Positions 1 through 64,000 of a stretch of DNA of 64,000 nucleotides are shown piece by piece. Source of the stretch: Rhizobium sp. Pop5. GTDB taxonomy: Bacteria > Pseudomonadota > Alphaproteobacteria > Rhizobiales > Rhizobiaceae. The stretch spans positions 2,976,001 through 3,040,000 of the forward strand of contig NZ_CP099399.1 in assembly GCF_024721175.1 (NCBI RefSeq), in the 5' to 3' direction. Below the pieces are notes generated by a model. It was not told the origin of the DNA. It worked only from the letters and a program-made list of their open reading frames with translations, and made no database searches. Positions within the stretch are counted from its first letter, which is position 1, and the number at the start of each line of letters is the position of its first letter. The position numbers and the translations under genes are program-made.

Positions 1-111
1 GCGCGCAACACTGTGGCCGGCGGTCCGTTCGGCGATGACGCCGCGACCGAAGTGGCCTTGATGGCGGCGCGCAAGCGTTTGGGAAATATGCTGCGGAGAG
101 GACAGGCATGA
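1..111 (+). CDS. C-terminal end of an unidentified protein (partial)
   Basis: An open frame runs in from the left edge and stops at TGA 109-111. It encodes 36 residues ending in the basic segment RKRLGNMLRRGQA. The stop overlaps the ATG of the next gene by 4 bases (ATGA), so the two are almost certainly co-transcribed and translationally coupled in the polysaccharide cluster. Too little is present to name the family; an enzyme of exopolysaccharide synthesis is expected from context only. Confidence 0.6.
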   Translation, partial: ARNTVAGGPFGDDAATEVALMAARKRLGNMLRRGQA

Positions 112-1088
112 ACCAGCAAGAGACCTTCCCGCATCGATCCGCTGGCACCGTGACGAATACCGCGCCATTGAACATTGCCGTCGGCGTGCTGACCTACCGA
201 CGTCTGGACGGGATTGCCAAGCTGCTTGACGTCATGACTCGCCAGATCAGGCACTCCGCCCGCCCCTATCATCTCACCATGGTGATTGTCGACAATGATG
301 CTGCCGGCAGCGCAAGGGCGACGGTGGAGAGCTTTGGCCAAACTGGCGCCTATGATCTGATCTACGTCGTCGAGCAGAACCAGGGCATACCCTTTGCGCG
401 CAACAGAGCGCTGGATTCGGCGCCTCCCGGCACCGACCTTTTTTGCTTTCTCGACGATGACGAATGGCCGGTCGACGGCTGGCTGGATGCAATGCTGGAA
501 ACCCGCGGGAAAAACCGCGCCGATTGCGTCTACGGTCCGGTCCAGCCGGTCTATCCCGAGAACCCGCCGGAATATTTCATCAAGGCGCGGGTCTTCGAAC
601 GCAAGAAGAACCAGGACGGTCAGCGCATCAACTACGCGGCCTCCAATAACGTCATGTTCGATTATCCCCTGATCCGCTCGTGGAATCTGCGTTTTGAAGA
701 GAAGATGCGCTACACCGGGGGAACGGACTACCTGTTCTTCAATCAGGCTATCCGCCGTGGCATGCAGGTTTTCTGGGCTGACAAGGCGCTTGTCTATGAT
801 ATCGTTCCTGCGAACCGGATGACCTGGAAGTGGGTGTTGCAGAGACAGTACCGGCTCGGCAATACCTTCGCGGTCAGCGAGGTCCTACATGGCAACCTCA
901 AGCGCAGGATCTACCGCGCGGCCTATGGCGCCTCGCGAGTGGCGCTCGGGCTGGTCATGCTGCCGGCCATCTTGATTTCGCCTTACTGGGGCATGCGGGC
1001 CCTCACCCACGTCCTGCGTGGCGCCGGTATGGTTAATGGAATTCTCGGACATGCATACCAGGAATATAAGCCCAATGCCGCCCTCTAG
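108..1088 (+). CDS. Family 2 glycosyltransferase (ExoM-like)
   Basis: Cytoplasmic GT-A glycosyltransferase of 326 residues, predicted to add one sugar of the exopolysaccharide repeat unit to the lipid-linked intermediate. The N-terminal half shows the GT2 hallmarks: a NIAVGVLTYRR first strand near residue 23, VDND near 61, NQGIPFARNRAL near 92 and the metal-binding FLDDDEWP near 114. The layout resembles ExoM of Sinorhizobium. A hydrophobic stretch at about 278-297 near the C-terminus may sit in the membrane. It overlaps the preceding partial gene by 4 bases and is followed within 25 bp by a Wzy-like gene, so it belongs to the same operon. In R. leguminosarum a pssC-type transferase lies in this neighbourhood, but sequence alone does not settle the symbol or acceptor sugar. 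Confidence 0.85.
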   Translation: MNQQETFPHRSAGTVTNTAPLNIAVGVLTYRRLDGIAKLLDVMTRQIRHSARPYHLTMVIVDNDAAGSARATVESFGQTGAYDLIYVVEQNQGIPFARNRALDSAPPGTDLFCFLDDDEWPVDGWLDAMLETRGKNRADCVYGPVQPVYPENPPEYFIKARVFERKKNQDGQRINYAASNNVMFDYPLIRSWNLRFEEKMRYTGGTDYLFFNQAIRRGMQVFWADKALVYDIVPANRMTWKWVLQRQYRLGNTFAVSEVLHGNLKRRIYRAAYGASRVALGLVMLPAILISPYWGMRALTHVLRGAGMVNGILGHAYQEYKPNAAL

Positions 1089-1112
1089 TATCGTTTGCAG
1101 GAGCGTCTTCGG

Positions 1113-2480
1113 ATGAGTTACGGCCCTTCTTATGCTCCAGACGGAGAAATCGATCTGACGCAATACGCCGCGAGGCCGCGTCGTGGCATCAAGAAAGAGA
1201 CGCTGGTCCGCGGGCTCCTCACGGTCATGCTCTATGTCACGCTCTTGCGGGCAACCGCCATGTGGTATGGCTACCCATCAGTTTTCGATGAAGATGCCGC
1301 TGTGGATCCGCTTCCGCAGAAGCTGATGCTATACTCGCTGATTCCGATGATCGGCCTCTACTTCTTCCTGGAGCCAAATCGATTTCTTTCCTATTTTCGG
1401 AGAATCCCGGTCCTCGTCATCGTTGTCGCCGGCTTTTCACTGATATCCATTGCCTTGTCGATTAGTTTTGGCGCATCCGCGCGCGGCATCGCCGCCGTGG
1501 CGATATTGACGATCGGCCCACTCCTCTACAGACATCGCTACGGCAGTGTCGAAACGTTCAGGCTGCTTCAAAACTTCGCCATCGTCGCAGCCTTTGCCAA
1601 CGTCTTATATATAATTGCCTTTCCGCGTTTTGCCATCATGGGTGGCTCCTATGCCGGGATGGTCAAAGGGCTATTTTATCATAAAAACACGATGGGACAG
1701 TTCTTTGCCGTCGCGTTCATTGTCGTGATTTCGATTGGGCTGCCGCCCTCCAGGCTTCGATATCGGACGTTGTTTCGCTGGGCAGCTTTGTTGCTGATGC
1801 TTTTGCTGGTCGCCGTCTCGCGCTCGTCGACAGCCGTTGTCATGTTGGCAATGGGCCTTGCGACGCTCGCTGGTCTGAAGATGATGTTCAAGATCGGCAA
1901 CTCCGGCGTGCGATCGTTCTTTCTGTTGTTTCTCTGCCTCGTGCTCGGCTTTATGGGCGCTTCCGCCTATCTCGGTGCTGCGCAGTTGATTGCTGATGCC
2001 TTCGGCAAGGATTTGACATTCTCCGGACGAACGAACATCTGGGAGCAGTTGATTCCACTTATCTATGCCAACCCTATTTTTGGATATGGTTTCGCTCTGT
2101 TTCGACAACCAGATATCATGGAGCAATTCGTACACGTAACGTTCGATGCACGATCGACGCATAACACCTATCTGGAACTCGCGCTTAATATCGGAGTGCC
2201 AGGAACGGTGGCCTGGGTTGTGTTTTTGTTCAAGCGCCTCGGGCAACGGATTACCACCGTCTCGGCAGGCGCGGCGCTGAACGAAGTTCAAGCGAAAGAA
2301 GTCGCGGTCATCCTTATGATTATGATCGGCGCAATGATGGAGGCTGGCCTGATGTTGGCCCCCGTCGTACTTTGGCCGCTGATGGTGGTATGTTTGCCTA
2401 AAGATTCTTCGCCCAGTTCCTTCAGGCCCAGGCCGAGAAAGGCAGCCCTGCCGAATTCTCGTCGAAGACTGGCGGTATGA
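1113..2480 (+). CDS. O-antigen ligase / Wzy-type polymerase family membrane protein (ExoQ-like)
   Basis: Polytopic inner-membrane protein of 455 residues with about ten hydrophobic segments. The family signature is a periplasmic loop with SGRTNIWEQLIP, then GYGF, then THNTYLELALNIGVPG in the C-terminal half, as in the Wzy_C/O-antigen ligase superfamily. Such proteins polymerise or transfer lipid-linked glycan repeats. The start is ATG 1113, preceded by GCAGGAG about 10 bases upstream; an in-frame TTG at 1095 lies before this ribosome-binding site and is rejected. The same locus carries a second Wzy-like protein (pssT, 16475-17884), so this one may be an accessory polymerase or ligase. The C-terminal 35 residues are basic and proline-rich. 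Confidence 0.85.
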   Translation: MSYGPSYAPDGEIDLTQYAARPRRGIKKETLVRGLLTVMLYVTLLRATAMWYGYPSVFDEDAAVDPLPQKLMLYSLIPMIGLYFFLEPNRFLSYFRRIPVLVIVVAGFSLISIALSISFGASARGIAAVAILTIGPLLYRHRYGSVETFRLLQNFAIVAAFANVLYIIAFPRFAIMGGSYAGMVKGLFYHKNTMGQFFAVAFIVVISIGLPPSRLRYRTLFRWAALLLMLLLVAVSRSSTAVVMLAMGLATLAGLKMMFKIGNSGVRSFFLLFLCLVLGFMGASAYLGAAQLIADAFGKDLTFSGRTNIWEQLIPLIYANPIFGYGFALFRQPDIMEQFVHVTFDARSTHNTYLELALNIGVPGTVAWVVFLFKRLGQRITTVSAGAALNEVQAKEVAVILMIMIGAMMEAGLMLAPVVLWPLMVVCLPKDSSPSSFRPRPRKAALPNSRRRLAV

Positions 2481-2592
2481 TTTTGATTTTAAAACGCTGG
2501 CTTCCGACTGGAAGTGTCGAGTATCGGAACAGTGGTGGTTGTTTTAAGATGAACCGGTGTTTTGCGTAATTCTCAATATGAGGTCCTAATCT

Positions 2593-3051
2593 ATGGCTGA
2601 GAAAAAATTGAAAGTTCTCGCGGCCTCCTCCGGAGGCGGCCATTGGGAACAGCTGATGGCCATGCGCGGCGCGTTCGAAGGCTGCGATATCGTCTTTGCA
2701 ACGACCATCCCTGGGCTGCTTGCCAAATACAACATTCGGGGCGGGCTCGTCCTTCCCGATTGCAGCCGCGACTCGATTACCATGTCGATCCGGTGCTTTT
2801 TCAGCGCCTTCTATATCGTCATCAAGCACAGGCCCGATGTTGTCATCTCGACTGGTGCCGCGCCCGGGCTCTTTTGCCTGCTCGCCGGCAAATTGACGGG
2901 CAAGCGGACGATCTGGATCGACAGCGTTGCCAATGTCGAGAAGCTGTCCCTGTCGGGCAAACTGGCCGGTCATATTGCAACGCTCTGGCTCACGCAGTGG
3001 CAACATCTCTCGCGGCCGGATGGCCCGCATTATGCAGGAGCGGTCCTTTGA
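2593..3051 (+). CDS. pssD: Glucuronosyltransferase membrane subunit PssD (Alg14-like)
   Basis: This 152-residue protein matches the Alg14 half of a split GT-B glycosyltransferase. It starts with a Rossmann-like strand and the SSGGGHWEQL motif (residues 12-21), followed by VVISTGAAPGLFCLLAGK and a membrane-associating amphipathic region. In R. leguminosarum PssD and PssE together transfer glucuronic acid to the lipid-linked glucose, the second step of EPS assembly; the function here is inferred from that pair. A GAGGTC ribosome-binding site precedes ATG 2593. The stop overlaps the pssE start by four bases, fitting stoichiometric production of the two subunits. Confidence 0.88.
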   Translation: MAEKKLKVLAASSGGGHWEQLMAMRGAFEGCDIVFATTIPGLLAKYNIRGGLVLPDCSRDSITMSIRCFFSAFYIVIKHRPDVVISTGAAPGLFCLLAGKLTGKRTIWIDSVANVEKLSLSGKLAGHIATLWLTQWQHLSRPDGPHYAGAVL

Positions 3052-3524
3052 TCCTCGTCACCGTCGGAACGCAGCTGCCGTTCGATCGCCTCGTCAAGGC
3101 CGTCGACACCTTTGCAAGGGATTTGACCAGACCGGTTCTGGCCCAGATCGGCAAGGGCACCTACACGCCCCAGAACATGAAATGGATCAAGAATATCGAG
3201 CCTGCGGATTTCGATAGCGTCTTTCGCGACGCGTCGGTTATCGTCTCTCATGCGGGGATCGGCACTGTCCTCACGGCAAAACGTTTCGGCAAACCGATCA
3301 TTCTCGTTCCGAGGAAGGCGGCCCTCGGCGAGCACCGAAACGATCATCAGCTCGCCACGGTGAGCCAACTCGTGGGCCGGCCCGGCATCTATGTTGCCAA
3401 TACCGATGACGAACTCAAAAACTATCTTCTCGAGGAACTGGATAGTCCCTCTCACGAAGATCCGTCCGAGCTCGGACGCACGTCGCTTGTCAATTACCTG
3501 AAAGGCTATCTCGCGGCCGGCTGA
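3048..3524 (+). CDS. pssE: Glucuronosyltransferase catalytic subunit PssE (Alg13-like)
   Basis: C-terminal GT-B half (glycosyltransferase family 28 C-terminal type), 158 residues. It opens with MILVTVGTQLPFDRLVKAV and carries the nucleotide-sugar binding pattern VSHAGIGTVLTAKRFGKPIILVPR with GEHRNDHQ (about residues 65-105), as in Alg13. The start is TTG 3048, inside the pssD stop, with CAGGAG at 3035-3040. The frame is open further upstream as far as 2643, but that part is only the shadow of pssD. It acts with PssD at the cytoplasmic membrane face on the glucose-primed lipid carrier. It is the last plus-strand gene before the convergent SGNH hydrolase 40 bp downstream. Confidence 0.88.
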   Translation: MILVTVGTQLPFDRLVKAVDTFARDLTRPVLAQIGKGTYTPQNMKWIKNIEPADFDSVFRDASVIVSHAGIGTVLTAKRFGKPIILVPRKAALGEHRNDHQLATVSQLVGRPGIYVANTDDELKNYLLEELDSPSHEDPSELGRTSLVNYLKGYLAAG

Positions 3525-3563
3525 GCGACAACAGTCGCAGTCACCCCGGCAAGGGAAGGATCT

Positions 3564-4259
3564 TCATCCGCCGCAATCGCCGCCGGCGATATGTTTGACA
3601 AGTTCCGGCACGATGATCCTGGAAGCGGTGTCCGGCAGGGGATGCGCACCGTCGGGAATTGCCGCCGCGAGTTCCGCTGCCGGCAGACGTTCCCAGTTGG
3701 GACGGTGATCGACGAATTCCAGGCCACGTTGCTGTGCTTCCGCCTGATGGGCCGAGATGTAGCTTTCGACAAAGGGACGGATCAGGCCGCGCAGCCCTGA
3801 AAACGGATTCATCGCCATGACGATAATCCGCGCCCGCGGCACGCGCTGCCGGAGCTGATCGAGGATCTCACCGATATCCTGCCGGCTTCGCGAAAGCGAT
3901 ACGAACCGCTGCAAAGTTGCGTCATTGGCGTAAAGCTCGATCAGGATGATGTCGGGCTGCTCGGCGACGACGCGATCGATTTGGGTCAAGGCCCATATGG
4001 TCGTCTCACCGCTTTTTGCAACGCTCACGACGTTCACCGGCCGCTGAAGGCAGGCTGCCAGATCCTTCTCGAGTGCGGGCTGCCAGCCTCCGCGAGCCGT
4101 CAAGGACGTCCCGAACGCCACGATTTTCAACGGCGGAAGATTTTCGGCATAACCGCCTTTCGGCGCCGAGAACGTCACGAGGCACACCAAAAACAGCAAC
4201 AGTCCATTCGCCAGCCGTCTCTCAATGGGCATCGCTCGCCAAAGCCGCAAACCTGTCAT
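3564..4259 (-). CDS. Secreted SGNH/GDSL-type hydrolase
   Basis: This 231-residue protein has an N-terminal signal peptide or anchor (hydrophobic LANGLLLFLVCLVTFSA, about residues 17-33). An SGNH esterase fold follows: block I VAFGTSLTARGG carries the nucleophilic Ser, block II VAKSGETT the oxyanion Gly, block III LYANDAT the Asn, and block V DGAHPLP the catalytic Asp/His pair. Such enzymes typically remove acyl groups, and EPS of rhizobia is O-acetylated, so a periplasmic or surface esterase acting on polysaccharide is plausible but not shown. It lies 222 bp downstream of prsE with a hairpin between, so it may have its own promoter. R. leguminosarum has an ORF next to prsE at this place. Confidence 0.8.
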   Translation of the reverse strand: MTGLRLWRAMPIERRLANGLLLFLVCLVTFSAPKGGYAENLPPLKIVAFGTSLTARGGWQPALEKDLAACLQRPVNVVSVAKSGETTIWALTQIDRVVAEQPDIILIELYANDATLQRFVSLSRSRQDIGEILDQLRQRVPRARIIVMAMNPFSGLRGLIRPFVESYISAHQAEAQQRGLEFVDHRPNWERLPAAELAAAIPDGAHPLPDTASRIIVPELVKHIAGGDCGG

Positions 4260-4440
4260 GGAGAGACCATATCCCGGCGGAAACGATACGTCACGCGGCA
4301 GGCCGCCATTTGGGAGAATTGTTACATCCTTCCCAAAGCCGTCCTATGCAGCTTGAGGCAATGTCATCGACACGTCGCCTCAAGCCTGCCCCAACACGAC
4401 AAGAATGAACCGCAGCTCCAACTCGGCGGATGATATGAAT

Positions 4441-4473
4441 CATCTGATCGCAGCGCCCCGCAACGATCAGATG
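4441..4473 (-). terminator. Stem-loop downstream of prsE
   Basis: A perfect 10-bp inverted repeat, CATCTGATCG at 4441-4450 and CGATCAGATG at 4464-4473, lies 9 bp past the prsE stop. A U-run is weak (ATTCAT), so it may be a terminator or an mRNA-stabilising hairpin. A second 9-bp inverted repeat (GCTTGAGGC/GCCTCAAGC) lies at 4351-4385. Confidence 0.5.
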
Positions 4474-4481
4474 GTCTCCAA

Positions 4482-5789
4482 TCACTCCTCGCGGAATACG
4501 TGCTGCATCTGATCGGTCAGCGGTTTCGTGAGATAGGAGATAACGGTCCTGTCGCCGATCTTGATGAAGACTTCGGCCGGCATGCCCGGATAGAGCTTGA
4601 TCGACTTCAGCTTCGCCAGGCTTTCAGGCTTCGGCTTGACACGAACGGGATAGTAGCTGATGCCCGTCCGCTCATCCCGGACGATATCCGGCGCAATCGA
4701 GGTGATCTCGCCGCTCACATCAGGCGTCGTACGCTGATCGAAGGCGCTGAACCTGACATCGACGGATTGGCTGACGTGAATCTGGTCGATGTCGCGGGTC
4801 GCGACCTTCGCCTCGACCGTAAGATCGTCATTTTCGGGAACGACGAGCATCAGTGTCTGACCGGGATCGATGACGCCGTTGACCGTGTGAACCGCAAGCT
4901 CGTGAACCCGCCCGCTCAATGGCGCGGTAATGTCGAGACGGTGGAGCTGATCGAGCGCAGTTCCACGCCGCTCTTCATATTCGGCGATCTGTGCTTCGAC
5001 GTCGGTCAGGTCCTTGGCGATCTCCGAACGACGATCCTCATCCAGCTGGATTGTCTGACGGTCGAGCTCGATCGACTTACCTTCGGCCTCGGCCTTGGCC
5101 GCGATTTCCTGGCCGCTGTTACCCTGGAGATCGGCGCGTGCGCGCTTCAGCTGATTCAAACGCTGAAGCGTGACGAGACCTTTCTTGTAAAGAGTATCGA
5201 CGCCTTCAAGTTCCTGTTCGATCAGGCCGAGGGAATCATTGGTCGCGTTGATCTGAACGACCAAACCTTTGATCTGCTCGGCCAACTGATCCTTGCGCGA
5301 CGCCAGCTGGCTCTTCATGCCCACAAGTGCCGACCTGCGGCTGTCGAACAGCTTCTGCTCGCCGTCGAGCAGCTTCTGCGCCGACGTGCTGGATGTCAGA
5401 TCGCTGATATTTTCCTCGACCTCGAAGGATTCGGCGCCGATCCGTTCCGCTTTGAGACGGGCACGGCGCGCATAGAGCTGCGCGAGCGTGCTCTCGACGA
5501 TCGAAAGCTGGGCCTTCGTCGTCGTCCCATCGAGCCGTATCAGGACTTGGCCAGCCGTCACATGGTCGTTCTCGGCGACCAAGAGCTCTGACACGATACC
5601 GCCGGTCAGGTGCTGGATCTTCTTGACATCGCCATCGACGACGACGACGCCCTCGCCGATGACGGCGCTCGAAAGTTCGGTCGTCGCCGCCCAGCCGCCA
5701 ATGCCGCAAACGAGTGCGATAGACAGGGCCCCGACAACCATGACATGGCGATGGAGCGAGCGCTTCGATTCACTAGTGACTTTAGTCAA
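4482..5789 (-). CDS. prsE: Type I secretion membrane fusion protein PrsE (HlyD family)
   Basis: Periplasmic adaptor of a type I secretion system, 435 residues. It has a short cytoplasmic N-terminus, one membrane helix (about residues 15-33, VVGALSIALVCGIGGWAAT), a barrel/lipoyl half GEGVVVVDGDVKKIQHLTGGIV, a long coiled-coil hairpin (about 90-270) and the second lipoyl half APLSGRVHELAVHTVNGVIDPGQ. The C-terminal beta-barrel ends with PGMPAEVFIKIGDRTVISYLTKPL, as in PrtE/PrsE proteins. It lies 15 bp after prsD and is surely co-transcribed with it. In R. leguminosarum PrsDE exports the PlyA/PlyB lyases and Rap adhesins. Candidates with those features are encoded next door at 8055-9626 and 10310-11017. 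Confidence 0.92.
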   Translation of the reverse strand: MTKVTSESKRSLHRHVMVVGALSIALVCGIGGWAATTELSSAVIGEGVVVVDGDVKKIQHLTGGIVSELLVAENDHVTAGQVLIRLDGTTTKAQLSIVESTLAQLYARRARLKAERIGAESFEVEENISDLTSSTSAQKLLDGEQKLFDSRRSALVGMKSQLASRKDQLAEQIKGLVVQINATNDSLGLIEQELEGVDTLYKKGLVTLQRLNQLKRARADLQGNSGQEIAAKAEAEGKSIELDRQTIQLDEDRRSEIAKDLTDVEAQIAEYEERRGTALDQLHRLDITAPLSGRVHELAVHTVNGVIDPGQTLMLVVPENDDLTVEAKVATRDIDQIHVSQSVDVRFSAFDQRTTPDVSGEITSIAPDIVRDERTGISYYPVRVKPKPESLAKLKSIKLYPGMPAEVFIKIGDRTVISYLTKPLTDQMQHVFREE

Positions 5790-5804
5790 ATTACGTCCTC
5801 CGGC

Positions 5805-7571
5805 CTATTCGGCCGCATTAATGCCGTCAACCACGACCTTGAGCTGAGCTACACGGTCGGCAATGGGAGTGCGGGCCGCTTCCGGGCGGCTGACCCGCGC
5901 CATCACTTCCTCCTTGGGACCGAATGCGATCATCCGGCCGTCCTGCATCATCAGGACGAAATCGCACACCGCCAGAACGCCGGACCGATGTGCGATGACA
6001 ACGACGATGCCCCCGCGTGCGCGCACGCTCATGATTGCCGCACTCAGCGCCCGTTCGCCCTCTTCGTCGAGATTGGAGTTCGGTTCGTCGAGCACGACAA
6101 GGAAGGGCTCGCCGTAAAGCGCCCGTGCAAGCGCGATACGTTGTCTCTGGCCGGCCGAGAGCGATGCTCCCCCGTCGCCGATTTCAGTTTCGTAGCCGTT
6201 CGGCAGACGCAGAATGAGATCATGAACGCGCGCCGCCCTTGCTGCGGAAACCACCGCCTCGGGTGACATGTCCTTGGCGAAGCGACAGATATTCTGCGCG
6301 ACGGTGCCTGAGAAGAGCTCCACGTCCTGCGGGAGATAGCCGATATGCCGGCCGAGCGCGTCTATATCCCACTGGTCGAGCGCTGCGCCGTCAAGGCGAA
6401 TGGAACCTCTGAAGGACGGCCAAATGCCCATCATCGCACGCGCCAATGAAGACTTGCCAGAGGCGCTGTAACCGATGACCCCGAGCGCGCTCCCTGCCCT
6501 CAAGCCGAAGCTGACATCGGAAATGACCAGGCGCTGGCCTGCCGGCGGGCCGCTTGCCAGCCCCTCGACGGTGACCTGCTTGGACGGAGCCGCAAGCGCA
6601 AGCGGAGCTGGAATTTCCGGAATGGTTTTCAGCAGATTGGAAAGCCGCGCCCAGCTTTGCTGTGCGGAAACGAAACCGCGCCAATTTCCGATCGCTGCTT
6701 CCACGGGCGCCAGAGCGCGGGACGTCAGGATGGAACCGGCAATGATGATGCCCGAGGAGGCCTGTCCCTGAATGACCAGGATGGCGCCGGTCGCAAGCGT
6801 CCCCGATTGCAGGGCGATGCGGAAGATCTTCGACAGGGTCGCATATCCGTTACCGACATCCGAGGCCTGCCGGGTGATCGTGCGGTACTCCTCGTTCTTT
6901 CGATCCCAGATCTCCGCCATCGTGCCGGCCATGCCCATCGCATGGATGACTTCGGAGTTGCGGATCGAAGTCTGGGCAAAGGCATTCCGCATGTTGCCGG
7001 CGTCGGACTGCTTTTTTGAAAGCGTCCGCGTTCCCTGGTTGGTGAGGAACGTCAGGATGGCGAGGATCAGCGATCCACCGATCGCGATATAGCCGATCGC
7101 CGGATGGAACATGAAACAGATCACGATATAGAAGGGCAGCCAAGGCAGATCGAACATCGCCGTCGGGCCCATACCGGACAGGAAGGTTCTGATCTGATCG
7201 AAGTCGCGGAGTGGCTGAAGCCCGTCGCCGCCGATCTTGACCTTCAGCGGCGCCTTGATGATCGCCCGGAACACACGCCCGTTCATCGTCTCGTCGAGCG
7301 CGCCGGCAACGCGCACAAGCATCCTGCTGCGCAGGACTTCGAACGCGCCCTGGAAGGCGTAAAGAGTGAGCGCCAGTATCGCCAAGGCGGCCAGCGTCGG
7401 TATGCTTTTGCTGGGAATGACACGATCATATACCTCGAGCATGAAAAACGAGCTCGTGAGATAGAGGATATTGATAAGCGCGCTTGCTATACCGATAAAT
7501 ACAAGACCACCTTTACATTTCCGCAAGGCTTTGGACGGCTCGCTGACATCAGCTGCTGAACTCTGAAACAC
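5805..7571 (-). CDS. prsD: Type I secretion ABC transporter PrsD (permease/ATPase)
   Basis: Inner-membrane exporter with an N-terminal ABC transmembrane domain (first helices in KGGLVFIGIASALINILYLTSSFFM and the next 40 residues) and a C-terminal ATPase. The ATPase shows Walker A GYSASGKSS, the Q-loop region YLPQDVELF, signature LSAGQRQRIALARAL, Walker B VVLDEPNSNLD and switch His in VIAHR. It energises secretion of proteins with uncleaved C-terminal signals. The frame is open up to 7655. A GAGAGGGA ribosome-binding site at 7581-7588 (minus strand) favours starting at GTG 7571 (588 aa) or TTG 7574, and the extra upstream residues do not look coding. prsE follows after 15 bp. Confidence 0.9.
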   Translation of the reverse strand: MFQSSAADVSEPSKALRKCKGGLVFIGIASALINILYLTSSFFMLEVYDRVIPSKSIPTLAALAILALTLYAFQGAFEVLRSRMLVRVAGALDETMNGRVFRAIIKAPLKVKIGGDGLQPLRDFDQIRTFLSGMGPTAMFDLPWLPFYIVICFMFHPAIGYIAIGGSLILAILTFLTNQGTRTLSKKQSDAGNMRNAFAQTSIRNSEVIHAMGMAGTMAEIWDRKNEEYRTITRQASDVGNGYATLSKIFRIALQSGTLATGAILVIQGQASSGIIIAGSILTSRALAPVEAAIGNWRGFVSAQQSWARLSNLLKTIPEIPAPLALAAPSKQVTVEGLASGPPAGQRLVISDVSFGLRAGSALGVIGYSASGKSSLARAMMGIWPSFRGSIRLDGAALDQWDIDALGRHIGYLPQDVELFSGTVAQNICRFAKDMSPEAVVSAARAARVHDLILRLPNGYETEIGDGGASLSAGQRQRIALARALYGEPFLVVLDEPNSNLDEEGERALSAAIMSVRARGGIVVVIAHRSGVLAVCDFVLMMQDGRMIAFGPKEEVMARVSRPEAARTPIADRVAQLKVVVDGINAAE

Positions 7572-8054
7572 CAATATTAATCCCTCTCTTGCCACATCGC
7601 ACGCAAACAAACACGCCCGCACACGTTGCAGCTTCAGGCCATCACGCCCGATCAATGATATGGCTACTTGGATCCCGGCGCTGGCGCCGAACTTCCGCTT
7701 GCAAGCCAGAGCTTATTATGTGAATCGCACCAAAAAATGACCAAAAAACCCAATTTATAGCGAGCGATTTCAGGGGCTCTAGATTAACGCTACGCTAAAT
7801 ATACCGGCAGAAGCAAGTGAAAATTGCAAATCGCCCAATAACGGCTCAGCGCGGCTACCGCTTTGCGCGCATAAACACGATATTTACTAGGGGATTAACT
7901 ATATTTGCAATCTATAGTTTGCTTAACTATGAGCCGCTAACATATTTTGTGACTGCCCGTCCTGCCCTCTCGCCGGTTCGAATACGGCGAAAATTTGTTA
8001 ACCAAGCCAAGCATCGAAGGAAGCCGGCCGGCGCCGATACTATCATGACACATC
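7572..8054. other. AT-rich intergenic region upstream of prsD
   Basis: This 483-bp stretch between the end of the lyase gene and prsD is markedly more AT-rich than the flanking genes and must hold the prsD promoter. I saw no convincing ORF, RNA gene or long palindrome. The small ORF at 7817-8104 has no ribosome-binding site and is not credible. Confidence 0.5.
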
Positions 8055-9626
8055 TCACGCCAGGAGGTGTGAGAGATGGCTGGCGTGGAATGCATCCACA
8101 TTGATGGCGATGCTCAAGTTATCCGAGTCCATGTGCGAAGCGCCGTCGGAGATCTTGTACTGGAAGGACTCGCTGACCTTTCCGCTGAGACCATGGAGTT
8201 TCGCAGCATCGACCGTGTAGCTGTAGTCGCCGTCGCTTTCCACGTGGATGACGCCGTATTTCCCCGTCAGCGTCAGGCCGTGCTTATCCATCGCAACGTC
8301 ACCGAAGCGGCGCAGCAGCAAGGTGCCATTGGCCGCGCTGTCGTTTTCGAGAAGATTGCCATGATAGGCGCGGCCCGTGTCGGCCGAGATCTTCAGACTG
8401 TCATGGACTGCGGCAATCGTCGGAACGGGAACTGAAGGCGGAGATGTGACGTGAGCCTCGCCAGTCGGCGCCGGAGTGCTTGTCTGCGGCTGCGCAGGCA
8501 CCTCGACATGCGGCGCGGGGTTTGCGTGATTGTCGAGTTCGGCCTGCGCCTGCTGCAACGACTTGTTGTCGCTGACGGAGAACGTGTTCTGAGCGGCGAT
8601 TGCGGCGGGCATCGTCAGTGTCGGCACCACGCTGTCTATGATATTGTCGTGGAAGGAGCCTGAAGCGGCCCTGTCCACCTTCAGCGCCGACGAGGACAGG
8701 CCCTCGAAGACGTTGTCGTGGATATCGATATTCTCGCGGAGATAATTCGGATAGCCGACGGCACTGACCAGCACCCCGTACACACCGCCATGCACATAAT
8801 TTCCGCTGACATCGTAGTTCTTCGCATTACCTTGATCGCCAAGGCCAATGCCATAGGACCAGCTATACCCGCCATACCCTGAAATATCGTTGTCATGGAT
8901 AGCGATATTCGTGCCCGCCTGGGCGCTCAGCCCGAAGCCGCCGCCGATCAGCGTGTTGCCCTCGACTACGGCATTCTGAGCTCGGATCAGCACCAGCACA
9001 CCCTTGGCACTGTTCGTCTCCGTCTGTTCCAGATGATTGTCCTTGACCAGGATATTGCTGCTGTCGTTGAGCTGGATGGCGTCTGCCGTACCGCCCTGGC
9101 TGTTGGTGACGGTATTGTTGACGAGCTTGACGCCGTTGACCTTATCCATCCAGATGCCGTCGGCATGCACGCCGGTCAGCCTGCTGTTCTCGATCGTGAT
9201 GTTCTGGCTGTTTTGAAAGCTGACTGAACCGGGGTTTCCCGAAAGGCCGGTATTCGTCACTTCGACGTTGCGGACCGTCCAGTTCGAAACATTGCCCGCA
9301 TATATCGCATTGCCGCCGGTATCGGAGATCTTGATGTTTTCGATGACGATATTCGACGCTTTGGAACCATGGATACCATCGCTGCTGCTGTGAATGACCG
9401 GGGCATCGCCAATGCCATAACTCCCGATGGTGATCGGCGCGACGATACTGCCCGAATATTTCAAGTCGAACTGCTCGTTGAACACGCTTCCGGCGGCAAG
9501 CAGCACCTTGTCACCGGGGTTCAGCCTCAGTGATTCCACGGCAGACAACGTCGCAAAAGCGGAACCCTCGCTGATTCCGCTATTACGGTCGGACCCTGTC
9601 GCTGAATTCACATAGTAGACGGTCAT
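8055..9626 (-). CDS. plyA: Parallel beta-helix polysaccharide lyase/glycanase with C-terminal Ra/CHDL domain (PlyA-like)
   Basis: This 523-residue protein has no Sec signal peptide. Residues 1 to about 365 form a right-handed parallel beta-helix: repeated units such as NIVIENIKIS, NWTVRNVEVT, NITIENSRL, NAVVEGNTL, NIAIHDNDI and NYDVSGNYV. A proline-rich linker (PHVEVPAQPQTSTPAP) leads to a single Ra/CHDL (cadherin-like) domain at about 405-515. The domain has ISADTGRAYHGNLLENDSAANGTLLLRRFGD and ESFQYKISDG. This is the architecture described for the PrsDE-secreted EPS lyases of R. leguminosarum, and the gene lies beside prsD. An AGGGAG ribosome-binding site lies 7 bases before ATG 9626. Activity on the strain's own EPS is inferred; plyA versus plyB is not certain. 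Confidence 0.78.
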   Translation of the reverse strand: MTVYYVNSATGSDRNSGISEGSAFATLSAVESLRLNPGDKVLLAAGSVFNEQFDLKYSGSIVAPITIGSYGIGDAPVIHSSSDGIHGSKASNIVIENIKISDTGGNAIYAGNVSNWTVRNVEVTNTGLSGNPGSVSFQNSQNITIENSRLTGVHADGIWMDKVNGVKLVNNTVTNSQGGTADAIQLNDSSNILVKDNHLEQTETNSAKGVLVLIRAQNAVVEGNTLIGGGFGLSAQAGTNIAIHDNDISGYGGYSWSYGIGLGDQGNAKNYDVSGNYVHGGVYGVLVSAVGYPNYLRENIDIHDNVFEGLSSSALKVDRAASGSFHDNIIDSVVPTLTMPAAIAAQNTFSVSDNKSLQQAQAELDNHANPAPHVEVPAQPQTSTPAPTGEAHVTSPPSVPVPTIAAVHDSLKISADTGRAYHGNLLENDSAANGTLLLRRFGDVAMDKHGLTLTGKYGVIHVESDGDYSYTVDAAKLHGLSGKVSESFQYKISDGASHMDSDNLSIAINVDAFHASHLSHLLA

Positions 9627-10309
9627 GCGGCGATCTCCCTGGATACTGGAAAATCTTCTAGCCGCGGACCTCTCTCTGCTTGCTAAAATGAAACACTAAA
9701 ATGCGTGCTATTTTGCGTCAATTCTTGAATATCGACCAAAAATATTTTTGTCGTTTGCATCAAAACAAGGTTGCACTGCACAATTCATACCTTATTTATT
9801 GAGCAACTGCGTTAGACGTCATCATTTTTCAAGTCACAAATGGCAGATATGCTTTCATGCCAAAATTTCCGAACATTACATTTGAAATATACTTAAAACT
9901 TAAATCACGTCGCTCGATCAGCCGAAGGAGCGCATGGAAAAAGTCGGGTAACGAATTGAAACCGTCATGTTCCGTCGATAACCCAAAGTGATTATAGCGA
10001 AATTTGATCTGGGATACCTAGAGGCGATCGTATTCGCATCAATTGTTGCCGAATAAAGACACTTGGATTTAAATGAAATATGAATTCATTTCTGCGCCAC
10101 AGTGCCTTCACATATTATTAATGGAATAATATCCAAGCCTTTCATTACCTTATGCGCATTGTACATGTGCCATTATTGGGCGAAATACCAAATTGTGTTA
10201 ATTTTGTGTTAATTATGCGCTTGACTATCTGTATTAAGATATCCTTAATCGACCCGCTCGCTGAAGTTCAGGACTTGACCAGCGAAGATCAATTCAAGGA
10301 GAGACCCCG
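9627..10309. other. Divergent promoter region between the lyase and the CHDL lectin gene
   Basis: A 683-bp AT-rich stretch serves two divergently transcribed genes that encode proteins with the same domain. A possible promoter for the plus-strand gene is TTGACT at 10221-10226 with TTAATC 18 bp further on. A palindrome ATGAATTCAT lies near 10081. The 65-codon ORF at 10152-10349 overlaps the real start in another frame and is not supported. Such long AT-rich regions are typical targets of MucR/RosR-type regulators of EPS genes, but I could not identify a specific box. Confidence 0.5.
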
Positions 10310-11017
10310 ATGGCCGTTCACGCAACCGACGATACTGCGACATTTCTAGAAACAGACGTTATCTCAGGGAACCTGCTGACCAACGATACATCCGACGGAA
10401 ATCTGTTCCTGCGCGCCTTCGACCAGCAGAGCGTCGGCGCCAAGCAGGGCAACAATCAGGTCACCGCAATCCAGGGTGATTATGGCACGTTCTACGTCAA
10501 GCCGGACGGCAGCTACACCTATGTTCTCAGTGCGGCAGCAAAGATCGGTTTCACCAACGGCGAAACGCTGACTGAAAAAGTCTCCTACAAGATCTCCGAC
10601 GGTGCCGGACATACCGATTTCGGCCTGTTCACGCTGAACATTCAGGGCGTAACCCAGGTTAAGCCGATCGCTGTCGACGACCACTTCAGCTTCAACGAAG
10701 GCGACCTCATCAGCGGCAACGCGCTCGCTAACGACATTCCCGGCGACAACGGCAAGCTCTTCCTCCGCCAGTTCGATGGCGTCAACGTCAATGGGAACAA
10801 CGGCGCAATCACCGACATTGCCGGCACTTATGGCACGTTCCACGTCAAGGCGAACGGCGAATTCACCTATGAGCTGACCTCGGATATCGCTCCGGGTGAT
10901 CATGTCACGGAAACCGTTCAGTACTACAAGATTTCCGATGGCCAAGGTCACACGGACGTAGGTGTTCTGACGCTCAACGTCACCGGCACGGACGTCGTTT
11001 CCGGCGCCAGCGTCTAA
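10310..11017 (+). CDS. RapA-like secreted protein of two Ra/CHDL domains
   Basis: This 235-residue acidic protein (about 24-25 kDa) consists almost wholly of two tandem cadherin-like Ra/CHDL domains, at about 1-112 and 118-230. Corresponding segments are ETDVISGNLLTNDTSDGNLFLRAFD and EGDLISGNALANDIPGDNGKLFLRQFD (quoted only in part elsewhere), YGTFYVKPDGSYTY and YGTFHVKANGEFTY, and VSYKISDGAGHTDFG and YYKISDGQGHTDVG. Size and domain number match RapA1 of R. leguminosarum, a calcium-binding lectin secreted by PrsDE that binds EPS. There is no Sec signal peptide or cysteine, as expected for a type I substrate. AAGGAGAG precedes ATG 10310. Single-domain homology with the lyase C-terminus suggests a shared glycan-binding and secretion module. 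Confidence 0.85.
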   Translation: MAVHATDDTATFLETDVISGNLLTNDTSDGNLFLRAFDQQSVGAKQGNNQVTAIQGDYGTFYVKPDGSYTYVLSAAAKIGFTNGETLTEKVSYKISDGAGHTDFGLFTLNIQGVTQVKPIAVDDHFSFNEGDLISGNALANDIPGDNGKLFLRQFDGVNVNGNNGAITDIAGTYGTFHVKANGEFTYELTSDIAPGDHVTETVQYYKISDGQGHTDVGVLTLNVTGTDVVSGASV

Positions 11018-11078
11018 TCATCAATGAGGAGCCGCACGTCCGATAAGACGCGCGGCGCTCAACCATCGATACTGCGTA

Positions 11079-11112
11079 GGCAGCGCCCGCCGCGTAAACG
11101 GCGGGCGTTGCC
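11079..11112. terminator. Bidirectional stem-loop between convergent genes
   Basis: The inverted repeat GGCAGCGCCCGCCG (11079-11092) pairs with CGGCGGGCGTTGCC (11099-11112) over 14 positions with one G-U pair and a 6-nt loop, followed by GCGTTTATT. It separates the CHDL gene from the end of the pss export operon, so it can serve both strands. Confidence 0.7.
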
Positions 11113-11200
11113 GCGTTTATTAGGTGTCAGTTTCGCGAAAACTCTGGCTGCCGGCATCGCATCTGACGAGTGCTGATGCCTCGCCTTCGTCACGGTAACA

Positions 11201-11905
11201 TTACCTGCTGCAGCGCTGCCGGAAACGCGCTGTCGATCCTTCCCCGACTTTCATCCAGGTCCCATCGAAGATCGGGCGGAGTTGCGGGCTGATGTTTTTT
11301 ATGGTGGCGTTCACCCTGCAACGGTCGCCAAGTTTCAGCATCGTCGTGAGGTCGCTGTCGAGCGCACTGCTTGCGGCCAGAAGCGTTGCATCCGTCAGAT
11401 TGTTCCAGAAATAAAAGCGCGTTAGAATCATCGACTCGTCATAGGGCGCCAAGGCAACGGAACGCCTCATCATCCCCGCAGTCGCCTGCGGCTCTTCCGC
11501 AATTGTCGACTGCACGGCCGCAAGGCGAGCCCAGAAATTAGCGTTCGTCGGCATGCAGGAAAGCGCATACTGCAGATACTGCTGCGCAGACGATGCGGCA
11601 GCGGTCCATGCTTCGTAGTCGACATTGACATTCTGCCGATCGAGCTGCGCCAGAACGAGTGTAACGCCGACGGCGACGATATCCGACCGACAATAATGTC
11701 CGTCGACTACTTCAATGGTGCGAGATGCGTATTTGGCCACGATGTCATCCGTGACGGCGTCACCGCGCTCGATCCTTTCCGCGACAATCGAGATACTGGC
11801 CGTTCTTATCGAAGCATAGAGCTCTCGACCGGCCAGCACCGCAAAGACGATGGCGACGACAACGAAAACGATCCTGGTAACCGAAACGGACCGACCGCGA
11901 AGCAT
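11201..11905 (-). CDS. Uncharacterised membrane-anchored protein coupled to pssP
   Basis: I do not recognise a family. The 234-residue product has a basic N-terminus and one membrane helix (about residues 8-27, TRIVFVVVAIVFAVLAGREL), then an apparently periplasmic, mostly helical domain. Segments such as LQYALSCMPTNANFWARLAAVQ and MMRRSVALAPYDESMILTRFYFW resemble degenerate TPR units. Four cysteines occur (HYC, LSC, DRC, QRC). Its ATG shares the A of the pssP stop codon (TGATG), so translation is coupled to the polysaccharide co-polymerase. A role in chain-length control or export is therefore likely, by position only. It is the last gene of the minus-strand pss operon. Confidence 0.7.
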   Translation of the reverse strand: MLRGRSVSVTRIVFVVVAIVFAVLAGRELYASIRTASISIVAERIERGDAVTDDIVAKYASRTIEVVDGHYCRSDIVAVGVTLVLAQLDRQNVNVDYEAWTAAASSAQQYLQYALSCMPTNANFWARLAAVQSTIAEEPQATAGMMRRSVALAPYDESMILTRFYFWNNLTDATLLAASSALDSDLTTMLKLGDRCRVNATIKNISPQLRPIFDGTWMKVGEGSTARFRQRCSR

Positions 11906-14181
11906 CAGCTTTCGGTATAGTACCGCGAATAACGCTTATAATAATATTCGCTCGAGCCGAATGTCCGGTAAAGCTTCATCTGGGCGGGATCGACCTTGGT
12001 CAGGATCGCACCAACACATTTCGTGTAGAGATCCGGTTCGGACAGCAGGGTCGACTGAACCACCTTGCGCGAGGTCTTCCCCCACTCGATCACGAACACG
12101 ACGGCATCGAGCTTCGGATTGATGGCACGCGCATCCACGACCGGCGCCAGCGGAGGCAGATCGACGACAACGTAGTCGAAGCTTTGACGCGCCATTTCGA
12201 GAAGCTGGTCCATGCCACGCGATGCCAGCAGCTCCGAAGAGTGCGGAACGCGATAGCGTGCTACCGTCGGCAGGAATGCAAGCTTCGTCTTGGGGTCGAG
12301 AAGGATGAGATCCTTGAGCGGGCGGTTGTCGACGATAGCCTCAAGCAAGCCGGCTTCCGCATGGCGGCCGATGGCCCTGGTCGCTCCGGGATTTCGCATA
12401 TCTCCGTCGATCAGCAGGCAACGCGCGCCCTGCATTGCCAGAAGCTTGGCAAAGTTGATGGCTGTCGTCGACTTACCCTCACCGGGCAGGCTCGATACGA
12501 CGCCGATAACCTTGCAGCGCTGGTCAGCCGCACTGATGTCGATGGCAATCTTGGCGCTCCGAAGCGTCTCGGCGAATGCCGAGAGCGGGTGTTCCTCGAC
12601 ATAAGTCGTGGTCTTGCCACCCTTGGCGATGCTTCGCGGATTGCCCGGGTCGACCAGCGTCGGATCGTCGACGTTATTTTCGATCAACGGCATCACGCCG
12701 AGAGATTCGACGTCGAGCATATCCTTGACGTCATCGCCGGTGCGGAAGAACCGGTCGCGGAACTCGCGGAATGCAGCGATGCCGCTTCCGAAGGTGCATC
12801 CGAGGAACATTGCAAGCGCGATGACGAGGCTTCTCTTCGGAGCGCTCGGCTTCGTCGGAGTTTCCGCACTCGTGATGATGCGTGCGGCAGTGATTGGGAA
12901 GCTTTGCTGCTGGATGGCTTCCTGGTAGCGGGTCAGGAAGTTCTGATAGAGATTCTTGTAAGTGTCGCGCGTCCGCTCCAGCTCGCGAAGCTGCACCTGG
13001 GTTTCGCCGGCCGTTGCGGCCACGCCCGTCGCCTGCGTGACACTGTCGCGCAGGGACGTTTCCCGCGATTTCGCCACTTGCAGTTCGCTCTGATAGCTCT
13101 CGGCGATGCGGTTCAACTCATCGAACATGAGCCGTTCATACTCGGCCATTTCCGCGCGCAGACGAACCGCCTGGACGTGATCAGGCCCAAGCCGCGCCTC
13201 GATTTCGGCCTCGAGCTTCGAAGCCTCCAGATATTTCTTGCGAAGGTCGTTGGAAATGGAACTGTCGAGCACGTCGGTGACGATCGCGTCGGTCTGCTTG
13301 GCGTCAATGATCGACTTGATGCGGTTATATTTTGCTTCGGCCTGTGCCGTCGCCGCCTGAGCGCCGATCAATTGGCTGTTCAGCTCGGAGAGCTGCTGTT
13401 CACTGAGCAGCGTGCCGGCTCCTGCCTCGACCAGCCCATGCTCGCTGCGGAACTTCTGGACCGCAAGGTCGGTATCGAGCGCTTGCTGCCGGAGCTCTTC
13501 GATGCGCTCCTGCAGCCATTCGCCGGCCCGGCGCGTCGCCTCGTATTTCGAATTGAGCTTGTCGACCAGATACACGTCGGCGATGGCCGCCGCGATCTGA
13601 CGCGCCAGATCGGGGGATGGCGAGGTATAGCTGACGTCTAGAACGTAGGATTTGCCCACACGTTCGACATCGATGTTGCCTGCAACGGTCTCCGCGGCGT
13701 TTCGGCGCCTCATATCCGCATCGGGCGCAACAGCCGCATCATCGGCGAACCATGATTTGAAATTGACGAAGGATTTCAGCGTTGCGACCGAAAACAGCGA
13801 ATTCTTGGGTGCCATGAAATCCGGATTGTCGACGAGCTTCAGCTTATCGACAACGGCGTAGGCTATTGTGTCGGACTTCAACAGCTCGACCTGGCTGAGG
13901 ACCGTGCCCTCGTCGTCGTCCAGCTGGCCGAACGCCGCCAGCTGGTTGATCACTTGATTGTCGCTGCGGTCGATCAGGACGCTGGTGTCGGCGGTATAAA
14001 CCGGAACCGCCGTGATGACATACACGATGCCGAGAACGCCAAAGGCGACGGCGCACGCCGCAACGATCCGCCACTGACGGCGGGCAATCGCGATGAGCTT
14101 ATCGAAATCGATGAAATCAGCTTCGTTTCCCGTATCGCGGGAAGGGTCGATACGTGGCGTGAGTTTATCTGGTGACAGCAA
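11905..14181 (-). CDS. pssP: Polysaccharide co-polymerase / tyrosine autokinase PssP (Wzc-like)
   Basis: A 758-residue inner-membrane protein that controls chain length and export of EPS. The Wzz-type N-terminus has a first membrane helix at about 38-59, a long periplasmic coiled-coil region (about 205-430) and a second helix at about 450-471 preceded by the proline-rich TPTKPSAPKRS. The cytoplasmic kinase domain has Walker A SSLPGEGKSTT (about 563-573), Walker B LLIDGDMRNP (about 589-598) and VVVDLPPLAP (about 671-680). The C-terminus carries seven tyrosines in the last 21 residues, the usual BY-kinase autophosphorylation tail. The start is TTG 14181 with TTGGAGATC just upstream. pssO lies 51 bp upstream, and the following unknown gene overlaps by one base. 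Confidence 0.92.
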   Translation of the reverse strand: MLSPDKLTPRIDPSRDTGNEADFIDFDKLIAIARRQWRIVAACAVAFGVLGIVYVITAVPVYTADTSVLIDRSDNQVINQLAAFGQLDDDEGTVLSQVELLKSDTIAYAVVDKLKLVDNPDFMAPKNSLFSVATLKSFVNFKSWFADDAAVAPDADMRRRNAAETVAGNIDVERVGKSYVLDVSYTSPSPDLARQIAAAIADVYLVDKLNSKYEATRRAGEWLQERIEELRQQALDTDLAVQKFRSEHGLVEAGAGTLLSEQQLSELNSQLIGAQAATAQAEAKYNRIKSIIDAKQTDAIVTDVLDSSISNDLRKKYLEASKLEAEIEARLGPDHVQAVRLRAEMAEYERLMFDELNRIAESYQSELQVAKSRETSLRDSVTQATGVAATAGETQVQLRELERTRDTYKNLYQNFLTRYQEAIQQQSFPITAARIITSAETPTKPSAPKRSLVIALAMFLGCTFGSGIAAFREFRDRFFRTGDDVKDMLDVESLGVMPLIENNVDDPTLVDPGNPRSIAKGGKTTTYVEEHPLSAFAETLRSAKIAIDISAADQRCKVIGVVSSLPGEGKSTTAINFAKLLAMQGARCLLIDGDMRNPGATRAIGRHAEAGLLEAIVDNRPLKDLILLDPKTKLAFLPTVARYRVPHSSELLASRGMDQLLEMARQSFDYVVVDLPPLAPVVDARAINPKLDAVVFVIEWGKTSRKVVQSTLLSEPDLYTKCVGAILTKVDPAQMKLYRTFGSSEYYYKRYSRYYTES

Positions 14182-14232
14182 TTTCGATCTCCAACAAAGG
14201 CATCAAGTGCCAAGATCTACGGGCAATTCCAG

Positions 14233-14880
14233 CTATTGTATGACCGGGACGCTCTGACTCGTCGACTCTGTCGCGTCAGAGGACAATTGGCCGCGAGAAA
14301 CCCTCAGCGTACCGGCAGTCGTGGCGGCGCCTTCAAACGGCGTACCGTCGTCCGAGCCCGGCCCCGTCCGGCCGATCGACCCATCGTTGCCGATGCCGGA
14401 TGCGGCGGCTGTGGTGCTTCCACCCGGGCCGAGCGCCGCGGTTCCGCCTTCGGCGAGAACCTTCGCAAAGGCAGCAAGCAGCGGTGCAAGGTTCGGATCG
14501 GCGCTCGCCGCCTCGGCAACGGCCTTTTCGATGGCCAGCTTGGACAGCGGATCCGTAACCTGGCAGCTGTTTGCGGCCCGCCCAAGGCCGGCACCGATAG
14601 CAGCCATCTCCGCGGCATCGGCCTTCTTGGCCTGCTCGATCACCGGCGCAAGCGCTTCATCGCTGCTCCCGACCAACGCACGGACGCGCGATGACAAAAC
14701 CAGCGGGTCGGACACATCGAGCAAAGAGGCGGGATTGGCCATAAATCCGCTGACATCGACGGAGTTCAGGCTTGAAAGCCTCACGCACGCTGCCGCAAAA
14801 GCGCTCGAACTCATGCCGACAAGCGCTGCCGCCACGATTCCGCTATATGCAAGCCTACGATAAACACTCGACCTTGCCAT
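14233..14880 (-). CDS. pssO: EPS-associated exported protein PssO
   Basis: This 215-residue protein has a clear Sec signal peptide (RRLAYSGIVAAALVGMSSSAFA, cleavage near AFA-AAC). A helical alanine-rich mature part contains AVAEAASADPNLAPLLAAFAKVL, and a disordered Gly/Thr/Ser-rich tail follows. It corresponds in place and type to PssO of R. leguminosarum bv. trifolii, a secreted, surface-associated protein required for EPS production whose molecular role is unclear. The start is ATG 14880 with AAGGAA 9 bases upstream. The frame is open to 14937, but the extra residues precede the ribosome-binding site. Mature N-terminal cysteines (AAC, and NSC later) could form a disulphide. Confidence 0.8.
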   Translation of the reverse strand: MARSSVYRRLAYSGIVAAALVGMSSSAFAAACVRLSSLNSVDVSGFMANPASLLDVSDPLVLSSRVRALVGSSDEALAPVIEQAKKADAAEMAAIGAGLGRAANSCQVTDPLSKLAIEKAVAEAASADPNLAPLLAAFAKVLAEGGTAALGPGGSTTAAASGIGNDGSIGRTGPGSDDGTPFEGAATTAGTLRVSRGQLSSDATESTSQSVPVIQ

Positions 14881-14961
14881 AACTGCGCTTTCCTTCATGA
14901 AATCCGCGGCTAGACGGCCGGCTCCGATTGCTTGCAACCGGCACCGGCCCGTCTATCTCAA

Positions 14962-16173
14962 TCAATTTCCAAGAGACCGTACAGCGTTGCGCGTATCCTT
15001 GGTATCGTCCGCAACACCGGAAATAGTGGACGATACGGAGTTCACGATGTCAAGGAACTTGACCAATTCGACAGAGTCCGAATTGGAAATATAGATAATA
15101 TCCTTGTCTTCCATCTTGAATTGCTGAACGGCAAACAGGGTTGCCGGATCACGAAGATTGGCGCGGATGATCATCGGAACCGACTCGCCGGCAAATCTCG
15201 ACGTATCCACATGCATCGCGGCAAGCGTCTTCTTAGGCGCAAGGCGATAGAGCAGGACCTGAGCCGGATCTGCGCGATCGTCACGCAGCCCGCCCGCCTT
15301 GGCGATTGCCTCCCCGAGGGTCAGGTCGGACTCCTCGAAATCGAAGCGCCCACTGACGCCTGCGGCGCCGAGCGCGAGGTAGGTGCGGCGCTCATGATCG
15401 ACCGAGATCGTATCATCAGGCGCGACATAGATGTTTTCGGCCGGGTTTTTCAGCAGCGTATTGTAGGCGACCGTTGCGGTCTTGCCGCGGCGCTGCAGCG
15501 TCACATTCGTTTCGATATTGTTGGTCGTCAAACCACCGGCGGCGGAGATGACGTCAAGAACGCGCTCGCCGGCCGGGCTGATCTCGACGCGCTGCGGATT
15601 GTTGACATCGCCAAGCACGGCAACCTGACTGGAGCGGCTTGTCGTCGTCGTAATGACCACCTGCGGCTCGATCGCACGGCTTGCCAGCCGGTCTTCGACG
15701 TCCTGCTCCACGGTCTCCTTGAGACGACCAGCGGCCGGAACCCGTCCCGCATAGGGGATGGTGATCGTGCCATTTCTATCGATGGTCTGGCTCGGCAGCG
15801 AAATGTAATTGCCCGGTCGGCTGCCGGCATCCGACGGAATGAAGAGACCGCCGGACTGCGCTTCGAAGATGGCAACCTGAACGACGTCGCCGTAACCGAG
15901 CGGAATTTCGGGCGCTCCGCCTTTGCCGCCGCCGAAACCCTTGAAGGAGGTTGGCTGGGCAGTGGTAAAGTACGGCAGAACGTTTTTGCTGAGATCGACG
16001 AGGGCGTAATCGATGCCGACGCGCCGCTCCTTTGTCGTCACTTTTACCGTGGCATCTCGATCAACATCTTTGTGATCAGGACCGGATCTTGGCAAGGACG
16101 TGCAGCTTGCCAATATAGTCGTTAGCGCTACAACAATGGCGACGCGTGTACTACCGACAGGAAAACAACCCAT
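14962..16173 (-). CDS. pssN: Outer-membrane polysaccharide export lipoprotein PssN (Wza-like)
   Basis: Polysaccharide export (PES/OPX) lipoprotein of 403 residues. It has a lipoprotein signal peptide ending in the lipobox ILAS-C at residue 24, then the poly-export domain with YGDVVQVAIFEAQSGGLF and GTITIPYAGRVPAAGRL. SLBB-type beta-grasp repeats follow (VAVLGDVNNPQRVEISPAGERVLDVISAAGG and the TLGEAIAKAGGL segment). The start at ATG 16173 gives a standard 23-residue signal peptide; a TTG at 16230 would add residues not fitting one. Orthologues form oligomers that let EPS cross the outer membrane with PssP. It lies 81 bp upstream of pssO, same strand. Confidence 0.92.
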   Translation of the reverse strand: MGCFPVGSTRVAIVVALTTILASCTSLPRSGPDHKDVDRDATVKVTTKERRVGIDYALVDLSKNVLPYFTTAQPTSFKGFGGGKGGAPEIPLGYGDVVQVAIFEAQSGGLFIPSDAGSRPGNYISLPSQTIDRNGTITIPYAGRVPAAGRLKETVEQDVEDRLASRAIEPQVVITTTTSRSSQVAVLGDVNNPQRVEISPAGERVLDVISAAGGLTTNNIETNVTLQRRGKTATVAYNTLLKNPAENIYVAPDDTISVDHERRTYLALGAAGVSGRFDFEESDLTLGEAIAKAGGLRDDRADPAQVLLYRLAPKKTLAAMHVDTSRFAGESVPMIIRANLRDPATLFAVQQFKMEDKDIIYISNSDSVELVKFLDIVNSVSSTISGVADDTKDTRNAVRSLGN

Positions 16174-16474
16174 AGAATAACCCGTGTTGACGCACTTTGA
16201 GCTACTGCCCCGCAATCTGACAAAATACAAGACAATCCCCGATCATAATCGCTAAAAGCCGTTTAACATTCTCTAACTGTGGCAGGTCAGCAACGCCGAC
16301 CCCTTCAGCAAACGAAACGGCCCCAGCTCGACACTCTGGTGCCGGCAATAATCTAAAGGCCGCATCCGCTATAAAATTTCTTAGGTTTGAGAGTCAACCC
16401 GCGGCGCCGGGACAAGGGCATTTTCGAAAAATCTTCATAAAACCCATTCATTTAAGCCAATTATTGCTTAGGGA
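16174..16474. other. Intergenic region between pssT and pssN
   Basis: About 300 bp without a gene, between the pssT stop and the pssN start. It probably carries the promoter for pssN-pssO-pssP, because the gap is too long for tight coupling to pssT. I found no strong terminator or palindrome in it. Confidence 0.4.
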
Positions 16475-17884
16475 CTACGCATATTGCCGATCCGTTTCGT
16501 TCTGGCTGCGGCCGAGGCTGATCGAAACGACGGCGCTGAGAAAGGCGGCGAAAAACACTGCGAAACCGGGGATTTGCAGCGAGAAATCGACCGCCGCGTG
16601 AAGGGCGACCAGAACCGTCGCCGCTATGCCGAGTAGGACATAGTGTCTCAGGCGCCGTCGGTCGGCGAGCCCGCGCCAAAACACCTTGGCAAGCACCGCG
16701 AAAGCTAGAAGCACCGCGACCGGGAACATTATCCCCAGGCCAAGAAATCCTTCGAGATAGAAATTATGCGCGCGGTCGAAGATCCCGAAAATCCCGCAGG
16801 CCGGATCGCGATAGGCGGAGAATACGGTCCGGAAAGTGCCGAGGCCCGTTCCCGTCAGCCAATGATCCGAAATGGCACGCCATATGCCCGGCAGAATGCA
16901 GAACCGATCATCATCCTCGAGCGGCCGCTCTTGCGCCCGCAAGATCGCCTGGCCCGCAAACATCGCCAGCAGCAGCACGACGAAACCGGCTGCCGAGAGC
17001 AGCTTCACCATCGAACGCCATTTCGGCGCCGGTTTGTACCCTCTCCTGGAGCTGCTCCAATTGAGGACAAGCCATGGAAAATAGAGGAGAGCGGCAACAA
17101 AGGTCGAAAATATTCCGGCACGCGAGCGGGTGAGCATCAGCGCGGTGAAGCAGACGCACAGAAGCAGCATGTAGATCCACGCTTTCAAGAGAAGCACGTT
17201 TCGCCCCTCTTGACCGGGCGGGTATTTTGAAAAGGAGCGGGCAATGTCCCTGACGAGCGTCAGCATCAGCAGGGTTCCGAGCCCGAGGAAGGTTGCGGCC
17301 GTATTACGGTTCACGAAGACGGCCGTCAGGCTGTCGAGATAGGCGCTTTTTTCGATGACGATCAGAATATTGGGAAACATCGAAAACTGCAGCAGCCCGA
17401 AGGCGGCGATCGCACCCGCCGAAAGCCCGAGGCCGGTGAGCACCTTTCTCGCGCGCTGATCCGTATCGCATAGGAGAAGCCCGGTCAGGAACGTGACGAA
17501 GGGCAGAGCGATTGAGAGGATCGAGGCGAGCGTGTCGCCCGGCTCTACAGAGATCGCCGCGTACTGGACCCCAGCCAGGTCACGCGCGGCACTCCAGGCG
17601 GGATTCGCCAGCCACCGGGAAGGCAGTTCGATCGTTTGGATGTACGTCCAGCCCGCCAGCACCACCAGCAGAAACAATGCTATGCTGAACACCCATCTGC
17701 TCTGTTTCGGCTCTCCGAACAGCAGTCCTGAAATGATGGCAAGAGCAAACATTCCGATTGCCGCGAAGGCGAAGGGAATGGGTGTAACGCTTCCGAACGG
17801 CACGAGCGTCAGTATAACGAGAGCGATGAAGGCGAAGAGAAGAAGCTCTCGCAAGAGGCGCCTGTTGATGAGGTTGGATAACAT
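16475..17884 (-). CDS. pssT: EPS polymerase PssT (Wzy-like, O-antigen ligase family)
   Basis: Polytopic inner-membrane protein of 469 residues with about twelve hydrophobic segments. The Wzy/O-antigen ligase signature occurs in the C-terminal third: GIWRAISDHWLTGTGLGTF followed by DRAHNFYLEGFLGLGIMFPV. In R. leguminosarum PssT is the inner-membrane polymerase whose gene sits upstream of pssN, pssO and pssP, and this order is reproduced exactly here. The start is taken at ATG 17884; a GTG at 17947 would add 21 residues with no ribosome-binding site. It joins undecaprenyl-linked repeat units in the periplasm and is thought to work with PssP. Confidence 0.9.
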   Translation of the reverse strand: MLSNLINRRLLRELLLFAFIALVILTLVPFGSVTPIPFAFAAIGMFALAIISGLLFGEPKQSRWVFSIALFLLVVLAGWTYIQTIELPSRWLANPAWSAARDLAGVQYAAISVEPGDTLASILSIALPFVTFLTGLLLCDTDQRARKVLTGLGLSAGAIAAFGLLQFSMFPNILIVIEKSAYLDSLTAVFVNRNTAATFLGLGTLLMLTLVRDIARSFSKYPPGQEGRNVLLLKAWIYMLLLCVCFTALMLTRSRAGIFSTFVAALLYFPWLVLNWSSSRRGYKPAPKWRSMVKLLSAAGFVVLLLAMFAGQAILRAQERPLEDDDRFCILPGIWRAISDHWLTGTGLGTFRTVFSAYRDPACGIFGIFDRAHNFYLEGFLGLGIMFPVAVLLAFAVLAKVFWRGLADRRRLRHYVLLGIAATVLVALHAAVDFSLQIPGFAVFFAAFLSAVVSISLGRSQNETDRQYA

Positions 17885-18190
17885 TTGATTTCGTTTACCA
17901 GAGCAGGCGACAATCAAAGCAACACAACCAGCGCGGTTAATATGCACGTACTAACATAAATTGCATATCAAGCGCTTGCGTGCTAAAGTGTAACAGAATT
18001 CCACATCATTTAAAATTGTCGCGAAAGGTTTAAGCCAATCGAGACAAGCCCCGGCTATGCTCCTTCAAGCAGCAGAAACGGGACAGACGTTCTGCGGCCA
18101 ATACTTGGCAGATCACTAAATCGCCATGCCATTGACTGAGACAAAAGGCAAGCCTGATCTCAATCGGTTGTCCTGACGGGGATTTAAGAG
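17885..18190. other. Divergent promoter region, pssT / cysteine peptidase
   Basis: 306 bp between divergently oriented pssT and the transglutaminase-like peptidase gene. It must contain promoters for both. I could not assign -35/-10 boxes with confidence and saw no ORF. Confidence 0.4.
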
Positions 18191-18790
18191 ATGAAGAAAA
18201 CATTCGTTACACTTCTGGCATTGGCTTTTACGGCAGGCAATGCATGCTCGGCATTTGCCGCCGGCCCCGCAGGTTTGGCCCGCGGCCTCACCAGCAGTCC
18301 GACGGTCAGCTATATCTCTGAAAAAGAAAAGATCATCCCGCCCTTCGCCCAAGTACTGTTCTGTGCGCAGAACCCGGCCGAATGCCGCGACAATAATGGG
18401 CTCTCCGTCGTCACGCTTGATGACAAGCAAATGCAGCAACTGACGGATGTGAATTCCACGGTGAACCGTACGATGATCGGCCGGAACGATCCGAGCACCG
18501 AACTCAACGGCGACGTCTGGAAGGTGAATGTCCGCAGCGGCGATTGCGAAGATTTCGCGCTCACCAAGCGCAGTCGGCTGATCGCGATGGGCTGGTCGTC
18601 GCGCGCCCTGCGGATCGCCACGGCCTATACGCCATCAGGTGAAGGGCATGCGGTCCTGGTGGTCAGGACCGACAAGGGCGACCTCGTGCTCGACAACCGG
18701 AAAAGCAGCATCAAGAACTGGCGGGACACCGATCTGCGCTGGGACAAGATTCAGTCGGGAACCGACCCCTATGTCTGGTACCGGCTGTAG
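18191..18790 (+). CDS. Secreted transglutaminase-like cysteine peptidase (BTLCP family)
   Basis: This 199-residue protein has a signal peptide (MKKTFVTLLALAFTAGNACSAFAA). The papain-like/transglutaminase-like core has a catalytic triad Cys119 in SGDCEDFALTK, His153 in GEGHAVLVV and Asp168 in LVLDNR. This is the bacterial transglutaminase-like cysteine proteinase family (DUF920), related to LapG, which releases type I-secreted adhesins. It starts 306 bp from divergent pssT and is followed by a stem-loop. The position next to a type I secretion and EPS locus makes an extracytoplasmic processing role attractive. However, the CHDL proteins here lack an obvious LapG-type Ala-Ala-Gly site, so the substrate is unknown. 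Confidence 0.88.
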   Translation: MKKTFVTLLALAFTAGNACSAFAAGPAGLARGLTSSPTVSYISEKEKIIPPFAQVLFCAQNPAECRDNNGLSVVTLDDKQMQQLTDVNSTVNRTMIGRNDPSTELNGDVWKVNVRSGDCEDFALTKRSRLIAMGWSSRALRIATAYTPSGEGHAVLVVRTDKGDLVLDNRKSSIKNWRDTDLRWDKIQSGTDPYVWYRL

Positions 18791-18834
18791 CGGCTGTCGC
18801 GGCCGACCAACCCATCCACCTCTTTTTGACATGG

Positions 18835-18867
18835 AAGTCGAGCCGGTTCTGACGAACGGCTCGACTT
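18835..18867 (+). terminator. Stem-loop after the BTLCP gene
   Basis: An 11-bp perfect inverted repeat, AAGTCGAGCCG at 18835-18845 and CGGCTCGACTT at 18857-18867, lies 45 bp past the stop. There is only a short T-rich sequence (GTCAT) after it, so termination efficiency is uncertain. Confidence 0.6.
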
Positions 18868-19059
18868 GTCATATCGCGCACATAAACCTATGACTTTGCT
18901 GTCGAGCGGGATAGCCGGCAGCGAATTGCGGCGCCCGAAGTTCGATTTCCGATATGGGTATCAAGCGATCTTCGATATTGTCTTTTCGCCCAGAACCAGT
19001 ATGACGGACGCCATGCTGCGACGCAGCATGACGTTCTACTCTAATGATTTGAGGGAATT

Positions 19060-20388
19060 ATGCGCATCACGATGATTGGATCAGGCTATGTCGGCCTCGT
19101 TTCAGGCGTTTGCTTCGCGGATTTCGGCCACGACGTCATCTGCGTCGACAAGGACCTGAGCAAGATCGAAGCCCTTCGCGAAGGTCGCATTCCGATCTAT
19201 GAGCCGGGTCTCGATCAGCTGGTCGCCGAAAACACCAGCACCGGCCGGCTGTCCTTCTCGACGGATGTCGGCGAAAGCGTGCGTGGCGCCGACGTCGTCT
19301 TCATCGCAGTCGGCACGCCGTCCCGGCGCGGCGACGGCCATGCGGATCTGTCCTACGTATACGCGGCTGCCCGTGAGATCGCCACCTATGTGGAAGGTTT
19401 CACCGTAGTTGTCACCAAGTCGACCGTGCCGGTCGGCACTGGCGACGAGGTCGAGCGCATCATCCGCGAAACCAATCCTTCGGCAGATGTCGCCGTGGTC
19501 TCCAATCCCGAATTCCTGCGCGAAGGCGCCGCGATCGAGGATTTCAAGCGCCCCGACCGTATCGTCGTCGGCCTGAACGACGACCGGGCGCGCGAAACCA
19601 TGACCGAGGTCTATCGCCCGCTTTACCTCAACCAGGCTCCCCTGGTCTTCACCACTCGCCGCACCTCCGAACTGATCAAATATGCGGCCAACGCTTTCCT
19701 CGCGATGAAGATCACCTTCATCAACGAGATCGCCGATCTCTGCGAGCGGGTTGACGCCAATGTCCAGGACGTTTCGCGCGGCATCGGTCTCGACGGCCGT
19801 ATCGGCTCGAAGTTCCTGCATGCCGGTCCCGGTTACGGCGGCTCCTGCTTCCCCAAGGATACGCTTGCCCTGGCCAAAACAGCGCAGGATTTCGACGCGC
19901 CGGTCCGCCTCATCGAGACAACGATCTCGATCAACGACAACCGCAAGCGGGCAATGGGTCGCAAGGTCATTTCGGCCGTCGGCGGTGACATTCGCGGCAA
20001 GAAGATCGCCATTCTCGGACTGACCTTCAAGCCGAACACCGACGACATGCGCGACAGCCCGGCGATCGCCATCATCCAGACGCTGCAGGATGCCGGCGCC
20101 CAGGTCGTCGGCTACGATCCTGAAGGCATGGACAACGCCCGTAAGGTGATCGAGAACATCGGATATGCGAACGGCCCTTATGAAGCTGCCGCTGACGCAG
20201 ACGCACTTGTTATCGTCACCGAATGGAATCAGTTCCGCGCGCTCGATTTCAATCGCCTGAAGCAGTCGATGCGCGCTCCGGTCCTGGTCGACCTGCGCAA
20301 CATCTACCGCAGCGACGAAATGCGCAAACATGGCTTTGCCTATACCGGCATCGGCACCAACTTCTACCAGGACGTCACCAACGCCTGA
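19060..20388 (+). CDS. ugd: UDP-glucose 6-dehydrogenase
   Basis: Cytosolic enzyme of 442 residues that oxidises UDP-glucose twice with NAD+ to UDP-glucuronate, the donor for EPS glucuronic acid. The N-terminal Rossmann domain has MIGSGYVGLVSG (GxGxxG). Other motifs are VGTPSRRGDGHADLSYV, STVPVGTGD and NPEFLREGAAIEDF. The catalytic Cys263 lies in GPGYGGSCFPKD, and the C-terminal domain carries LGLTFKPNTDDMRDSP. Full length for the family. Rhizobial names for this gene are rkpK or exo5. TGAGGGAA precedes ATG 19060. It is monocistronic, ending at a strong terminator. Confidence 0.95.
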   Translation: MRITMIGSGYVGLVSGVCFADFGHDVICVDKDLSKIEALREGRIPIYEPGLDQLVAENTSTGRLSFSTDVGESVRGADVVFIAVGTPSRRGDGHADLSYVYAAAREIATYVEGFTVVVTKSTVPVGTGDEVERIIRETNPSADVAVVSNPEFLREGAAIEDFKRPDRIVVGLNDDRARETMTEVYRPLYLNQAPLVFTTRRTSELIKYAANAFLAMKITFINEIADLCERVDANVQDVSRGIGLDGRIGSKFLHAGPGYGGSCFPKDTLALAKTAQDFDAPVRLIETTISINDNRKRAMGRKVISAVGGDIRGKKIAILGLTFKPNTDDMRDSPAIAIIQTLQDAGAQVVGYDPEGMDNARKVIENIGYANGPYEAAADADALVIVTEWNQFRALDFNRLKQSMRAPVLVDLRNIYRSDEMRKHGFAYTGIGTNFYQDVTNA

Positions 20389-20417
20389 GATGGACTTGTG
20401 ATCCGATGATCGCTCAG

Positions 20418-20448
20418 ACGCCGCGGAGATAAATCCCGCGGCGTTTTC
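20418..20448 (+). terminator. Rho-independent terminator of ugd
   Basis: CGCCGCGG (20419-20426) pairs with CCGCGGCG (20436-20443) and is followed by TTTTCATTTT. It lies 30 bp after the ugd stop. The stem sequence recurs after preA at 59597-59629. Confidence 0.85.
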
Positions 20449-20494
20449 ATTTTGGGCATCCTTCAAGCCAATGTATGTCGTTGCACGACGCGCT

Positions 20495-21283
20495 TTAAAG
20501 TATCCCGACTCGCGTCCCCTTGATCGTCAACACCGTCAGACGGCCCGTTGCCGAAACCGCAGTGTCGATACCGATTCGTTGCGGACCAAATGTCGGGACA
20601 CGAGCCGGGGTATGCCCGTGAATCACCAGGACAGGAAGCTGCGGTCCCTCGTCCAGAAAGGGCTGGCGGATCCACATCAGATCGCTGTCTTTCTGTTTGT
20701 TGAGATCGATTCCCGGCCTGACGCCCGCATGGACAAAGACGACCCTTCCCATCCGCAGCATGATCGGCAGTGATTCCAGAAATTGGATATGCCGCTCGGG
20801 GATCATGTTGCGAATGACACGGGCGATTGATTCATTTCCAGCCGCCGACTGCAGCAGATGCTCGATATCGACGCCGTAGGAGTTCAGCGTCTCCGGTCCG
20901 GCAAAACCGAGCCATTCGAGAATGCGCACTGGCTTGCGATAGAGTTTCACCAGCTCCGCATCGTGGTTGCCGCAAAGGGCGAAACGCTGGAATCCCGGCG
21001 GAGGCGCCTTGCACAGGAACTCCAGCACAGCGCTCGAATCCGGCCCGCGATCGACATAGTCGCCGAGCAGAAGGATAAGTTTAGGCCCCGGGATGCGCGC
21101 GCCGTCCTCCTCGATGCGGCGATGCGCCTCGACGAGTTCGCTGTAACATCCGTGAATATCGCTCATCGCGTAAACCGCAGCGAAGTCGCCCTCGGCAAAT
21201 GTCAGCCGCGCGCGCCTGCTGCGATTGCCGACCAGTGGTAATTGTTGTCGTAATGGCCCTAGATAGTTAAACATGTAATCCAT
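20495..21283 (-). CDS. Calcineurin-like metallophosphatase (Ser/Thr phosphatase family)
   Basis: A 262-residue cytoplasmic phosphatase of the PPP-like bacterial group. All metal-binding motifs are present in order: SDIHGCYSEL, LGDYVDRGPDSS, CGNHDAEL, a VFVHAG histidine and IHGHTP. The substrate is not predictable from sequence; related proteins hydrolyse phosphoproteins or Ap4A. The gene is convergent with ugd and lies 107 bp from it. The chosen start includes a hydrophobic N-terminus (MDYMFNYLGPLRQQLP); a shorter start before the DIHG motif cannot be excluded. Confidence 0.88.
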   Translation of the reverse strand: MDYMFNYLGPLRQQLPLVGNRSRRARLTFAEGDFAAVYAMSDIHGCYSELVEAHRRIEEDGARIPGPKLILLLGDYVDRGPDSSAVLEFLCKAPPPGFQRFALCGNHDAELVKLYRKPVRILEWLGFAGPETLNSYGVDIEHLLQSAAGNESIARVIRNMIPERHIQFLESLPIMLRMGRVVFVHAGVRPGIDLNKQKDSDLMWIRQPFLDEGPQLPVLVIHGHTPARVPTFGPQRIGIDTAVSATGRLTVLTIKGTRVGIL

Positions 21284-22039
21284 TTATGAGACCCGGCGAA
21301 ATGCCGGTTGCCGGTACGATCCGTCTCTTGTTTGTCGCTGAAAAGGCAGAAGGTCCTGCCTTCACCAGAAGTTGACCGGATCGCAGCTCCATCGACATTA
21401 TAACCGGAACCGATTGCCATGTTCAGGCCGGCTTGATCCTTCGTCATCCCGAGAGTCGGCTCGCCTGGCTCGTCGCGGCGATGACATTGGAGGAAGCCGC
21501 TCTGATTCGTTCGAGCGCCTGCTGAATGCCGAAGCCGGTCATGGCGTGCCGATTGGTCCGCTCTGCCCCGCGCGATTCTCCGTTGTGGTTGTTCGAAACC
21601 TCGTCTTCGCGGATTTCTGGAGCGAGACCGATTCTCCGGGCGACGGATTCGCTCAGACAATTCAGTGGCGGCAGTAGAGTTAATGCCGCGAGAACCGGCA
21701 ATTTGTATTCATTCATACTTGCAAGGGTGCCGCGGTTAATAGGACGCTATATTTTGATATAGGACGGTTAATCCGGCGTTAAACCGACGGCATATCGCGT
21801 AATTCGATTGAACCACCGCCGCGTCGGCTACTATTGAGAAACCCGCCTATGTCGGATTTCCACAGATTGAACTTCCCAAAAAGCTGTATAAATCAACTAT
21901 AGCGATAGCGATTACAAAAAAATGAACGTTTAAGCATATGATGCTTGACGCTCCTGCGGCCCCGAATAATGATGGTGCGTTGCGATCGTGAACGACGTTC
22001 GCAAGTGGAAATCTCAGATCCAAAATTGCGGGGTGCAAA
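21284..22039. other. 756-bp region without a supported gene
   Basis: The only candidate is a 90-codon minus-strand ORF at 21444-21716 whose product begins MNEYKLPVLAALTLLPPLNC like a short signal or lipoprotein peptide. It has no clear ribosome-binding site and no recognisable domain. The rest is AT-rich near 21720-21960, probably the promoter side of the phosphatase gene and of the KTSC gene. Confidence 0.35.
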
Positions 22040-22243
22040 GTGGAAACTGCGGTTGATTCGAAAATGATCGAGGCCATTGCCTACGACGAAGACAGCCGGC
22101 ATCTACGGGTCTACCTGACGAACGGTCAGAGACGAGAATATGAAGGCGTTCCCAAGGGGATTGTCGTCGGCTTGACGATGGCTGAATCCCCGGGGATTTT
22201 TTACATGAAGGCAATCAGGGGCAAATATCCTCCCCGCCCCTAA
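22040..22243 (+). CDS. KTSC domain small protein
   Basis: A 67-residue protein made of one KTSC domain: SKMIEAIAYDEDSRHLRVYL, then YEGVPKGIVVGLTMAESPG, ending with FYMKAIRGKYPPRP. KTSC proteins are small beta-rich proteins related to the lysyl-tRNA synthetase C-terminus, with no established function. The start is GTG 22040; an ATG at 22064 would cut into the first strand. Isolated gene. Confidence 0.78.
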   Translation: METAVDSKMIEAIAYDEDSRHLRVYLTNGQRREYEGVPKGIVVGLTMAESPGIFYMKAIRGKYPPRP

Positions 22244-22252
22244 GGCATATCG

Positions 22253-22277
22253 CGCAAAACTGCGAAGCGGTTTTGCG
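22253..22277. repeat. Rhizobial palindromic repeat, copy 1
   Basis: CGCAAAAC at 22253-22260 pairs with GTTTTGCG at 22270-22277 around TGCGAAGCG. The same core (GCAAAACTGCGNAGCGGTTTTGC, with small changes) recurs at 30584-30604 and 47472-47494. It follows the KTSC stop by 9 bp. Confidence 0.7.
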
Positions 22278-22354
22278 ATCATATCCTGCCGACTGATGCG
22301 ACAGGAGCATGATTTCAGCAAGGATGCGGGACCGGCATTCGCCGGTCCCGCAAA

Positions 22355-22966
22355 TCAGCTTCCGTAATCACCAAAAAAATCGCGAACCGCATCGATCTCG
22401 AGCGGCGCAATGTTGTGGCCGCCGGGGTGCCAGACCATCCTGACTTCCGCCCCGCGGTTTTTCAGATGCTCCGACAGCGCCTCGGTCAGCGGAACGGGCG
22501 CGATCGGGTCCCGCTGCCCGGCCGTTATCAGCACTCTGCGTCCGGCAAGCCCCGACCGGGTTTCGGGTTCGAACGGAATGAGCGGATGCATCAGGACCGC
22601 AGCGTCGAAGATGCCTTTTTCGATCAGCACGTTAGCGAGGATGTTGGCGCCATTCGAAAAGCCGAGCCCCAGAATATTGGAAGCCTGGCATTCCTCGGCG
22701 ACCGCCTTGACATAGGCCGCCATCTTCTCCGTCGCGCGTGAGAGGTCGGCCATGTCATAGACCCCTTCCCCGGTGCGGCGGAAGAAGCGCGCGGCGCCAA
22801 ATTCGGAAACGTCGCCGCGTGGTGAGAGGACCGTCCCTTCGGGCAGCAGGCCTCGGCCGAAGTCAAAGAACTGGTTTTCATCGCCGCCGGTGCCATGCAG
22901 CATCAGAAGGAGCGGTTTGCCGGGTGCACCGGCATGCAGCCGGTGCACATATCCTGTTTCGATCAT
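22355..22966 (-). CDS. Alpha/beta-hydrolase, carboxylesterase/phospholipase type
   Basis: A 203-residue esterase with LLLMLHGTGGDENQF (oxyanion region), nucleophile elbow GLGFSNGAN (Ser), Asp in TAGQRDPIAP and catalytic His in HPGGHNI. It belongs to the carboxylesterase/phospholipase group (YtpA/MhqD-like). The gene lies 10 bp downstream of a ring-cleavage-type dioxygenase on the same strand. Paired dioxygenase and esterase genes also occur in the Bacillus quinone-stress regulon (mhqO, mhqD). A role in detoxifying quinones or aromatic electrophiles is therefore inferred from the pair. Confidence 0.85.
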   Translation of the reverse strand: MIETGYVHRLHAGAPGKPLLLMLHGTGGDENQFFDFGRGLLPEGTVLSPRGDVSEFGAARFFRRTGEGVYDMADLSRATEKMAAYVKAVAEECQASNILGLGFSNGANILANVLIEKGIFDAAVLMHPLIPFEPETRSGLAGRRVLITAGQRDPIAPVPLTEALSEHLKNRGAEVRMVWHPGGHNIAPLEIDAVRDFFGDYGS

Positions 22967-22976
22967 GTCGGTCTCC

Positions 22977-23909
22977 TTAGCCTTCCAGCGGCTGCAGATG
23001 CTGCTCCAGCAGGGAGCGAAGATGAGCGTGCTGCGGCGGCAGCTTCAGGGCTTCGCCGAGATGAGCCGTATCCTCGTCGCGGTCGAAGCCGGGCTCGTTG
23101 GTCGCGACCTCGAACAGCACGCCGCCGGGCGTGCGGAAATAGATCGCCCAGAAATAATCGCGGTCGATCACCGGCGTGACCTGATAACCCGTGTCCATCA
23201 GTGCCTTGCGCACCTCGAGCTGCTTTTCGCGGTTTTCGACGGCGAAGGCGACATGGTGAACGGAGCCGGCGCCGGGAAGAGCGCGGGCGATGTTCGGCAT
23301 GGTCTCGAGATCGATGAAATGGGCGCCGTTGCCGTCAGGCTTGATCAGGCGCTTGACGCCATCCCTTTCCTCCGCGACCTCGTAACCCATGAACTTCAGG
23401 AGTTCGGCCGTGCCGCCCTCGTCTCTCAGCCGCATGGCGACTGAGTGGAAACCGCGAATGGCATGATCCTCGCTGATGCCGCCATGCGTCCAGGGCAGGC
23501 GGGCGTCATCCTTGACCTCGACGAGCGCAAAACCGTCGCCATCCGGACCGGAGAAGTTCAGACGCTTCTCGCCGAAGCTTTCCTCAGCCTTCAGACCGCC
23601 GACACCGAGCGTGGCGAAGCGGTCGCTCCAGAAACCGAGCGAGCCTTGCGGAACGGAAAACACCGTCGTGCCGACTTCGCCGGTGCCGGGACGGCCCTGC
23701 GCCATCTTCGGGAACGGGAAATAGGTCATAATCGTGCCGGGTGCGCCGGTCTCGTCGCCATAATAGAGGTGATAAACATCAGGCGCGTCGAAATTGACCG
23801 TCTTCTTGACGCGGCGCAGGCCGAGCGCATGGGTGAAGAATTGATTGTTGGTGCGGGCATCCTCCGCCATCGACGTGACGTGGTGTAGACCCTTGATCTG
23901 ACCGAGCAT
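22977..23909 (-). CDS. Ring-cleaving dioxygenase, VOC/glyoxalase superfamily (MhqO-like)
   Basis: A 310-residue protein with two vicinal-oxygen-chelate modules. Likely metal ligands are the His of GLHHVTSM (module 1), the His of SVHHVAFAV and the Glu of GGVLFEVATNEPGF (module 2). The family includes hydroquinone-type extradiol dioxygenases such as MhqO. The gene is first in a two-gene operon with the esterase at 22355. The real substrate is unknown; a quinone or hydroquinone is an inference from the family. Confidence 0.85.
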   Translation of the reverse strand: MLGQIKGLHHVTSMAEDARTNNQFFTHALGLRRVKKTVNFDAPDVYHLYYGDETGAPGTIMTYFPFPKMAQGRPGTGEVGTTVFSVPQGSLGFWSDRFATLGVGGLKAEESFGEKRLNFSGPDGDGFALVEVKDDARLPWTHGGISEDHAIRGFHSVAMRLRDEGGTAELLKFMGYEVAEERDGVKRLIKPDGNGAHFIDLETMPNIARALPGAGSVHHVAFAVENREKQLEVRKALMDTGYQVTPVIDRDYFWAIYFRTPGGVLFEVATNEPGFDRDEDTAHLGEALKLPPQHAHLRSLLEQHLQPLEG

Positions 23910-24042
23910 GTGAGACCCCTTTCTGGCCCGCCTCTGCGGGCTTTCGATGGATCATAAATGCTCGCTATCGGGCCCTGCGGAAAGAGCCGCAGAGCAAAAC
24001 GCATTGTTTCCTTTTAGTGAACGACGACCGGTAACCGTTCAC

Positions 24043-24744
24043 TCAACCACTATGCGGATCGGTCGGCAGCTGCCAGTCGATCGGTTCGCGCCCGCGCGAC
24101 TGCAGGAAAGCATTCGCCTTGGAAAAATGCTTGCAGCCGAAAAAGCCGTTATGGGCCGAAAGCGGCGAAGGATGCGGCGCCTTGAGGACCAGATGCCGCG
24201 CCGTATCGACGAAAGCAGCCTTTCGCTGGGCATAGGAGCCCCAGAGCATGAAGACGACGGACTCGCATTCGTCATTGACCTTGCGGATGACGGCATCGGT
24301 GAAGCGTTCCCAGCCCTTCCCCTGGTGGGCGGCCGCCTGCCCTTCCTCCACGGTCAGCACGCTGTTCAGCAGGAGCACGCCCTGCCTTGCCCAATGCTCG
24401 AGAAAACCGTGCCGCGCCGGCGCAATGCCGAGATCCGTCTCCATCTCCTTATAGATATTGACGAGCGAGGGCGGTATGCGCACGCCCGGCCGGACGCTGA
24501 AGCACAGCCCATGGGCTTGCCCGAGGCCGTGATAAGGGTCCTGGCCGAGGATGACCGCCTTGACCTGTGTGACCGGCGTCAGATCGAGGGCGCGGAAATA
24601 TTCGCTTCCCTTGGGGAATATCCGTTTGCCGACCTGCTTCTGTGCGACCAGGAAGGATTTGAGCTGCTGCATGTAGGGGCTTGAAAACTCCCCCTCCAGC
24701 GCAACCTTCCAGCTCTCCTCAAGACTGACGGACGTATCGCTCAT
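24043..24744 (-). CDS. ung: Uracil-DNA glycosylase, family 1
   Basis: DNA repair enzyme of 233 residues that excises uracil. The water-activating loop GQDPYHG (Asp69), the uracil-binding segment [19 protein letters not shown] and the DNA-intercalation loop [13 protein letters not shown] are all present. The start at ATG 24744 has GAGGG 8 bases upstream; an open frame to 24780 is not needed. It is a stand-alone gene of full family length. Confidence 0.95.
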
Positions 24745-24966
24745 CGGCAAACCCTCAGCATATGACGAAACAACGGACACATGCTTCTAGCAAAATAGCC
24801 CGGCGCCGCAATGCCTGTCAGCCGGGCAAGGGTCTATGCCTCTGAATTCAGTGGGGAAGATCGCCAAAGTCAGTCGTCCGTGTTTAACTATATGTGACCT
24901 TCGGTATTTACGCCGGCAGACGGCCTGAGTAGAAACTAGATCGTGTAATCGGAGCCATGTCTTCAT

Positions 24967-26391
24967 ATGAAATTCGGCACGAGCGGCCTTCGCGGACTTT
25001 CAGTCGATCTCAAGGGACGCGCCTCCGCCCTCTACGCGACCGCGTTCGGTAAATACCTGCTGCAGACCGGCAAGGCCCAGACCGGCGACGTCATTCTGAT
25101 CGGCCGCGATTTTCGCGATTCGAGCCCTGAAATCTCGGGCAATTGCGCCGGTGCCCTGGCAGCGCTTGGCTTCCGGATATTCGACTGCGGCAACGTGCCG
25201 ACACCCGCCCTTGCCCTTTATGGTCTCGAAAGCAATGCCGCCTGCCTGATGATCACAGGCTCGCACATCCCGGCGGACCGCAACGGCATCAAGTTCTATC
25301 GCCCCGACGGCGAAATCGACAAATCCGATGAGGCCGCCATCACCGCTTTGGCGGGCGAGATCGAGAAAAGCGGCGAAGCGGTGGTCCATGACCCTGCTGC
25401 GACGGAGGAGCGTGAGGCGATCTGCCGGCAGCTGTTTTTCGAGCGCAATGCGGCCCTGCTGCCGCAAGGTGCGCTCTCCGGCCTGAAGATCGGTGTCTAC
25501 CAGCACAGCACCGTCGCCCGCGATCTCCTGGTCGACGTTCTCGCCCATTACGGCGCCGAGGTCACCGCTCTCGGCCGTTCGGAGAGCTTCATTCCCGTCG
25601 ATACCGAAGCCGTTTCCGACGAGACGATCGCGCTGATGAAGCGCTGGGTTGCCGATCACAGATTCGATGCGATCGTCTCGACCGACGGCGACGGCGACCG
25701 CCCGCTGGTCGCCGACGAAACCGGCGCGCCGCTGCGCGGCGATCTTCTCGGCCTCGTCGCAGCCAATTTCCTCGGCGCCGGCACCGTAGTCACGCCCGTC
25801 ACTTCCAACTCGGGCATCGAAGCCGCCGGTTCCTTCGCCGTCAGGCGCACACGCGTCGGTTCGCCCTTCGTCATTTCAGGCATGGAGGAGGCTGTGGCCG
25901 CAGGCGGGGATCATGTCATGGGTTTCGAAGCCAATGGCGGCCTGCTGACGGGAACGCCTTTCGATATCAACGGCCGCAACGTACGCGCCTTGCCGACACG
26001 CGATTGCTTTGTCCCGATGCTCGCGATCCTGTCGCTCGCCGCCATTCGCAGAGAGCCGCTCTCCGCCATTGCCGCCTCCTATCGCCTGCCCTTTGCCGCG
26101 GCCGACCGTCTGGAGAATTTTCCCGTCGAAACGAGCGCGGCGCTGATGGCGCATCTGCGCGCCTCGGATGAAAATCTTTCCGCCTTCCTGCGGCCGATCG
26201 GCGATGTGGCGGCAAAATCCGACATTGACGGCCTTCGGGTGACGCTGAGCGACGGGGGGATCATCCATTTCCGCCCGTCCGGCAATGCGCCTGAGATGCG
26301 CTGCTATGTGGAGTCCAAGAGCGAAACCGCAGCGCTGGACCTGCTGAAGGCAGGGCTCAACCGAATAAAAGAGTGGGCAAGCGCCCGGTAA
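24967..26391 (+). CDS. noeK: Phosphomannomutase (NoeK-type)
   Basis: Phosphohexomutase of 474 residues converting mannose-6-P to mannose-1-P. It has the phosphoserine loop MITGSHIPADRNG (Ser99), metal loop TDGDGDRP, sugar-binding FEANGG and the C-terminal phosphate-binding FRPSGNAPEMRCY. Together with the adjacent mannose-1-P guanylyltransferase gene it supplies GDP-mannose for LPS or Nod-factor fucose and for other glycans; in rhizobia this pair is named noeK/noeJ. The intergenic gap to noeJ is 35 bp. The start at ATG 24967 begins directly with KFGTSGLRG, the family N-terminus. Confidence 0.88.
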   Translation: MKFGTSGLRGLSVDLKGRASALYATAFGKYLLQTGKAQTGDVILIGRDFRDSSPEISGNCAGALAALGFRIFDCGNVPTPALALYGLESNAACLMITGSHIPADRNGIKFYRPDGEIDKSDEAAITALAGEIEKSGEAVVHDPAATEEREAICRQLFFERNAALLPQGALSGLKIGVYQHSTVARDLLVDVLAHYGAEVTALGRSESFIPVDTEAVSDETIALMKRWVADHRFDAIVSTDGDGDRPLVADETGAPLRGDLLGLVAANFLGAGTVVTPVTSNSGIEAAGSFAVRRTRVGSPFVISGMEEAVAAGGDHVMGFEANGGLLTGTPFDINGRNVRALPTRDCFVPMLAILSLAAIRREPLSAIAASYRLPFAAADRLENFPVETSAALMAHLRASDENLSAFLRPIGDVAAKSDIDGLRVTLSDGGIIHFRPSGNAPEMRCYVESKSETAALDLLKAGLNRIKEWASAR

Positions 26392-26426
26392 ACATGCGAC
26401 GAACACGTAATTCGAGGAAACCGCCT

Positions 26427-27854
26427 ATGACGCAGAAAATCGTTCCCGTGATCATGGCCGGCGGCAAAGGCACGCGGCTCTGGCCGCTTTCCCGTGCCAC
26501 CGCGCCGAAGCAATTCATCCAGTTCGTCGGCGCCAAGACGCTGTTTCAGGAAACGCTCGACCGCGTTTCCGATCCGGCGCTTTATGAAGCGCCGATCGTC
26601 GTCACCAATGAGGATTTCCGCTTCCTCGTCGCCGAACAGGCCCGCGAGCTTGGCATTCCGCTCGCCGCCGTGCTGCTCGAGCCGGTGGCTCGTAACACCG
26701 CCGCTGCGGTGGCCGCGGCAGCCACACTCGCCGCCGAGCTTTTCGGCAAGGACACGATCATCCAGATGCTCGCTTCGGATCACGAGATCCTCGCCGACAA
26801 GAGCTATTTCGATTGCATCCGCATCGCCCGCGATGCCGCGGCAGACGGCAAGCTCGTCACTTTCGGCATCAATCCCACCGAGCCGGCGACCGGTTATGGT
26901 TATATCGAGATCGGCGAGGCGCTCAAAAACGGTGCCCACAAGGTCAGCCGCTTCGTGGAAAAGCCGGCCCTTGAGAAAGCCGAGCAGATGCTCGCCGACG
27001 GCGGCTTCTACTGGAATTCCGGCATCTTCATGTTCCCGGTGGGAGAGCTGACTGCTGAACTTCAGGAATATGCGCCCGACGTGCTGAAGGCGGCAAGCAA
27101 GGCCGTTTCCAAGGCAACCCGCGACCTCGACTTTACCCGCCTCGACGCCGACCATTTCGCCAAGTGCCCCGACATCTCCATCGACTATGCGATCATGGAG
27201 AAGACTTCCAAAGCCGCCGTTGTCCCATCGCCATTCCGGTGGTCGGATATGGGCAGCTGGGACGCCGTCTGGAAATCGGGCAAACGCGACGACAACGGCA
27301 ATGTCGCGGCCGCCAATACGACCGTCGTCAATACCCGCAATTCGCTCGTCATGACCCATGGGGTGCATCTGGCCGTCCAGGGCATGGACGATGTCGCCGT
27401 CATCGCCAGCGAGGACGCCGTCTATGTCGGACCGCTCAAGGACAGCCAGAACGTCGGACAATTGGTCAAGATGCTGGCCTCGTCTTCCGCCACAGCGAAA
27501 TTCGCCGAAACCCACCCGACATCCTACCGCCCCTGGGGCGGCTACACCTCGATCCTCAACGGCGACCGCTTCCAGGTAAAGCGCATCTTCGTCACGCCGG
27601 GCAAGAAGCTTTCGCTGCAGAAACACCACCATCGCTCGGAACACTGGATCGTCGTCAAGGGAACGGCCGAGGTGACGGTCGGCGAGAGCGTGAAGATGCT
27701 GCGTGAGAACGAAAGCGTCTATATCCCGCTCGGCGAAGTTCACCGCCTCGCCAATCCCGGCAAGATTCTCCTCGAGCTCATCGAGGTGCAGACGGGCTCC
27801 TATCTCGGCGAGGATGACATCATCCGCATCGTCGACGAATTCGGAAGAACCTGA
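26427..27854 (+). CDS. noeJ: Mannose-1-phosphate guanylyltransferase / mannose-6-phosphate isomerase (NoeJ)
   Basis: Bifunctional enzyme of 475 residues. The N-terminal nucleotidyltransferase has the signature MAGGKGTRLWPLSR (about 9-22), EPVARNTAAAVA and FVEKP. The C-terminal cupin isomerase domain (about 355-470) has the metal-binding QKHHHRSEHWIVVKG and YIPLGEVHRLANPG. It makes GDP-mannose from mannose-1-P downstream of NoeK. ATG 26427 has GAGGAA 8 bases upstream; an open frame back to 26373 overlaps the noeK stop region and lacks support. Confidence 0.9.
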   Translation: MTQKIVPVIMAGGKGTRLWPLSRATAPKQFIQFVGAKTLFQETLDRVSDPALYEAPIVVTNEDFRFLVAEQARELGIPLAAVLLEPVARNTAAAVAAAATLAAELFGKDTIIQMLASDHEILADKSYFDCIRIARDAAADGKLVTFGINPTEPATGYGYIEIGEALKNGAHKVSRFVEKPALEKAEQMLADGGFYWNSGIFMFPVGELTAELQEYAPDVLKAASKAVSKATRDLDFTRLDADHFAKCPDISIDYAIMEKTSKAAVVPSPFRWSDMGSWDAVWKSGKRDDNGNVAAANTTVVNTRNSLVMTHGVHLAVQGMDDVAVIASEDAVYVGPLKDSQNVGQLVKMLASSSATAKFAETHPTSYRPWGGYTSILNGDRFQVKRIFVTPGKKLSLQKHHHRSEHWIVVKGTAEVTVGESVKMLRENESVYIPLGEVHRLANPGKILLELIEVQTGSYLGEDDIIRIVDEFGRT

Positions 27855-27980
27855 GACAGAAAGCCGAAACGGTGGGCCGAATGGCCCGCCCCTCCGGCAT
27901 GGTCACCGCCCCTGTTGAATTCCCTCTCGGGATTCTCATAGAATGAACATGCCGACAGACCTGACAGGAGATGTTCCCTG

Positions 27981-28286
27981 ATGCGTACCCTGCCCGCCCT
28001 CGCCGGCTTTCTTTCGATCATGCTGCCGGCAATGGCCTTTGCCGGAAACCCGAGCATGCGCGCTGCAAGCGAGTCGGAAATTCGTAGCCACCTGCCGGGC
28101 ACGGCCGAGCTGAAAGAGGGCAAGAACGGCTACGAATATCGCGAGGGCAACAAGAACGGCTATAAGATCAACAATGGTCAGGTCTGCGTGCTGTTTCCCA
28201 ACAAGTCGACCGACTGTGTCAGCGTGAAAACCGACGGCAAGAACTTTCAGATGATTGACAAGAAAGGCGGCCGGACGAAATTCTGA
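27981..28286 (+). CDS. Small exported protein of unknown function
   Basis: A 101-residue protein with a standard signal peptide (MRTLPALAGFLSIMLPAMAFA). The mature part of about 80 residues is lysine- and glycine-rich and has two cysteines (VCVLF, TDCVSV) that may form a disulphide. An ACAGGAG ribosome-binding site lies just before the ATG. Mature segments YEYREGNKNGYKINNGQVC and MIDKKGGR suggest a small beta-rich periplasmic domain. No function can be given. Confidence 0.7.
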   Translation: MRTLPALAGFLSIMLPAMAFAGNPSMRAASESEIRSHLPGTAELKEGKNGYEYREGNKNGYKINNGQVCVLFPNKSTDCVSVKTDGKNFQMIDKKGGRTKF

Positions 28287-28338
28287 TCGCCCATGCGGAT
28301 TTGACCTCGCCCCGAAGCTGACTGCTGCTCGGGAAAGG

Positions 28339-29295
28339 TCAGTTCGCCGATGAAGTTTTCCCGCCGCCATCGAGCACGAATTCAGCGATCAGGCCGGAAT
28401 GGTTCGAGCCGAGGCTGTCTTCGAGGCGCTTCAGCGATGTCAGGCGCAGCGGCGCGCGCGCAAATATGTGGTCGATGGCGATCCCGAGCGCGCCTGCGCC
28501 GCTCGGCCATGTTGCCGGTTCGGGCGCGATCGTGCTCATTTTCTGTTCGCGCAGAAAGCCCTGAATGCCCGGGGCAATCGCTGACGAATTGAAATCCCCC
28601 GCCAGCACGAGAGGACCGGAGACCGGGCGAAGCGCCTTGCCGAGATCTTCCAATTCGCCCACCTGGTAATCGTCGTAATAGGGTTTGGTCAGGTGCGCCG
28701 ACACCAGATTGACGATTTGCCCCCCGAAATCGACGCTTGCTATGACCAGCCTGTCTTTCCGCAGGCTGCCGATGCTGGCGACCTGCTGGGTCACGAACGG
28801 GCGTTTGGACAGTACCAGCGTATCGCAGCTGTCTTTGCCGTGGTCGCAGCCGATATGGTAGGGATAGATCTTGAACAATTCCTGCAGATGGAACGTCAGC
28901 GGCTTGGCTTCGAGCAGATTGACGACATCGGCATTCGAAGCGATCACCATGTCGGTGATTGCGGTCGAGTTTTTCCAGTTGTCGATCGCGATGTTGAACG
29001 ACATCAGGCGGAAAATCGGCGGCGCGTCCGCAACGCTATCGCCTTGCGAAAACTCGCGCAGCATGATTCCCCCGTGAGCAACGAGAAAAATCGAGGCAAG
29101 CAGCAGGATAAAGCCGTAGACATGTCTTCTGACGGCGAGAACGACGAGGCTCGCGACGACGAACACGACGCCAAGATGAATCTGGAAGCTATAGACGAAG
29201 GAGAGCAGCCAGAAGTTCGTGACATAGCGCAGCGACACGATCGTCATGGCAAGGGTCAGAAAGGCCGAGAGAATCCAATAAATTATGTTTCTCAT
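28339..29295 (-). CDS. Membrane-anchored endonuclease/exonuclease/phosphatase family protein
   Basis: This 318-residue protein has two to three N-terminal membrane helices (about residues 2-85) and a C-terminal EEP domain. The domain shows MSFNIAIDN, LLEAKPLT (the family Glu), SAHLTKPYYDDYQ, GDFNSS and the terminal DHIFARAPL with SNHSGLIAEF. This fold includes nucleases, phosphatases and lipid hydrolases; with the membrane anchor the active domain probably faces the periplasm. The start is placed at ATG 29295, directly before the first helix; the frame is open to 29400. Confidence 0.85.
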   Translation of the reverse strand: MRNIIYWILSAFLTLAMTIVSLRYVTNFWLLSFVYSFQIHLGVVFVVASLVVLAVRRHVYGFILLLASIFLVAHGGIMLREFSQGDSVADAPPIFRLMSFNIAIDNWKNSTAITDMVIASNADVVNLLEAKPLTFHLQELFKIYPYHIGCDHGKDSCDTLVLSKRPFVTQQVASIGSLRKDRLVIASVDFGGQIVNLVSAHLTKPYYDDYQVGELEDLGKALRPVSGPLVLAGDFNSSAIAPGIQGFLREQKMSTIAPEPATWPSGAGALGIAIDHIFARAPLRLTSLKRLEDSLGSNHSGLIAEFVLDGGGKTSSAN

Positions 29296-29556
29296 CGATC
29301 CCGGTTCCGCTTGCAGACGACCGGCCGGCCATATCACGCGGACCGCAATGGTGCAATGCAGCATAATGTCCGCAGGCGAGGACCTTGCCGTCATCCGCAA
29401 GAGCGGCGCCGGACGGGCCGATGGCGCCAGCCCTTCCGCTGCGGGCCTTCTCTTTCAAAGGCCTATCGACTCGCCCTCTTTTTATCCTGTAAGTGAGGGC
29501 CACTTTATACGGAATCGGCTTTTTGCCGTCGGCAGGGAGCCGAGAAAAAGGTGGGA

Positions 29557-30573
29557 ATGCGCTACTTCATTACAGGCACTGCCGGCTTCATCGGTTTTCA
29601 TCTGGCCAGGCGCCTGCTGCAGGAAGGGCATGAGGTGACGGGCTTTGACGGCCTCACTCCCTATTACAACGTCAAGCTCAAGGAAATGCGCCACGCCGCA
29701 CTCGCCCAGTTTCCGGCTTTCCGACCTGTCATCGCCATGCTGGAGGACCGGCCGGCGCTGGAGGCGGCAGTCTCCGCGGCCAAACCCGACATCCTGATCC
29801 ATCTCGCCGCACAGGCCGGCGTTCGTTACAGCCTGGAAAATCCCGAGGCCTACATTCATTCGAATGTCGAAGGCTCGTGGAACATCATGGAAATCGCGCG
29901 ACGCGTCGAAATCCGCCACCTGATGCTCGCCTCGACCTCGTCGATCTACGGCGCCAATGAAACCGTCCCCTTCCACGAGACCGACCGCGCCGACGAGCCG
30001 CTGACCATCTACGCCGCGACCAAGAAGTCGATGGAACTGATGGCGCACAGCTATTCCCATCTTCACAAGATCCCGACCACGGCCTTCCGCTTCTTCACGG
30101 TTTACGGTCCGTGGGGCCGGCCCGACATGGCGCTGTTCAAATTCACCAAGAACATGCTCGAAGGTCAGCCGATCGAGATTTACGGCGAAGGCAATATGAG
30201 CCGTGATTTCACCTATATCGACGATCTCGTCGAAGCGATCGTCCGATTGTCGGCCATTGCCCCGGGTGAGGAAAATCGCCTCCATAACGCGGCTGTCGAA
30301 ACGCTGTCGCGCCAGGCGCCCTACCGCATCGTCAATATTGGCGGCGGCCAGCCGGTCAGCCTGATGGATTTCGTCGAAACGGTGGAAAAGGCGCTCGGCC
30401 GTCCCGCCATCCGCAAGATGCTGGCGATGCAGAAGGGCGATGTGCCGCGCACTTTCGCAGCTCCCGATCTGCTCGTCGCGCTGACCGGATACAAGCCTGA
30501 TACGACATTGGATATCGGCGTCAGGGCCTTCGTCGAGTGGTATCTCGACGTGCGCGGCGAACTGGATGCCTGA
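29557..30573 (+). CDS. lpsL: UDP-glucuronate 4-epimerase (LpsL)
   Basis: Short-chain dehydrogenase/epimerase of 338 residues that interconverts UDP-glucuronate and UDP-galacturonate. It has NAD-binding [29 protein letters not shown] (typical of GAE/CapI/LpsL enzymes), STSSIYG and the catalytic Tyr152-Lys156 in [11 protein letters not shown]. It uses UDP-glucuronate made by Ugd (19060-20388). The product feeds LPS-core or other galacturonate-containing glycans. The start is ATG 29557 with AAAAAGGTGGG upstream; GTG 29551 is a less likely alternative. Confidence 0.9.
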
Positions 30574-30583
30574 AGCATCTCAA

Positions 30584-30604
30584 GCAAACTGCGCAGCGGT
30601 TTTA
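30584..30604. repeat. Rhizobial palindromic repeat, copy 2 (degenerate)
   Basis: GCAAACTGCGCAGCGGTTTT just after the lpsL stop matches the core of the repeats at 22253 and 47472 with one missing A. It lies between convergent genes and may help termination. Confidence 0.6.
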
Positions 30605-30619
30605 TGATCGCGATACGTT

Positions 30620-30931
30620 TTAGCGGAGAAACGTGACCGACTGGACTGCTCCGACCGCCTTCGAAACCAGGTAGTCGATGGCAACCGTCAGGCCCTTCGA
30701 ATAGGCATTGATCTCGCCCTCACCTTCGACCGCAGCCGGGCTGCGCAGCACGAAGGGAACGCTCGGCCGGACGAAACCGGCATGCGTCGTCAAGGGGACC
30801 TCGGGCGAATGGCCGATGGCGGAGGTGTACATCAGGTCCCGCGCAAGGCTGGCAGGCCCGATCGCGAAGGCCGGACCGGCGGTCGCGGTGATGGTCAGGC
30901 TCAAGGCGATGGCGGCAAGATTTTTCTGCAT
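30620..30931 (-). CDS. Small exported protein of unknown function
   Basis: A 103-residue product with a signal peptide (MQKNLAAIALSLTITATAGPAFA). The mature N-terminus GPASLARDLMYTS resembles that of the BTLCP peptidase at 18191 (GPAGLARGLTSSP), but the catalytic Cys/His/Asp region is absent. The start is ATG 30931; an in-frame GTG at 31003 would place the signal peptide internally. Convergent with lpsL. It could be an intact small protein or a shortened relative of the BTLCP family. Confidence 0.6.
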   Translation of the reverse strand: MQKNLAAIALSLTITATAGPAFAIGPASLARDLMYTSAIGHSPEVPLTTHAGFVRPSVPFVLRSPAAVEGEGEINAYSKGLTVAIDYLVSKAVGAVQSVTFLR

Positions 30932-31193
30932 GTCGAAGTCCCCATTTCCTGGATCTGCGGGCTTCGCTTCGCCCGGCTCCAAGCGATCGAGGCGTCTGTC
31001 CACGCTTCGGCCGCTTTCATGAGAACACTCTACACATCAGTATTTGCAGGGCTTTTAAGCCGATCGTTCAAATTTTACGAAATTTGACTTTCTGTCCCGG
31101 ATCTCCGTTCACGCGAGCGAAACGAACCATCAGCCTCGGATGTTGACGCCGCGGCACCGGTGAAATGTCGATCAACGCATGCCCCATCGCACT

Positions 31194-31346
31194 CTAAAGA
31201 ATGCGATCCAGCTTCTTGTTGATGTGCAGGTTCGGCATCAATCCCGCGCTTTGCGCGGCATGATAGGATTCCCGGGCCGCATCGAAGGAGATCGACCACA
31301 TGATGGCGCTCAGCAGGAACGCGATGATATAAATTTGGATTCGCAT
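31194..31346 (-). CDS. Possible 50-residue membrane peptide
   Basis: ATG 31346 follows CCAAGG at a spacing of about 5 bases. The product starts with a hydrophobic helix (MRIQIYIIAFLLSAIMWSIS) followed by a charged C-terminus. The upstream in-frame extension to 31547 does not look coding. There is no known family, so confidence is low. Confidence 0.35.
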   Translation of the reverse strand: MRIQIYIIAFLLSAIMWSISFDAARESYHAAQSAGLMPNLHINKKLDRIL

Positions 31347-31806
31347 CAGCCTTGGGGTAGGGAAAGAGCAAGGCAGTTTTGTGTCAAAAAATGACCGCAA
31401 TACTAGAAAAAATGGCAGAACCTCCGCCGCACGGTGATTGCCGCCGGACATATTGGTGTCGTCAAAATTAGCGACAGTGCCTCGCTCCCTGCTAGCAGCC
31501 GACCCCGAGGCTTGGTTCCTCCCACACCCTGAGAGTCCGTTCCCCACAGGCGCCTTTGCCTCGTCCTCCCGCGCCAGGCCGCCGGGAGGCGCATCTGCGC
31601 CGAAATCACGCGTCTCCGGTGACCGATGTCACGTTACTTTAGTATCGTCTGCCTATATGTATTGAGAGATGCGCAACCGACGATAGAGTCGGCCGAGGCC
31701 AGCATGCCTGCAAGGCAATTGCCGCCTGCAACGGACGGCATGACCGGCGCATGCCAGCCTGACGGCGCGCAATCATAATCAGGGCAACAACAAATGGGAG
31801 GCGTGC
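31347..31806. other. 460-bp region without a supported gene
   Basis: This is the upstream region of the phospholipase D-like gene. It contains several short overlapping ORFs without ribosome-binding sites. I saw no tRNA, terminator with U-run or long palindrome. Confidence 0.4.
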
Positions 31807-33897
31807 ATGGGCAGGATTACCAAAGCAGGTGCGTGGTGCAACGGCGAAGTCGCCTACCTCGCCTGGACGGCCGACGGCCCGATTGCCGATTGTCTCGGCT
31901 TCATGATTACCCGCGTGCATGAAAACGGACCGGAAGCCGGCGCCCGGCGCATCCTGCCGACCTGGATCGCCTTCACCGACCAGTCCAATCCCGACTGGCT
32001 GGAGCAGGACAGCTCGGTCTGGCCGATCCAGCAATATCAGTGGCGCGACCTGACACTGCGCCGCTCCCGCGATGAGGCGGCCGTCCGCCCGATCGATTTC
32101 CGCATCCACTACGAGATCACGCCAGTCGGTCTTGCAGGTCCCGGCCGCGCGCCGGTTCCCGTTTCCGACACCGCCCCTTTTCGCGATGAAAACGGCAAGC
32201 CGCGTTATGAGGGCGCGCAGCGATCGCTTTTCATTCTGGACGAACCCTTCAAGACCGAGAGCATCGATATCACCCATGATTTCCCGAGCGGCGGCGCGAT
32301 CAAGGCAACCTATACCAACGGCATCCTTTCGACGCAGAACCTGGTGCGCCAGCTGGAAAAGGTCCAAGGCGTGAAGCCGAAGAATGTAGCGCCCGGTCCG
32401 GCGACGCGCGTCACCGAAGGCCTGCTGAAGACGCTGAAGGAGCACATCCCCAGGGAAGACGACCCGATCCGCTTGTTCCTGACGGCCGATGTGCTGAGCT
32501 TCCTGACGGAGCTGATCGACCGTGCCGAAAACGGAAATGGCGAACTGTATCTGGCCCTTTACGAGTTGCACGACCCCGAACTGATCCGGCGGCTAACGGC
32601 CCTCGTCGCGGCCGGCAAAGCCCATGTGATCCTCTCCACCTCCGGTTCGACAGACCTCAACAAGGACGGCGACCCGCCGCCGAGGAAACCTGTTGTCTGG
32701 GACACCGGCAACCATGACGCCCGCGCCGGCCTTCATGCCGCAGCACCCTCGGCAGATCGCGTGCAGGATCGCCTCTTCAACAACAACAGCCATATCGGCC
32801 ACAATAAATTCGCCGTCTATGTTGAAGGCGGTGTCGCCCGCACCGTCATGACCGGCAGCACCAACTGGACCGAGACCGGCCTCTGCACCCAGTCCAACAA
32901 CGTCATCCTGATCGAAGACGAGAATGTCGCGGCGCGCTTCCTCGCCTATTGGAAGCTTCTGCGGGACGATCCGCAGCCGGTCGGCGTGCCCCTGACCGTT
33001 TCCGACCACGGCGACACCGCCGAAGGCTTCGCGGCGAGCAAAGGCGTTCAGGGAACGGTGTTACGCCAAACGAATGCCGCGCCGACGGTGCCGGTGACGC
33101 TGAAGGACGGCAAGACCACTGTCGAAATCCTGTTTTCGCCCAACACCAAGGCCCCGACCAAGAACAAGACCTCGCCGACGCCCGTCGATCTCAGCCGCGT
33201 CTATTCGCTGATGGAACATGCCGACGACGCGATCCTATTCCTCACCTTCTATCCCGGCGTGCGCGGCGAACAGAACGTCATCGGCCAGGCGGCTGAAGCC
33301 GCCGCCACGCGGCCGGATCTGCTCGTCCAGGGCGCCATCAGCAATCCCGCAGCCCTGCCGCCGGAAAAACCCGGCGAACCCACGACCTATACGAGGCCGG
33401 ACGGCCAGGTCAGAGATCTGCCCGAGCGGGCGATCTGGTGGCCGGGCGGTGATGCCGGCCGCGTCGTCATGGTGCGGGCGGCGGCGATCTCTACCCAGTT
33501 CGGCGATCTCCGTCCCGAATTGCTGAGCGCCGGCCATGCGATCATCCACGACAAGATCATCGTCATCGATCCGCTCGACCCCGACAATTGCACCGTCATA
33601 ACCGGCAGCCACAACCTCGGCTACAAGGCCTCCTATCAAAACGATGAGAACCTGCTGATCGTCCGCGGCAACCAGTCGCTCGCCATCGCCTATGCGATCC
33701 ACATCCTCGACGTCTACGACCACTACGTCCTGCGCGCGAAGCTCCAGGAGGAGCTGCGCCAGTCGCTCATTAAAACCGGCCTGCCGCCGAAGGCGGATTC
33801 GGGTGGCGGCTTCCTCAACATCAAGGACAGCTGGCAGGGCCGGTGGTTCGCTCCCGCCCAAGGCCCGTCGAGCCGGAATTATTTCCTCGGTCTCTGA
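31807..33897 (+). CDS. Phospholipase D-like protein with two HKD-type sites
   Basis: A 696-residue protein. Its two PLD active-site segments are GHNKFAVYVEGG (His332, Lys334) with MTGSTNWTETGL, and IIHDKIIVIDP (His581, Lys583, Asp588) with ITGSHNLGYKASYQND. The second is canonical HxKxxxxD; in the first the Asp position is Val/Glu. About 200 residues precede the first half and carry no recognised domain (VAYLAWTADGPI, TYTNGILSTQNLVRQL). There is no signal peptide. The family covers phospholipases, nucleases and transferases, so the substrate is open. GGGAGG lies 5 bases before ATG 31807. Monocistronic. Confidence 0.82.
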   Translation: MGRITKAGAWCNGEVAYLAWTADGPIADCLGFMITRVHENGPEAGARRILPTWIAFTDQSNPDWLEQDSSVWPIQQYQWRDLTLRRSRDEAAVRPIDFRIHYEITPVGLAGPGRAPVPVSDTAPFRDENGKPRYEGAQRSLFILDEPFKTESIDITHDFPSGGAIKATYTNGILSTQNLVRQLEKVQGVKPKNVAPGPATRVTEGLLKTLKEHIPREDDPIRLFLTADVLSFLTELIDRAENGNGELYLALYELHDPELIRRLTALVAAGKAHVILSTSGSTDLNKDGDPPPRKPVVWDTGNHDARAGLHAAAPSADRVQDRLFNNNSHIGHNKFAVYVEGGVARTVMTGSTNWTETGLCTQSNNVILIEDENVAARFLAYWKLLRDDPQPVGVPLTVSDHGDTAEGFAASKGVQGTVLRQTNAAPTVPVTLKDGKTTVEILFSPNTKAPTKNKTSPTPVDLSRVYSLMEHADDAILFLTFYPGVRGEQNVIGQAAEAAATRPDLLVQGAISNPAALPPEKPGEPTTYTRPDGQVRDLPERAIWWPGGDAGRVVMVRAAAISTQFGDLRPELLSAGHAIIHDKIIVIDPLDPDNCTVITGSHNLGYKASYQNDENLLIVRGNQSLAIAYAIHILDVYDHYVLRAKLQEELRQSLIKTGLPPKADSGGGFLNIKDSWQGRWFAPAQGPSSRNYFLGL

Positions 33898-33925
33898 GCT
33901 GCGCCAGCCGCCGCCCCCTCCCCTT

Positions 33926-34001
33926 CGTCATGCTCGGGCTTGTCCCGAGCATCTACCCGGACGAAACGTGGCAGATCCTCGGCACAAGGCCGAGGATGAC
34001 G
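33926..34001. repeat. Composite palindromic intergenic element (RIME-like)
   Basis: Two hairpins lie side by side: ATGCTCGGG/CCCGAGCAT (33930-33952) and ATCCTCGGC/GCCGAGGAT (33975-33997). They are enclosed by outer arms CGTCAT (33926-33931) and ATGACG (33996-34001). This nested symmetry is typical of short mobile intergenic elements dispersed in rhizobial genomes. It lies 28 bp after the PLD-like gene. Confidence 0.7.
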
Positions 34002-34085
34002 CCAGACAAAAACCAAAATGCGAAAGGCAGGGATTCGGAACCACGAGGCCTCGGATAAAGACTCGGATCAGAATATATCATTCGA

Positions 34086-34114
34086 TTGACTGATTTGTCG
34101 GTTAATGTTATAAA
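34086..34114 (+). promoter_or_regulatory. Sigma-70-type promoter of the TetR-efflux operon
   Basis: TTGACT (34086-34091), a 17-bp spacer and TATAAA (34109-34114) form a near-consensus promoter. The expected transcription start, 6-7 bases after the -10 box, coincides with the ATG at 34121, and no ribosome-binding site precedes that ATG. This suggests a leaderless mRNA. Confidence 0.65.
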
Positions 34115-34120
34115 TCCGTC

Positions 34121-34825
34121 ATGACCCAAAATAGCGACAACCAAAATCCGCCAGCCTCCGCCCGCGCCGAAGCCGCACGCCAGAAGATGTTGACCGCCGC
34201 GCTCGACGTCTTCGGACGCTACGGTTTCGACGGCGCCTCGACGCGCCAGCTGACCGAGGCGGCCGGCGTCAATCTTCAGGCGATCCCCTATTATTTCGGC
34301 AGCAAGGAAGGCCTCTACATCGCCACCGCCGAATATCTGATGATGCGGATCGACACGCATGTCAGCGGCATGAGGGCGCGCATCGGCACGCATCTCATGG
34401 CGCTTGACGCGGCCGGCAAGCCGCTTGGCGAAGCCGACGCCCGCCTCCTCTTGACCGAAGTTCTCCAAACCATGGTGACGCTCTTCGTCGCCAAGGAATC
34501 CGAGCCCTGGGCCCGCTTCCTGATCCGCGAGCAGATGGAGCCGACCGAGGCTTTCAAGCGGGTCTATCAGGGCATCATGCGGCCAATGATCGAAATGGGC
34601 CGGCGCCTGGTCGGCGCCATTCTTGGCGAGGACCCGGCCTCCGAGCATGTGCGCCTGCGCACATTCAATCTCGTCGGCAGCATCCTCATCTTCCGCTTTG
34701 CCCGCGCGACCGTTCTCGCCCAGATGGAATGGGACACTTTCGGCCCGAAACAGGTGGAACTGCTGCGCGGCCTTGCTGCCGAACTGGTCGATGTCATCGG
34801 CCCATCGAAAGGAGGTGCGGCATGA
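34121..34825 (+). CDS. TetR-family repressor with CerR-type C-terminal domain (CecR-like)
   Basis: A 234-residue regulator. The N-terminal HTH has [45 protein letters not shown] (about residues 22-66, given here in part) and the ligand-binding C-terminal domain is of the CerR/DUF1956 type. It is first in an operon with an HlyD adaptor, a double-ATPase and two permeases, the same order as E. coli cecR(ybiH)-ybhG-ybhF-ybhS-ybhR. It therefore probably represses its own operon and responds to a toxic compound. The stop overlaps the next start (ATGA). Confidence 0.88.
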
Positions 34826-35835
34826 AACGCATCCTTCCCCTCGCCATCCTTCTCCTCGCGGCGGCAGGTGCTGCCGCCTGGTGGTACGGCCTGCCCGAAA
34901 AGCTCGGCTGGCTGCCCGAGGCGCGCCGCGAATTCGTTCTCTACGGCAATGTCGATATCCGGCAGGTCTCGCTCGGCTTCCGCGTCAGCGGTCGCATCAC
35001 CGAACTCCGCGTCGACGAGGGCGATGTCGTCAAGAGCGGAACGGTGCTGGCGAAGCTCGACGCCGCCCCCTATGAATTCGCCGTCCGCACCGGCGAGGCC
35101 AATACCGCGGCCCTTCGCGCAACGCTCGACAAGCTCAAGGCCGGCCCACGTCCGACCGAAATCGCCCAGGCGCGCGCCGCCTATGACGAAAGCCTCGCCG
35201 ATCTGCAGAATGCCAACCTCGCCTATGACCGCGCCCGCCAGCTTCGCCCGCAAGGCACGATTTCCGAAGCGAACCTCGACCAGGCGACCGCCGCAAAGGC
35301 GATGGCCGCCGCACGCTCGCAATCCGCCAACGAGGCGTTGAAGCTGCTGCAGGAAGGCTCGCGTGTCGAGGATATCGCCGCCGCCGACGCACAGGTGAAA
35401 GCGGCCGAGGCAACGCTCGCCTCGGCCCGCACCTCGCTCGCCGATACGGAGCTGCGCGCGCCGAACGACGGCGTCATCCTCTCGCGGGTGCGGGAAAACG
35501 GCGCAATCGTCTCGCCGGCCGATACCGTCTTCGTGCTCTCGCTGACCGAGCCCGTCTGGGTGCGCAGCTATGTCGCCGAGCCCGATCTCGGGCGCATCCA
35601 CCCCGGCATGAAGGTTTCCATCGCCTCCGATACGGCGCCGGACAAGCCCTACGAGGGCACGATCAGCTTCATTTCGCCGGTCGCCGAATTCACCCCGAAA
35701 TCGGTGGAGACGCCGGAGCTCAGGACCGACCTCGTCTATCGCCTGAGGATCGTCATCGACAAGCCCGGTCCGGATCTGCGCCAGGGCATGCCGGTCACCG
35801 TGCGGCTTTCCCAGCCGACGGCAGGCGGACAATGA
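34822..35835 (+). CDS. HlyD-family efflux adaptor (YbhG-like)
   Basis: Periplasmic membrane-fusion protein of 337 residues. It has an N-terminal signal anchor ([19 protein letters not shown]), first lipoyl half [21 protein letters not shown], an alpha-hairpin (about 95-215) and second lipoyl half [21 protein letters not shown]. The barrel region ends [14 protein letters not shown]. It links the ABC exporter encoded downstream to an outer-membrane channel. It overlaps both the regulator and the ATPase gene by 4 bases, so the operon is translationally coupled. Confidence 0.9.
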
Positions 35836-37589
35836 CTACCGCCGAGCCCGCCCGCCAGACAGGCCGGAACGACAAGCCGCTCGTCCGGATCGACGGCGTC
35901 ACCAAGCGTTTCGGTGACGCCCCCCCGGCCCTCGACGCCGTCTCTGGCGTCATCGGCGGCGGTGCGATCACCGGCCTCGTCGGACCTGACGGCGCCGGCA
36001 AGACGACGCTGATCCGGCTGATGACCGGACTGATGCTGCCCGACGCCGGAACAATGGAGGTTCTTGGTTTTGACACCCGGAAGAACGCCGCCGGCATCCA
36101 GACGGCGATTGGTTACATGCCTCAGCGCTTCGGCCTCTATGAGGACCTCTCGGTGCAGGAAAACCTCGATCTCTACGCCGATCTGCGCGGCCTGCCGAAG
36201 AGCGAACGCGCGAGCGCCTTCGAGGAGCTGCTGACCTTCACCGACCTCAAGCGTTTCACCGGCCGGCTCGCCGGCAAACTTTCCGGCGGCATGAAACAGA
36301 AGCTCGGCCTTGCCTGCGCGCTGTTGAAGAAGCCACGCCTGCTGCTGCTCGACGAGCCGGGCGTCGGCGTCGATCCGATCTCGCGGCGCGACCTCTGGAA
36401 GATGGTCGAGAACCTGACTAGGGAAGGCATCGGCGTGCTCTGGTCGACCGCCTATCTCGACGAGGCGGAAGCCTGCGACCACGTGCTACTGCTCAATCAG
36501 GGAAAGCTGCTTTTCTCAGGGAAACCAGAAGAGATGACCGCCCGCGTCAACGACCGCGTCTTCCGGGTATCAGGCGTCAGCGGTCGCCGCCGGCAAGTTC
36601 TCGCCGAGCTGCTCCAGGTCGATGGTGTCATCGACGGCGTGATCCAGGGTGAGGCGATCCGTCTGGTCGCAGCCAAGGATAAGAGGCCGGACGTAACCAA
36701 AGCCGGCGACGGCGCCGCAGTTGCTCTTGCCCCGCCGCGCTTCGAGGATGCCTTCGTCGACATGCTGGGCGGCGGTCCCGGCGGCCGCTCCAGGCTTGCC
36801 GAAGCGCAAGAGCCGCTGCAGGCCGAGGGCGACCGGCCGGTGATCGAGGCCAAAGGCCTGACCAAGCGCTTCGGCGATTTCACCGCCGCCGACGACATCA
36901 GCTTCGATATCCGCCGCGGCGAGATCTTCGGCCTGCTCGGCCCGAACGGCGCCGGCAAGTCTACCACCTTCAAGATGCTTTGCGGCCTGTTGAAGCCGAC
37001 CGGCGGCGAGGGCCGCGTCGCCGGCTTCGATCTTCGCCGCGATGCCGCCGAAGCCCGCAACCAGCTCGGCTATATGGCGCAGAAATTCTCGCTCTATGGC
37101 GACCTCACCGTCATGCAGAACCTCGAATTCTTCGCCGGCGTCTATGGTCTTCGTGGGCAGCGCAAGCGCGAGCGCATCGAGCTGATGGCCGGCATTTTCG
37201 ATTTCGGCCGCCACGCCCGCGAACCCGCCAAAGATCTGCCGCTCGGCCTCAAGCAGCGCCTGGCGCTTGCCTGCGCCGTCATGCACGAGCCGCGCGCCCT
37301 CTTCCTGGACGAACCGACATCAGGCGTCGATCCGATCACCCGGCGCGAATTCTGGACACATATCAACGGCCTTGTGGAAAAAGGCGTCACTGTGCTCGTC
37401 ACCACCCATTTCATGGACGAGGCGGAATATTGCGACCGCATCTCGCTGATTTATCGCGGCCGTTCGATCGCGCTCGGTTCTCCCGATGAGCTGAAAGCCC
37501 GGGTCGCAACCAAAGAGCAGCCGGATCCGACGATGGAGGACGCCTTCATCGCGCTGGTCCAGCAATCGGAAGCGGAGGATGCCGCATGA
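35832..37589 (+). CDS. Dual ATP-binding subunit of a drug-type ABC exporter (YbhF-like)
   Basis: A 585-residue protein with two complete ABC domains. Domain 1 (about 15-310) has Walker [10 protein letters not shown], signature [12 protein letters not shown] and Walker [13 protein letters not shown]. Domain 2 (about 335-570) has Walker [10 protein letters not shown], a variant signature [12 protein letters not shown] and Walker [12 protein letters not shown], with switch His in [14 protein letters not shown]. Domain 1 lacks the usual His at the corresponding place ([14 protein letters not shown]), so its catalysis may be degenerate. It energises the two permeases downstream. Confidence 0.9.
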
Positions 37590-38713
37590 GCGCCTCTTCC
37601 AGCCGTTTGCGGCGTCTCTCAGCTCTTGTGCGCAAGGAAAGCTTCCAGGCGATCCGCGATCCGAGCAGCATCCTCATCGCCTTCGTATTGCCGCTGATCC
37701 TGCTCTTTCTCTTCGGCTACGGTGTCTCGCTCGATACCACCCGCACCCGCATCGGCCTCGTGACCGAGGAGATGACGCCGCTGACGCAGGATCTTTCGGC
37801 CAGTTTCCAGGCGTCGCGCTATTTCGACGTGGCGATCGGCCGCGACCGGCGGCTTTTCGAAGAGGATCTCGTGCTCGGCAAGGTGCGCGGCATCGTCGTC
37901 ATCCCCGCCGATTTCACCACACGCTACACCGCCGGCAACCATCCCTTGATCCAGGTGATCGTCGACGGCTCCGACCCGAACACGGCGAATTTCGTGCAGA
38001 ACTACGCGCAGGGCGCCGTTGCCAACTGGGAGCAGCAAAGGCAGGCCGACGTCGCTTCCCACAGCCCCGCCATCGCGGTCGAGCAGCGCTTCTGGTTCAA
38101 TCCGGAACTCACCAGCCGCAATTTCCTCGTGCCCGGTTCGATCGCCATCGTCATGACGCTTGTCGGCACGCTGCTCACCTCGCTTGTCGTCGCCCGCGAG
38201 TGGGAGCGCGGCACCATGGAAGCGATGATGGCGACACCGGTGACGGCGGTCGAGCTGCTCGCCGGCAAGATCCTGCCCTACTTCCTGCTCGGCCTCACCT
38301 CGATGACGCTCTGTGTGCTGCTGGCCGTCTTTCTCTTCGGCGTGCCGTTCCGCGGCTCCGTCGCGGCTCTTTACGCATTGTCGGCCGCCTTCCTGATCCC
38401 GGCGCTCGGCCAGGGCCTGTTGATCTCGACGGCGACGAAAAACCAGTTTCTCGCCTCGCAGCTGGCGCTGATCTCTGCCTTCCTGCCGGCCTTCCTGCTG
38501 TCGGGCTTTCTTTTCGAGATCAATTCCATGCCCACCGTCATCCAGTGGATCACCTTCATCGTGCCGGCGCGTTATCTGATCCCCAGCCTGCAGACGGTAT
38601 TCCTCGCCGGCGACATCTGGCCGATGTTCGGCCGGGCAATCTCCGTCATGCTGACGATCGGCACCATCATGTTCGTGCTTGCCGCCCGCAGCACCAGAAA
38701 AAGGATCGGCTGA
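37586..38713 (+). CDS. ABC-2 type permease (YbhS-like)
   Basis: A 375-residue membrane subunit with one N-terminal helix (LIAFVLPLILLFLFGYGVSL), a large periplasmic domain (about 45-170) and five C-terminal helices. The ABC-2 signature ARYLIPSLQTVFLAGD lies near the end. It overlaps the ATPase gene by 4 bases and precedes its homologue by 1 bp, so the two probably form a heterodimeric channel. Confidence 0.9.
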   Translation: MSASSSRLRRLSALVRKESFQAIRDPSSILIAFVLPLILLFLFGYGVSLDTTRTRIGLVTEEMTPLTQDLSASFQASRYFDVAIGRDRRLFEEDLVLGKVRGIVVIPADFTTRYTAGNHPLIQVIVDGSDPNTANFVQNYAQGAVANWEQQRQADVASHSPAIAVEQRFWFNPELTSRNFLVPGSIAIVMTLVGTLLTSLVVAREWERGTMEAMMATPVTAVELLAGKILPYFLLGLTSMTLCVLLAVFLFGVPFRGSVAALYALSAAFLIPALGQGLLISTATKNQFLASQLALISAFLPAFLLSGFLFEINSMPTVIQWITFIVPARYLIPSLQTVFLAGDIWPMFGRAISVMLTIGTIMFVLAARSTRKRIG

Positions 38714-38714
38714 G

Positions 38715-39824
38715 ATGTGGATAAGGCTCTACGCCCTGATCGTCAAGGAACTGCTCGCCGTGCTGCGCGACCCCAAGGGCCGCGCCATCCTGATCGGCCC
38801 GCCGATCGTCCAGCTTCTCGTTTTCTCCTATGCCGCCACGCTCGAAGTCCGCAATGTCGACGTCATGATCCTCAACCGCGACAGCGGCCATTGGGGCCAG
38901 GAACTGATCGAGCGCATCGACGGCTCGCCGACTTTCCGCAACATCGAAGTCGCCGCGAGCCAGGCGCAGGTCCAGGTGGCGATCGACAATCAGACCGTGA
39001 TCGCCGCCGTCGAGATCGGCCCTGATTTCTCGCGCAATATCGAGGCGGGAACGCCTGTTGATCTGCAGGTCGTGCTCGACGGCCGCCGCTCCAACGCCTC
39101 GCAGATCGTCGCGGGCTACCTCTCGCAGATCAGCGGCGCCCTCGCCGCCGAGACGCCGGCCGGCAAGCGCGCCGGCGCCGGCATGGTCTCATCCGTGCCG
39201 CGCAACTGGTTCAACCCGAACCTCACCTACCAGTGGTTCATGGTGCCGAACCTGATCGCCAGCATCGCGCTGCTGATCGGCCTGATCGTCACGGCCCTTT
39301 CGATCGCCCGCGAGCGTGAGCTCGGCACCTTCGATCAGCTGATGGTCTCACCGCTGCGCATGCATGAGATCCTGATCGGCAAGCTGATCCCGCCGATGAT
39401 GATCGGCCTCTTCCATATCACCGTCTATATCCTCGCCGCCGTCTTCCTCTTCGAGGTGCCGCTGCGCGGCTCGCTCTTCCTGCTTTATGGCAGCGCGATC
39501 TTCTATTTGGGCTCGGTCGCCGGCCTCGGCCTCTTCATTTCGGCACTGTCGATGACGCAGCAGCAGGCGATCCTCGGCGCCTTCCTGTTCATGGTCCCGG
39601 CCATGCTGCTCTCGGGCTTCGCGACGCCGATCGAGAACATGCCCGGCTGGCTCCAGCCGATAACCCTCATCAACCCGCTTCGCTATTTCCTGGTAATCGT
39701 CAAAGGCGTTTTCTTGAAGGATATCCCGCTCGGCGAGGTGGTGAACCAGACGATCCCCCTGGCGCTGATTGCCGCCTTCACGCTCACCGCAGCCGCCTGG
39801 CTGTTCCGCCGGCGACTGGAATAA
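38715..39824 (+). CDS. ABC-2 type permease (YbhR-like)
   Basis: The second 369-residue permease has the same topology: an N-terminal helix (AILIGPPIVQLLVFSYAA), a periplasmic domain and five C-terminal helices with PLRYFLVIVKGVFLKD. The start is ATG 38715, one base after the preceding stop; an open frame from 38679 is internal to the upstream gene. It is the last gene of the efflux operon. Its E. coli counterpart affects tolerance to cefoperazone and chloramphenicol, but the substrate here is not known. Confidence 0.9.
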   Translation: MWIRLYALIVKELLAVLRDPKGRAILIGPPIVQLLVFSYAATLEVRNVDVMILNRDSGHWGQELIERIDGSPTFRNIEVAASQAQVQVAIDNQTVIAAVEIGPDFSRNIEAGTPVDLQVVLDGRRSNASQIVAGYLSQISGALAAETPAGKRAGAGMVSSVPRNWFNPNLTYQWFMVPNLIASIALLIGLIVTALSIARERELGTFDQLMVSPLRMHEILIGKLIPPMMIGLFHITVYILAAVFLFEVPLRGSLFLLYGSAIFYLGSVAGLGLFISALSMTQQQAILGAFLFMVPAMLLSGFATPIENMPGWLQPITLINPLRYFLVIVKGVFLKDIPLGEVVNQTIPLALIAAFTLTAAAWLFRRRLE

Positions 39825-39955
39825 ACGCCCTTTCCCGCCAGCGCCTCAGCCGCCTCACAGAATGTGAACCGGGCTTCCAAAGCGTGATTCTCCTGCCGGA
39901 ACATCGGATTGGCGTGGTCGTTACTGAGACGCAACCCCAGCAAAGGAGAAGCAAA

Positions 39956-40351
39956 ATGTACAAGATCCTACTTGTCTCCAGCGCCCTTGCGCTGTCGTCG
40001 CTTGCAACCAACGCTCTGGCTGACGGGGCCGTGACCGGCGCTGCCGGCGGCGCCATCACCGGCGCGATCGTCGGTGGTCCCGTAGGCGCTGCCATCGGTG
40101 GCGTAGCCGGCGGTGTCGCCGGTGCCGTGGTCGATCCGCCGCCGCGCGAGGTCGTCACCTACGTTCAGCAGCAGCCCGCCCCGACCTCTCGCGTGGTCGT
40201 TGAGCAACCGATTGTCGTCGGCAAGCCGCTTCCGGCCGATGTCGTCGTGACACCGGTGCCTGACAACCCGAAATATGCCTATACCGTTATCAACAATCGC
40301 CACGTGATCGTTGAACCCCGCACGCACCGCGTCGTGCAGGTGATTGAATAA
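39956..40351 (+). CDS. Exported glycine-zipper protein with DUF1236-like tail
   Basis: A 131-residue protein with a signal peptide (MYKILLVSSALALSSLATNALA). A glycine-zipper segment rich in GxxxG follows (GAAGGAITGAIVGGPVGAAIGGVAGG, about 26-53; quoted in pieces). The C-terminal domain has LPADVVVTPVPDNPKYAY and NRHVIVEPRTHRVVQVIE, as in DUF1236 proteins common in rhizobia. The glycine zipper suggests membrane insertion or oligomerisation. AAAGGAGAAG precedes ATG 39956. It ends at a strong terminator. Confidence 0.82.
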   Translation: MYKILLVSSALALSSLATNALADGAVTGAAGGAITGAIVGGPVGAAIGGVAGGVAGAVVDPPPREVVTYVQQQPAPTSRVVVEQPIVVGKPLPADVVVTPVPDNPKYAYTVINNRHVIVEPRTHRVVQVIE

Positions 40352-40390
40352 ACAAGCGGCCGAGACCACTTGCGGCGGCTCGGCCACCTC

Positions 40391-40417
40391 AGGCCCCGCT
40401 TCGGCGGGGCCTTTTTT
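40391..40417 (+). terminator. Rho-independent terminator
   Basis: AGGCCCCGC, loop TTCG, GCGGGGCCT and a run of T: a textbook intrinsic terminator 40 bp after the glycine-zipper gene. Confidence 0.93.
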
Positions 40418-40470
40418 CGTTCGATGCACTTCATCGCCGAAGCTTCCTCTGCGTTATGATTATCGCTGCT

Positions 40471-40908
40471 TCAAGCCCTGTAGGCGATGAGCACCGCGCC
40501 TCCCGCAATCATTATGACGCCGAGCCAATTCGGCAGCGTTAGGCGTTCTCCAAGGAAAAACACCGCAAAGACCGCCACGAAGACGACGGACAGCTTGTCG
40601 ATCGGTGCGACACGGGCAGCATCGCCGAGCTTCAGAGCCCGGAAATAGCAGATCCAGGATGCGCCGGTGGCAAGACCGGAGAGTACTAGGAAGAGCCAGC
40701 TCCTGCCCGACACCGAAGAAGGCTCCTGCCAATTGCCGGTTATGTAGATCATCATTCCGGCCGCCAGCAGGATGACGATGGTGCGAATGAAGGTCGCAAA
40801 ATCGGAATTAACGTTCTCGACGCCGACCTTGGCAAAAATCGCCGTGAGCGCCGCGAAGCCGGCGGAAAGAAGCGCCCACAGCGGCCAGCTCGTAAGAAGG
40901 CTTTTCAT
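40471..40908 (-). CDS. Small EamA-family transporter
   Basis: A 145-residue inner-membrane protein equal to one EamA repeat with about five helices: WALLSAGFAALTAIFAKVGV, TIVILLAAGMMIYI, LVLSGLATGASWICYFRALK, VVFVAVFAVFFLGE and WLGVIMIAGGAVLIAYRA. Single-repeat members work as dimers and move small metabolites, but the substrate is unknown. It is isolated on the minus strand. Confidence 0.85.
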   Translation of the reverse strand: MKSLLTSWPLWALLSAGFAALTAIFAKVGVENVNSDFATFIRTIVILLAAGMMIYITGNWQEPSSVSGRSWLFLVLSGLATGASWICYFRALKLGDAARVAPIDKLSVVFVAVFAVFFLGERLTLPNWLGVIMIAGGAVLIAYRA

Positions 40909-41047
40909 GCGGCTTGCCTCGCCCTGTTATGCCTGTCGACGTCAAACCTATCATAGACAGGAAAAACGAGAACACAGAATAGCTTACGAAGATATCAGAC
41001 AAGGAACCGCTGACGATGCCCGCATCGCAAGCGGTTCCATATCCCGA

Positions 41048-42091
41048 TCAGACCTTCAGTTCGCGCCGCTCCCGCTCGGTCACTATGGCAAGATCGAGCA
41101 CCTTCTGCAGGTTGGCGGCATGGCGGAAGTTCGGATCGGGCTGGATTCCGCTTGCCACCGCCTCGGCAAAACGCTGGTAGTTGGTCGGCACCGGAGGGAC
41201 CTCGATCTCCTTCCAGGTCGCAGTCTCGACATCGTCGCCAAGGCAGCCGCGCAGTTCGGATCCGGCCGGACGATGGATGACCTCGAGGCTGCCCCTTTCG
41301 CCGTAGATGCGCAGCTTCAGCTCGTTCAGATGGCCCGTCGCCCAGCGGCTGGCATGGATGACGCCGAGGGCGCCATTGGCGAAATCGACCGACATGGTGA
41401 AGCTGTCATTGGCGTCGAGCATATATTCGCCGATCTGCCCGCCCGGCGCCTTGTTGAAGGTCTTCAGCCGCGCGAAGACATGGTCGATGTCGGTGGCGGC
41501 GCCATAGGCGGCGAAATCGAGAATGTGGATGCCGACGTCGCCGAGCACGCCGTTCGAGCCGTGGCCGGTGGAAAGCCGCCACAGCCAGGTCGATTCCGTG
41601 CGCCAGTCGCCCCAGGCGCGCGAAACCAGCCAGCTCTGAAGATAGGAGGCCTCCACATGCTTGATCGTGCCGAGTTCGCCTGATAGCACCATTTCGCGGG
41701 CGCGTTGAAGCGGCGCGACATTGCGGTAGGTGAGGTTCACCATGTTGATGACGCCCGCCTTTTCGGCCGCTTCCGTCATCTCCAGCGCCTTCGGATAGTT
41801 TTCCGCCAACGGCTTCTCGCAGAGCACATGCTTGCCGGCGGCGATCAGCGCCAGCGTCGTCGGGTGATGGACACGGTCGGGCGTGATGTTGGTCGCCGCA
41901 TCGAATTCACCCCAGGCGATCGCCTCCTCCAGGGTAAGAAACCGCTTTTCGATGTTGAACTTGTCGGCAAAGGCGGCAAGCCGGTCGGGATCCGTATCCA
42001 CGGCGCCGACCACCGTCACGCCGTCGATTTTGCTGAAGTGGGTGAGCTGGTTTTTCGCCATCACACCCGTGCCAAGAACGAGTAGTCGCAT
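41048..42091 (-). CDS. Gfo/Idh/MocA-family oxidoreductase (ThuB-like context)
   Basis: NAD(P)-dependent sugar dehydrogenase of 347 residues. The N-terminal Rossmann motif is LVLGTGVMAKNQL, the family motif is HVLCEKPLAENYPKA and the active-site Lys lies in EKP. GDVGIHILD contains the usual catalytic Asp/His. It starts 9 bp after a ThuA-family gene. In S. meliloti thuA-thuB serve oxidation of trehalose and related disaccharides, so a 3-keto-sugar pathway is inferred. The transport genes of the thu operon are absent here, and this may be a paralogous pair. Confidence 0.85.
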   Translation of the reverse strand: MRLLVLGTGVMAKNQLTHFSKIDGVTVVGAVDTDPDRLAAFADKFNIEKRFLTLEEAIAWGEFDAATNITPDRVHHPTTLALIAAGKHVLCEKPLAENYPKALEMTEAAEKAGVINMVNLTYRNVAPLQRAREMVLSGELGTIKHVEASYLQSWLVSRAWGDWRTESTWLWRLSTGHGSNGVLGDVGIHILDFAAYGAATDIDHVFARLKTFNKAPGGQIGEYMLDANDSFTMSVDFANGALGVIHASRWATGHLNELKLRIYGERGSLEVIHRPAGSELRGCLGDDVETATWKEIEVPPVPTNYQRFAEAVASGIQPDPNFRHAANLQKVLDLAIVTERERRELKV

Positions 42092-42100
42092 GGATGCTCC

Positions 42101-42886
42101 TCAGCGATAACCGGCTTCGCCGGCCTGGTGCAGTTTCGGGCCGCGTTCGACGATCGGCTCCAGTGCCTTTTCTACCGGCACATTTGGAGCGTCGACAATG
42201 CTGGTCAACGCGCCTTGCGGGTTATAGGCCCACTTGACGCCGTTGATCAGCACCTTCTGGATATTGGCGTCGTGATAGGTCGGATAGGTCTCGTGACCGG
42301 GGCGGAAATAGAAGATGTTGCCGGCGCCGCGCCGCCAGGTCAGGCCCGAGCGGAACACCTCGCCGCCCTGGAACCAGGAGATGAACACCGTTTCCAGCGG
42401 CTCCGGCACCGAGAACTGCTCGCCATACATTTCCTCGTTCTCGAGCTCGAAATGCTCGCCGATGCCGGCGGCGATCGGATGGCGCTGGTTGATCGTCCAC
42501 AGCCGCTCGCGCTCACCGGCCTCGCGCCATTTCAGCGCGCAGGGCGTGCCCATCAGCCGCTTGAAGATCTTGGAGAAATGGCCGGAATGCAGCACCAGCA
42601 GGCCCATGCCTTCCCAGACATGCTTGGCGACGCGCTCGACGACGACGTCGGATACCGCGCCATGATCCTTGTGGCCCCACCAGGTCAACACGTCGGTTTC
42701 ATCAAGGCGGGCCTCGCTCAGCCCATGCTCCGGCTCCTGCAGTGTCGCCGTCGTCGCGGAGATGTCGGGATCGCTGTTCAGCGCATTGGCAATCGTCGTG
42801 TGCATGCCCTCGGGATAGATGCCCCGGACGATCTCATTGGTGTTTTCGTGGATATTCTCTCCCCAGACGACGGTGCGTATGGCCAT
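42101..42886 (-). CDS. ThuA-family protein
   Basis: A 261-residue class I glutamine amidotransferase-like protein of the trehalose-utilisation family: [49 protein letters not shown] and [18 protein letters not shown]. The position of the amidotransferase nucleophile is occupied by Ser/Gly in HSGHF, as usual for ThuA. ATG 42886 has AGAGGAGC upstream; codons back to 42940 are not needed. It is first in an operon with the oxidoreductase gene. Confidence 0.85.
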
Positions 42887-43002
42887 GATGTGCTCCTCTG
42901 GAAGCTGGAAGTATCGAAAGGCGGGAAAAGCAGAATTCAAAGCGCTTTGGAAAAGCGGCGCAATTCGCGCCTCGTCTCCTCCACATCAATGGAACACATA
43001 GA

Positions 43003-43026
43003 CCTTTGTCAGGAGTTTGACAAAGG
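43003..43026 (-). promoter_or_regulatory. Palindrome upstream of the ThuA-like operon, possible operator
   Basis: Nine-bp arms, CCTTTGTCA (43003-43011) and TGACAAAGG (43018-43026), are separated by 6 bp and lie 117 bp before the ThuA-like start. The symmetry fits a repressor site, but the regulator is unknown. Confidence 0.4.
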
Positions 43027-43028
43027 GG

Positions 43029-43059
43029 AAATTTTCCCGAGAGGGGCCTGGGAAAATTT
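43029..43059 (-). terminator. Hairpin at the end of the TetR-SMR operon
   Basis: AAATTTTCCC (43029-43038) and GGGAAAATTT (43050-43059) form a 10-bp stem with an 11-nt loop, 21 bp past the SMR stop on the minus strand. Confidence 0.55.
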
Positions 43060-43079
43060 TCGCTAATATCCGTGCGAAA

Positions 43080-43421
43080 TCAATGCGAAACGGACTTCGA
43101 GAACAGATTGACCACGGCGACGCCCGAGATGATTAGCCCGAGGCCGACGATCGCCGGCAGGTCGAGACGCTGCTTGAAGAAGATGAGGCCGACCGAGGAA
43201 ATCAGCACGATTCCCAAAGCGCTCCAAATCGCATAGGCGATGCCGACCGGGATGCTCTTCAGCGTCAGCGACAGGCAATAGAAGGCCGCCGCATAGCAGG
43301 CGACGACGAGTGCCGTTGGCCCGATGCGGGTGAACTGCTGCGACAATTGCAGTGCGGTCGTGCCGATCACCTCGAGCACGATGGCTGCAACGAGCAGCCC
43401 ATAAATGGCGGCCTGGCTCAT
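43080..43421 (-). CDS. Small multidrug resistance (SMR) family transporter
   Basis: A 113-residue inner-membrane protein with four helices and the essential Glu17 in the first helix (AAIVLEVIGTTALQLS). Other SMR marks are AIWSALGIVLISSVGLIFFKQ and the C-terminal AVVNLFS. It is an EmrE-like proton-coupled exporter of cationic compounds, or a guanidinium-type exporter. It follows a TetR gene by 16 bp in the same operon. Confidence 0.9.
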   Translation of the reverse strand: MSQAAIYGLLVAAIVLEVIGTTALQLSQQFTRIGPTALVVACYAAAFYCLSLTLKSIPVGIAYAIWSALGIVLISSVGLIFFKQRLDLPAIVGLGLIISGVAVVNLFSKSVSH

Positions 43422-43437
43422 GGCTGAATTCCCTACG

Positions 43438-44001
43438 TTACTTTCCGGTCAGCTCGACAAGGCGATTGATGAGATCCCGCCTCAGAGCGTCGTTGATATC
43501 ATGGCTTTCCAACGTATCTGCGAACCACAGCCCATCGGCGGCGAAACGCACGATTTGCGCATCGAGCGAGGAGTCGGTGCCGACATATTCCTCGGCCCGC
43601 GCCTGCACCCATTGGCGCCAGCGAAGGCGCAGCCGGGGCTCGGCGAGAAGCGCGATCGTCACCTGCGTCCAGCTCCTGGAATCGTCGGGACGATCCTTGA
43701 GACCGGACACTGCCCGGAGATAAGCCCGGGTGAAGCGGCCCTGCGGCATCGGATCGCCGCGCATCAGCTCCTCGATATCGGCATCAAACTTTTCGAGCAG
43801 GCTCTCGAACAGTGCATCGAGCAGCGCATTCTTCGTCGGGAAGTGATGCAGCAACCCGCCCTTGCTGACGCTGGAGGCGGCAGAGACCGCATCGAGCGTC
43901 ACGGCCGCCATGCCTTCGCTGGCGGCAAGACGCGCGGTGACCTCCAGCAATTGCTGGCGCACGAGAGCCGGTTGTTTCTTGCGGTGATGAGCGTTCGACA
44001 T
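43438..44001 (-). CDS. TetR-family repressor of the SMR operon
   Basis: A 187-residue regulator. The HTH shows LLEVTARLAASEGMAAVTLDAVSAA and SVSKGGLLHHFPTKNALLDAL, the standard TetR pattern. The start at ATG 44001 fits a promoter with a 14-bp perfect palindrome in its spacer; codons back to 44037 would lie inside that promoter. It should repress its own transcription and that of the SMR pump and respond to the pump's substrate. Confidence 0.88.
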   Translation of the reverse strand: MSNAHHRKKQPALVRQQLLEVTARLAASEGMAAVTLDAVSAASSVSKGGLLHHFPTKNALLDALFESLLEKFDADIEELMRGDPMPQGRFTRAYLRAVSGLKDRPDDSRSWTQVTIALLAEPRLRLRWRQWVQARAEEYVGTDSSLDAQIVRFAADGLWFADTLESHDINDALRRDLINRLVELTGK

Positions 44002-44004
44002 AAG

Positions 44005-44037
44005 ATAATAAAGATACCGTCCGGACGGTTTTGTCAA
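44005..44037 (-). promoter_or_regulatory. Promoter and TetR operator of the TetR-SMR operon
   Basis: On the minus strand, a consensus -35 TTGACA (44037-44032) is followed by the perfect palindrome ACCGTCCGGACGGT (44029-44016) and AT-rich -10 candidates (TATCTT at 44016-44011, TTTATT at 44012-44007). An operator placed between -35 and -10 is typical for TetR autorepression. Confidence 0.75.
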
Positions 44038-44169
44038 GAAAAATCAGCTAAAGCCCTTGCAATGCAGCGATTATGCGCAAAATGCCGCGGCACTTTGATG
44101 ACAGTTGCGATCATTTTCCATCAGGTGCATGAAGGGCCGGGGGAATGGGAATGATATCGGGATGGTTCC

Positions 44170-44559
44170 GTGACGGAAAAGGTCACCACACTCTATGAGG
44201 CGATCGGCGGCGATCCTGCGGTGCGGGCGCTGACGCATCGCTTCTACGAACTGATGGACACGCTGCAGGAAGCCGGCAACGTGCGCGCCGTCCATCCGCC
44301 GAGCCTCGAAGGCAGCGAAGAGAAATTCTACGAATACATGACCGGCTACCTCGGCGGCCCGCCGCTCTACACCGACAAGCGCGGTCATCCGCGCTTGCGC
44401 AGCCGCCATTTCGTCGCCGAGATCGGCCCTGTCGAGCGTGACGAATGGCTGCTTTGTTTCCGCCGCGCCCTTGACGAAACGATCGCGAGCCAGGCGCTTC
44501 GCGATCTCATCTGGGCGCCGGTCGAACGTCTTGCCTATCACATGCAGAACAAGGAATGA
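44170..44559 (+). CDS. Group II truncated haemoglobin
   Basis: A 129-residue 2-over-2 globin: TLYEAIGGDPAVRALTHRFYELM, YLGGPPLYTDKRGHPRLRSRH (F-helix region with proximal His), and DEWLLCFRRALDE with the TrHbII Trp. Such proteins bind O2 or NO and are linked to nitrosative stress or microaerobic metabolism. The start is GTG 44170. It overlaps the next gene by 4 bases. Confidence 0.9.
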   Translation: MTEKVTTLYEAIGGDPAVRALTHRFYELMDTLQEAGNVRAVHPPSLEGSEEKFYEYMTGYLGGPPLYTDKRGHPRLRSRHFVAEIGPVERDEWLLCFRRALDETIASQALRDLIWAPVERLAYHMQNKE

Positions 44560-44933
44560 CGATGAGCCTGAACGCGCGTCTGGAGCCTGTGCTCTATCTC
44601 TTCGCCGGCCTGTTCGGTGTATCAGGCGTGGCGCTCGCCGCCCTTGCCGCCCATGGCGGCGGCGAGGCCAATCTGGCAGCATCCGCATCCGCCATGTGCC
44701 TCGCGCACGCCCCTGCCCTCTTGGCATTGGCCCTCGGCACCGCCAGGCTCAAAACCGCCTGGCTGGCCGGTTTTCTGATGATCTTGGGGACGCTGCTCTT
44801 TGCAGGCGATCTCGTTACGCTCCGCTTCACCGGCTCCAGCCTCTTCCCCTATGCCGCCCCGACCGGCGGCTGGGCGATGATGCTGGGTTGGCTGGCCGTG
44901 GCGGCAGGTGCGGTGTTTCGGGTGCGGACGTAG
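44556..44933 (+). CDS. DUF423-family small membrane protein
   Basis: A 125-residue protein with four hydrophobic segments: VLYLFAGLFGVSGVALAALAAHGG, CLAHAPALLALALGTAR, LAGFLMILGTLLFAGDL and GWAMMLGWLAVAAGAVF. This is the DUF423 (YgdD-like) arrangement with the conserved AAHG. Coupled to the globin gene by an ATGA overlap. Function unknown. Confidence 0.82.
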   Translation: MTMSLNARLEPVLYLFAGLFGVSGVALAALAAHGGGEANLAASASAMCLAHAPALLALALGTARLKTAWLAGFLMILGTLLFAGDLVTLRFTGSSLFPYAAPTGGWAMMLGWLAVAAGAVFRVRT

Positions 44934-44940
44934 ATCTCAC

Positions 44941-44961
44941 CTTCTCCCCGCTGGGGAGAAG
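44941..44961. terminator. Stem-loop between convergent genes
   Basis: CTTCTCCCC, loop GCT, GGGGAGAAG. It lies between the DUF423 gene and the haem-oxygenase-like gene. A related sequence forms the outer arms of the repeat at 63533-63594. Confidence 0.65.
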
Positions 44962-44999
44962 GGGAAGGAAGCAGGAACTGCGCCCACAATCGCTACGCT

Positions 45000-45314
45000 T
45001 TATACCCCCTCGACCACATTAAAACCTTCAAAAACCGGCGGCCCCTTGTACATCGCCTTGCGGTCGCCGGCATTGCGGTGCGCCGCGCGAAAATTCTCGG
45101 ACTTCGTCCAGTTCTGGAAATCCTCTTCGCTGCTCCAGACCGTGTGCGAGGAATAGAGCGTGTAGCCTTCCTCCTCGTTGGCCTTGCCGCGCAGCAGCCG
45201 GAATTCGACGAAACCGGGCACTTCGGCCAGGCTTGAATCGCGGTTGCGCCAGACTGTTTCGAAATCGCTCTCGGTGCCGGTTACGACCTTGAAGCGGTTC
45301 ATTGCGATATACAT
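45000..45314 (-). CDS. Antibiotic biosynthesis monooxygenase-type protein, probable haem oxygenase (HmuQ/HmuD-like)
   Basis: A 104-residue ABM ferredoxin-like protein: YIAMNRFKVVTGTESDFETVWRNRD (in part), EVPGFVEFRLLRG and YTLYSSHTVWSSEEDFQNWTKSENFRAAH. The pattern, with Asn6 and the Trp/His residues, agrees with IsdG-type haem-degrading monooxygenases, known in rhizobia as HmuQ and HmuD. It is last in a three-gene operon near tonB and hmuPSTUV, so it probably releases iron from imported haem. The two genes before it have no assigned role. Confidence 0.82.
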   Translation of the reverse strand: MYIAMNRFKVVTGTESDFETVWRNRDSSLAEVPGFVEFRLLRGKANEEEGYTLYSSHTVWSSEEDFQNWTKSENFRAAHRNAGDRKAMYKGPPVFEGFNVVEGV

Positions 45315-45323
45315 GAAGTCTCC

Positions 45324-45596
45324 TTACGCCTTCCTCTTGGCTGCCCTTGCCGCATGCGAGGGAAAGGCGACAACATTATTGCCGTTTGCCGCCGCCGGGC
45401 CAAGCGATCTTGTTGTTGCTTCTCCGGGCATGCGCGCTTCCCAGGTCGGAAACAGCGTCACATTCGGATAGAACCGCTGGCGTCCGGCATGTTGCTGGAA
45501 AAGTTCGTAGAGTTCGGGCACGAGGCCGTCGCCGCTCTGCGCGGCGAGCTTGTGCAGACCGATCATGGTGAAGCCGTCGGGGCGCTGGTCGTTCAT
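45324..45596 (-). CDS. Uncharacterised 90-residue protein of the haem operon
   Basis: No family is recognised. The N-terminal half is folded-looking (FTMIGLHKLAAQSGDGLVPELYELFQQHAG), followed by RQRFYPNVTLFPTWEARMPGEAT and a low-complexity tail rich in Ala, Asn, Arg and Lys. It lies between the DUF2325 gene (4-bp overlap) and the haem-oxygenase-like gene (9-bp gap), so it is probably co-regulated by iron. There are no cysteines, signal peptide or membrane helix. Confidence 0.7.
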   Translation of the reverse strand: MNDQRPDGFTMIGLHKLAAQSGDGLVPELYELFQQHAGRQRFYPNVTLFPTWEARMPGEATTRSLGPAAANGNNVVAFPSHAARAAKRKA

Positions 45597-46000
45597 CTGG
45601 AATTGTCTCGTTCGTTCATCGTCTGCAGCGCACGCTCCAGGCTGGACTTGCTGCCGTTGCGAAGCGGGATGAAGGCCTTGCCGAACTTCTTGCAGCCGGT
45701 CTTCACGCGCAGGCAGGCATCGTGGCTGATACAGTCGATCGGGCAGAAGACGCAGTCGACCGAGGGAAGCACGGTGTCGATGCGCGAAACCGCTTCGCGC
45801 AAGCCGCCATCGTGATGAATGAGCTCGGCGCCGAAATTGCTGGCGATCTGGCGCAGATGCGCCACCTGGCAGTCACGGCCGCCGACATAGAGGAAACTGC
45901 AGCCATCGAGTTTGGACCGTTCGTGGGATGCCTGTCCGGCCTCATCGCCCGCGCTGTCGCGGACCTCCCGGTTCGATCCCTTCTTGCCCTTGCGAGCCAT
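45593..46000 (-). CDS. DUF2325-domain protein
   Basis: A 135-residue protein with a DUF2325 domain after a charged N-terminal tail of about 30 residues: FLYVGGRDCQVAHLRQIA, GAELIHHDGGLREAVSRID and VDCVFCPIDCISHDACLRVK. Four or five cysteines (CVFC, DC, DAC) could bind a metal or cofactor. Related domains occur with iron- and stress-controlled genes, but no biochemical role is known. It is first in the operon that ends with the haem-oxygenase-like gene, below an IRO-like box. Confidence 0.8.
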   Translation of the reverse strand: MARKGKKGSNREVRDSAGDEAGQASHERSKLDGCSFLYVGGRDCQVAHLRQIASNFGAELIHHDGGLREAVSRIDTVLPSVDCVFCPIDCISHDACLRVKTGCKKFGKAFIPLRNGSKSSLERALQTMNERDNSR

Positions 46001-46090
46001 ATACCACCCGTTCGCTCGTTGATCGTCACACGATTCCTGCGTGTGCGGATGGACCTTATTAAACTTGATTTTTGGAGTAAAGTATAAAGT

Positions 46091-46105
46091 TGAATGTTTT
46101 CATCA
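46091..46105 (-). promoter_or_regulatory. IRO-type box (putative RirA site)
   Basis: TGAATGTTTTCATCA fits TGA-N9-TCA, the consensus of iron-responsive operators bound by RirA in rhizobia. It lies 91 bp upstream of the DUF2325 start and beside the tonB stop codon, in AT-rich DNA. The match is short and can occur by chance. Confidence 0.5.
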
Positions 46106-46107
46106 TA

Positions 46108-47400
46108 TTATTCGATCGAGATCGGCAAGGAGATAAAGCTCCTTCCATTGCCACCGGGCGTCGGCCCGAATGGAGCCGCCCGCCTGATGGCATCGATGGC
46201 AATCTGATCGATCTCGGGGACGCCAGATCCGTTCACGACGCGAACGGACGTCAGGCCTCCGCTGCCATTCACCGAAAACGAGACGACCACAGTTCCCTCG
46301 ACACCGCGCGGCGTTCTGATCGCACGGCGAATGCGGCTGCGGACCTTGCCGTCGTAATTGGCAAAAGCTGCACTTCCGATACCATCATTGCTGCTGACAC
46401 CGCGCGAATTGCGATCCGACTGAGCCGATCGGTCCCCCTCGGCAACACCTTGCACCAAATCCTGCTGCGCATCGCCTTGCGAACCTGCGGCCTTTCGCGG
46501 CGGTCGCTTCTTTTCAACCGGTTTCGGTTTTTCCTGCGCCACCAGTTTCGGCTTCGGTTTCGGCGTCACGATCTCTTGCGGCACTTCCTGCTCAGGCTGA
46601 ACCTCCGCCGTCTCGACCGGTTTCATCTCTTCGGGTTCGACCGCCGCAACGGGTGGCACCTCGGACGGCTGCACTTCCGCAGGAACTTCCTCAAGCTTCT
46701 GCTCCTCCGGAACAACCGTCGACATCGGCTGCGCAACGGCGGTTTCAGCGGGCACTTCCGAAACCAGAATCTCCGGCTCCACGGCAGCTGCAGTTTCCGG
46801 CGAAACGCGCGTTACCTCGGGAGCGGAAGCCTGCTGTATCGGATCCTGTGTCTCAACCGGAGAGACCTCGGTCGGCTGAACGGCTTCCGTATCCGGCTCG
46901 ACAGCCTCCGGGATGATCTCTTCCTGTACGGTCGCCTCGGTCTCGCCGGCGGCGGTCTGATCAACGTCCGAGTAGCCGAACATGATGACACTTACGGCTT
47001 CACCAGCTTCCTCGACCGCCTTCTCCGGGACGTGCGGGAAGGCGAAGAGCAGCGCTGCGGCAAACGTGGCGTGGAAAATCAGCGAACCAACACAGGTCAG
47101 CGCCAGCCGCCGCCGCACCGGCTTCTTCTCGTCCTCCTGCTTCTCCACCGCCGCATCCATCGGCGGCGCGGAAACAGCAGCGGACGGCGCCGCTTCCGGA
47201 TGGTCGGGAAAGGAGGATATCTGCGCAAAACGCGCGTAGTGGATCACCGTTTCACCGGCCGGCTGCCGTTGCGCGTTGCGCAGTTCGGAAAGCTCGTGGC
47301 CGGGGTGCATGCCGGGCGTATTGTCGTTCAGGCTACTGCCGCCAGCTTCCGCCTCCTCGATGAGCACCTGTCTCGATCTGGATTTCGCTGAAATCGCCAT
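46108..47400 (-). CDS. tonB: TonB energy-transducing protein
   Basis: A 430-residue TonB. An unusually long cytoplasmic N-terminus (about 105 residues) precedes one membrane helix (CVGSLIFHATFAAALLFAF, about 111-129). A long Pro/Glu/Val-rich periplasmic spacer (about 150-300) ends in KPKPKLVAQEKPKPVEKKRPP. The C-terminal TonB box-binding domain has NYDGKVRSRIRRAIRTP, GTVVVSFSVNGSGGLTSV and IDAIRRAAPFGPTP. It couples the proton-motive force to haem or siderophore receptors. It stands alone next to the hmu genes; no ExoB/ExbD genes are present here. Confidence 0.9.
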   Translation of the reverse strand: MAISAKSRSRQVLIEEAEAGGSSLNDNTPGMHPGHELSELRNAQRQPAGETVIHYARFAQISSFPDHPEAAPSAAVSAPPMDAAVEKQEDEKKPVRRRLALTCVGSLIFHATFAAALLFAFPHVPEKAVEEAGEAVSVIMFGYSDVDQTAAGETEATVQEEIIPEAVEPDTEAVQPTEVSPVETQDPIQQASAPEVTRVSPETAAAVEPEILVSEVPAETAVAQPMSTVVPEEQKLEEVPAEVQPSEVPPVAAVEPEEMKPVETAEVQPEQEVPQEIVTPKPKPKLVAQEKPKPVEKKRPPRKAAGSQGDAQQDLVQGVAEGDRSAQSDRNSRGVSSNDGIGSAAFANYDGKVRSRIRRAIRTPRGVEGTVVVSFSVNGSGGLTSVRVVNGSGVPEIDQIAIDAIRRAAPFGPTPGGNGRSFISLPISIE

Positions 47401-47463
47401 TGTCTACGCCTCGGACAGCCAGAAACATCTCCGCCGGGGTTCATCCCCCGGCGTTTTCTTGAG

Positions 47464-47505
47464 CAATTCCAGCAAAACTGCGTAGCGGTTTTGCGTCCGG
47501 AATTG
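47464..47505. repeat. Rhizobial palindromic repeat, copy 3 with outer arms
   Basis: The inner core GCAAAAC/GTTTTGC (47472-47478, 47488-47494) is enclosed by outer arms CAATTCC (47464-47470) and GGAATTG (47499-47505). It lies between tonB and the next minus-strand gene. An additional stem-loop CGCCGGGG/CCCCGGCG with TTTTC lies at about 47432-47458. Confidence 0.7.
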
Positions 47506-47517
47506 CGTAAAAACAAA

Positions 47518-47554
47518 GGGATAGAGCATTTCCCGCGTGGAAATGCTCTATCCC
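47518..47554 (-). terminator. Terminator overlapping the end of the 47548 gene
   Basis: A perfect 16-bp stem, GGGATAGAGCATTTCC (47518-47533) with GGAAATGCTCTATCCC (47539-47554), loop CGCGT, is followed on the minus strand by TTTGTTTTT. Its upper arm includes the stop codon and last codon of the gene. Confidence 0.8.
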
Positions 47555-47970
47555 TCGAAGGGAACGGAGACCTGTGAGCGGGTGACGAGACCCTTCATGC
47601 ATTCGCCGGCTGCCGGCCCGTCGCAGACCGGCGTGTCGTTGATGAGGATGCGGGTCACGCTCTCGCATTTGACATTCGGCATGTCGAACTGGCGCACGCG
47701 CTTCTTGCCTTGCGGCAGATCGCGGAAATCGAGAACGGTGATCTTGTCGACGGCATTCTTGTCGTTGAAGAAGGCGAGCTCGAAAGAGATCTTGTTGATG
47801 GCGGCGGGCAGATTGTTCTCGGCGACGAAGGTCATCATGCAGCCCTTCTGCGAGGGCGCCAGCGCATTGAGTTCGACATCGAGAGACATTGCCGATGCCG
47901 CCTCCTGCGCTTGGGCTACGCCCGCAACCGCCATCACCAAGCCGGCCGCAACAGCCGCAAACCTAACCGC
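47548..47970 (-). CDS. Exported protein of unknown function beside hmuP
   Basis: A 140-residue protein with a signal peptide (MAVRFAAVAAGLVMAVAGVAQAQ). The mature part is a beta-rich domain with NKISFELAFFNDKNAVDKITVLDFRDLPQGKKRVRQFDMPNVKC (in part) and four Cys (KGC, VKC, VCD, GEC), likely two disulphides. It ends in a motif found in small rhizobial exported proteins. GGAGAAGG precedes ATG 47970. It is divergent from hmuP with an 82-bp gap, so it may share iron control. Confidence 0.75.
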   Translation of the reverse strand, partial: AVRFAAVAAGLVMAVAGVAQAQEAASAMSLDVELNALAPSQKGCMMTFVAENNLPAAINKISFELAFFNDKNAVDKITVLDFRDLPQGKKRVRQFDMPNVKCESVTRILINDTPVCDGPAAGECMKGLVTRSQVSVPFEG

Positions 47971-48015
47971 CATAACCTTCTCCGCATCGTCGCAATATCG
48001 GCAATCCCAAAAACT

Positions 48016-48030
48016 TGACTGCATTAGTCT
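48016..48030 (+). promoter_or_regulatory. IRO-like box upstream of hmuP
   Basis: TGACTGCATTAGTCT is one base off TGA-N9-TCA and contains the exact inverted repeat GACT-N5-AGTC. It overlaps a -35-like TTGACT (48015-48020). The position fits RirA repression of hmuPSTUV, as known for other rhizobia. Confidence 0.5.
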
Positions 48031-48052
48031 CCTATTGCGTCTTTAAAAAATT

Positions 48053-48307
48053 ATGAGTAGGAAAGTCAAGATAATTGTAACCGCAACCGGGAACCTTCCC
48101 GGCCTCACGGAATTGCCAGCCGACATGATGGTTGAAAAGCCAGACACCTTTAAGCATGCGCCACTGCCGGGCGAACCCGAGGCGCAACACCGGATCATCG
48201 AAAGCGCGGATCTTTTCCGCGGCGCGACCGAGATCATGATCAGACACGACGGGCTGGCTTACCGCCTGAAGATCACCCGTCAGGGCAAGCTCATTCTCAA
48301 TAAATAG
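48053..48307 (+). CDS. hmuP: Haem uptake regulator/accessory protein HmuP (HemP family)
   Basis: A small protein of 84 residues if started at ATG 48053. The conserved C-terminal half is the HemP domain: LFRGATEIMIRHDGLAYRLKITRQGKLILNK (in part). HmuP acts as an activator of haem receptor expression in rhizobia. The N-terminal 24 residues are doubtful because the promoter-like box ends just before ATG 48053; ATG 48125 or 48128 (about 60 residues) is an alternative. It is followed by hmuS after 22 bp. Confidence 0.85.
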   Translation: MSRKVKIIVTATGNLPGLTELPADMMVEKPDTFKHAPLPGEPEAQHRIIESADLFRGATEIMIRHDGLAYRLKITRQGKLILNK

Positions 48308-48329
48308 GGCCAATAGGCAGGGGTAAGAC

Positions 48330-49379
48330 ATGACTGAGCAGAAAAGACCGGCACCGGCCGAAATCCGTGCGTTTCGCGCTGAAAATCCGAAGATGCGCGA
48401 GCGCGATATCGCCGCCCAGCTGAAGATTTCCGAAGCGGCCCTCGTCGCCGCCGAAACCGGTATCAGCGTGACCCGCATCGACGCCAGCGCATTGAAGCTC
48501 CTCGAGCGCGTGGAACGCCTCGGCGAAGTACTCTCCTTGTCGCGAAATGAAAGCGCCGTGCACGAAAAGATCGGCATCTTCGAAAACATCAAGATGGGCA
48601 TACAGAGCGCGATCGTCCTCGGCGAAAACATCGACCTGCGCATCTTCCCGAGCCGCTGGGAACATGGCTTTGCCGTCTCCAAGAAGGATGGCGACCAGGA
48701 GCGCCTCAGCCTGCAATATTTCGATAAATCGGGCACTGCCGTGCACAAGGTGCATCTGCGCCCGAATTCGAATGTCGAGGCCTATCACGCGATCGTCGCC
48801 GAGCTAAAGCTCGAGGACCAGTCGCAGGAATTCATCGAGGCCGAGATCTCGAATGCCGCCGACGAAGCTGCCGATATCAGCCGCGACGAGCTGCGCGACA
48901 ACTGGAGCAGGCTCACCGACACCCACGAGTTCTTCGGCATGCTGAAGCGCCTGAAGATCGGGCGCCAGGCGGCCATCCGCAGCGTCGGCGACGACTATGC
49001 GTGGAAGCTCGACAACACCGCGACAGCGGAGATGATGCATGCCTCGGTGAAATCAGGCCTGCCGATCATGTGCTTCGTCGCCAATAACGGCATCGTCCAG
49101 ATTCATTCCGGCCCGATCTTCAACGTGCAGGCGATGGGGCCGTGGATCAACATCATGGATCCGACCTTCCACCTGCATCTGCGCCAGGATCACATCGCCG
49201 AGACCTGGGCGGTGCGCAAGCCGACCAAGGATGGGCACGTCACCTCGCTGGAGGCCTACAATGCCGAAGGCGAGATGATCATCCAGTTCTTCGGCAAGCG
49301 CCAGGAAGGTGTCGGCGAACGCGCCGAATGGCGTGAGATCATGGAAAACCTGCCGCGGGCGGCAAGTGTCGCCGCATAA
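48330..49379 (+). CDS. hmuS: Haem-degrading / haem chaperone protein HmuS
   Basis: A 349-residue cytoplasmic protein of the HemS/ChuX superfamily with two homologous halves: N-terminal RVERLGEVLSLSRNESAVHEKIGIFEN and C-terminal DTHEFFGMLKRLKIGRQAAIRSVGDDYAWKLDN (in part). It receives haem from the transporter and degrades it or passes it on. It is preceded by hmuP and followed by hmuT after 11 bp. Confidence 0.93.
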   Translation: MTEQKRPAPAEIRAFRAENPKMRERDIAAQLKISEAALVAAETGISVTRIDASALKLLERVERLGEVLSLSRNESAVHEKIGIFENIKMGIQSAIVLGENIDLRIFPSRWEHGFAVSKKDGDQERLSLQYFDKSGTAVHKVHLRPNSNVEAYHAIVAELKLEDQSQEFIEAEISNAADEAADISRDELRDNWSRLTDTHEFFGMLKRLKIGRQAAIRSVGDDYAWKLDNTATAEMMHASVKSGLPIMCFVANNGIVQIHSGPIFNVQAMGPWINIMDPTFHLHLRQDHIAETWAVRKPTKDGHVTSLEAYNAEGEMIIQFFGKRQEGVGERAEWREIMENLPRAASVAA

Positions 49380-49390
49380 GGATCGCAGCA

Positions 49391-50320
49391 ATGACGATGC
49401 GTAACAATCTGCGCCGGATCCGCCCCTGGGAACTGGTCCTGACGGCTGTTGTCTTGGCGCTGCCGCTGATCGCGACAGCGCCGGCTGGCCAAAGCTTCGC
49501 CTTCGCTGGCACCGCCCTTGCCGAAGAAAAGAAGCTCGACACGTCGCGCCTGGTTTCGGTCGGCGGCGACGTCACCGAAATCATCTACGCGCTCGGCGAG
49601 GAAAGCCGGCTGATCGCCCGCGACACGACGAGCACCTATCCGCAGGCAGCCCTGAAGCTGCCGAATGTCGGTTACATGCGCGCACTCTCGCCCGAAGGTA
49701 TCCTCGCCATGAACCCGACGGCGATCATCGCTGTCGAAGGTTCCGGTCCGCAGGAGGCGCTTGCTGTATTGAAGAATGCCAGCGTGCCCTTCGAGACCGT
49801 GCCGAGCCCGTTTACCCGTGACGGCATTCTCGCCAAGATCGATCGCGTTGGCACGCTGCTCGGCGTACCCGACAAGGCGAAGGCGCTGGAAGCAAAGGTA
49901 GCGGCCGATCTCGACGCGGCGATCGCCGATGCCGGAAAGCGGCCCGAGGCCGAACGCAAGCGCGTTCTCTTCATCCTCAGCGCCAAGAACGGCCGGATCA
50001 TGGCGTCGGGCACAGGCACCGCGGCCGACGGCATCATCCAGCTTGCCGGCGCCGTCAACGCCGTCGGCGCCTTCCCCGGCTACAAGCCGCTGACGGACGA
50101 GGCGATCGTCGAAGCCAAGCCCGACCTCATCTTGATGATGGATCGCGGCGATGGCGCCGGCACCAGGAATGAGGACCTGCTTGCCCAGCCGGCGATCGCG
50201 CTGACGCCGGCGGGCGAGAAGAAAGCGATCATCCGCATGGACGGCATCTACCTGCTCGGCTTCGGCCCGCGCACGGCAGCCGCCGCGCGTGAGCTCAACG
50301 CAGCAATCTACGGGGGCTGA
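49391..50320 (+). CDS. hmuT: Haem-binding periplasmic protein HmuT
   Basis: A 309-residue type III substrate-binding protein. The N-terminus contains an export signal (LVLTAVVLALPLIATAPAGQSFA). The mature part has VSVGGDVTEIIYALGEESRLIARDTTSTYP, NVGYMRALSPEGILAMNP and the C-terminal helix GFGPRTAAAARELNAAIYG, typical of HmuT. Tyr in STYP and in VGYM are likely haem ligands. It delivers haem to HmuUV; the gap to hmuU is 2 bp. Confidence 0.93.
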   Translation: MTMRNNLRRIRPWELVLTAVVLALPLIATAPAGQSFAFAGTALAEEKKLDTSRLVSVGGDVTEIIYALGEESRLIARDTTSTYPQAALKLPNVGYMRALSPEGILAMNPTAIIAVEGSGPQEALAVLKNASVPFETVPSPFTRDGILAKIDRVGTLLGVPDKAKALEAKVAADLDAAIADAGKRPEAERKRVLFILSAKNGRIMASGTGTAADGIIQLAGAVNAVGAFPGYKPLTDEAIVEAKPDLILMMDRGDGAGTRNEDLLAQPAIALTPAGEKKAIIRMDGIYLLGFGPRTAAAARELNAAIYGG

Positions 50321-50322
50321 TC

Positions 50323-51435
50323 ATGGCCCTGCCGCAAGCCATGACGGAAGCAAGGCGACCATTCGCGATGGCAGACCTCCGCGACACCAGCCAGGCGGGC
50401 GACAGGACACGGCTCGCCTTGCTGGCGATCGCGCTGCTCGTCGCAGGCGCCGTCTTCTCGATGCTGTTTTCGGTGACGACAGGGGCTTCGGATGCCTCGA
50501 TCCTCGACGTCATCGGCAAGATGGCCGGCTCCGAGACGGCGCTCAGCGCGCGGGACCGGATCATCATCTTCGATATCCGCCTGCCGCGCGCGATCCTCGG
50601 CTTCCTGATCGGCGCCTCGCTTGCCGTCTCCGGCACGGTGATGCAGGGCCTCTTTCGCAATCCGCTGGCCGATCCCGGCCTCGTCGGCGTCTCATCAGGC
50701 GCAAGCCTCGGCGCAGTCGCCATCATCGTGCTCGGCGGCGGCATCGCAGCCCCGCTCGTGGCGCTTCTCGCCATCTACGCCCTTCCGGCTGCTGCCTTCG
50801 GCGGCGGTCTCGCCACGACGCTGCTGCTCTACAGGATCGCCACCCGCCACGGCCAGACCTCGGTGGCGACGATGCTGCTTGCCGGCATCGCGCTCGGCGC
50901 GCTCGCCCTCGCTCTGACCGGCCTGATGATCTACATCGCGAACGACCAGCAACTGCGCGACCTGACCTTCTGGAGCATGGGCTCGCTTGCCGGCGCCACG
51001 TGGACCAAGATTGCCGCCGCCGGCCCGATCATCCTGTTGTCCTTCACCGCCCTGCCCTTCATGGCCCGTGGCCTCAATGCCATCACGCTCGGCGAAGCGG
51101 CCGCCTTTCATATGGGCGTGCCGGTGCAGCGGTTGAAGAATGTGGCGATCGTCGGCGTCGCGGCTGCGACCGGCGCCGCCGTCGCCGTCAGCGGCGGCAT
51201 CGGCTTCGTCGGCATCGTCGTGCCGCATATCCTGCGCATGGCGATCGGCCCGGACCATCGTTTCCTGCTGCCGGCCGCAGCCCTTCTCGGCGGCTCGCTG
51301 CTGATCTCAGCCGACGTGCTCGCACGCACCCTCGTCGCCCCGGCCGAGCTGCCGATCGGCATCATCACCGCAGCGGTGGGCGGGCCGTTCTTCCTGTGGA
51401 TCCTGCTGCGGCAGCGCTCGCGTCTTGCCCTGTGA
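50323..51435 (+). CDS. hmuU: Haem ABC transporter permease HmuU (FecCD family)
   Basis: A 370-residue permease with about ten helices of the BtuC/FecCD type: IRLPRAILGFLIGASLAVSGTVMQGLFRNPLADPGLVGVSSGASLGAV (in part), WSMGSLAGATW, LGEAAAFHMGVPVQRLK and GGIGFVGIVVPHILRM, which is the L-loop for ATPase contact. The N-terminus before the first helix is about 35 residues, and an internal ATG at codon 7 is also possible. Confidence 0.93.
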   Translation: MALPQAMTEARRPFAMADLRDTSQAGDRTRLALLAIALLVAGAVFSMLFSVTTGASDASILDVIGKMAGSETALSARDRIIIFDIRLPRAILGFLIGASLAVSGTVMQGLFRNPLADPGLVGVSSGASLGAVAIIVLGGGIAAPLVALLAIYALPAAAFGGGLATTLLLYRIATRHGQTSVATMLLAGIALGALALALTGLMIYIANDQQLRDLTFWSMGSLAGATWTKIAAAGPIILLSFTALPFMARGLNAITLGEAAAFHMGVPVQRLKNVAIVGVAAATGAAVAVSGGIGFVGIVVPHILRMAIGPDHRFLLPAAALLGGSLLISADVLARTLVAPAELPIGIITAAVGGPFFLWILLRQRSRLAL

Positions 51436-51456
51436 GTAATGTGTGAGTGACTTGAA

Positions 51457-52251
51457 ATGATCGAAGTGTCCGGCCTCTCCGTGCGCCTTTCCGCTAAGAC
51501 CATCATCAACGACGTCGCCTTCACGGCAAAAGCCGGCGAGCTGACGGCAATCGCCGGGCCGAACGGCTCCGGCAAGACGACGACGATGAAGGCGATTTCA
51601 GGCGAACTTGCCTATGGCGGTTCGGTGCGCATCGGCGGCGAGGAAGTGAAGGCGCTGAAACCCTGGCAGCTTGCGGCCGTGCGTGGCGTGCTGCCGCAGG
51701 CAAGCACCATCTCCTTTCCCTTCACTGTCCGCGAAATCGTCCGCATGGGCCTGACCTCGGGCCTGAACCTCAACCCCGATAAGTCAGATCAGACGGCCGC
51801 CGCCGCTCTCGCCTCGGTCGACCTGACCGGCTTCGAAGGCCGCTTCTACCAGGAACTCTCCGGCGGCGAGCAGCAGCGCGTGCAGCTTGCCCGCGTGCTC
51901 TGCCAGATCGCCGAGCCCGTCATCGACGGCAAGCCCTGCTGGCTGCTGCTCGACGAGCCGGTCTCGAGCCTCGACATCAGCCACCAGCTGACCATCATGA
52001 CGCTTGCCCGCAATTTTTGCGAACGCGGCGGCGGCGTCATCGCCGTCATGCACGACCTCAACCTGACGGCGCTTTTTGCCGACCGCATCGTGCTGATGAA
52101 ATCCGGCCGGCTCGCCGCCGTCGGCAAGGTCGGCGACGTGCTGACTGACGAAACCATGCTCTCGGTATTCGGCTGTGCGCTCAGGATCAACCAGGTCCCG
52201 GCCGACGGCACGCCTTTCGTGCTCGCGCACAGCGCCGTTTCCCGGGCCTAA
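51457..52251 (+). CDS. hmuV: Haem ABC transporter ATP-binding protein HmuV
   Basis: A 264-residue ATPase: Walker A AGPNGSGKTTTM, Q-loop GVLPQAS, signature ELSGGEQQRVQLARVL, Walker B CWLLLDEPVSSLD and switch His in VMHDLNL. It dimerises and energises HmuU. It is the last gene of the hmuPSTUV operon; the receptor gene hmuR is not in the window. Confidence 0.93.
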   Translation: MIEVSGLSVRLSAKTIINDVAFTAKAGELTAIAGPNGSGKTTTMKAISGELAYGGSVRIGGEEVKALKPWQLAAVRGVLPQASTISFPFTVREIVRMGLTSGLNLNPDKSDQTAAAALASVDLTGFEGRFYQELSGGEQQRVQLARVLCQIAEPVIDGKPCWLLLDEPVSSLDISHQLTIMTLARNFCERGGGVIAVMHDLNLTALFADRIVLMKSGRLAAVGKVGDVLTDETMLSVFGCALRINQVPADGTPFVLAHSAVSRA

Positions 52252-52400
52252 CCGCGCCGCCCAGCGGAACTTTTGATCATCCGGCACGTTTTCGGCAGTG
52301 ATTTGAGTCAATGCCGGGCGGTCTCATGCATGCAACGATCGGTCATGACCCCCGTAAAGAGCAGGCGGGCTTGCGCGCGCCCCAGCCAATGGAGACAGCC

Positions 52401-52745
52401 ATGACCTATTCCATCTTCCACTCCGGCCGCAGCCGCCGCAACGGCACCTTCCAGAATTTCGAGTCCGGCATCGAGGAACAGATCGAGGCGTTGCGTGACG
52501 AACTCGCCGAATTGACACGCCTCGTCGGCAAAAGCTCCCGTCACCAGGGTGACAAGATCCGCAGCCAGGCAAGCACCGGCTATGAAGAACTGCTCGGCCG
52601 CAGCGAGGATCTGCTGCGCGAATTGCAGCATGGCTATGAGCGCAGTGCGACCGAAATGCGCGAGACCGTGCGCAAGCATCCCCTGGCGACGATCGGCGCC
52701 GCAGCCGCTGTAGGCCTCGCCATCGCCTTCCTTGCCCGTCGCTGA
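52401..52745 (+). CDS. DUF883/ElaB-YqjD-like membrane-anchored protein
   Basis: A 114-residue protein with a coiled-coil middle (ESGIEEQIEALRDELAELTRLVG and EELLGRSEDLLRELQHGYERSATEMRETVRKHP, in part) and one C-terminal membrane helix (ATIGAAAAVGLAIAFLARR). This is the ElaB/YqjD/DUF883 plan, a family of ribosome- or membrane-associated stationary-phase proteins. The start is ATG 52401, with GGAGAC upstream. The next membrane protein gene follows after 9 bp. Confidence 0.8.
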   Translation: MTYSIFHSGRSRRNGTFQNFESGIEEQIEALRDELAELTRLVGKSSRHQGDKIRSQASTGYEELLGRSEDLLRELQHGYERSATEMRETVRKHPLATIGAAAAVGLAIAFLARR

Positions 52746-52754
52746 GGAAGCGCG

Positions 52755-53156
52755 ATGCTCTTTTCGATCATCAGCCTGTTGACAGGAGCAAGCGTGCACC
52801 GGACCGTAGCGCGCGCCAAGCGTATGAGCATCTTCATCGCGCTTGCCCTGCTTTTCCTTCTCACCGCCTACGCGCTTGTTGTCACCGCCGGCGCCATCTG
52901 GCTCGCCAGGATCTACGGCCCGGTCGGAGCCGCCCTATTCCTTGCCGCCGGCGCATTGCTGATCGCCATTATCCTCCTGGTGGTGTTGGTGATCCTCAAC
53001 GCCCAGGAGAAGCGCCGCGCCCGCGAACGCCGTGCCGCGCTGGAATCCCTGGCGGCAGTGGGCATCGGCCTCGTCCGCGCCCAACCGCTGCTCACCGCCG
53101 GCGTGCTGGCGGCCATCGTCGCGGCCAATCTGGTAGGGTCGAAGCGGGAGGATTGA
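52755..53156 (+). CDS. Small membrane protein, holin-like superfamily III
   Basis: A 133-residue protein with two strong helices (IFIALALLFLLTAYALVVTAGAIWLA and AALFLAAGALLIAIILLVVLVIL), a basic loop (AQEKRRARERRAALES) and a C-terminal hydrophobic segment (LLTAGVLAAIVAANLVG). It pairs with the DUF883 gene as often seen in rhizobia, suggesting an envelope-stress role. It is not evidence of a phage. Confidence 0.75.
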   Translation: MLFSIISLLTGASVHRTVARAKRMSIFIALALLFLLTAYALVVTAGAIWLARIYGPVGAALFLAAGALLIAIILLVVLVILNAQEKRRARERRAALESLAAVGIGLVRAQPLLTAGVLAAIVAANLVGSKRED

Positions 53157-53254
53157 GAGCCGGCCGATCCTCCGCTCGTTCTGCCGCAAAATGAGGAACC
53201 GTGGATTGTGCCTCTTTTGTGTACCGCCGAAGATTGGGGTACGACGTCCACCCA

Positions 53255-53400
53255 CCCTCCCTCATTCCTGTGCTCGTCACAGAAATCCAGCCACGGCGCG
53301 TCCGCGCCGTGAATGAACCGGTACTTCAACGAAAGAGTCTTTTGCGCCCAAGGACTTGGGCGCACTGGATTCCTGTGACGAGCACAGGAATGAGGGAGGG
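53255..53400. repeat. Composite palindromic element with 36-bp terminal inverted repeats (RIME-like)
   Basis: The outer arms at 53255-53290 and 53365-53400 are inverted copies identical at 35 of 36 positions. Inside are two perfect hairpins, CACGGCGCG/CGCGCCGTG (53292-53311) and TGCGCCCAAG/CTTGGGCGCA (53343-53364). No ORF is supported in it. The structure is that of rhizobial intergenic mosaic elements or a small MITE. Confidence 0.8.
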
Positions 53401-53431
53401 GAGAGGTAACGACCACCTATTAAAACGATGC

Positions 53432-53461
53432 AAAAAGCCGGCGCCGCAACAGGCAGCCGGC
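53432..53461 (-). terminator. Rho-independent terminator of nepR-ecfG
   Basis: On the minus strand GCCGGCTGCC pairs with GGCGCCGGC (one bulged T) and is followed by TTTTTG. It lies 14 bp past the ecfG stop. Confidence 0.8.
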
Positions 53462-53475
53462 CTCTCGATCGCTTG

Positions 53476-54033
53476 TCAAAACGCAAATGCCTTCGACGTC
53501 AGCGGCGCCGATGTCGCATCCGGGCCGAAGTCCGCCTCGCCCGAAATCTGCAGCAATTCCTGCAGTCTTTGGCGGGCGCGGTTGACGCGGCTCTTGATGG
53601 TACCGACGGCGCAGCCGCAGATTTCGGCGGCTTCCTCGTAGGAGAAGCCCGAAGCGCCGACAAGAATGATCGCCTCGCGCTGGTCGGGCGGCAGCTGATC
53701 GAGCGCCTTCTTGAAGTCCTGCAGATCGAGCGCGCCATATTGCGAGGGATGCATGGCCATCGATTCCGTGAACAGCCCGTCGCTGTCCTGCACCTCGCGG
53801 CCGCTCTTGCGCATCTGGCTGTAGAGTTCGTTGCGCAGGATCGTGAACAGCCAGGCCTTCATGTTGGTGCCCATCTCGAAGTGGTCCTGCTTGGCCCAGG
53901 CCTTCATGATGGTGTCTTGAACGAGATCATCGGCGCGGTCGTGGCGGCCGATCAACGAAATGGCGAATGCTCGAAGGCTAGGGAGGGCCGCCAGCAATTC
54001 CCGCTTGAAGCTGGGTTGCACTTTATCTTCCAT
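53476..54033 (-). CDS. ecfG: General stress response ECF sigma factor (EcfG/RpoE-type)
   Basis: A 185-residue ECF15 sigma factor. Region 2 is LRAFAISLIGRHDRADDLVQDTIMKAWAK with NMKAWLFTILRNELYSQMRK (in part); region 4 is LDQLPPDQREAIILVGASGFSYEEAAEICGCAVGTIKSRVNRARQRL (in part). It directs transcription of the general stress regulon and is held inactive by NepR until PhyR is phosphorylated. The gene is downstream of nepR by 10 bp, and the phyR gene is divergent. Confidence 0.93.
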   Translation of the reverse strand: MEDKVQPSFKRELLAALPSLRAFAISLIGRHDRADDLVQDTIMKAWAKQDHFEMGTNMKAWLFTILRNELYSQMRKSGREVQDSDGLFTESMAMHPSQYGALDLQDFKKALDQLPPDQREAIILVGASGFSYEEAAEICGCAVGTIKSRVNRARQRLQELLQISGEADFGPDATSAPLTSKAFAF

Positions 54034-54043
54034 GCGACGAGTC

Positions 54044-54253
54044 CTATTCAGCCATCTTGGCGGAAGCCATCATCTCGGCATGGTCGAGCTTTTCGAGAAG
54101 ATCGAGAAAACGATCCGGGATCGCCTCTTCCTGTGCCGCGGCATAGAGCGACCGCAACCTGACGCCAATCTGGTTGTTCGGGTCCAGGATGTCGCTTGCC
54201 CGCAGCTCCAACTTCCGCTGATCCGCTGCCTCTTTATTGCGTGTAGTCATCAA
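54044..54253 (-). CDS. nepR: Anti-sigma factor NepR
   Basis: A 69-residue protein with the NepR core IGVRLRSLYAAAQEEAIPDRFLDLLEKLD, two short helices that bind EcfG or the sigma-like domain of PhyR. It is first in an operon with ecfG. The dispensable N-terminal tail is charged. An EcfG-type promoter lies upstream at 54436-54412 on the minus strand. Confidence 0.92.
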   Translation of the reverse strand: MMTTRNKEAADQRKLELRASDILDPNNQIGVRLRSLYAAAQEEAIPDRFLDLLEKLDHAEMMASAKMAE

Positions 54254-54411
54254 CTCGTCTTCTCACCGTTGTCTTTGCCGGGGCGCACATGGAATAATCA
54301 CGGTTTCAGCGGCCGCCAATGCCACAGATACTGAGTGTTTTACTATCGATATCGCTGGCATCTACCGCTGCATGGGTCAAAATGCTACGCCCTTTCTATG
54401 TCGGCTGGGAT

Positions 54412-54436
54412 AATGCGGCGCGACAAAAAAAGTTCC
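54412..54436 (-). promoter_or_regulatory. EcfG-type promoter for nepR-ecfG
   Basis: Read on the minus strand, GGAAC (54436-54432) and CATT (54415-54412) are separated by 16 bp, giving GGAAC-N18-TT as in EcfG/RpoE2 promoters. It lies 159 bp before nepR. Confidence 0.55.
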
Positions 54437-54445
54437 TGCCGTTCC

Positions 54446-54470
54446 GGAACTTTTTTATCAAGGCGGCGTT
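54446..54470 (+). promoter_or_regulatory. EcfG-type promoter for phyR
   Basis: GGAAC (54446-54450), 16 bp, CGTT (54467-54470): a full match to the EcfG consensus 46 bp before phyR. It forms an inverted repeat with the opposite promoter (AAAAAAGTTCC ... GGAACTTTTTT). Confidence 0.8.
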
Positions 54471-54515
54471 AATCGCTCATTGAAGCCTAGACCGGCCTGC
54501 ATACGGGAGCCATTT

Positions 54516-55310
54516 ATGACACTTTCTACTCGAATTGCGCCGCACCTTCCTTATCTGCGTCGCTATTCCCGCGCCCTTACCGGCACTCAGACTTCAGGCG
54601 ACGCTTATGTCGCCGCCGTTCTTGAAGCCATTATCGCCGATATATCGATTTTCCCGGATACGGCGAATGACCGGGTTGCACTCTACAAACTGTTTACTCA
54701 ACTGTTTGGTTCCACCGCCATACAGATTCCGGAGCCGACTTCTCCCTATGCCTGGGAGCAGCGTGCAACGCTCAATCTTTCCAAGGTCTCGCCGGGCGCC
54801 CGCCAGGCCTTCCTGCTCGCCGCCGTAGAGAATTTCCGCGTGGCCGAAATCGCGGAAATCCTGGAGTCGGACGAACAGGACGTCATGCTGCTGCTCGACA
54901 AGGCCTCGCAGGAGATTTCCCGTCAGGTCGCAACCGATATCATGATCATCGAGGACGAACCGCTGATCGCCATGGATATCGAGCAGATGGTGGAAAGCCT
55001 CGGCCACCGCGTCACCGGCATCGCCCGCACCCATGCCGAGGCGGTCGCGCTCTACAACAAGACCAAGCCGAGCATGGTGCTGGCCGACATTCAGCTTGCC
55101 GATGGCAGCTCCGGCATCGATGCCGTCAACGATATCCTCAAGACCTCAAGCGTGCCGGTGATCTTCATCACCGCCTTCCCGGAACGGCTGCTGACCGGCG
55201 AGCGCCCCGAACCCACGTTCCTCGTCACCAAGCCCTTCAATCCCGACATGGTCAAGGCACTGATCAGTCAGGCTCTCTTCTTCAATGAATCGACCAAAGT
55301 AGCCGCCTGA
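54516..55310 (+). CDS. phyR: Response regulator PhyR with sigma-like domain
   Basis: A 264-residue anti-anti-sigma factor. The N-terminal sigma-like domain (about 1-135) mimics EcfG regions 2 and 4 (HLPYLRRYSRALTG, LSKVSPGARQAFLLAAVENFRVAEIAEIL). The C-terminal receiver has IIEDEPLIAMD, phospho-acceptor Asp191 in MVLADIQLADG and the Thr/Lys switch residues in FITAF and VTKPF. When phosphorylated it sequesters NepR and frees EcfG. ATG 54516 has GGGAG upstream; the frame is open to 54480 but the extra codons lie next to the promoter. Confidence 0.94.
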   Translation: MTLSTRIAPHLPYLRRYSRALTGTQTSGDAYVAAVLEAIIADISIFPDTANDRVALYKLFTQLFGSTAIQIPEPTSPYAWEQRATLNLSKVSPGARQAFLLAAVENFRVAEIAEILESDEQDVMLLLDKASQEISRQVATDIMIIEDEPLIAMDIEQMVESLGHRVTGIARTHAEAVALYNKTKPSMVLADIQLADGSSGIDAVNDILKTSSVPVIFITAFPERLLTGERPEPTFLVTKPFNPDMVKALISQALFFNESTKVAA

Positions 55311-55330
55311 AACGCAATTTTCCGGCCTTC

Positions 55331-55356
55331 GGAACCAAATTGGCCAAGCAGGCGTT
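55331..55356 (+). promoter_or_regulatory. EcfG-type promoter for the histidine kinase gene
   Basis: GGAAC (55331-55335), 17 bp, CGTT (55353-55356) equals GGAAC-N19-TT. A second weaker candidate is GGAAC (55368-55372) with CGCT 16 bp later. Both lie between phyR and the kinase start. Confidence 0.6.
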
Positions 55357-55484
55357 CCGGTGCTACCGGAACGTCCCGGCGGCTTTAACGCTTTTTGCAG
55401 CGCTTTGTTCTAGAGTTGGCAGGCGGTTTCTGGAAGGGCGCTCCCTTCAGCGGCGTTCGAGATGTCACAAGGAAAGGCGGCCGA

Positions 55485-56498
55485 GTGAATACGACTGAAC
55501 CGTTGTCTGGCACGCCTCTCGCATTCGAAGGCAAAGCCGCAATGATGGAGCGTGCACTCGGCAGCGCCGGGATCTCCATCCTCTGCCAGGACGCCGGGCT
55601 GTCGATCTTCTACGCCGAAAATCTGCCGCCGCATTTCGCAGCGCTCCTTACGCCCGGCGGCAGCGACGCCGCCCTTTTCGGCGATGCCCATGGGCAATAT
55701 CTGACGGTGCTGAAACATAAGGTGCTGGAAACAGGCATTCCCAACAATGCCGAGGTCGAGATCGATGTCGACGGCGAAATGCGCACCTATGAACTGAAGA
55801 TCCAGCGCACCGGGGGACGCAGCACCTACGGGCTTCTGTCTGTCATGACCGAGATCACCGAAAGCCGGCATCGCGAGAAAGTGCTGAAATCGCTGCTGCG
55901 CGAGCTGTCGCACCGGTCGAAGAACCTTCTCGCCATCATCCAGGGCATCGCCACCCAGACGGCGCGCAACACGCTGTCTCTCGACAGCTTCCTCCTCAAG
56001 TTCCGTGGCCGGCTGCAGTCGCTGTCCAACTCGCAGGACCTGATCACGGATTCAAGCTGGCGCGGCGCCTTCCTCTTTGAACTCGCCGAAAAGCAGTTCG
56101 CCCCTTATTGGCCGGAAACATCAGGCGCCATGCCGATCTACGGCATCAACGCCCATCTGACCCCGAATGCCGCCGTGCATCTCGGGCTTGCGCTCCACGA
56201 ACTCATCGTCAACTCCGCCTCCTATGGGGCGATATCTCGCGGTGCGGCCTCCATCACACTGAATTGCCGCGAAGCCGTGATCGGCGACAGGAGGGCGATC
56301 GAGGTCGCCTGGGCGGAAGTGCTGCGGGATCAGTCGGAAGTCCACGAGTTCAGCGACAACAGCTTCGGCCGTACGGTGCTGGAGCGCGTCGTACCCTCGT
56401 CGGTTAACGGCAAGGCGGAGCTGAACCTCGTGCCGGGCCGCATCGAATACCACCTGACCATTCCCGAAACCGAATTCGAGATTCTCAAGCGCGCGTGA
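55485..56498 (+). CDS. HWE-family sensor histidine kinase (PhyK-type partner of PhyR)
   Basis: A 337-residue cytoplasmic kinase. A PAS-like N-terminal domain (about 15-125, MERALGSAGISILCQDAGLSIFY) leads to the HWE dimerisation motif RELSHRSKNLLAIIQGIA with phospho-acceptor His143. The ATPase domain has LALHELIVNSASYGA (N-box) and VAWAEV (the WxE motif). The start is GTG 55485 after AAGGAAAGG; a TTG at 55395 is too far upstream. Beside phyR and with EcfG-type promoter sites, it is likely to feed PhyR phosphorylation. There is no membrane helix, so it senses a cytoplasmic signal. Confidence 0.86.
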   Translation: MNTTEPLSGTPLAFEGKAAMMERALGSAGISILCQDAGLSIFYAENLPPHFAALLTPGGSDAALFGDAHGQYLTVLKHKVLETGIPNNAEVEIDVDGEMRTYELKIQRTGGRSTYGLLSVMTEITESRHREKVLKSLLRELSHRSKNLLAIIQGIATQTARNTLSLDSFLLKFRGRLQSLSNSQDLITDSSWRGAFLFELAEKQFAPYWPETSGAMPIYGINAHLTPNAAVHLGLALHELIVNSASYGAISRGAASITLNCREAVIGDRRAIEVAWAEVLRDQSEVHEFSDNSFGRTVLERVVPSSVNGKAELNLVPGRIEYHLTIPETEFEILKRA

Positions 56499-56521
56499 GA
56501 GAAGACTGAGAACGGAAAAAC

Positions 56522-56548
56522 AGCCGGTGCGAGGGCGGCGCACCGGCT
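56522..56548 (+). terminator. Stem-loop after the kinase gene
   Basis: AGCCGGTGCG (56522-56531) and CGCACCGGCT (56539-56548) form a perfect 10-bp stem with a 7-nt loop 23 bp past the stop. The T-run is short (GTCTTC). Confidence 0.65.
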
Positions 56549-56897
56549 GTCTTCACTCACCGGGAGGGGACCGTGAGTACGTCCGGATGGTGGGTTGGGG
56601 GCGCGCATGTTGGGTCGATGCGATCACCATCCGGATACCGCAATAACGACGACGCCCAATTTTGGTTCCCTCCCATCGAAAAAAAATTCGGCTTTTTTGA
56701 ATCTTTTTTCCGATGCCCTTTCCCTGCCGCGCTCCCGGCCAGTCCGTCGATCCGAACCGGTTAAATTCTCTCCATGAAAACATGGGCTTACAGGCAGGTT
56801 CGCAAGCGCAATCCGCCAAAATTTTACCGTTTGATAAATTTTTAAACCTGAGTTACGCTTCCCTCACAGGCCGTTTACCAATAATGAGGGAACTTCA
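56549..56897. other. Upstream region of preT without a gene
   Basis: 349 bp with several short ORFs on both strands but no ribosome-binding site or domain. AT-rich tracts near 56680-56720 and 56820-56860 may hold the preT promoter. Confidence 0.4.
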
Positions 56898-58259
56898 ATG
56901 GAACGACTGGAAACTGGGATTCATGCCGGCCGGCTTTCGTCCGCCGAGTATGAGGCTAATTTTTCCGATCTGCATCCGCGCCTCGATAATCATGAGGCGC
57001 TGGTCGCCGCTGATCGCTGTTATTTCTGCTATGACGCGCCGTGCATGACGGCCTGTCCCACCTCGATCGACATTCCGCTCTTCATCCGCCAGATTTCGAC
57101 CGGCAACCCGCTCGGCTCGGCAAAGACGATCTTCGATCAGAACATCTTGGGCGGCATGTGCGCCCGCGTCTGTCCTACCGAAGAGCTCTGCGAGCAGGCC
57201 TGCGTGCGCAACACGGCCGAAGAGCGGCCCGTCGAGATCGGCCGCCTGCAGCGTTACGCGACCGATGCCGCCATGCAGGCCGGCAAGCAGTTCTATGTCA
57301 GGGCAGACCCGACCGGAAAGAGGATTGCCGTCGTCGGCGCGGGGCCGGCAGGTCTCGCCGCCGCCCATCGCCTGGCCGTGAAGGGCCATTCCGTCACGAT
57401 TTACGACGCCAGGGAAAAATCCGGCGGCCTCAACGAATACGGCATCGCCACCTACAAGACGGTCGATGATTTCGCCCAGCAGGAAGTCGATTATGTGCTT
57501 TCGATCGGCGGCATCGACGTGCGCCACGGCGCCCTTCTCGGCCGCGATTTTTCGCTTGCCGATCTGCTGGCGCAATATGACGCCGTCTTCCTCGGCATCG
57601 GCCTTGCCGGCGTCAACGCGCTGCGCATCGAGGGCGAGAATCTGGCAGGCGTCGACGACGCCGTCGATTTCATCGCCGCCCTTCGCCAGACGGAAGACAA
57701 GAGCGAGATCGCCATCGGGCGGCGCGTCGTTGTCCTTGGCGGCGGCATGACGGCGATCGACGCCGCCGTGCAGGCAAAGCTCCTCGGCGCCGAGGAGGTA
57801 ACGATCTGCTACCGCCGCGGCAAGGAGCACATGAACGCTTCGGAATATGAGCAGGATCTGGCAAGCTCCAAGGGCGTCATCATCCGCCACTGGCTGGCGC
57901 CGAAATCGATCCTTTCGCAGGACGGCAAGGTCGCTGCGATCGAGGTGGAATATACCAAGCTCGTCGAAGGCCGCCTCGTCGGCACCGGTGAAACCGGCGT
58001 GATCGCCGCCGACCAGATCTTCAAGGCGATCGGCCAGACCTTCGAAGCCTCAGGCGTCGGTTCGCTGCGCATGGAATCCGGCCGCATCGCCGTCGACACT
58101 GAAGGCCACACCTCGCTCGATGGCATCTGGGCCGGTGGCGACTGCGTCTTCGGCGGTGAGGATCTTACGGTTTCCGCCGTCGCCCACGGCCGCGATGCGG
58201 CCGAATCCATCCATCGCACCCTCACCGCAGCCGCCGCTCCGGCTGTCGCGGTTGCCTGA
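56898..58259 (+). CDS. preT: NAD-dependent dihydropyrimidine dehydrogenase subunit PreT
   Basis: A 453-residue flavoprotein. The N-terminal Fe-S domain has cysteines in DRCYFCYDAPCMTACPTSIDIP and MCARVCPTEELCEQACVR. The FAD site is IAVVGAGPAGLAAAHRLA, the NAD(P) site VVLGGGMTAIDAAVQAK and the FAD end GIWAGGDCVFGGEDL. With PreA it reduces uracil and thymine to dihydropyrimidines, the first step of reductive pyrimidine breakdown. It precedes preA by 15 bp. Confidence 0.92.
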   Translation: MERLETGIHAGRLSSAEYEANFSDLHPRLDNHEALVAADRCYFCYDAPCMTACPTSIDIPLFIRQISTGNPLGSAKTIFDQNILGGMCARVCPTEELCEQACVRNTAEERPVEIGRLQRYATDAAMQAGKQFYVRADPTGKRIAVVGAGPAGLAAAHRLAVKGHSVTIYDAREKSGGLNEYGIATYKTVDDFAQQEVDYVLSIGGIDVRHGALLGRDFSLADLLAQYDAVFLGIGLAGVNALRIEGENLAGVDDAVDFIAALRQTEDKSEIAIGRRVVVLGGGMTAIDAAVQAKLLGAEEVTICYRRGKEHMNASEYEQDLASSKGVIIRHWLAPKSILSQDGKVAAIEVEYTKLVEGRLVGTGETGVIAADQIFKAIGQTFEASGVGSLRMESGRIAVDTEGHTSLDGIWAGGDCVFGGEDLTVSAVAHGRDAAESIHRTLTAAAAPAVAVA

Positions 58260-58274
58260 AGGGGAGAATGAACA

Positions 58275-59588
58275 ATGGCTGATCTCCGCAATAATTTCGT
58301 CGGCATCAAATCCCCGAACCCGTTCTGGCTGGCCTCCGCGCCGCCGACCGACAAGGCTTATAACGTCGAGCGCGCCTTCAAGGCCGGCTGGGGCGGCGTG
58401 GTCTGGAAGACGCTCGGCGAGGAAGGCCCGCCCGTCGTCAACGTCAACGGCCCGCGCTACGGCGCGATCTTCGGCGCCGACCGCCGTCTGCTGGGCCTCA
58501 ACAATATCGAGCTCATCACCGACCGCGACCTCTACACCAACCTGCGCGAAATGAAGCAGGTCAAGATGAACTGGCCGGACCGGGCGCTGATCGCCTCGAT
58601 CATGGTGCCTTGCGAGGAACAGGCGTGGAAGTCGATCCTGCCGCTCGTCGAAGAGACCGGCGCCGACGGCATCGAACTCAATTTCGGCTGTCCGCACGGC
58701 ATGTCCGAACGCGGCATGGGCTCGGCCGTCGGCCAGGTGCCGGAATATATCGAAATGGTCGTGCGCTGGTGCAAGCAGTACACCCGCATGCCCGTCATCA
58801 CCAAGCTGACGCCCAACATCACCGATATCCGCCGCCCAGCGCGGGCCGCCAAGGCCGGCGGCACCGACGCCGTGTCGCTGATCAACACGATCAATTCGAT
58901 CGTGTCCGTCGATCTCGACAACTTCGCACCCAACCCGACGGTCGGCGGCAAGGGCAGCCATGGCGGTTATTGCGGCCCGGCGGTCAAGCCGATCGCGCTG
59001 AACATGGTGGCCGAAATCGCTCGTGATCCCGAAACCTACGGCCTGCCGATCTCGGGCATCGGCGGTATCACGACCTGGCGGGACGCTGCCGAATTCCTCG
59101 TCCTCGGCGCCGGCAACGTCCAGGTCTGCACCGCAGCCATGACCTACGGCTTCAAGATTGTGCAGGAAATGATCACGGGCCTCTCCGACTGGATGGACGA
59201 AAAGGGCCACAAGACCCTCGACGACATTACCGGCCGCGCCGTGCCCAATGTCACCGACTGGCAGTATCTGAACCTCAATTACGTCGCCAAGGCGAAGATC
59301 GACCAGGATGCCTGCATCAAATGCGGCCGCTGTCACATCGCCTGCGAAGATACTTCGCATCAGGCGATCACCAACGTCGTCAACGGCCTGCGCCATTTCG
59401 AGGTAATCGACGAGGAGTGCGTCGGCTGCAATCTCTGCGTCAGCGTCTGCCCGGTCGAGAATTGCATCACCATGGAGCAGCTTCCGGCCGGCTCGCTCGA
59501 CAAGCGCACCGGCAAGGTGGTCGATCCGAACTACGCCAACTGGACGACCCACCCGAACAACCCGATGGCCCGCCAGGCCGCGGAGTGA
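58275..59588 (+). CDS. preA: NAD-dependent dihydropyrimidine dehydrogenase subunit PreA
   Basis: A 437-residue protein with an FMN-binding dihydroorotate-dehydrogenase-like barrel (NPFWLASAPPTDKAYN, ELNFGCPHGMSERGMG, ISGIGGITTWRDAAEF) and two C-terminal 4Fe-4S clusters (DACIKCGRCHIACEDTSHQ and EECVGCNLCVSVCPVENC). It forms the catalytic complex with PreT. The rest of the pyrimidine catabolic genes are not in the window. It ends at a strong stem-loop. Confidence 0.93.
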   Translation: MADLRNNFVGIKSPNPFWLASAPPTDKAYNVERAFKAGWGGVVWKTLGEEGPPVVNVNGPRYGAIFGADRRLLGLNNIELITDRDLYTNLREMKQVKMNWPDRALIASIMVPCEEQAWKSILPLVEETGADGIELNFGCPHGMSERGMGSAVGQVPEYIEMVVRWCKQYTRMPVITKLTPNITDIRRPARAAKAGGTDAVSLINTINSIVSVDLDNFAPNPTVGGKGSHGGYCGPAVKPIALNMVAEIARDPETYGLPISGIGGITTWRDAAEFLVLGAGNVQVCTAAMTYGFKIVQEMITGLSDWMDEKGHKTLDDITGRAVPNVTDWQYLNLNYVAKAKIDQDACIKCGRCHIACEDTSHQAITNVVNGLRHFEVIDEECVGCNLCVSVCPVENCITMEQLPAGSLDKRTGKVVDPNYANWTTHPNNPMARQAAE

Positions 59589-59596
59589 TCGGCTTG

Positions 59597-59629
59597 CAAC
59601 GCCGCGGAGAAAATCATTCCGCGGCGTTG
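59597..59629 (+). terminator. Stem-loop terminator of preTA
   Basis: CAACGCCGCGGA (59597-59608) and TCCGCGGCGTTG (59618-59629) pair perfectly over 12 bp with a 9-nt loop, 8 bp past the stop. The stem is nearly the same as that after ugd (20419-20443). Confidence 0.8.
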
Positions 59630-59700
59630 CGCTGAACCCATGATGGATTTATGGCCACCATGCTGCACGATCGCAGCTTGTAACCTAGGAGGAGGCAGCC

Positions 59701-59936
59701 ATGGCTCGCAAACACCTCACCGACCTCAGCTTTTGAGGTCACGTCGAAACGACGTAAATCCTTCCCGTCCGAAACCCGGGTCAAGACCGGTTTGCAAACC
59801 GTTCACGGCGACGTCGAACTAATCGAAAAACTCGGCCGCAACGATCCCTGCCCCTGCGGCTCCAGGAGGCGGCTTCAAGAATTGCTGCCTGCAATCCGGC
59901 CGCTATGACGGCATCGAGCGGGATTATTATTTTTAG
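59701..59936 (+). pseudogene. SEC-C-motif small protein, interrupted by two frameshifts
   Basis: After GGAGGAGGCAGCC an ATG at 59701 opens [11 protein letters not shown] and meets TGA at 59734. Skipping one T in the TTTT run at 59731-59734 continues the frame as [16 protein letters not shown]... to [12 protein letters not shown] second +1 near 59870 restores [21 protein letters not shown] and a stop at 59936. Corrected this way, the product is about 78 residues with a perfectly spaced SEC-C zinc motif (CPC ... CC). The total of 236 bases is two over a multiple of three, consistent with two single-base insertions. Either a recent pseudogene or sequence errors. Confidence 0.7.
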
Positions 59937-59954
59937 AGACCGTGACTGAAGATG

Positions 59955-59985
59955 ACGGCGCCCTTTACGAGAGGGCGCCGTTTAT
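59955..59985 (+). terminator. Rho-independent terminator
   Basis: ACGGCGCCCT (59955-59964), loop TTACGAG and AGGGCGCCGT (59972-59981), followed by TTATT. It lies 18 bp past the SEC-C stop and between convergent genes. Confidence 0.8.
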
Positions 59986-60009
59986 TGCGGTCAGCCCGGC
60001 AATGCCGGA

Positions 60010-60624
60010 TCACAACTTGAAGCTTTTGACCTCGTTGCCTCGCTCGATGGTCCGGTTGGCGATGAAGCGTCCGGATTTTGCTGCCTCCTGCTTCTCAGCC
60101 TCGATTTGGTGCAACATGGCTTCGAGACGCCGAAGCGCCAGCGCCTTGTTGCGGTGCTGGGAGCGCTCGTCCCGCGCCGTCACCACGAGACCGGTCGGCC
60201 GATGCAGCACGCGAACCGCGCTGTCCGTCGTATTCTGGTGCTGCCCGCCGGGTCCGCCGGCTCTCAGCGTCTCGAAACGCAGGTCGGCCGGATCGATCGT
60301 CACCTCGCCGCCTTCAGGCCTGGCATCGATACACTGAACCGCAACAAACCAGTTCTGTCGTTTGTGACCGGGACGCACCGGACTCTTGAAGGTGAACCGG
60401 ATCGTGCCGCAATAGCCGGCCGCGATCTGCTCCGCCCCGGCGCCGTCGAGACTGACAATCGCCGACTTCGCGCCGTGTTGATCCGGCATCGGGCCAAGGC
60501 TGGCCTCGAAAGAGCAGCCAAGCCCGATTGCCTCGCGCTCGATAATGCCGAGAAGCGCTGTGAGCGCGATACGGCACTCCACCGGACCGTTGCCTGATGT
60601 CACGAGAAGATCAATAGCGCTCAT
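60010..60624 (-). CDS. prfH: Peptide chain release factor-like protein PrfH
   Basis: A 204-residue class I release factor homologue with the peptidyl-hydrolysis motif GGPGGQHQNTTDSAV (Gly126-Gly127-Gln128) and the basic C-terminus DERSQHRNKALALRRL. It lacks the codon-recognition domain 2 motif (PxT/SPF) and the N-terminal helical domain of RF1/RF2, as typical for PrfH. The start is ATG 60624; the longer open frame to 60729 is the tail of rtcB. It overlaps rtcB by 14 bp. PrfH proteins co-occur with a distinct RtcB and rescue ribosomes cut in the decoding centre. Confidence 0.9.
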   Translation of the reverse strand: MSAIDLLVTSGNGPVECRIALTALLGIIEREAIGLGCSFEASLGPMPDQHGAKSAIVSLDGAGAEQIAAGYCGTIRFTFKSPVRPGHKRQNWFVAVQCIDARPEGGEVTIDPADLRFETLRAGGPGGQHQNTTDSAVRVLHRPTGLVVTARDERSQHRNKALALRRLEAMLHQIEAEKQEAAKSGRFIANRTIERGNEVKSFKL

Positions 60625-61834
60625 AACCGCTCCCTCCTTCCCTGCGATGGTCGGGTTTTCGCCGGCGCTGTTCGACCTCCGCTTCATCAACCGCCTTCTT
60701 GAAGGTGACGAGCGGCCGAAAGCTCGCAAGTCCGATGATCAGCCCCTCATTTTCGAGATCGCTCACCACCTGCCCGGCATCCTTATAGGCCGATGCTGCC
60801 TCTTCGACGACGAGAGCGCGATCGTCACAGATCGCGATACCTCCCCAAGTATTCCGCAACAGTAGTTCGCGTTCGGAGCGATTGCGGCCGACACGTCCAT
60901 GCATTGTGGCCCGGTCATACTTGCGGCCAGCCCCATGAGAGATACCGCCGAGCGAACGGCTGACGCCGGCACCCGCGACAACCAGATGGCTGAGGCTCGC
61001 GCGCGATCCCGCAATCGGCGCCAATTCGCCGGGTGCGACGGCCGCCGCACCCTTGTAATGCACAAACCCGCGATCTGAGCGACGAACGAGATTGTGCGGT
61101 ATGTCGGCGATGAGGCTGAGATCGGCGCGAAGCGCCGCAGCCGCCCGCGCGGCAATGAGCCGCCGGTTCAGCGATGCCCAGGCAACGCAGCGATCATGGC
61201 TCGCAAGCCAGGCAGCACCTGCTTCCGATCCGGGATCGAGACCGGCGACAAGCGCCGGATGTGCAGCCGCGGCTTCGCTGAATACCGCGGCACCGAGGGA
61301 GCGTGAACCAGAATGAACGAGCAGATAGAGCCGCTGATCGTCGAGACCAGCCGCACGTCCGCCCTCGGCAAGCTCTTCAACGGCCTGCAGCTCGCAGAAA
61401 TGATTGCCGCCGCCGATCGTGCCCAAGGCTTCCGGTGCCAGATCGGCAGGCAGACCAGCTTCAGCGAGCATGTCGCCAGCATCGCCGATTGCCTGCGTTT
61501 CAAGCCGGCGAAGCCGCTCCGCCGCTTTGTCGATCCTCAGTTTGCGCAGCGGCAGATCGAGAGCGAAGAGTGACATCCCGCAGCCGATGTCGTTGCCGAT
61601 CAGCAGCGGGTGCAGCCGGGACGACAACAGCGCCACGCCGGTCGCACCGTATTTGCCGGGGTGCAAATCCGGAAAGGCGGCGATTTCCAAGGCGCCCGGC
61701 AGGCGAGACATTTCGTCAAGCTGGTCCAAGGCAGCGCCTTCGATCCAGGCAGAACTGGAAAAGAAACGATTGATGAGCGCCGGAACTGCCGCCGGCGCCA
61801 TCAGGGAGCTTTCGCTCCCAATAGAATTGCCCAT
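60611..61834 (-). CDS. rtcB: RtcB-family RNA ligase (RtcB2-type, PrfH partner)
   Basis: A 407-residue RNA 3'-phosphate ligase with metal and GTP motifs in order: FPDLHPGKYGATG, NDIGCGMSLF (Asp82, Cys85), GTIGGGNHF (Asn144, His145), VHSGSRSLG (His174), IPHNLV (His247) and the guanylylated His300 in SHGAGRKYD. VHYKGA replaces the usual VHRKGA. It is shorter than housekeeping RtcB and overlaps prfH. It is thought to reseal 16S rRNA cut by ribosome-targeting nucleases. No archease or RtcA/RtcR gene is next to it. Confidence 0.9.
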   Translation of the reverse strand: MGNSIGSESSLMAPAAVPALINRFFSSSAWIEGAALDQLDEMSRLPGALEIAAFPDLHPGKYGATGVALLSSRLHPLLIGNDIGCGMSLFALDLPLRKLRIDKAAERLRRLETQAIGDAGDMLAEAGLPADLAPEALGTIGGGNHFCELQAVEELAEGGRAAGLDDQRLYLLVHSGSRSLGAAVFSEAAAAHPALVAGLDPGSEAGAAWLASHDRCVAWASLNRRLIAARAAAALRADLSLIADIPHNLVRRSDRGFVHYKGAAAVAPGELAPIAGSRASLSHLVVAGAGVSRSLGGISHGAGRKYDRATMHGRVGRNRSERELLLRNTWGGIAICDDRALVVEEAASAYKDAGQVVSDLENEGLIIGLASFRPLVTFKKAVDEAEVEQRRRKPDHRREGGSGYERY

Positions 61835-61862
61835 GATGATACTCTGGATATGAGTGGTCTTT

Positions 61863-61882
61863 CATCGCCTGAGATGGCGATG
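61863..61882 (-). promoter_or_regulatory. Palindrome upstream of rtcB
   Basis: CATCGCC (61863-61869) and GGCGATG (61876-61882) flank 6 bp, about 30 bp before the rtcB start; a second palindrome CAGCCA-T-TGGCTG lies at 61899-61911. I saw no sigma-54 (-24/-12) element of the E. coli rtc type. Confidence 0.35.
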
Positions 61883-62033
61883 TTCAACCGGCCTGCATCA
61901 GCCATTGGCTGAGTTAAACCGAAACCCTCTCGGGGCGTGCGGAGATATTTGTCATCGTGTCGCTCCCTTCATCCAGAACAATCGAGAGCGCCCCTTTAGG
62001 GGAAGTCGGATATAAATGCAAGCATGGCGCGCT

Positions 62034-63044
62034 TCAGCCGCCGAATGATCTCCGGTAGGCATGCGGGCTCGTTCCCAGCCGCTTGCGGAAATGATGCCGC
62101 ATGGTTGCCAGCGTGCCGAAGCCGCTTGATATCGCAATGTCGTCGAGCGAGACCGCGAGTTCCTTTTCGAGCAGGTCGCGGGCATGGCGCAGCCGCTCCT
62201 TCAGTAGCCATTCGCCGACGCTGAGACCTGTCGTCGCTTCGAAGCGGCGCTGGAAGGTGCGCATGCTCATGCCGGCCCGTTTGGCGAGCAGGCTGATCGG
62301 CTGCTCCTCGGCAAGGCTTGCGCGCATCCATTCGATCAGTGGACCCAAGCGAATGCCCTCCCGCGCCTCCGGAACCGGGGCGCTGATGAACTGCGCCTGC
62401 CCGCCTTCGCGATGCGGCGGCACCACGAGGCGCCGGGCGACGCTGTTTGCGGCATCCGAGCCGAAATCGCCGCGCACGACATGCAGGCAGAGATCGATGC
62501 CGGCTGCACTGCCGGCCGCCGTCAGCAGGCTGCCTTCATCGATGTAGAGAACGGCGGCATCGAGCGTGATGTCGGGGTAACGCGCGGAGATCGAAGCGAC
62601 ATAGCGCCAATGTGTGGTCGCCCTGCGGTTGGCAAGCAGTCCGGACCCGGCAAGGACGGCAACGCCGGAGCAGAGCGACATGACGCGCGCGCCGCGTTGA
62701 TGCGCGGCCCTCAGCGCTTCGGCGAGTGGCGCCGGTACGGGCGCATCGATCGCCCGCCAGCCCGGCACGACGATCAGGTCCGCCTCGTCGAGCACCTCCA
62801 GCCCCTTGTCGACCGCCACCGTCAATCCGCCGGCGGCGCGAAGTGGGCCTGGCTCGATCCCACAGACCGCAAAGCGATACCAGCCTTCGCCCATCTCGGG
62901 ACGCGGCAGGCCGAAGACCTCATAGGCGATGCCGAATTCGAAGGTGCAGAGCCCGTCATAAGCAAGCACGGCGACCAGCGGTCCATTCGTCTGCGGCGGC
63001 AATAGATTTGGCATGATCTTTACGCTGTCGGTCATAATGGCCAA
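62034..63044 (-). CDS. GlxA-type AraC-family regulator (DJ-1/PfpI plus HTH)
   Basis: A 336-residue transcription factor. The N-terminal DJ-1/PfpI-like domain (about 20-205) has VAVLAYDGLCTFEFGIAYEVFG and VMSLCSGVAVLAGSGLL, where the Cys of the nucleophile elbow is kept. The C-terminal AraC HTH domain (about 235-330) has SMRTFQRRFEATTGLSVGEWLLKERLRHARDLLE (in part) and DIAISSGFGTLATMRHHFRKRLGTSP (in part). It resembles FtrA. It is divergent from a rhodanese gene with 61 bp between, so it probably controls that gene. Confidence 0.88.
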   Translation of the reverse strand: MAIMTDSVKIMPNLLPPQTNGPLVAVLAYDGLCTFEFGIAYEVFGLPRPEMGEGWYRFAVCGIEPGPLRAAGGLTVAVDKGLEVLDEADLIVVPGWRAIDAPVPAPLAEALRAAHQRGARVMSLCSGVAVLAGSGLLANRRATTHWRYVASISARYPDITLDAAVLYIDEGSLLTAAGSAAGIDLCLHVVRGDFGSDAANSVARRLVVPPHREGGQAQFISAPVPEAREGIRLGPLIEWMRASLAEEQPISLLAKRAGMSMRTFQRRFEATTGLSVGEWLLKERLRHARDLLEKELAVSLDDIAISSGFGTLATMRHHFRKRLGTSPHAYRRSFGG

Positions 63045-63105
63045 TATCGCAAACCTCTAGCATCGGCGATACCAGGCGGCAACTCCAACACGAAAGGAAA
63101 GACCG

Positions 63106-63516
63106 ATGCCAAGCCCCGTTTCTGAAATCCCCGCCGCCGAGCCCGATCTCGCCGCCGCCCATTTTGGCGCCAAACTCGCCTTCGAGACCGACTGCTCGGA
63201 TGTCAGCGCAGCCTTTGCCGCCGGCAAGATCGATTTCGTGCTCCTCGACGTGCGCTCGCCGGCACTGTTTGCGCAATCCCACATTCCCCGCGCGATCAAC
63301 CTGCCGCACGGCAAGATGACCGCACATCGCATGTCGGAATGGGCAAGGGACACGCTCTTCGTCGTCTATTGCGCAGGCCCCCATTGCAACGGCGCCGACA
63401 AGGCCGCCTTCCGCCTCGCCAAGCTCGGCCTCAAGGCCAAGCTGATGATCGGCGGCCTGACCGGCTGGGCCGACGAAGGGCTTGCCTTCGAACAAGGCGT
63501 TCCCGCCGCGGCCTGA
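63106..63516 (+). CDS. Single-domain rhodanese-like sulfurtransferase
   Basis: A 136-residue rhodanese: IDFVLLDVRSPALFAQSHIPRAINLPHGKM (in part) and active-site Cys in VVYCAGPHCNGADKAA, with GGLTGWADEG at the C-terminal end. Two cysteines lie in the active loop (YCAGPHC). It transfers sulfane sulfur to thiol acceptors or cyanide; the acceptor is not known. Control by the divergent FtrA-like regulator is likely. ATG 63106 follows GAAAGGAAAG. Confidence 0.88.
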   Translation: MPSPVSEIPAAEPDLAAAHFGAKLAFETDCSDVSAAFAAGKIDFVLLDVRSPALFAQSHIPRAINLPHGKMTAHRMSEWARDTLFVVYCAGPHCNGADKAAFRLAKLGLKAKLMIGGLTGWADEGLAFEQGVPAAA

Positions 63517-63532
63517 CCAGCCTTCCCTTCTC

Positions 63533-63594
63533 CCGGCAGCGCTTACTCCTAAATCGACTCCGATTTGAGGAAGCATGCCCTGGGGAGAAGGGAA
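63533..63594. terminator. Nested inverted repeat between convergent genes
   Basis: Outer arms TTCCCTTCTCCC (63533-63544) and GGGAGAAGGGAA (63583-63594) enclose the hairpin AAATCG-ACTC-CGATTT (63551-63566). It lies 16 bp past the rhodanese stop and 10 bp before the dehydrogenase stop, so it can end both transcripts. Confidence 0.6.
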
Positions 63595-63604
63595 ATCGCG
63601 ATCG

Positions 63605-64000
63605 TCAGAACTCGACGACCACCTTGCCGAAAGGCCCGCGATAGAGATGGTCGAGGGCCTGCGGGAACTCGCCGAAGGCATAACGCTTGTCGATGACAGG
63701 CTTAAGCCCCGTCTGCTCGATGGCTCGCACAAGATCTTCGAGCGCGCGGCGATGGCCGACCGAAATTCCCTGCACGACAGGGGCCTTGAGCAGAAGCGGG
63801 CCGGCCGGGCCGGAGACTTCGAAACCTTCGAGCACGCCGATGACGGAAATGCGGCCGTTGACCGCCACAGCCTTCAACGCCTCACCGAGATGTGGACCGC
63901 CGACGATTTCGAGCACATGGTCGGCGCCGTAGCCGTCGGTCAGCTGATAGAGCTGCTCTACCCAGTCGCCCTGATGGCGGTTGATCGCATGATCGGCGCC
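63605..64000 (-). CDS. Zinc-type alcohol dehydrogenase / quinone oxidoreductase, C-terminal part (partial)
   Basis: The frame runs off the right edge; the last 131 residues are present. They cover the second half of the Rossmann domain and the C-terminus of an MDR-family NAD(P)-dependent dehydrogenase: GYGADHVLEIVGGPHLGEAL, GRISVIGVLEGF, KAPVVQGISVGHRRALEDLVRAIEQTGLKPVIDKRYAFGEFPQAL (in part) and GPFGKVVVEF at the end. The N-terminal catalytic domain is missing, so zinc dependence and substrate cannot be read. Confidence 0.82.
   Translation of the reverse strand, partial: GADHAINRHQGDWVEQLYQLTDGYGADHVLEIVGGPHLGEALKAVAVNGRISVIGVLEGFEVSGPAGPLLLKAPVVQGISVGHRRALEDLVRAIEQTGLKPVIDKRYAFGEFPQALDHLYRGPFGKVVVEF

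Follow-up and report, generated by a model that had tools for sequence, protein, structure and literature searches.

A coevolving short-ORF leader precedes the rtcB2-prfH operon of Rhizobium sp. Pop5: a candidate translational switch sensing damaged ribosomes

RESULTS

An overlapping rtcB2-prfH pair

The stretch of DNA analysed here (‘the window’; 64,000 nucleotides of contig NZ_CP099399.1 from Rhizobium sp. Pop5) carries two intact genes on its minus strand: rtcB2, encoding an RNA ligase RtcB family protein of 407 aa (61834–60611), and, directly downstream, prfH, encoding a peptide chain release factor H of 204 aa with a GGPGGQ motif (ATG at 60624, stop at 60010). The two overlap by 14 nt (60611–60624), and both products lie above the cut-off of a curated model. 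PrfH scores 183.8 bits against TIGR03072 (NCBIfam, equivalog model; cut-off 166.65), making it a member of that family; RtcB2 is just above threshold for TIGR03073 (‘release_rtcB’, the NCBIfam model for prfH-linked RtcB; 273.7 bits, cut-off 271.8), with its 343 bits against the related RtcB model NF007153 falling under the cut-off of 407. The overlapping RtcB2-PrfH pair of the original prediction is therefore confirmed, as a module already known from the literature. Neither protein was matched by any PADLOC model.

The two best PDB chain matches of PrfH, 7sa4_8 (E 2.5e-34) and 9mor_A, are both PrfH. Its alignment with RF2 begins at approximately RF2 residue 128 and runs onward from there, from which we see that the protein is without domain 1 and retains the codon-recognition region—the same arrangement as that given for the family in PMC1586002 and PMC6514570. 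The earlier description of PrfH as lacking its codon-reading domain was thus wrong; the missing part is domain 1. Two further traits listed in PMC1586002 are present, namely the GGQ motif (GGPGGQ) and GP replacing GG at the first-base contact (SGNGPVEC). The SXY ‘anticodon’ described in 2006 (PMC1586002) is absent from the PrfH of the window, which has SPV instead; aligned PrfH relatives, mostly alphaproteobacterial, carry SPA, SPV, SPF, SQV or SRI at this position, so that SXY does not define the PrfH family among these relatives. A search of phage records with PrfH gave 284 matches, 34 spanning most of the query.

The VHYKGA motif of RtcB2, originally labelled ‘non-standard’, is indeed present; it is a lineage variant that sits beside the HRKGA and HHKGA forms. 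Across 115 aligned RtcB homologues the region reads FVHYKGAA in 36, WLHRKGAA in 19, and FVHHKGAA, FVHHKGSA and FLHRKGAA in 7 each. The D-I-G-C-G-M and N-H-F motifs are found in all 115, and the HSGSR/HTGSR and HGAGR/HGSGR motifs in every one of the 14 commonest RtcB forms. These catalytic motifs of RtcB2 are those of the general RtcB family, as they would be if it were an ordinary housekeeping RtcB, active in tRNA repair, with prfH as a chance neighbour. We consider that reading extremely improbable, as RtcB2 reaches the model for prfH-linked RtcBs, rtcB2 is accessory in the genus (see below), and prfH adjoins rtcB2 in 80/80 of the loci listed (the best 80 of 544 confirmed by a profile scan of genome contigs). 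Furthermore, a tree of 112 RtcB sequences separates the prfH-linked proteins cleanly: a branch with support of 0.984 divides all 64, grouped with L165 and L211 (both within TIGR03073, though we detected no prfH beside them), from the 46 others. The assignment of this RtcB away from the housekeeping group is borne out.

An accessory module that is at times lost

RtcB2 scores above the TIGR03073 cut-off in 30 of 148 genus genomes (47/148 when any match is counted); as originally supposed, the module is accessory and not core to every Rhizobium. From alignments, the offset of prfH with respect to rtcB2 is −14 in 30, +5 in 32 and other values in 18 of the best 80 of the 544 loci, with −14 in 24 of the 30 genus loci. 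The AraC-type gene of the window adjoins the module in at least 14 of those best 80 loci (L049–L061 and L077; by title, 11 Rhizobium and 3 ‘Rhizobiales bacterium’), and in 13 of these 14 preT-preA lies on the module's other side. In another locus, L064, preA and the AraC-type gene are less than 60 bp apart and the module is some 2 kb distant; this junction looks like an empty module site. Decay is also seen: prfH is shortened in L031 and L046/L054, and the genome G053 retains only a deleted rtcB2-prfH relic. Taken together, presence in 30/148 genomes, the apparent empty site and the decay indicate a module that is accessory and at times lost.

The neighbouring SEC-C gene is indeed broken, with its pieces in three frames, its middle piece reaching the same wrong-frame end in all six relatives examined; the tie to rtcB2-prfH drawn in the original prediction was not seen. 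As relatives share the same broken state, we rejected the SEC-C relic as a partner of the module.

A short leader ORF upstream of rtcB2

Working upstream from rtcB2, we find a leader ORF of 13 codons (61955–61914, minus strand; MTNISARPERVSV and a stop), preceded by its own Shine-Dalgarno sequence (SD), AAGGGAG (61963–61969, minus strand), with a predicted anti-SD duplex of −6.9 kcal/mol. Further upstream on the same strand lies a promoter-like element, CTTGCA-17-CTAAAG (61994–62022), read from an alignment of relatives in which its TTGC is kept in 30/30 distinct rows; a consensus promoter scan did not report it. Transcription from this putative element would begin just 5′ of the helix that we term P1 below. 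The order upstream of rtcB2 in relatives is SD, short ORF, hairpins and a conserved CCAGAG directly before the gene, and short ORFs of similar length and place are found in far relatives and in gammaproteobacteria, including the plasmid-collection copies of E. coli and Klebsiella. The pair is known; the leader is the new part, and was absent from the original prediction.

We defined a leader by rule (ATG start, 9–20 codons, an SD duplex of −4.5 kcal/mol or lower, and a stop codon no closer than 35 nt to rtcB2) and counted it in 140 distinct prfH-linked upstream regions and 47 from RtcBs without prfH, reduced from 160 and 48 by removing duplicates and one short upstream region (L137), with L016, L139, L213 and L216 excluded as having no start. 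The rule is satisfied in 117/140 of the former and 4/47 of the latter; dinucleotide shuffles give a mean of 10.0/140. With two stricter SD thresholds the prfH-linked counts are 105 and 91 of 140 (2/47 each without prfH; shuffles 5.8 and 4.8 of 140). Among the 23/140 prfH-linked regions in which the rule detected no leader, six show such an ORF with a weaker SD, and these were added by hand to later tests; a seventh, L195, has a leader-type ORF further upstream. In 12 misses that we inspected no leader is visible (L203, L205, L206, L210, L138, L212, L116, L011, L007, L010, L189 and L192).

Length is nearly constant, with 119/123 leaders having 13–15 codons. The peptide is well kept within Rhizobium (MTNISARPERVSA and close variants) and differs among clades, whilst length and RNA element are kept. 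This element occupies different frames: the TTTGCRG-type element of gamma-type leaders (n = 30) is split 21 and 9 between two reading frames, and the first CCC of alpha-group leaders (n = 92) falls in the three frames 50, 23 and 17 times, being absent in two. It is therefore the RNA, and not the peptide, that is conserved.

A search of the window's own genome with the leader pattern (up to three mismatches) found no second copy, and Rfam (59900–62200) gave no match in the leader; its single match there, sau-6072 at 59911–59985 (E 0.61), is at chance level. The idea that the leader mimics the E3 cut site was considered and set aside: TCGTAAC, which we take to be a match to 16S, occurs in the 60 nt upstream of the leader ORF in 10/123 cases, and AAGTCGTAAC in two.

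A covariance model specific to the leader

Twenty-five leaders from Rhizobiales-type loci served to build a covariance model, CM R1; the record of one of these loci, L106, bears the title Bacillus subtilis. Run against the window, the model gives a single match, at the leader (61971–61833, minus strand). It finds 3/22 distant prfH-linked leaders, and is therefore narrow, and 0/36 RtcB loci without prfH. In the 148 genus genomes there are 31 strong matches (E ≤ 7.4e-12), many of these leaders resembling those used for training; they correspond to the 30 genomes with rtcB2 above cut-off plus G053, in which the leader precedes the deleted rtcB2-prfH relic. A further 20 genus matches are weak (24–28 bits); in the two that were inspected, L250 and L251, longer coding frames start, and we take these to be chance.

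A coevolving helix joins the leader SD flank to the rtcB2 start

In the predicted fold of the leader (all on the minus strand), the outermost helix, P1, pairs the strand just 5′ of the leader SD (61970–61983) with that directly before the rtcB2 ATG (61835–61850), with pair probabilities of 0.44–0.96; it would thereby cover the region where ribosomes bind rtcB2. Within it, P2 (61932–61967; from duplex and minimum free energy predictions) would pair the SD itself, GGG.GCG (61967–61961), with CGCCCC in the leader ORF (61937–61932); among alpha-group leaders it gives no sign of covariation (z +1.5). The leader stop is followed closely by the hairpin P3 (TCAGCC/GGCTGA; 61898–61912), in which both partners of each of the six pairs have changed in one or more of 28 sequences, and then by P4 (CATCGCC/GGCGATG; 61863–61882), a hairpin of the minimum free energy fold of the window leader. 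Of the 22 pairs in an RNAalifold consensus built from 28 leaders, nine have both sides changed. P1 is built from unrelated sequences by clade: UUCUGGA/UCCAGAG in Rhizobium and UUUGAAAAC/GUUUUCAAA in Roseibium-type loci.

Coevolution was assessed by comparing native pairing energies with those of swapped partners, separately in an alpha and a gamma-type group; this replaces a pooled test on 55 representatives that mixed them. The groups are split by RtcB identity (below 43.5%; L190 kept as alpha) and not by taxonomy, L136 is excluded from both, and 11 leader starts were set by hand, most to an upstream in-frame ATG. In the alpha group (38 representatives), pairing between the rtcB2 start region and the 42 nt upstream of the leader start has a native mean of −16.65 kcal/mol, as against −11.94 with swapped partners, and none of 20,000 permutations was as good; the same holds at the strictest similarity cut (0.55; 13 representatives, 0/20000, z −4.8). 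Three control pairings of neighbouring segments (c5xs4, s1uxc3 and s1uxs4b) are flat across the four similarity cuts (z −0.95 to +0.55); another control, c5xu2 (far-upstream with leader ORF), was also mildly low (z −2.16, 351/20000).

The gamma-type group (16 representatives), the further removed of the two from the window, differs. Here the SD flank and rtcB2 start do not coevolve (z −0.2), and the signal lies between the leader ORF and a downstream segment (u2xs3; z −5.7, 0/20000), with weaker signals for the 1:2 (z −2.2) and 3:4 (z −2.35) pairings that become −1.8 and −1.2 at stricter cuts (eight representatives); the control s1uxc3 deviated in the opposite direction (z +2.76). Alpha-group leaders lack the u2xs3 signal (z +0.1; −0.8 to +0.1 over the similarity cuts). 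The leader is a specific, coevolving feature, and the alphaproteobacterial pairing is a putative new form of leader-ORF control.

A proposed switch set by ribosome position

Our computations show the presence and conservation of the leader, its association with rtcB2-prfH and the coevolving pairing. Building on these, we think it rather probable that a translational leader switch that senses damaged ribosomes governs this locus, an RtcB2-PrfH operon for ribosome repair. In our model, ribosomes would translate the 13-codon leader from its SD. While the RNA in the cell is at rest, the strand 5′ of this SD (61983–61970) would pair with 61850–61835 and mask the rtcB2 start; a ribosome that completes the leader would leave it masked, whereas one held at the leader start would cover the 61983–61970 strand and free it. 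The signal may be a ribosome with a damaged or blocked decoding centre, which would halt early, at the leader start, and in this way damaged ribosomes would induce their own repair operon: PrfH, by analogy with published E. coli work, releasing the peptide held by ribosomes whose decoding centre is broken, and RtcB2, on the same analogy, resealing the 16S rRNA.

We examined this model by folding the RNA with a ribosome footprint blocked out and comparing how costly it is, for each ribosome position, to open the rtcB2 start. For alpha-group leaders this start is cheaper to open with the ribosome at the leader start than at its end in 17–27 of 38 cases, depending on the footprint (p 0.23 for an upstream reach of 12 nt, 0.011 for 15 nt and 2.9e-5 for 25 nt), and a ribosome at the leader end opens it more in 6–11 of 38. 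In the gamma-type group the leader-start ribosome opens more than the leader-end one in 13–15 of 16 (p 3e-5 to 1.3e-3). For the window itself, a reach of 18–25 nt lowers the cost from 8.30 to 5.15–5.28 kcal/mol; at 12 or 15 nt there is no opening (8.30 kcal/mol free, 10.04 or 9.06 with the ribosome at the start), and at 15 nt a mid-leader ribosome opens more (7.02 kcal/mol) than one at the leader start. The simplest reading of these predictions is that ribosome position is what is sensed and that ribosomes damaged in the decoding centre would halt early, in line with the raised ArmZ reported (PMC13041342) when an early amber codon is placed in PA5471.1, the leader of Pseudomonas aeruginosa considered below.

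DISCUSSION

Several other readings of the leader have to be weighed against a translational switch. That proposed for PA5471.1 is a transcription attenuator, in which the state of translation decides whether an intrinsic (3:4) terminator forms; the terminator is itself a published proposal (PMC13041342), and the u2xs3 coevolution of the gamma-type leaders, with their weaker 1:2 and 3:4 signals, fits a four-segment attenuator. What coevolves in the alpha group is, however, the SD flank with the rtcB2 start and not u2xs3, and a simple scan of the window leader finds no terminator-like site, making attenuation a rather doubtful account. Nascent-peptide arrest, of which ermCL and SecM are examples, would have a specific leader peptide stall the ribosome. 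The good conservation of the peptide within Rhizobium speaks for this; the peptides nevertheless differ by clade where length and RNA element persist, and a specific arrest peptide is very unlikely because the element occupies different frames in different clades, evidence on which we rejected it.

The leader might instead bind a protein or ligand as RNA (for instance in autoregulation by RtcB2 or PrfH), the short ORF being incidental. Multi-helix consensus folds, predicted for several clades, would suit such a role, yet clades that differ in RNA sequence keep an SD-preceded short ORF that hardly varies in length, and the leader matches no Rfam family; we judge this unlikely, if less so than peptide arrest. 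A switch worked by ribosome position thus remains our preferred reading, and resembles ermC-type translational attenuators, in which the position of a ribosome on a short leader sets access to a downstream start. The proposed switch would differ from these in controlling a repair operon, and in that sensing seems to lie with the leader start and not with a drug-specific stall site.

Among the closest known systems is PA5471.1 of P. aeruginosa. The papers concerned describe a 13-aa leader some 250 bp upstream of PA5471 (armZ) (PMC3516279) through which drugs that target the ribosome, or stalling, induce armZ (PMC12057347, PMC13041342, PMC3516279), the induction taking place when ribosomes stall on PA5471.1 (PMC13041342). 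The product of PA5471 is related to RtcB, and the gene shares an operon with PA5470 (prfH), which encodes a predicted release factor (PMC3516279, PMC12057347, PMC13041342). The mechanism is proposed as transcription attenuation with a 3:4 terminator in PMC13041342 and PMC12057347 and termed translational attenuation in PMC3575510. Common to PA5471.1 and the window is a leader of about 13 codons with an SD before an RtcB-like gene, then prfH. They differ in that the window has a predicted helix between SD flank and rtcB2 start and, by simple scan, no terminator, where PA5471.1 has its proposed 3:4 terminator; the 2:3 pairing, which in our reading of the PA5471.1 model joins leader ORF and downstream segment, has its signal in the gamma-type and not the alpha group.

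A bridge between the two is provided by L165, where an RtcB2-like gene, its product having Gln replacing His in HxKGA, is preceded at a distance of 254 nt by a leader of 13 aa, MIQFSTLCRLRLA, with Q3 and F4. This leader fits PA5471.1 as described in PMC3516279 (13 aa, about 250 bp) and PMC13041342 (Q3 and F4), and the PA5471.1-armZ leader of P. aeruginosa therefore appears to be one case of a wider rtcB2-prfH leader. Somewhat more speculatively than the switch itself, the helix-guarded leader start could be the ancestral ribosome-damage sensor for rtcB2-prfH across Proteobacteria, with the alphaproteobacterial form as a new and purely translational version. If this is true, antibiotics would induce armZ in P. 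aeruginosa as a side effect of an alarm for ribosome damage, subsequently rewired to efflux.

The RtcB2-PrfH operon of E. coli ATCC25922 protects against colicin E3 (PMC9223846). It has the same two genes in the same order as the window, and the E. coli copies L158 and L161, from a plasmid collection, encode RtcB2 proteins approximately 40% identical to that of the window; the pairing logic of the E. coli operon leader differs from that of the window leader. Action against rRNA-cutting toxins in Rhizobium sp. Pop5 is suggested by analogy with this published E. coli work. The word ‘leader’ is absent from the E. coli protection paper, and in the open-licence literature searched we found no description of a leader for rtcB2-prfH beyond P. 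aeruginosa. For ykfJ, the truncated homologue in E. coli K-12, induction by 4-azaleucine has been reported (Morita 2006, cited by PMC3516279).

A conserved leader switch is a testable answer to the question of how broken ribosomes are sensed and RtcB2-PrfH rRNA repair induced, for which we found no explanation in the literature examined. Such a switch joins two literatures, those of rRNA repair by RtcB2-PrfH and of drug-induced efflux through ArmZ and PA5471.1, and would offer a natural reporter for damage to the decoding centre.

The RtcR-RtcBA system also has an RtcB ligase in common with the pair of the window, is under RtcR/sigma-54 control and includes RtcA (PMC12606134); it differs in that neither rtcR nor rtcA adjoins rtcB2-prfH. 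The original prediction had listed rtcA, archease and a sigma-54 rtcR system as missing. For rtcA and archease this stands, with neither found by Pfam in the whole genome; for rtcR it is true of the rtcB2-prfH locus only, since an RtcR (266.5 bits) is encoded on contig C3, next to a Ro60/TROVE protein and a second, distant RtcB. An integrase-type transposase also lies near this RtcR-Ro60-RtcB locus.

Leader-bearing loci

At the locus whose leader resembles PA5471.1, the 13-aa leader of armZ in Pseudomonas aeruginosa (L165/L252), the RtcB2/ArmZ-like protein carries LQRKGA, with LHRKGA found at the same place in L132 and L158; the histidine here replaced by glutamine is a metal ligand in RtcB. 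No full-length prfH was detected adjoining the RtcB2/ArmZ-like gene at L165/L252; together with this motif, it looks as if ligase function has gone and a role as regulator has been retained.

A leader-like RNA is also kept in a genome of the genus (G053; C1:1065869-1066000, L245), where it precedes fragments of rtcB2 and prfH, the pieces remaining after deletion; the reading of its leader ORF no longer matches relatives. Elsewhere, AAGTCGTAAC, which corresponds to the part of 16S rRNA surrounding the site of E3 cleavage, is present at most 60 nt upstream of the leader ORF in L115 and L109, with TCGTAAC found within the same distance in 10 of 123 leaders; either may represent a promoter or chance.

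Downstream of prfH, between it and the SEC-C relic, we read from the window a ten-base-pair inverted repeat (59955-59981), followed on the plus strand by a T-rich stretch.

Other RNA-repair loci

The genome carrying the window's rtcB2-prfH contains a second RNA-repair locus (C3:337000-342858; L253 1-5859), comprising RtcR, a Ro60/TROVE protein, an integrase-type transposase and a distant RtcB; Pfam searches of this genome found neither rtcA nor archease. An rtcB2-prfH pair with leader lies near sul1 on a Klebsiella pneumoniae IncC plasmid typed as conjugative (NC_021667.1; L159), and IMG/VR contigs classed as viral (L007-L011) also contain rtcB2-prfH pairs, the two genes being about 1.5 kb apart in L011.
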